Shown one piece after another: positions 1 through 5,097 of a stretch of 5,097 bases of DNA (within the stretch, counting starts at the first letter, position 1; each line of letters begins with the position of its first letter). This DNA comes from Betaproteobacteria bacterium (GTDB taxonomy: Bacteria > Pseudomonadota > Gammaproteobacteria > Burkholderiales > SG8-39). Location: the NCBI GenBank assembly GCA_029865405.1, contig JAOUGZ010000243.1, positions 1 through 5,097 of the forward strand. The letters are read 5' to 3'. The notes beneath the pieces are model-generated. The model made no database searches and was not told the DNA's origin. It saw only the letters and a program-made list of their open reading frames with translations. A program made the translations under genes and the position numbers.

Positions 1-2686
<2,686 letters not shown>

Positions 2687-2696
2687 AAAAGGCCGG

Positions 2697-2736
2697 AAAA
2701 ACAAAACGCCCGTTCGGCTTGCGCGGAAACGGGCGT
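2697..2736 (-). terminator. Intrinsic terminator in the metH 5' leader (candidate attenuator)
   Basis: On the minus strand, ACGCCCGTT (2736-2728) and AACGGGCGT (2714-2706) form a perfect 9-bp stem. The 13-nt loop can fold further around a GCAA tetraloop closed by two G-C pairs. The stem runs straight into TTT-G-TTTTT (2705-2697), a proper U-tract. In the plus direction no T-run follows, so the terminator acts on minus-strand transcripts. It ends about 10 nt before the metH ATG. The gene upstream is divergent, so the only transcripts it can stop are those heading into metH. That placement suggests conditional termination of metH transcription. Confidence 0.8.
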
Positions 2737-2738
2737 CT

Positions 2739-2773
2739 GGGCACGTCTCTTTAGCAGTATTTGTAACGCGCCC
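2739..2773 (-). promoter_or_regulatory. Leader hairpin upstream of the metH terminator
   Basis: On the minus strand GGGCGCGTT (2773-2765) pairs with GACGTGCCC (2747-2739) over nine consecutive positions, seven Watson-Crick and two G-U. The 17-nt loop contains the last codons and stop of the short leader ORF. The hairpin sits 2 nt before the terminator stem, so both can form together. Part of its 5' arm (2774-2769, CGGGCG) can instead pair with CGCCCG (2735-2730) of the terminator's 5' arm, and would then act as an antiterminator. CGCGCC at 2798-2793 could also sequester GGCGCG at 2772-2767. Short G/C complementarity is common in GC-rich DNA, so this needs covariation support. Confidence 0.4.
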
Positions 2774-2786
2774 GCAAGCTGAACAT
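2751..2786 (-). CDS. Possible 11-residue leader peptide ORF upstream of metH
   Basis: An ATG at 2786 opens a short frame encoding [11 protein letters not shown], ending in TAA. It lies between the predicted metH promoter and the leader terminator, as expected for a peptide read during attenuation. It is basic and aromatic, with a Cys codon just before the stop. It is not rich in Met codons, so classic methionine-codon stalling is not indicated. Its codons for Arg-Ala-Arg lie in the 5' arm of the hairpin at 2739-2773, and Lys-Tyr-Cys plus the stop lie in the loop, so a ribosome here would change the folding. No Shine-Dalgarno sequence is visible, and an ORF this short can arise by chance. I do not recognise a family. 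Confidence 0.3.
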
Positions 2787-2806
2787 CAAATCGGCGCGAG
2801 TGGCGC

Positions 2807-2835
2807 AGTGTGCCCACATAAGCCTGCTATGTCAA
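2807..2835 (-). promoter_or_regulatory. Predicted sigma-70 promoter for metH
   Basis: On the minus strand a perfect -35 box TTGACA (2835-2830) is followed after exactly 17 nt by CACACT (2812-2807), a weak -10 matching TATAAT at three of six positions. Transcription would start near 2800, giving a leader of about 114 nt that contains the short ORF, the hairpin and the terminator. The -35 is convincing. The weak -10 suggests either modest activity or need for an activator. Confidence 0.45.
2816..2832. promoter_or_regulatory. Inverted repeat ACATA-N7-TATGT, candidate operator
   Basis: Perfect 5-bp arms ACATA and TATGT flank a 7-bp spacer. The dyad falls inside the predicted metH promoter, covering its spacer and part of its -35, and lies 15 bp upstream of the rhodanese -10 box. 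A protein bound here could affect both divergent genes. Arms this short can occur by chance, and I cannot assign a regulator. Confidence 0.22.
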
Positions 2836-2846
2836 ACGCTTACGCG

Positions 2847-2852
2847 TATAAT
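2847..2852 (+). promoter_or_regulatory. TATAAT -10 box for the rhodanese-thioesterase unit
   Basis: This is a consensus -10 hexamer ending 11 nt before the rhodanese ATG at 2864. No good -35 is visible at the standard spacing (CTGCTA at 2824-2829), and the sequence just upstream of the hexamer is GCG rather than an extended TGN. A start about 7 nt downstream would fall near 2859, leaving only a few nucleotides of leader. The hexamer overlaps the metH promoter region on the other strand. Confidence 0.55.
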
Positions 2853-2863
2853 GCGCTCCCTCC

Positions 2864-3259
2864 ATGGAGCATCTCGAACCGAAGCGGGCGTACGAGTTCC
2901 TCAAGCAGCACGCCGACGCGCTGTTCGTCGACTGTCGCAGCGAGATGGAATACCTGTTCGTCGGCCACCCGGTCGGCGCGCTGCACGTGGCCTGGAACGA
3001 CGGGCCGGAGTGGGCCGTGAACCCGCATTTCGTCGGCCAGGTGAAAAAGCTCGCCGGCACCAATCACAACACGCGTCCCGTGGTGCTCATCTGCCGCAGC
3101 GGCAACCGCTCCCGGGAGGCTGGCGAAGAACTGGAGCGCGCCGGGTTTACCCGTATCTACAACGTGCAGCATGGCTTCGAGGGCGAGCTGAACGACAAGC
3201 ACCAGCGCAATTCGCTCGCCGGCTGGCGCTTCGCCGGCCTGCCGTGGGAACAGTGCTGA
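2864..3259 (+). CDS. Single-domain rhodanese-like sulfurtransferase
   Basis: The 131-residue protein is one rhodanese domain, which typically carries sulfane sulfur as a persulfide on its active-site Cys; the in vivo donor and acceptor cannot be read from sequence. The active-site loop CRSGNR is at residues 77-82 and follows a VVLI strand, so Cys77 is the catalytic cysteine. The domain also has the family's early FVDCRSE segment (21-27, with a second Cys24) and GFTRIYNVQHGFEGE near 94-108. There is no signal peptide or membrane segment, so it should be cytoplasmic. The start is well fixed: an in-frame TAA at 2849-2851 excludes longer forms, and the next Met is residue 28. There is no Shine-Dalgarno sequence and the -10 box is only 11 nt away, so the mRNA is probably leaderless or nearly so. 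Its stop overlaps the next gene's start. It is divergent from metH, a sulfur amino-acid gene, but a shared role is only inferred. Confidence 0.92.
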   Translation: MEHLEPKRAYEFLKQHADALFVDCRSEMEYLFVGHPVGALHVAWNDGPEWAVNPHFVGQVKKLAGTNHNTRPVVLICRSGNRSREAGEELERAGFTRIYNVQHGFEGELNDKHQRNSLAGWRFAGLPWEQC

Positions 3260-3693
3260 ACGAGGCCCCGCCTCGCGCAATCGTGGCCAGCTTTCCCTGC
3301 CAGGTGCAGTGGGGCGACTGCGACCCGGCGGGCATCATCTTCTACCCTACCTATTTCCGCTGGATGGACTCGGCCTGCTGGGCGATGTTCGCTGCCGCGG
3401 GCTACGACGCCAAGCGCATGCGCGCCGAGCACCTCGCCATGCCGCTCGTGTCGGCGGACTGCCAGTTCCTGTATCCCGCCGAGCAGGGCGACCGTTGCGA
3501 GGTGCGCTCGAAGATCGAGCATTTCGGCGGCAAGTCCTTCACCATCGCGCACGAGGTGCTGCGCGAAGACGGCATGGCGCTGGCGCGGGGCGCGGAAAAG
3601 CGCGTGTGGGCGAGATTCGAGGGCGGTCCCGGCACGCGCCTGCGCGGCACGGCAATGCCGCAGGAGCTGATGGCGCGCTTGCGCGGCGCCTAG
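3253..3693 (+). CDS. Acyl-CoA thioesterase of the 4-hydroxybenzoyl-CoA thioesterase (hotdog-fold) family
   Basis: The predicted protein has 146 residues, about the size of the Pseudomonas CBS3 4-hydroxybenzoyl-CoA thioesterase, which hydrolyses 4-hydroxybenzoyl-CoA to 4-hydroxybenzoate and CoA. The signature WGDCDPAGIIFYPTYFRW at residues 20-37 contains Asp24, which aligns with the catalytic Asp17 of that enzyme. Later segments VSADCQF and GGKSFTIAHEV fit the hotdog helix and strands. The C-terminal RLRGTAMPQEL resembles the CBS3 enzyme's tail. The start chosen is GTG at 3253, which overlaps the rhodanese stop by 7 bp and suggests translational coupling. GTG at 3244 or 3283 are alternatives, and no strong Shine-Dalgarno sequence is visible for any of them. 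A YbgC-like broad-specificity thioesterase is the main alternative. The nearby protocatechuate dioxygenase genes favour an aromatic acyl-CoA substrate, but this is inference. Confidence 0.88.
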   Translation: MLNEAPPRAIVASFPCQVQWGDCDPAGIIFYPTYFRWMDSACWAMFAAAGYDAKRMRAEHLAMPLVSADCQFLYPAEQGDRCEVRSKIEHFGGKSFTIAHEVLREDGMALARGAEKRVWARFEGGPGTRLRGTAMPQELMARLRGA

Positions 3694-3695
3694 CC

Positions 3696-4259
3696 TCAGA
3701 AGTCGAAGAACGCCGTCTCGTCCCTGCCCTGCAGGACGATGTTCCACTCCAGCACGCCCTTCGCCCTGCGCCTGGCGATGAGCGTGGCGCGCCGTGGTGC
3801 GGGAACACGCTTCAGGACCGGGTCCTGCGCGTTGGCCGGGTCGCCGGGGAAGTAGATCCGGGTCGAGAGTTGCTTGAGCAGGCCGCGCATGAATACCGTC
3901 ACCGACAGGTGCGGCGCCTGCAGCTTTCCGCCCAGGCCGGGCACCCGGCCCGGCTTCACGGTGCTGAAGCGGAAACGCCCCTTGGCGTCGGTCGGAATGC
4001 GCCCGAAGCCGCGAAACCCTTTCTCCAGCGGGATCTGGCGCCGGTCTTCCGGGTGCGCGTACTTGCCTGCCGCGTTCGCCTGCCAGATCTCGACCAGGCC
4101 GTCGGACACGCCGACGCCGTCGCCGTCGAGTAGCCGCCCCTGGATGACGACGCGCTCGCCCTTCATGGCGGGGCTGGCGATGCGCGCGGTGTTGAGCCAC
4201 GTCAGGCCGATGTGCAGGTAGGGGCCGACCGTCTGCGAGCCGCTGGCGTAAAGGCTCAT
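3696..4259 (-). CDS. pcaG: Protocatechuate 3,4-dioxygenase, alpha subunit
   Basis: This is the alpha subunit of the non-heme Fe(III) intradiol dioxygenase that cleaves protocatechuate to 3-carboxy-cis,cis-muconate, the entry step of the beta-ketoadipate pathway. The alpha subunit lacks the iron ligands but helps build the active site. The 187-residue protein has SQTVGPYLHIGL at 8-19, the intradiol core EIWQANAAGKY at 57-67, VKPGR at 101-105, APHLSVTVFMRG at 115-126, TRIYFPGDP at 133-141, and the typical C-terminus ETAFFDF. Arg125 aligns with the P. putida alpha Arg133, which contacts the substrate carboxylate. The ATG at 4259 is chosen over one 21 nt upstream because GGAG (4269-4266) lies 6 nt ahead of it and it follows the pcaH stop by one base. 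It is slightly shorter than the usual roughly 200 residues. Its stop lies 2 bp from the convergent thioesterase stop. Confidence 0.95.
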   Translation of the reverse strand: MSLYASGSQTVGPYLHIGLTWLNTARIASPAMKGERVVIQGRLLDGDGVGVSDGLVEIWQANAAGKYAHPEDRRQIPLEKGFRGFGRIPTDAKGRFRFSTVKPGRVPGLGGKLQAPHLSVTVFMRGLLKQLSTRIYFPGDPANAQDPVLKRVPAPRRATLIARRRAKGVLEWNIVLQGRDETAFFDF

Positions 4260-4260
4260 C

Positions 4261-4977
4261 TCACTCTCCGGGCGAGTCATCCATGGGCGTCGCCTCGCGA
4301 CCGCGCAGGACGATGTCGTACCGGTACGCGAGCGCGTGCTCCGGCACCGTGTTTTCCCAGTCGAACTGCGACACCAGGCGCACGCGCGCCCTTTCGTCCG
4401 GGATGCTCATGTACATCGGGTCGTAGGGCAGCAGCGGATCACCCGGGAAATACATCTGCGTGACCAGGCGCGTGAGGAACGCCTGGCCGAAGAGCGAGAA
4501 GTGGATGTGCGCCGGTCGCCATGCGTTGTAGTGGTTGCGCCACGGGTATTCGCCCGGGCGGATGGTGATGAAGCGGTAGCGCCCCGCCGCGTCGGTGAGC
4601 GTGCGGCCGGCGCCAGAAAAGTTGGGATCGATGGGCGCATCGTGCCGGTCATTCTTGTGAGGGTAGCGGCCCGCCGCGTTCGCCTGCCACACCTCGACCA
4701 GCGTGTGCGGCACGGGCCGGCTGTTTTCATCCAGCACCCGGCCGCTGACGATGATGCGCTCGCCGAGCGGCTCGCCCTTGTGCTGGCGCGTGAGATCGTT
4801 GTCCGTGGGCTCGAGATCATGGTCGCCGAACACGGGCCCGGTGATCTCGGACAGCGTTTGCGGCACGATGACCAGGGGCTGCGTCGGATGGCGCTTGGCC
4901 GTCGAGGCGTAGGGCGGGAAATCGTACTCGGGCTGTGTGCCAGGATGAAACCTGCGATAGGCGTGGAGCTTGGTCAT
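4261..4977 (-). CDS. pcaH: Protocatechuate 3,4-dioxygenase, beta subunit (iron-binding)
   Basis: This is the catalytic subunit partnering PcaG. The 238-residue protein carries a complete Fe(III) site: Tyr105 (GRYPHKND), Tyr144 (GEYPWRN), and His157 and His159 (RPAHIHF). These align with Tyr108, Tyr147, His160 and His162 of P. putida PcaH, and Arg154 matches its active-site Arg157. The N-terminal part has the PcaH-type region with the SEITGPVFG motif at 43-51. The C-terminus has LAYRYDIVLRGR near 216-227. The ATG at 4977 follows the maiA-like stop by 2 bp. A longer in-frame ATG at 5085 would add 36 residues lying inside that upstream gene, with no resemblance to PcaH, and is rejected. The ribosome site is weak (GAG in GCAGAGTGACC), so translation may depend on coupling to the upstream gene. 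The pcaH-then-pcaG order is the family's usual one. Confidence 0.97.
   Translation of the reverse strand: MTKLHAYRRFHPGTQPEYDFPPYASTAKRHPTQPLVIVPQTLSEITGPVFGDHDLEPTDNDLTRQHKGEPLGERIIVSGRVLDENSRPVPHTLVEVWQANAAGRYPHKNDRHDAPIDPNFSGAGRTLTDAAGRYRFITIRPGEYPWRNHYNAWRPAHIHFSLFGQAFLTRLVTQMYFPGDPLLPYDPMYMSIPDERARVRLVSQFDWENTVPEHALAYRYDIVLRGREATPMDDSPGE
4266..4269 (-). promoter_or_regulatory. Ribosome binding site of pcaG
   Basis: GGAG lies within the last codons of pcaH, 6 nt before the pcaG ATG at 4259. It decides between the two in-frame ATGs, and the junction TGA-G-ATG implies coupled translation and balanced subunit production. Confidence 0.6.
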
Positions 4978-4979
4978 GG

Positions 4980-5097
4980 TCACTCTGCGTCGGGTTGCTT
5001 GGTGGGCTGCGCGCGGTCGAACGCGTCGAGCTTCATGCAGGCGTCGAATACGCGCATGACCGTAGGGAAAAGCGAAAGATCGCACTGGAAGCGCTGC
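4980..5097 (-). CDS. maiA: C-terminal 38 residues of a zeta-class glutathione S-transferase (maleylacetoacetate/maleylpyruvate isomerase type), 5' end beyond the window
   Basis: The minus-strand frame entering from the right edge reads QRFQCDLSLFPTVMRVFDAC and ends with DRAQPTKQPDAE and TGA. This matches the end of maleylacetoacetate isomerase and maleylpyruvate isomerase proteins, where an RF-x-x-DLS-x-x-PT helix is followed by a FxxAxPxxQPD tail. These enzymes use glutathione to isomerise the cis double bond of maleylacetoacetate (tyrosine/homogentisate route) or maleylpyruvate (gentisate route). Only the tail is visible, so the substrate and the catalytic N-terminus cannot be judged, and another GST class is possible. 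The stop is 2 bp before the pcaH ATG (TGA-CC-ATG), so it is almost certainly in one operon with pcaHG. Confidence 0.7.
   Translation of the reverse strand, partial: QRFQCDLSLFPTVMRVFDACMKLDAFDRAQPTKQPDAE

Follow-up and report, generated by a model that had tools for sequence, protein, structure and literature searches.

A terminator hairpin that stands between the promoter of a gene and its start codon raises the question of whether, and in response to what, transcription continues into that gene. Such a hairpin occurs upstream of metH in a 5,097-nucleotide stretch of DNA from a Betaproteobacteria bacterium, the whole of which is referred to here as the window (Table 1). The hairpin has a perfect 9-bp stem on the minus strand, formed by ACGCCCGUU (2736-2728) and AACGGGCGU (2714-2706) around the 13-nt loop UCCGCGCAAGCCG with GC-GCAA-GC inside. 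The stem is followed by the tail UUUGUUUUU (2705-2697), read as UUU-G-UUUUU (U3-G-U5), and 10 nt separate the end of this U-tract from the metH ATG (2686-2684). The sequence confirms the original prediction on these points, namely the perfect 9-bp stem, the GCAA loop and a T3-G-T5 tract about 10 nt from the ATG, and also on the divergent neighbour, which is a rhodanese-domain ORF.

No second hairpin of this type (stem perfect over 9 bp or more, loop of up to 14 nt, T-rich tail) was found on either strand of the window, and 20 shuffles of each window strand produced none. When the 177-nt intergenic region was dinucleotide-shuffled 1000 times, 1 shuffle reached an equal hairpin score, as did 1 of 2000 shuffles of the 130 nt located 3' of the GCUAAA motif of the upstream aptamer described below. 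The hairpin is omitted by a generic terminator scan because that scan accepts loops of 3-8 nt only. Elsewhere in the window, two adjacent intradiol dioxygenase-type genes were identified at 3699-4280 (minus) and 4264-4974 (minus), the latter with a protocatechuate 3,4-dioxygenase beta N-terminal domain; both are ordinary catabolic genes.

Table 1. Features of the metH leader and its surroundings, in window positions.
Feature	Position	Strand	Basis
-35 element TTGACA (perfect)	2830-2835	-	sequence
Weak -10 element CACACT (3/6 matches, 17-nt spacer)	2807-2812	-	promoter-like pair analysis
SAM-II riboswitch aptamer, RF00521 match	2731-2807	-	Rfam scan
P1 5' strand CGCGCC	2793-2798	-	RF00521 alignment
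UGUUCAGCUUGCG, L1/P2 5' strand, proposed antiterminator strand	2773-2785	-	complementary to 2711-2723
P1 3' strand GGCGCG	2767-2772	-	RF00521 alignment
GCUAAAGAGACGU, conserved aptamer 3' strand, pseudoknot P2 partner	2743-2755	-	RF00521 alignment
GACGUGCCC, predicted 3' arm of anti-P1 hairpin with GGGCGCGUU (2765-2773)	2739-2747	-	partial-transcript folding
Intrinsic terminator, 9-bp stem, 13-nt loop and U3-G-U5	2697-2736	-	sequence, scan of relatives, shuffles
CGCAAGCCGAACG, terminator loop and start of 3' arm, proposed antiterminator partner	2711-2723	-	complementary to 2773-2785
metH, cobalamin-dependent methionine synthase, runs off the window	2-2686	-	metH domains in the protein
Rhodanese-domain ORF, divergent from metH	2864-3259	+	ORF and domain scan

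The Rfam scan of the leader returned a match to RF00521 (SAM-II) directly upstream of the hairpin with 41.4 bits (gathering score 36, E 5e-7), which covers model positions 1-79 of 79. The conserved GAUUUG, GCUUGC and GCUAAAG motifs are all intact, and P1 forms 6/6 pairs in the window; 6/6 pairs were counted in 138/158 leaders. Pseudoknot P2 of the window is short and requires a bulge and G-U pairs; over 157 leaders, one P2 position pair covaries clearly (paired in 72%, expected 53%). P2 putatively ends at GACGU, and the terminator stem starts 6 nt further on. It overlaps with its 5' arm the 3' end of the aptamer match, but not the conserved aptamer core. The gene context fits this class, with metH downstream and a predicted transcription start just before P1. 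The scan of the metH leader gave no match to an SAH or a cobalamin riboswitch, and of the 12 metH loci that were scanned only one, in the relative L020, has a SAH riboswitch ahead of metH.

An undescribed control element, as had been supposed when no known riboswitch class was recognized here, is left with practically no probability. Nothing was found in favor of it, and an undescribed riboswitch is ruled out by the RF00521 match above the gathering score at the same place; the Rfam search proposed together with that supposition returns SAM-II, adjoining the hairpin. The supposed unknown element is thereby replaced by a known sensor. Aptamer and terminator are a further case of SAM-II, for which following terminators have already been published, and the hairpin is very probably a regulated terminator of this known class. 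In the SAM-II (metA motif) description of Corbino et al. 2005, the promoter precedes P1 by a few nucleotides, and many representatives have putative terminators between P2 and the ORF, interpreted as an OFF switch (PMC1273637). The window resembles that motif in aptamer sequence, P1, promoter place, terminator place and association with a methionine gene. It differs in belonging to the beta-proteobacterial part of the family, and metH is unmentioned in the searched text of that paper.

There is a high probability that the leader is a SAM-II riboswitch with a transcription-termination platform, acting as an OFF switch of metH. The sequence itself contains the aptamer, a promoter-like pair, the terminator and the complementarity of the L1/P2 strand to the terminator loop and 3' arm, and the switching is inferred. 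Transcription is predicted to start near 2800, just 5' of P1 and upstream of the terminator. At low SAM, UGUUCAGCUUGCG (2785-2773) would pair with CGCAAGCCGAACG (2723-2711) as the latter emerges, and this antiterminator pairing would delay the terminator, allowing the polymerase to read into metH. When SAM is bound, the L1/P2 strand would be held in pseudoknot P2 and loop 1, which would block the antiterminator, and the hairpin at 2736-2706 would end transcription near 2697. Methionine synthase would consequently be made mainly under SAM scarcity. A comparable system is predicted for the SAM-II riboswitch of Sinorhizobium meliloti metZ (sRNA RZ), in which SAM would let a Rho-independent terminator form and yield a short leader RNA (PMC9373788). 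The likeness to the window lies in the SAM-promoted terminator, predicted there and proposed here, and the difference in the gene and in the host, an alphaproteobacterium.

The arrangement was compared among 399 genomes from the order of the related genome that holds locus L004. RF00521 was matched at E<=0.001 in 178/399 genomes and above the gathering score in 69/399. From the matches listed under strict filters 158 leaders were fetched, giving 159 with the window; kinship among leaders was ignored in every leader test. A terminator-like hairpin within 130 nt after the aptamer was called in 145/159 leaders compared to 44/477 shuffled stretches, and in 17 of the 18 metH leaders of this set. 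No terminator was called in the close relative L162 (the same locus as L243), whose metH is 78-79% identical to that of the window. Promoter-like pairs (at least 8/12) occurred upstream in 133/158 leaders, L220 having been dropped by the pattern, while mononucleotide shuffles gave a mean of 8.55. In 76 of these 133 leaders, the distance from the end of the pair to GATTTG is 12-14 nt.

Fourteen of the 159 leaders had no terminator call, and in 8 of these a GAGGT- or GAAGGT-like sequence and an ATG lie right after GCUAAA. These 8 represent a translational form, as described for metX SAM-II (PMC10907184), and they lend some weight to a reading in which SAM acts on translation by hiding the ribosome site upon binding, with the hairpin being secondary. 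For the window this is very unlikely, as 63 nt and a strong terminator separate the GCUAAA core from the ATG, and no Shine-Dalgarno-like sequence was seen either in the aptamer tail or ahead of the start codon.

A DNA search with 2600-2840 of the window provided a second set of 19 loci with metH, as well as L242 without metH; it overlaps with the first set in at least two loci (L243 = L162, L248 = L221). A SAM-II core was present in 17/19 metH loci (all except L255 and L256), and a terminator was called in 15 of these 17 (all except L243 and L258). In L239, L240, L241, L244, L245, L250, and L257, TTGC and GCTAAA are 38-57 nt apart instead of the usual 18-19, apparently due to a hairpin inserted in loop L3. 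These seven are missed by RF00521 at E<=0.1, and 9 of the 17 SAM-II-like metH leaders in total have no match at that threshold. Of four inserts that were folded, only that of L258 beats most shuffles (1/200), the others standing at 15-22/200. Optional insertions are mentioned in a figure legend of the 2005 description (PMC1273637). In the L254 metH leader, a hairpin appears to be inserted in loop L1 of the SAM-II-like core.

metH is a recurrent SAM-II target in relatives of the window organism. It lies downstream of 18 of the 159 leaders among the matches listed, a share that is not a true frequency due to the strict filters and to the leaders with inserts that RF00521 misses. Searching the literature by titles and abstract openings returned no SAM-II leader of metH; metH behind the related SAM-V class is mentioned in the searched text of PMC2704228, and SAM-II is unmentioned in PMC13273304.

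The proposed antiterminator rests on the complementarity of UGUUCAGCUUGCG to CGCAAGCCGAACG, which includes one A-C mismatch and one G-U pair; when the terminator was dinucleotide-shuffled 5000 times, 2 shuffles scored equally well. The same complementarity was found in L239, L240, L241, L244, L245, and L250, with 0 to 7 of 1000 shuffles equal, and it comprises 12 perfect nucleotides in two of the six. These six, found among the 15 second-set leaders with a terminator, carry metH genes of 73-82% identity to the window, while the L1 pairing is absent at p<=0.05 in the other 9/15 (metH 57-72% identical). Among metH leaders, the L1 pairing is limited to close relatives. In 134 distinct leaders of the first set, terminators matched the L1 segment in 55, the GCUAAAG segment in 45 and either of them in 85 (p<=0.05). 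For the 17 metH leaders of that set, the L1 pairing was found in 4, only the GCUAAAG pairing in 6 and neither in 7, at the same threshold. The metH leaders of both sets that lack the L1 pairing count against the proposed switch, as does L162 with no terminator. GCAAGC occurred in 27 of 131 distinct terminators, three loci having been dropped by the pattern, compared to a mean of 2.7 in shuffles.

Also against the proposal, a swap test found native terminators to be no better matched to their leaders than swapped ones (p=0.18). The test was thus negative for covariation, the match being to the conserved core. The L1-terminator duplex energy over 134 distinct leaders had a mean of -18.0, compared to -16.2 in shuffles, and that of the window pair is not unusual, with 4/50 shuffles equal, which also speaks against the proposal.

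Folding was considered both for intermediates and at equilibrium. When the window leader is truncated to 88 or 91 nt, the predicted fold contains the antiterminator, arranged around the anti-P1 hairpin. In the intermediate-fold test, at least 6 aptamer-terminator pairs formed in 96/134 leaders, moderately more than the 51% in shuffles. Two results speak against the proposed switch: P1 was lost in 42/134, less often than in the control (47%), and no L1-terminator pairs occurred in the intermediate fold of L241. Equilibrium folding of the full leader without SAM gave -38.3 kcal/mol with the terminator and -33.4 kcal/mol with the antiterminator enforced. As the terminator is favored at equilibrium without SAM, read-through would depend on the order of folding. 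Equilibrium folding was rejected as proof of switching, as it yields no SAM-free ON state.

This preference for the terminator even without SAM also fits a different reading, in which the SAM-II aptamer is real but the terminator is largely constitutive, limiting metH at all SAM levels; a short leader RNA would be made and SAM would act elsewhere, on translation or RNA stability. In S. meliloti metA, expression is lowered in both media by a terminator that follows the SAM-II aptamer, and according to the searched text of the report no antiterminator driven by SAM-II was predictable (PMC9373788). Against it, the complementarity of the aptamer strand to the terminator loop and 3' arm exceeds chance in the window and in the six close leaders, and in the same seven the terminator directly follows the aptamer with no intervening start codon. 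A constitutive terminator is accordingly considered unlikely, and the SAM-controlled terminator is preferred. The conditional read-through into metH suggested in the original prediction is supported by the aptamer next to the hairpin, by where the promoter lies, by the terminators found in relatives and by the aptamer-terminator complementarity; the switching itself is what we infer.

A review is consistent with the proposed competition, reporting P2 and L1 as exposed without SAM and protected with SAM, and P1 as protected in both states (PMC10907184). The L1/P2 strand thus cannot take part in the SAM-bound pseudoknot and in the antiterminator simultaneously. A wider claim, that in a certain beta-proteobacterial clade the pseudoknot strand L1/P2 is the antiterminator strand and that the metXZ element and RF02424 are the same RNA, is given about even chances. 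If true, SAM binding and antitermination would compete for the same nucleotides. The proposal also names a concrete, testable antiterminator for a platform on which, in 2014, there was no more than speculation as to how it switches.

That platform is the metXZ element of Leyn et al. 2014, reported as new in beta-proteobacteria upstream of metX or metZ, with SAM_alpha being reported only in Rhizobiales and Rhodobacterales (PMC4239095). The element has six conserved regions, a pseudoknot and a terminator without sequence conservation, and an antiterminator via regions 3 and 4 was speculated (PMC4239095). It is like the window leader in the pseudoknot followed by a terminator, the speculated antiterminator and the methionine genes, and unlike it in being described as new, not as SAM-II, and in its targets metX and metZ. 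The SAM-II leaders fit the published description and would be the same RNA as the metXZ element.

RF02424 (Bp2_287) is a Burkholderia sRNA reported upstream of methionine genes (PMC3521395). In the window, it matches the plus strand at 2703-2806 with 29.6 bits, where its gathering score is 70, and this sub-threshold match is the point in favor of an antisense or independent plus-strand sRNA. Such an sRNA is extremely improbable. The pieces of the RF02424 consensus shown read, when reverse-complemented, as SAM-II core and terminator, no plus-strand terminator was called in the intergenic region, and U-tract, promoter and gene order all fit the minus strand; the candidate was rejected on the first two of these observations. 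The likeness between RF02424 and the window leader thus lies in this reverse complement and in the place upstream of methionine genes, and the difference in RF02424 being modelled as an sRNA on the opposite strand, with the window under its threshold. Of eight genomes searched, 5 gave a total of 8 RF02424 matches (L259-L266), and a SAM-II-like core lies on the other strand at 6 of these matches but not at the remaining 2; five of the 6 are previously known SAM-II leaders, and L259 alone is fresh. RF02424 may be a model of SAM-II leaders from beta-proteobacteria that was built on the wrong strand. The three names SAM-II, metXZ element and RF02424 likely merge, and treating the latter two as one riboswitch matters for annotation.

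In the first set, 153 leaders are followed by an ORF of 100 aa or more. Besides metH, the main gene clusters had 59, 51, 11, and 5 members. The representative of the largest is a Cys/Met PLP enzyme and that of the second an alpha/beta hydrolase, which we take to be metX. The 11-member cluster (L097 and 10 others, including L114, L127, L144, L155, and L164) has a short downstream protein with no Pfam match in the one representative scanned; this short ORF may be a SAM-controlled gene or a chance ORF. In L104, L110, L131, L142, and L143, SAM-II and a terminator lie upstream of the SAM synthetase gene metK (one representative scanned). An apparent second SAM-II-like core, recognized by eye, follows the first terminator in L183, L217, L164, and L141; tandem SAM-II has already been published (PMC9481103).
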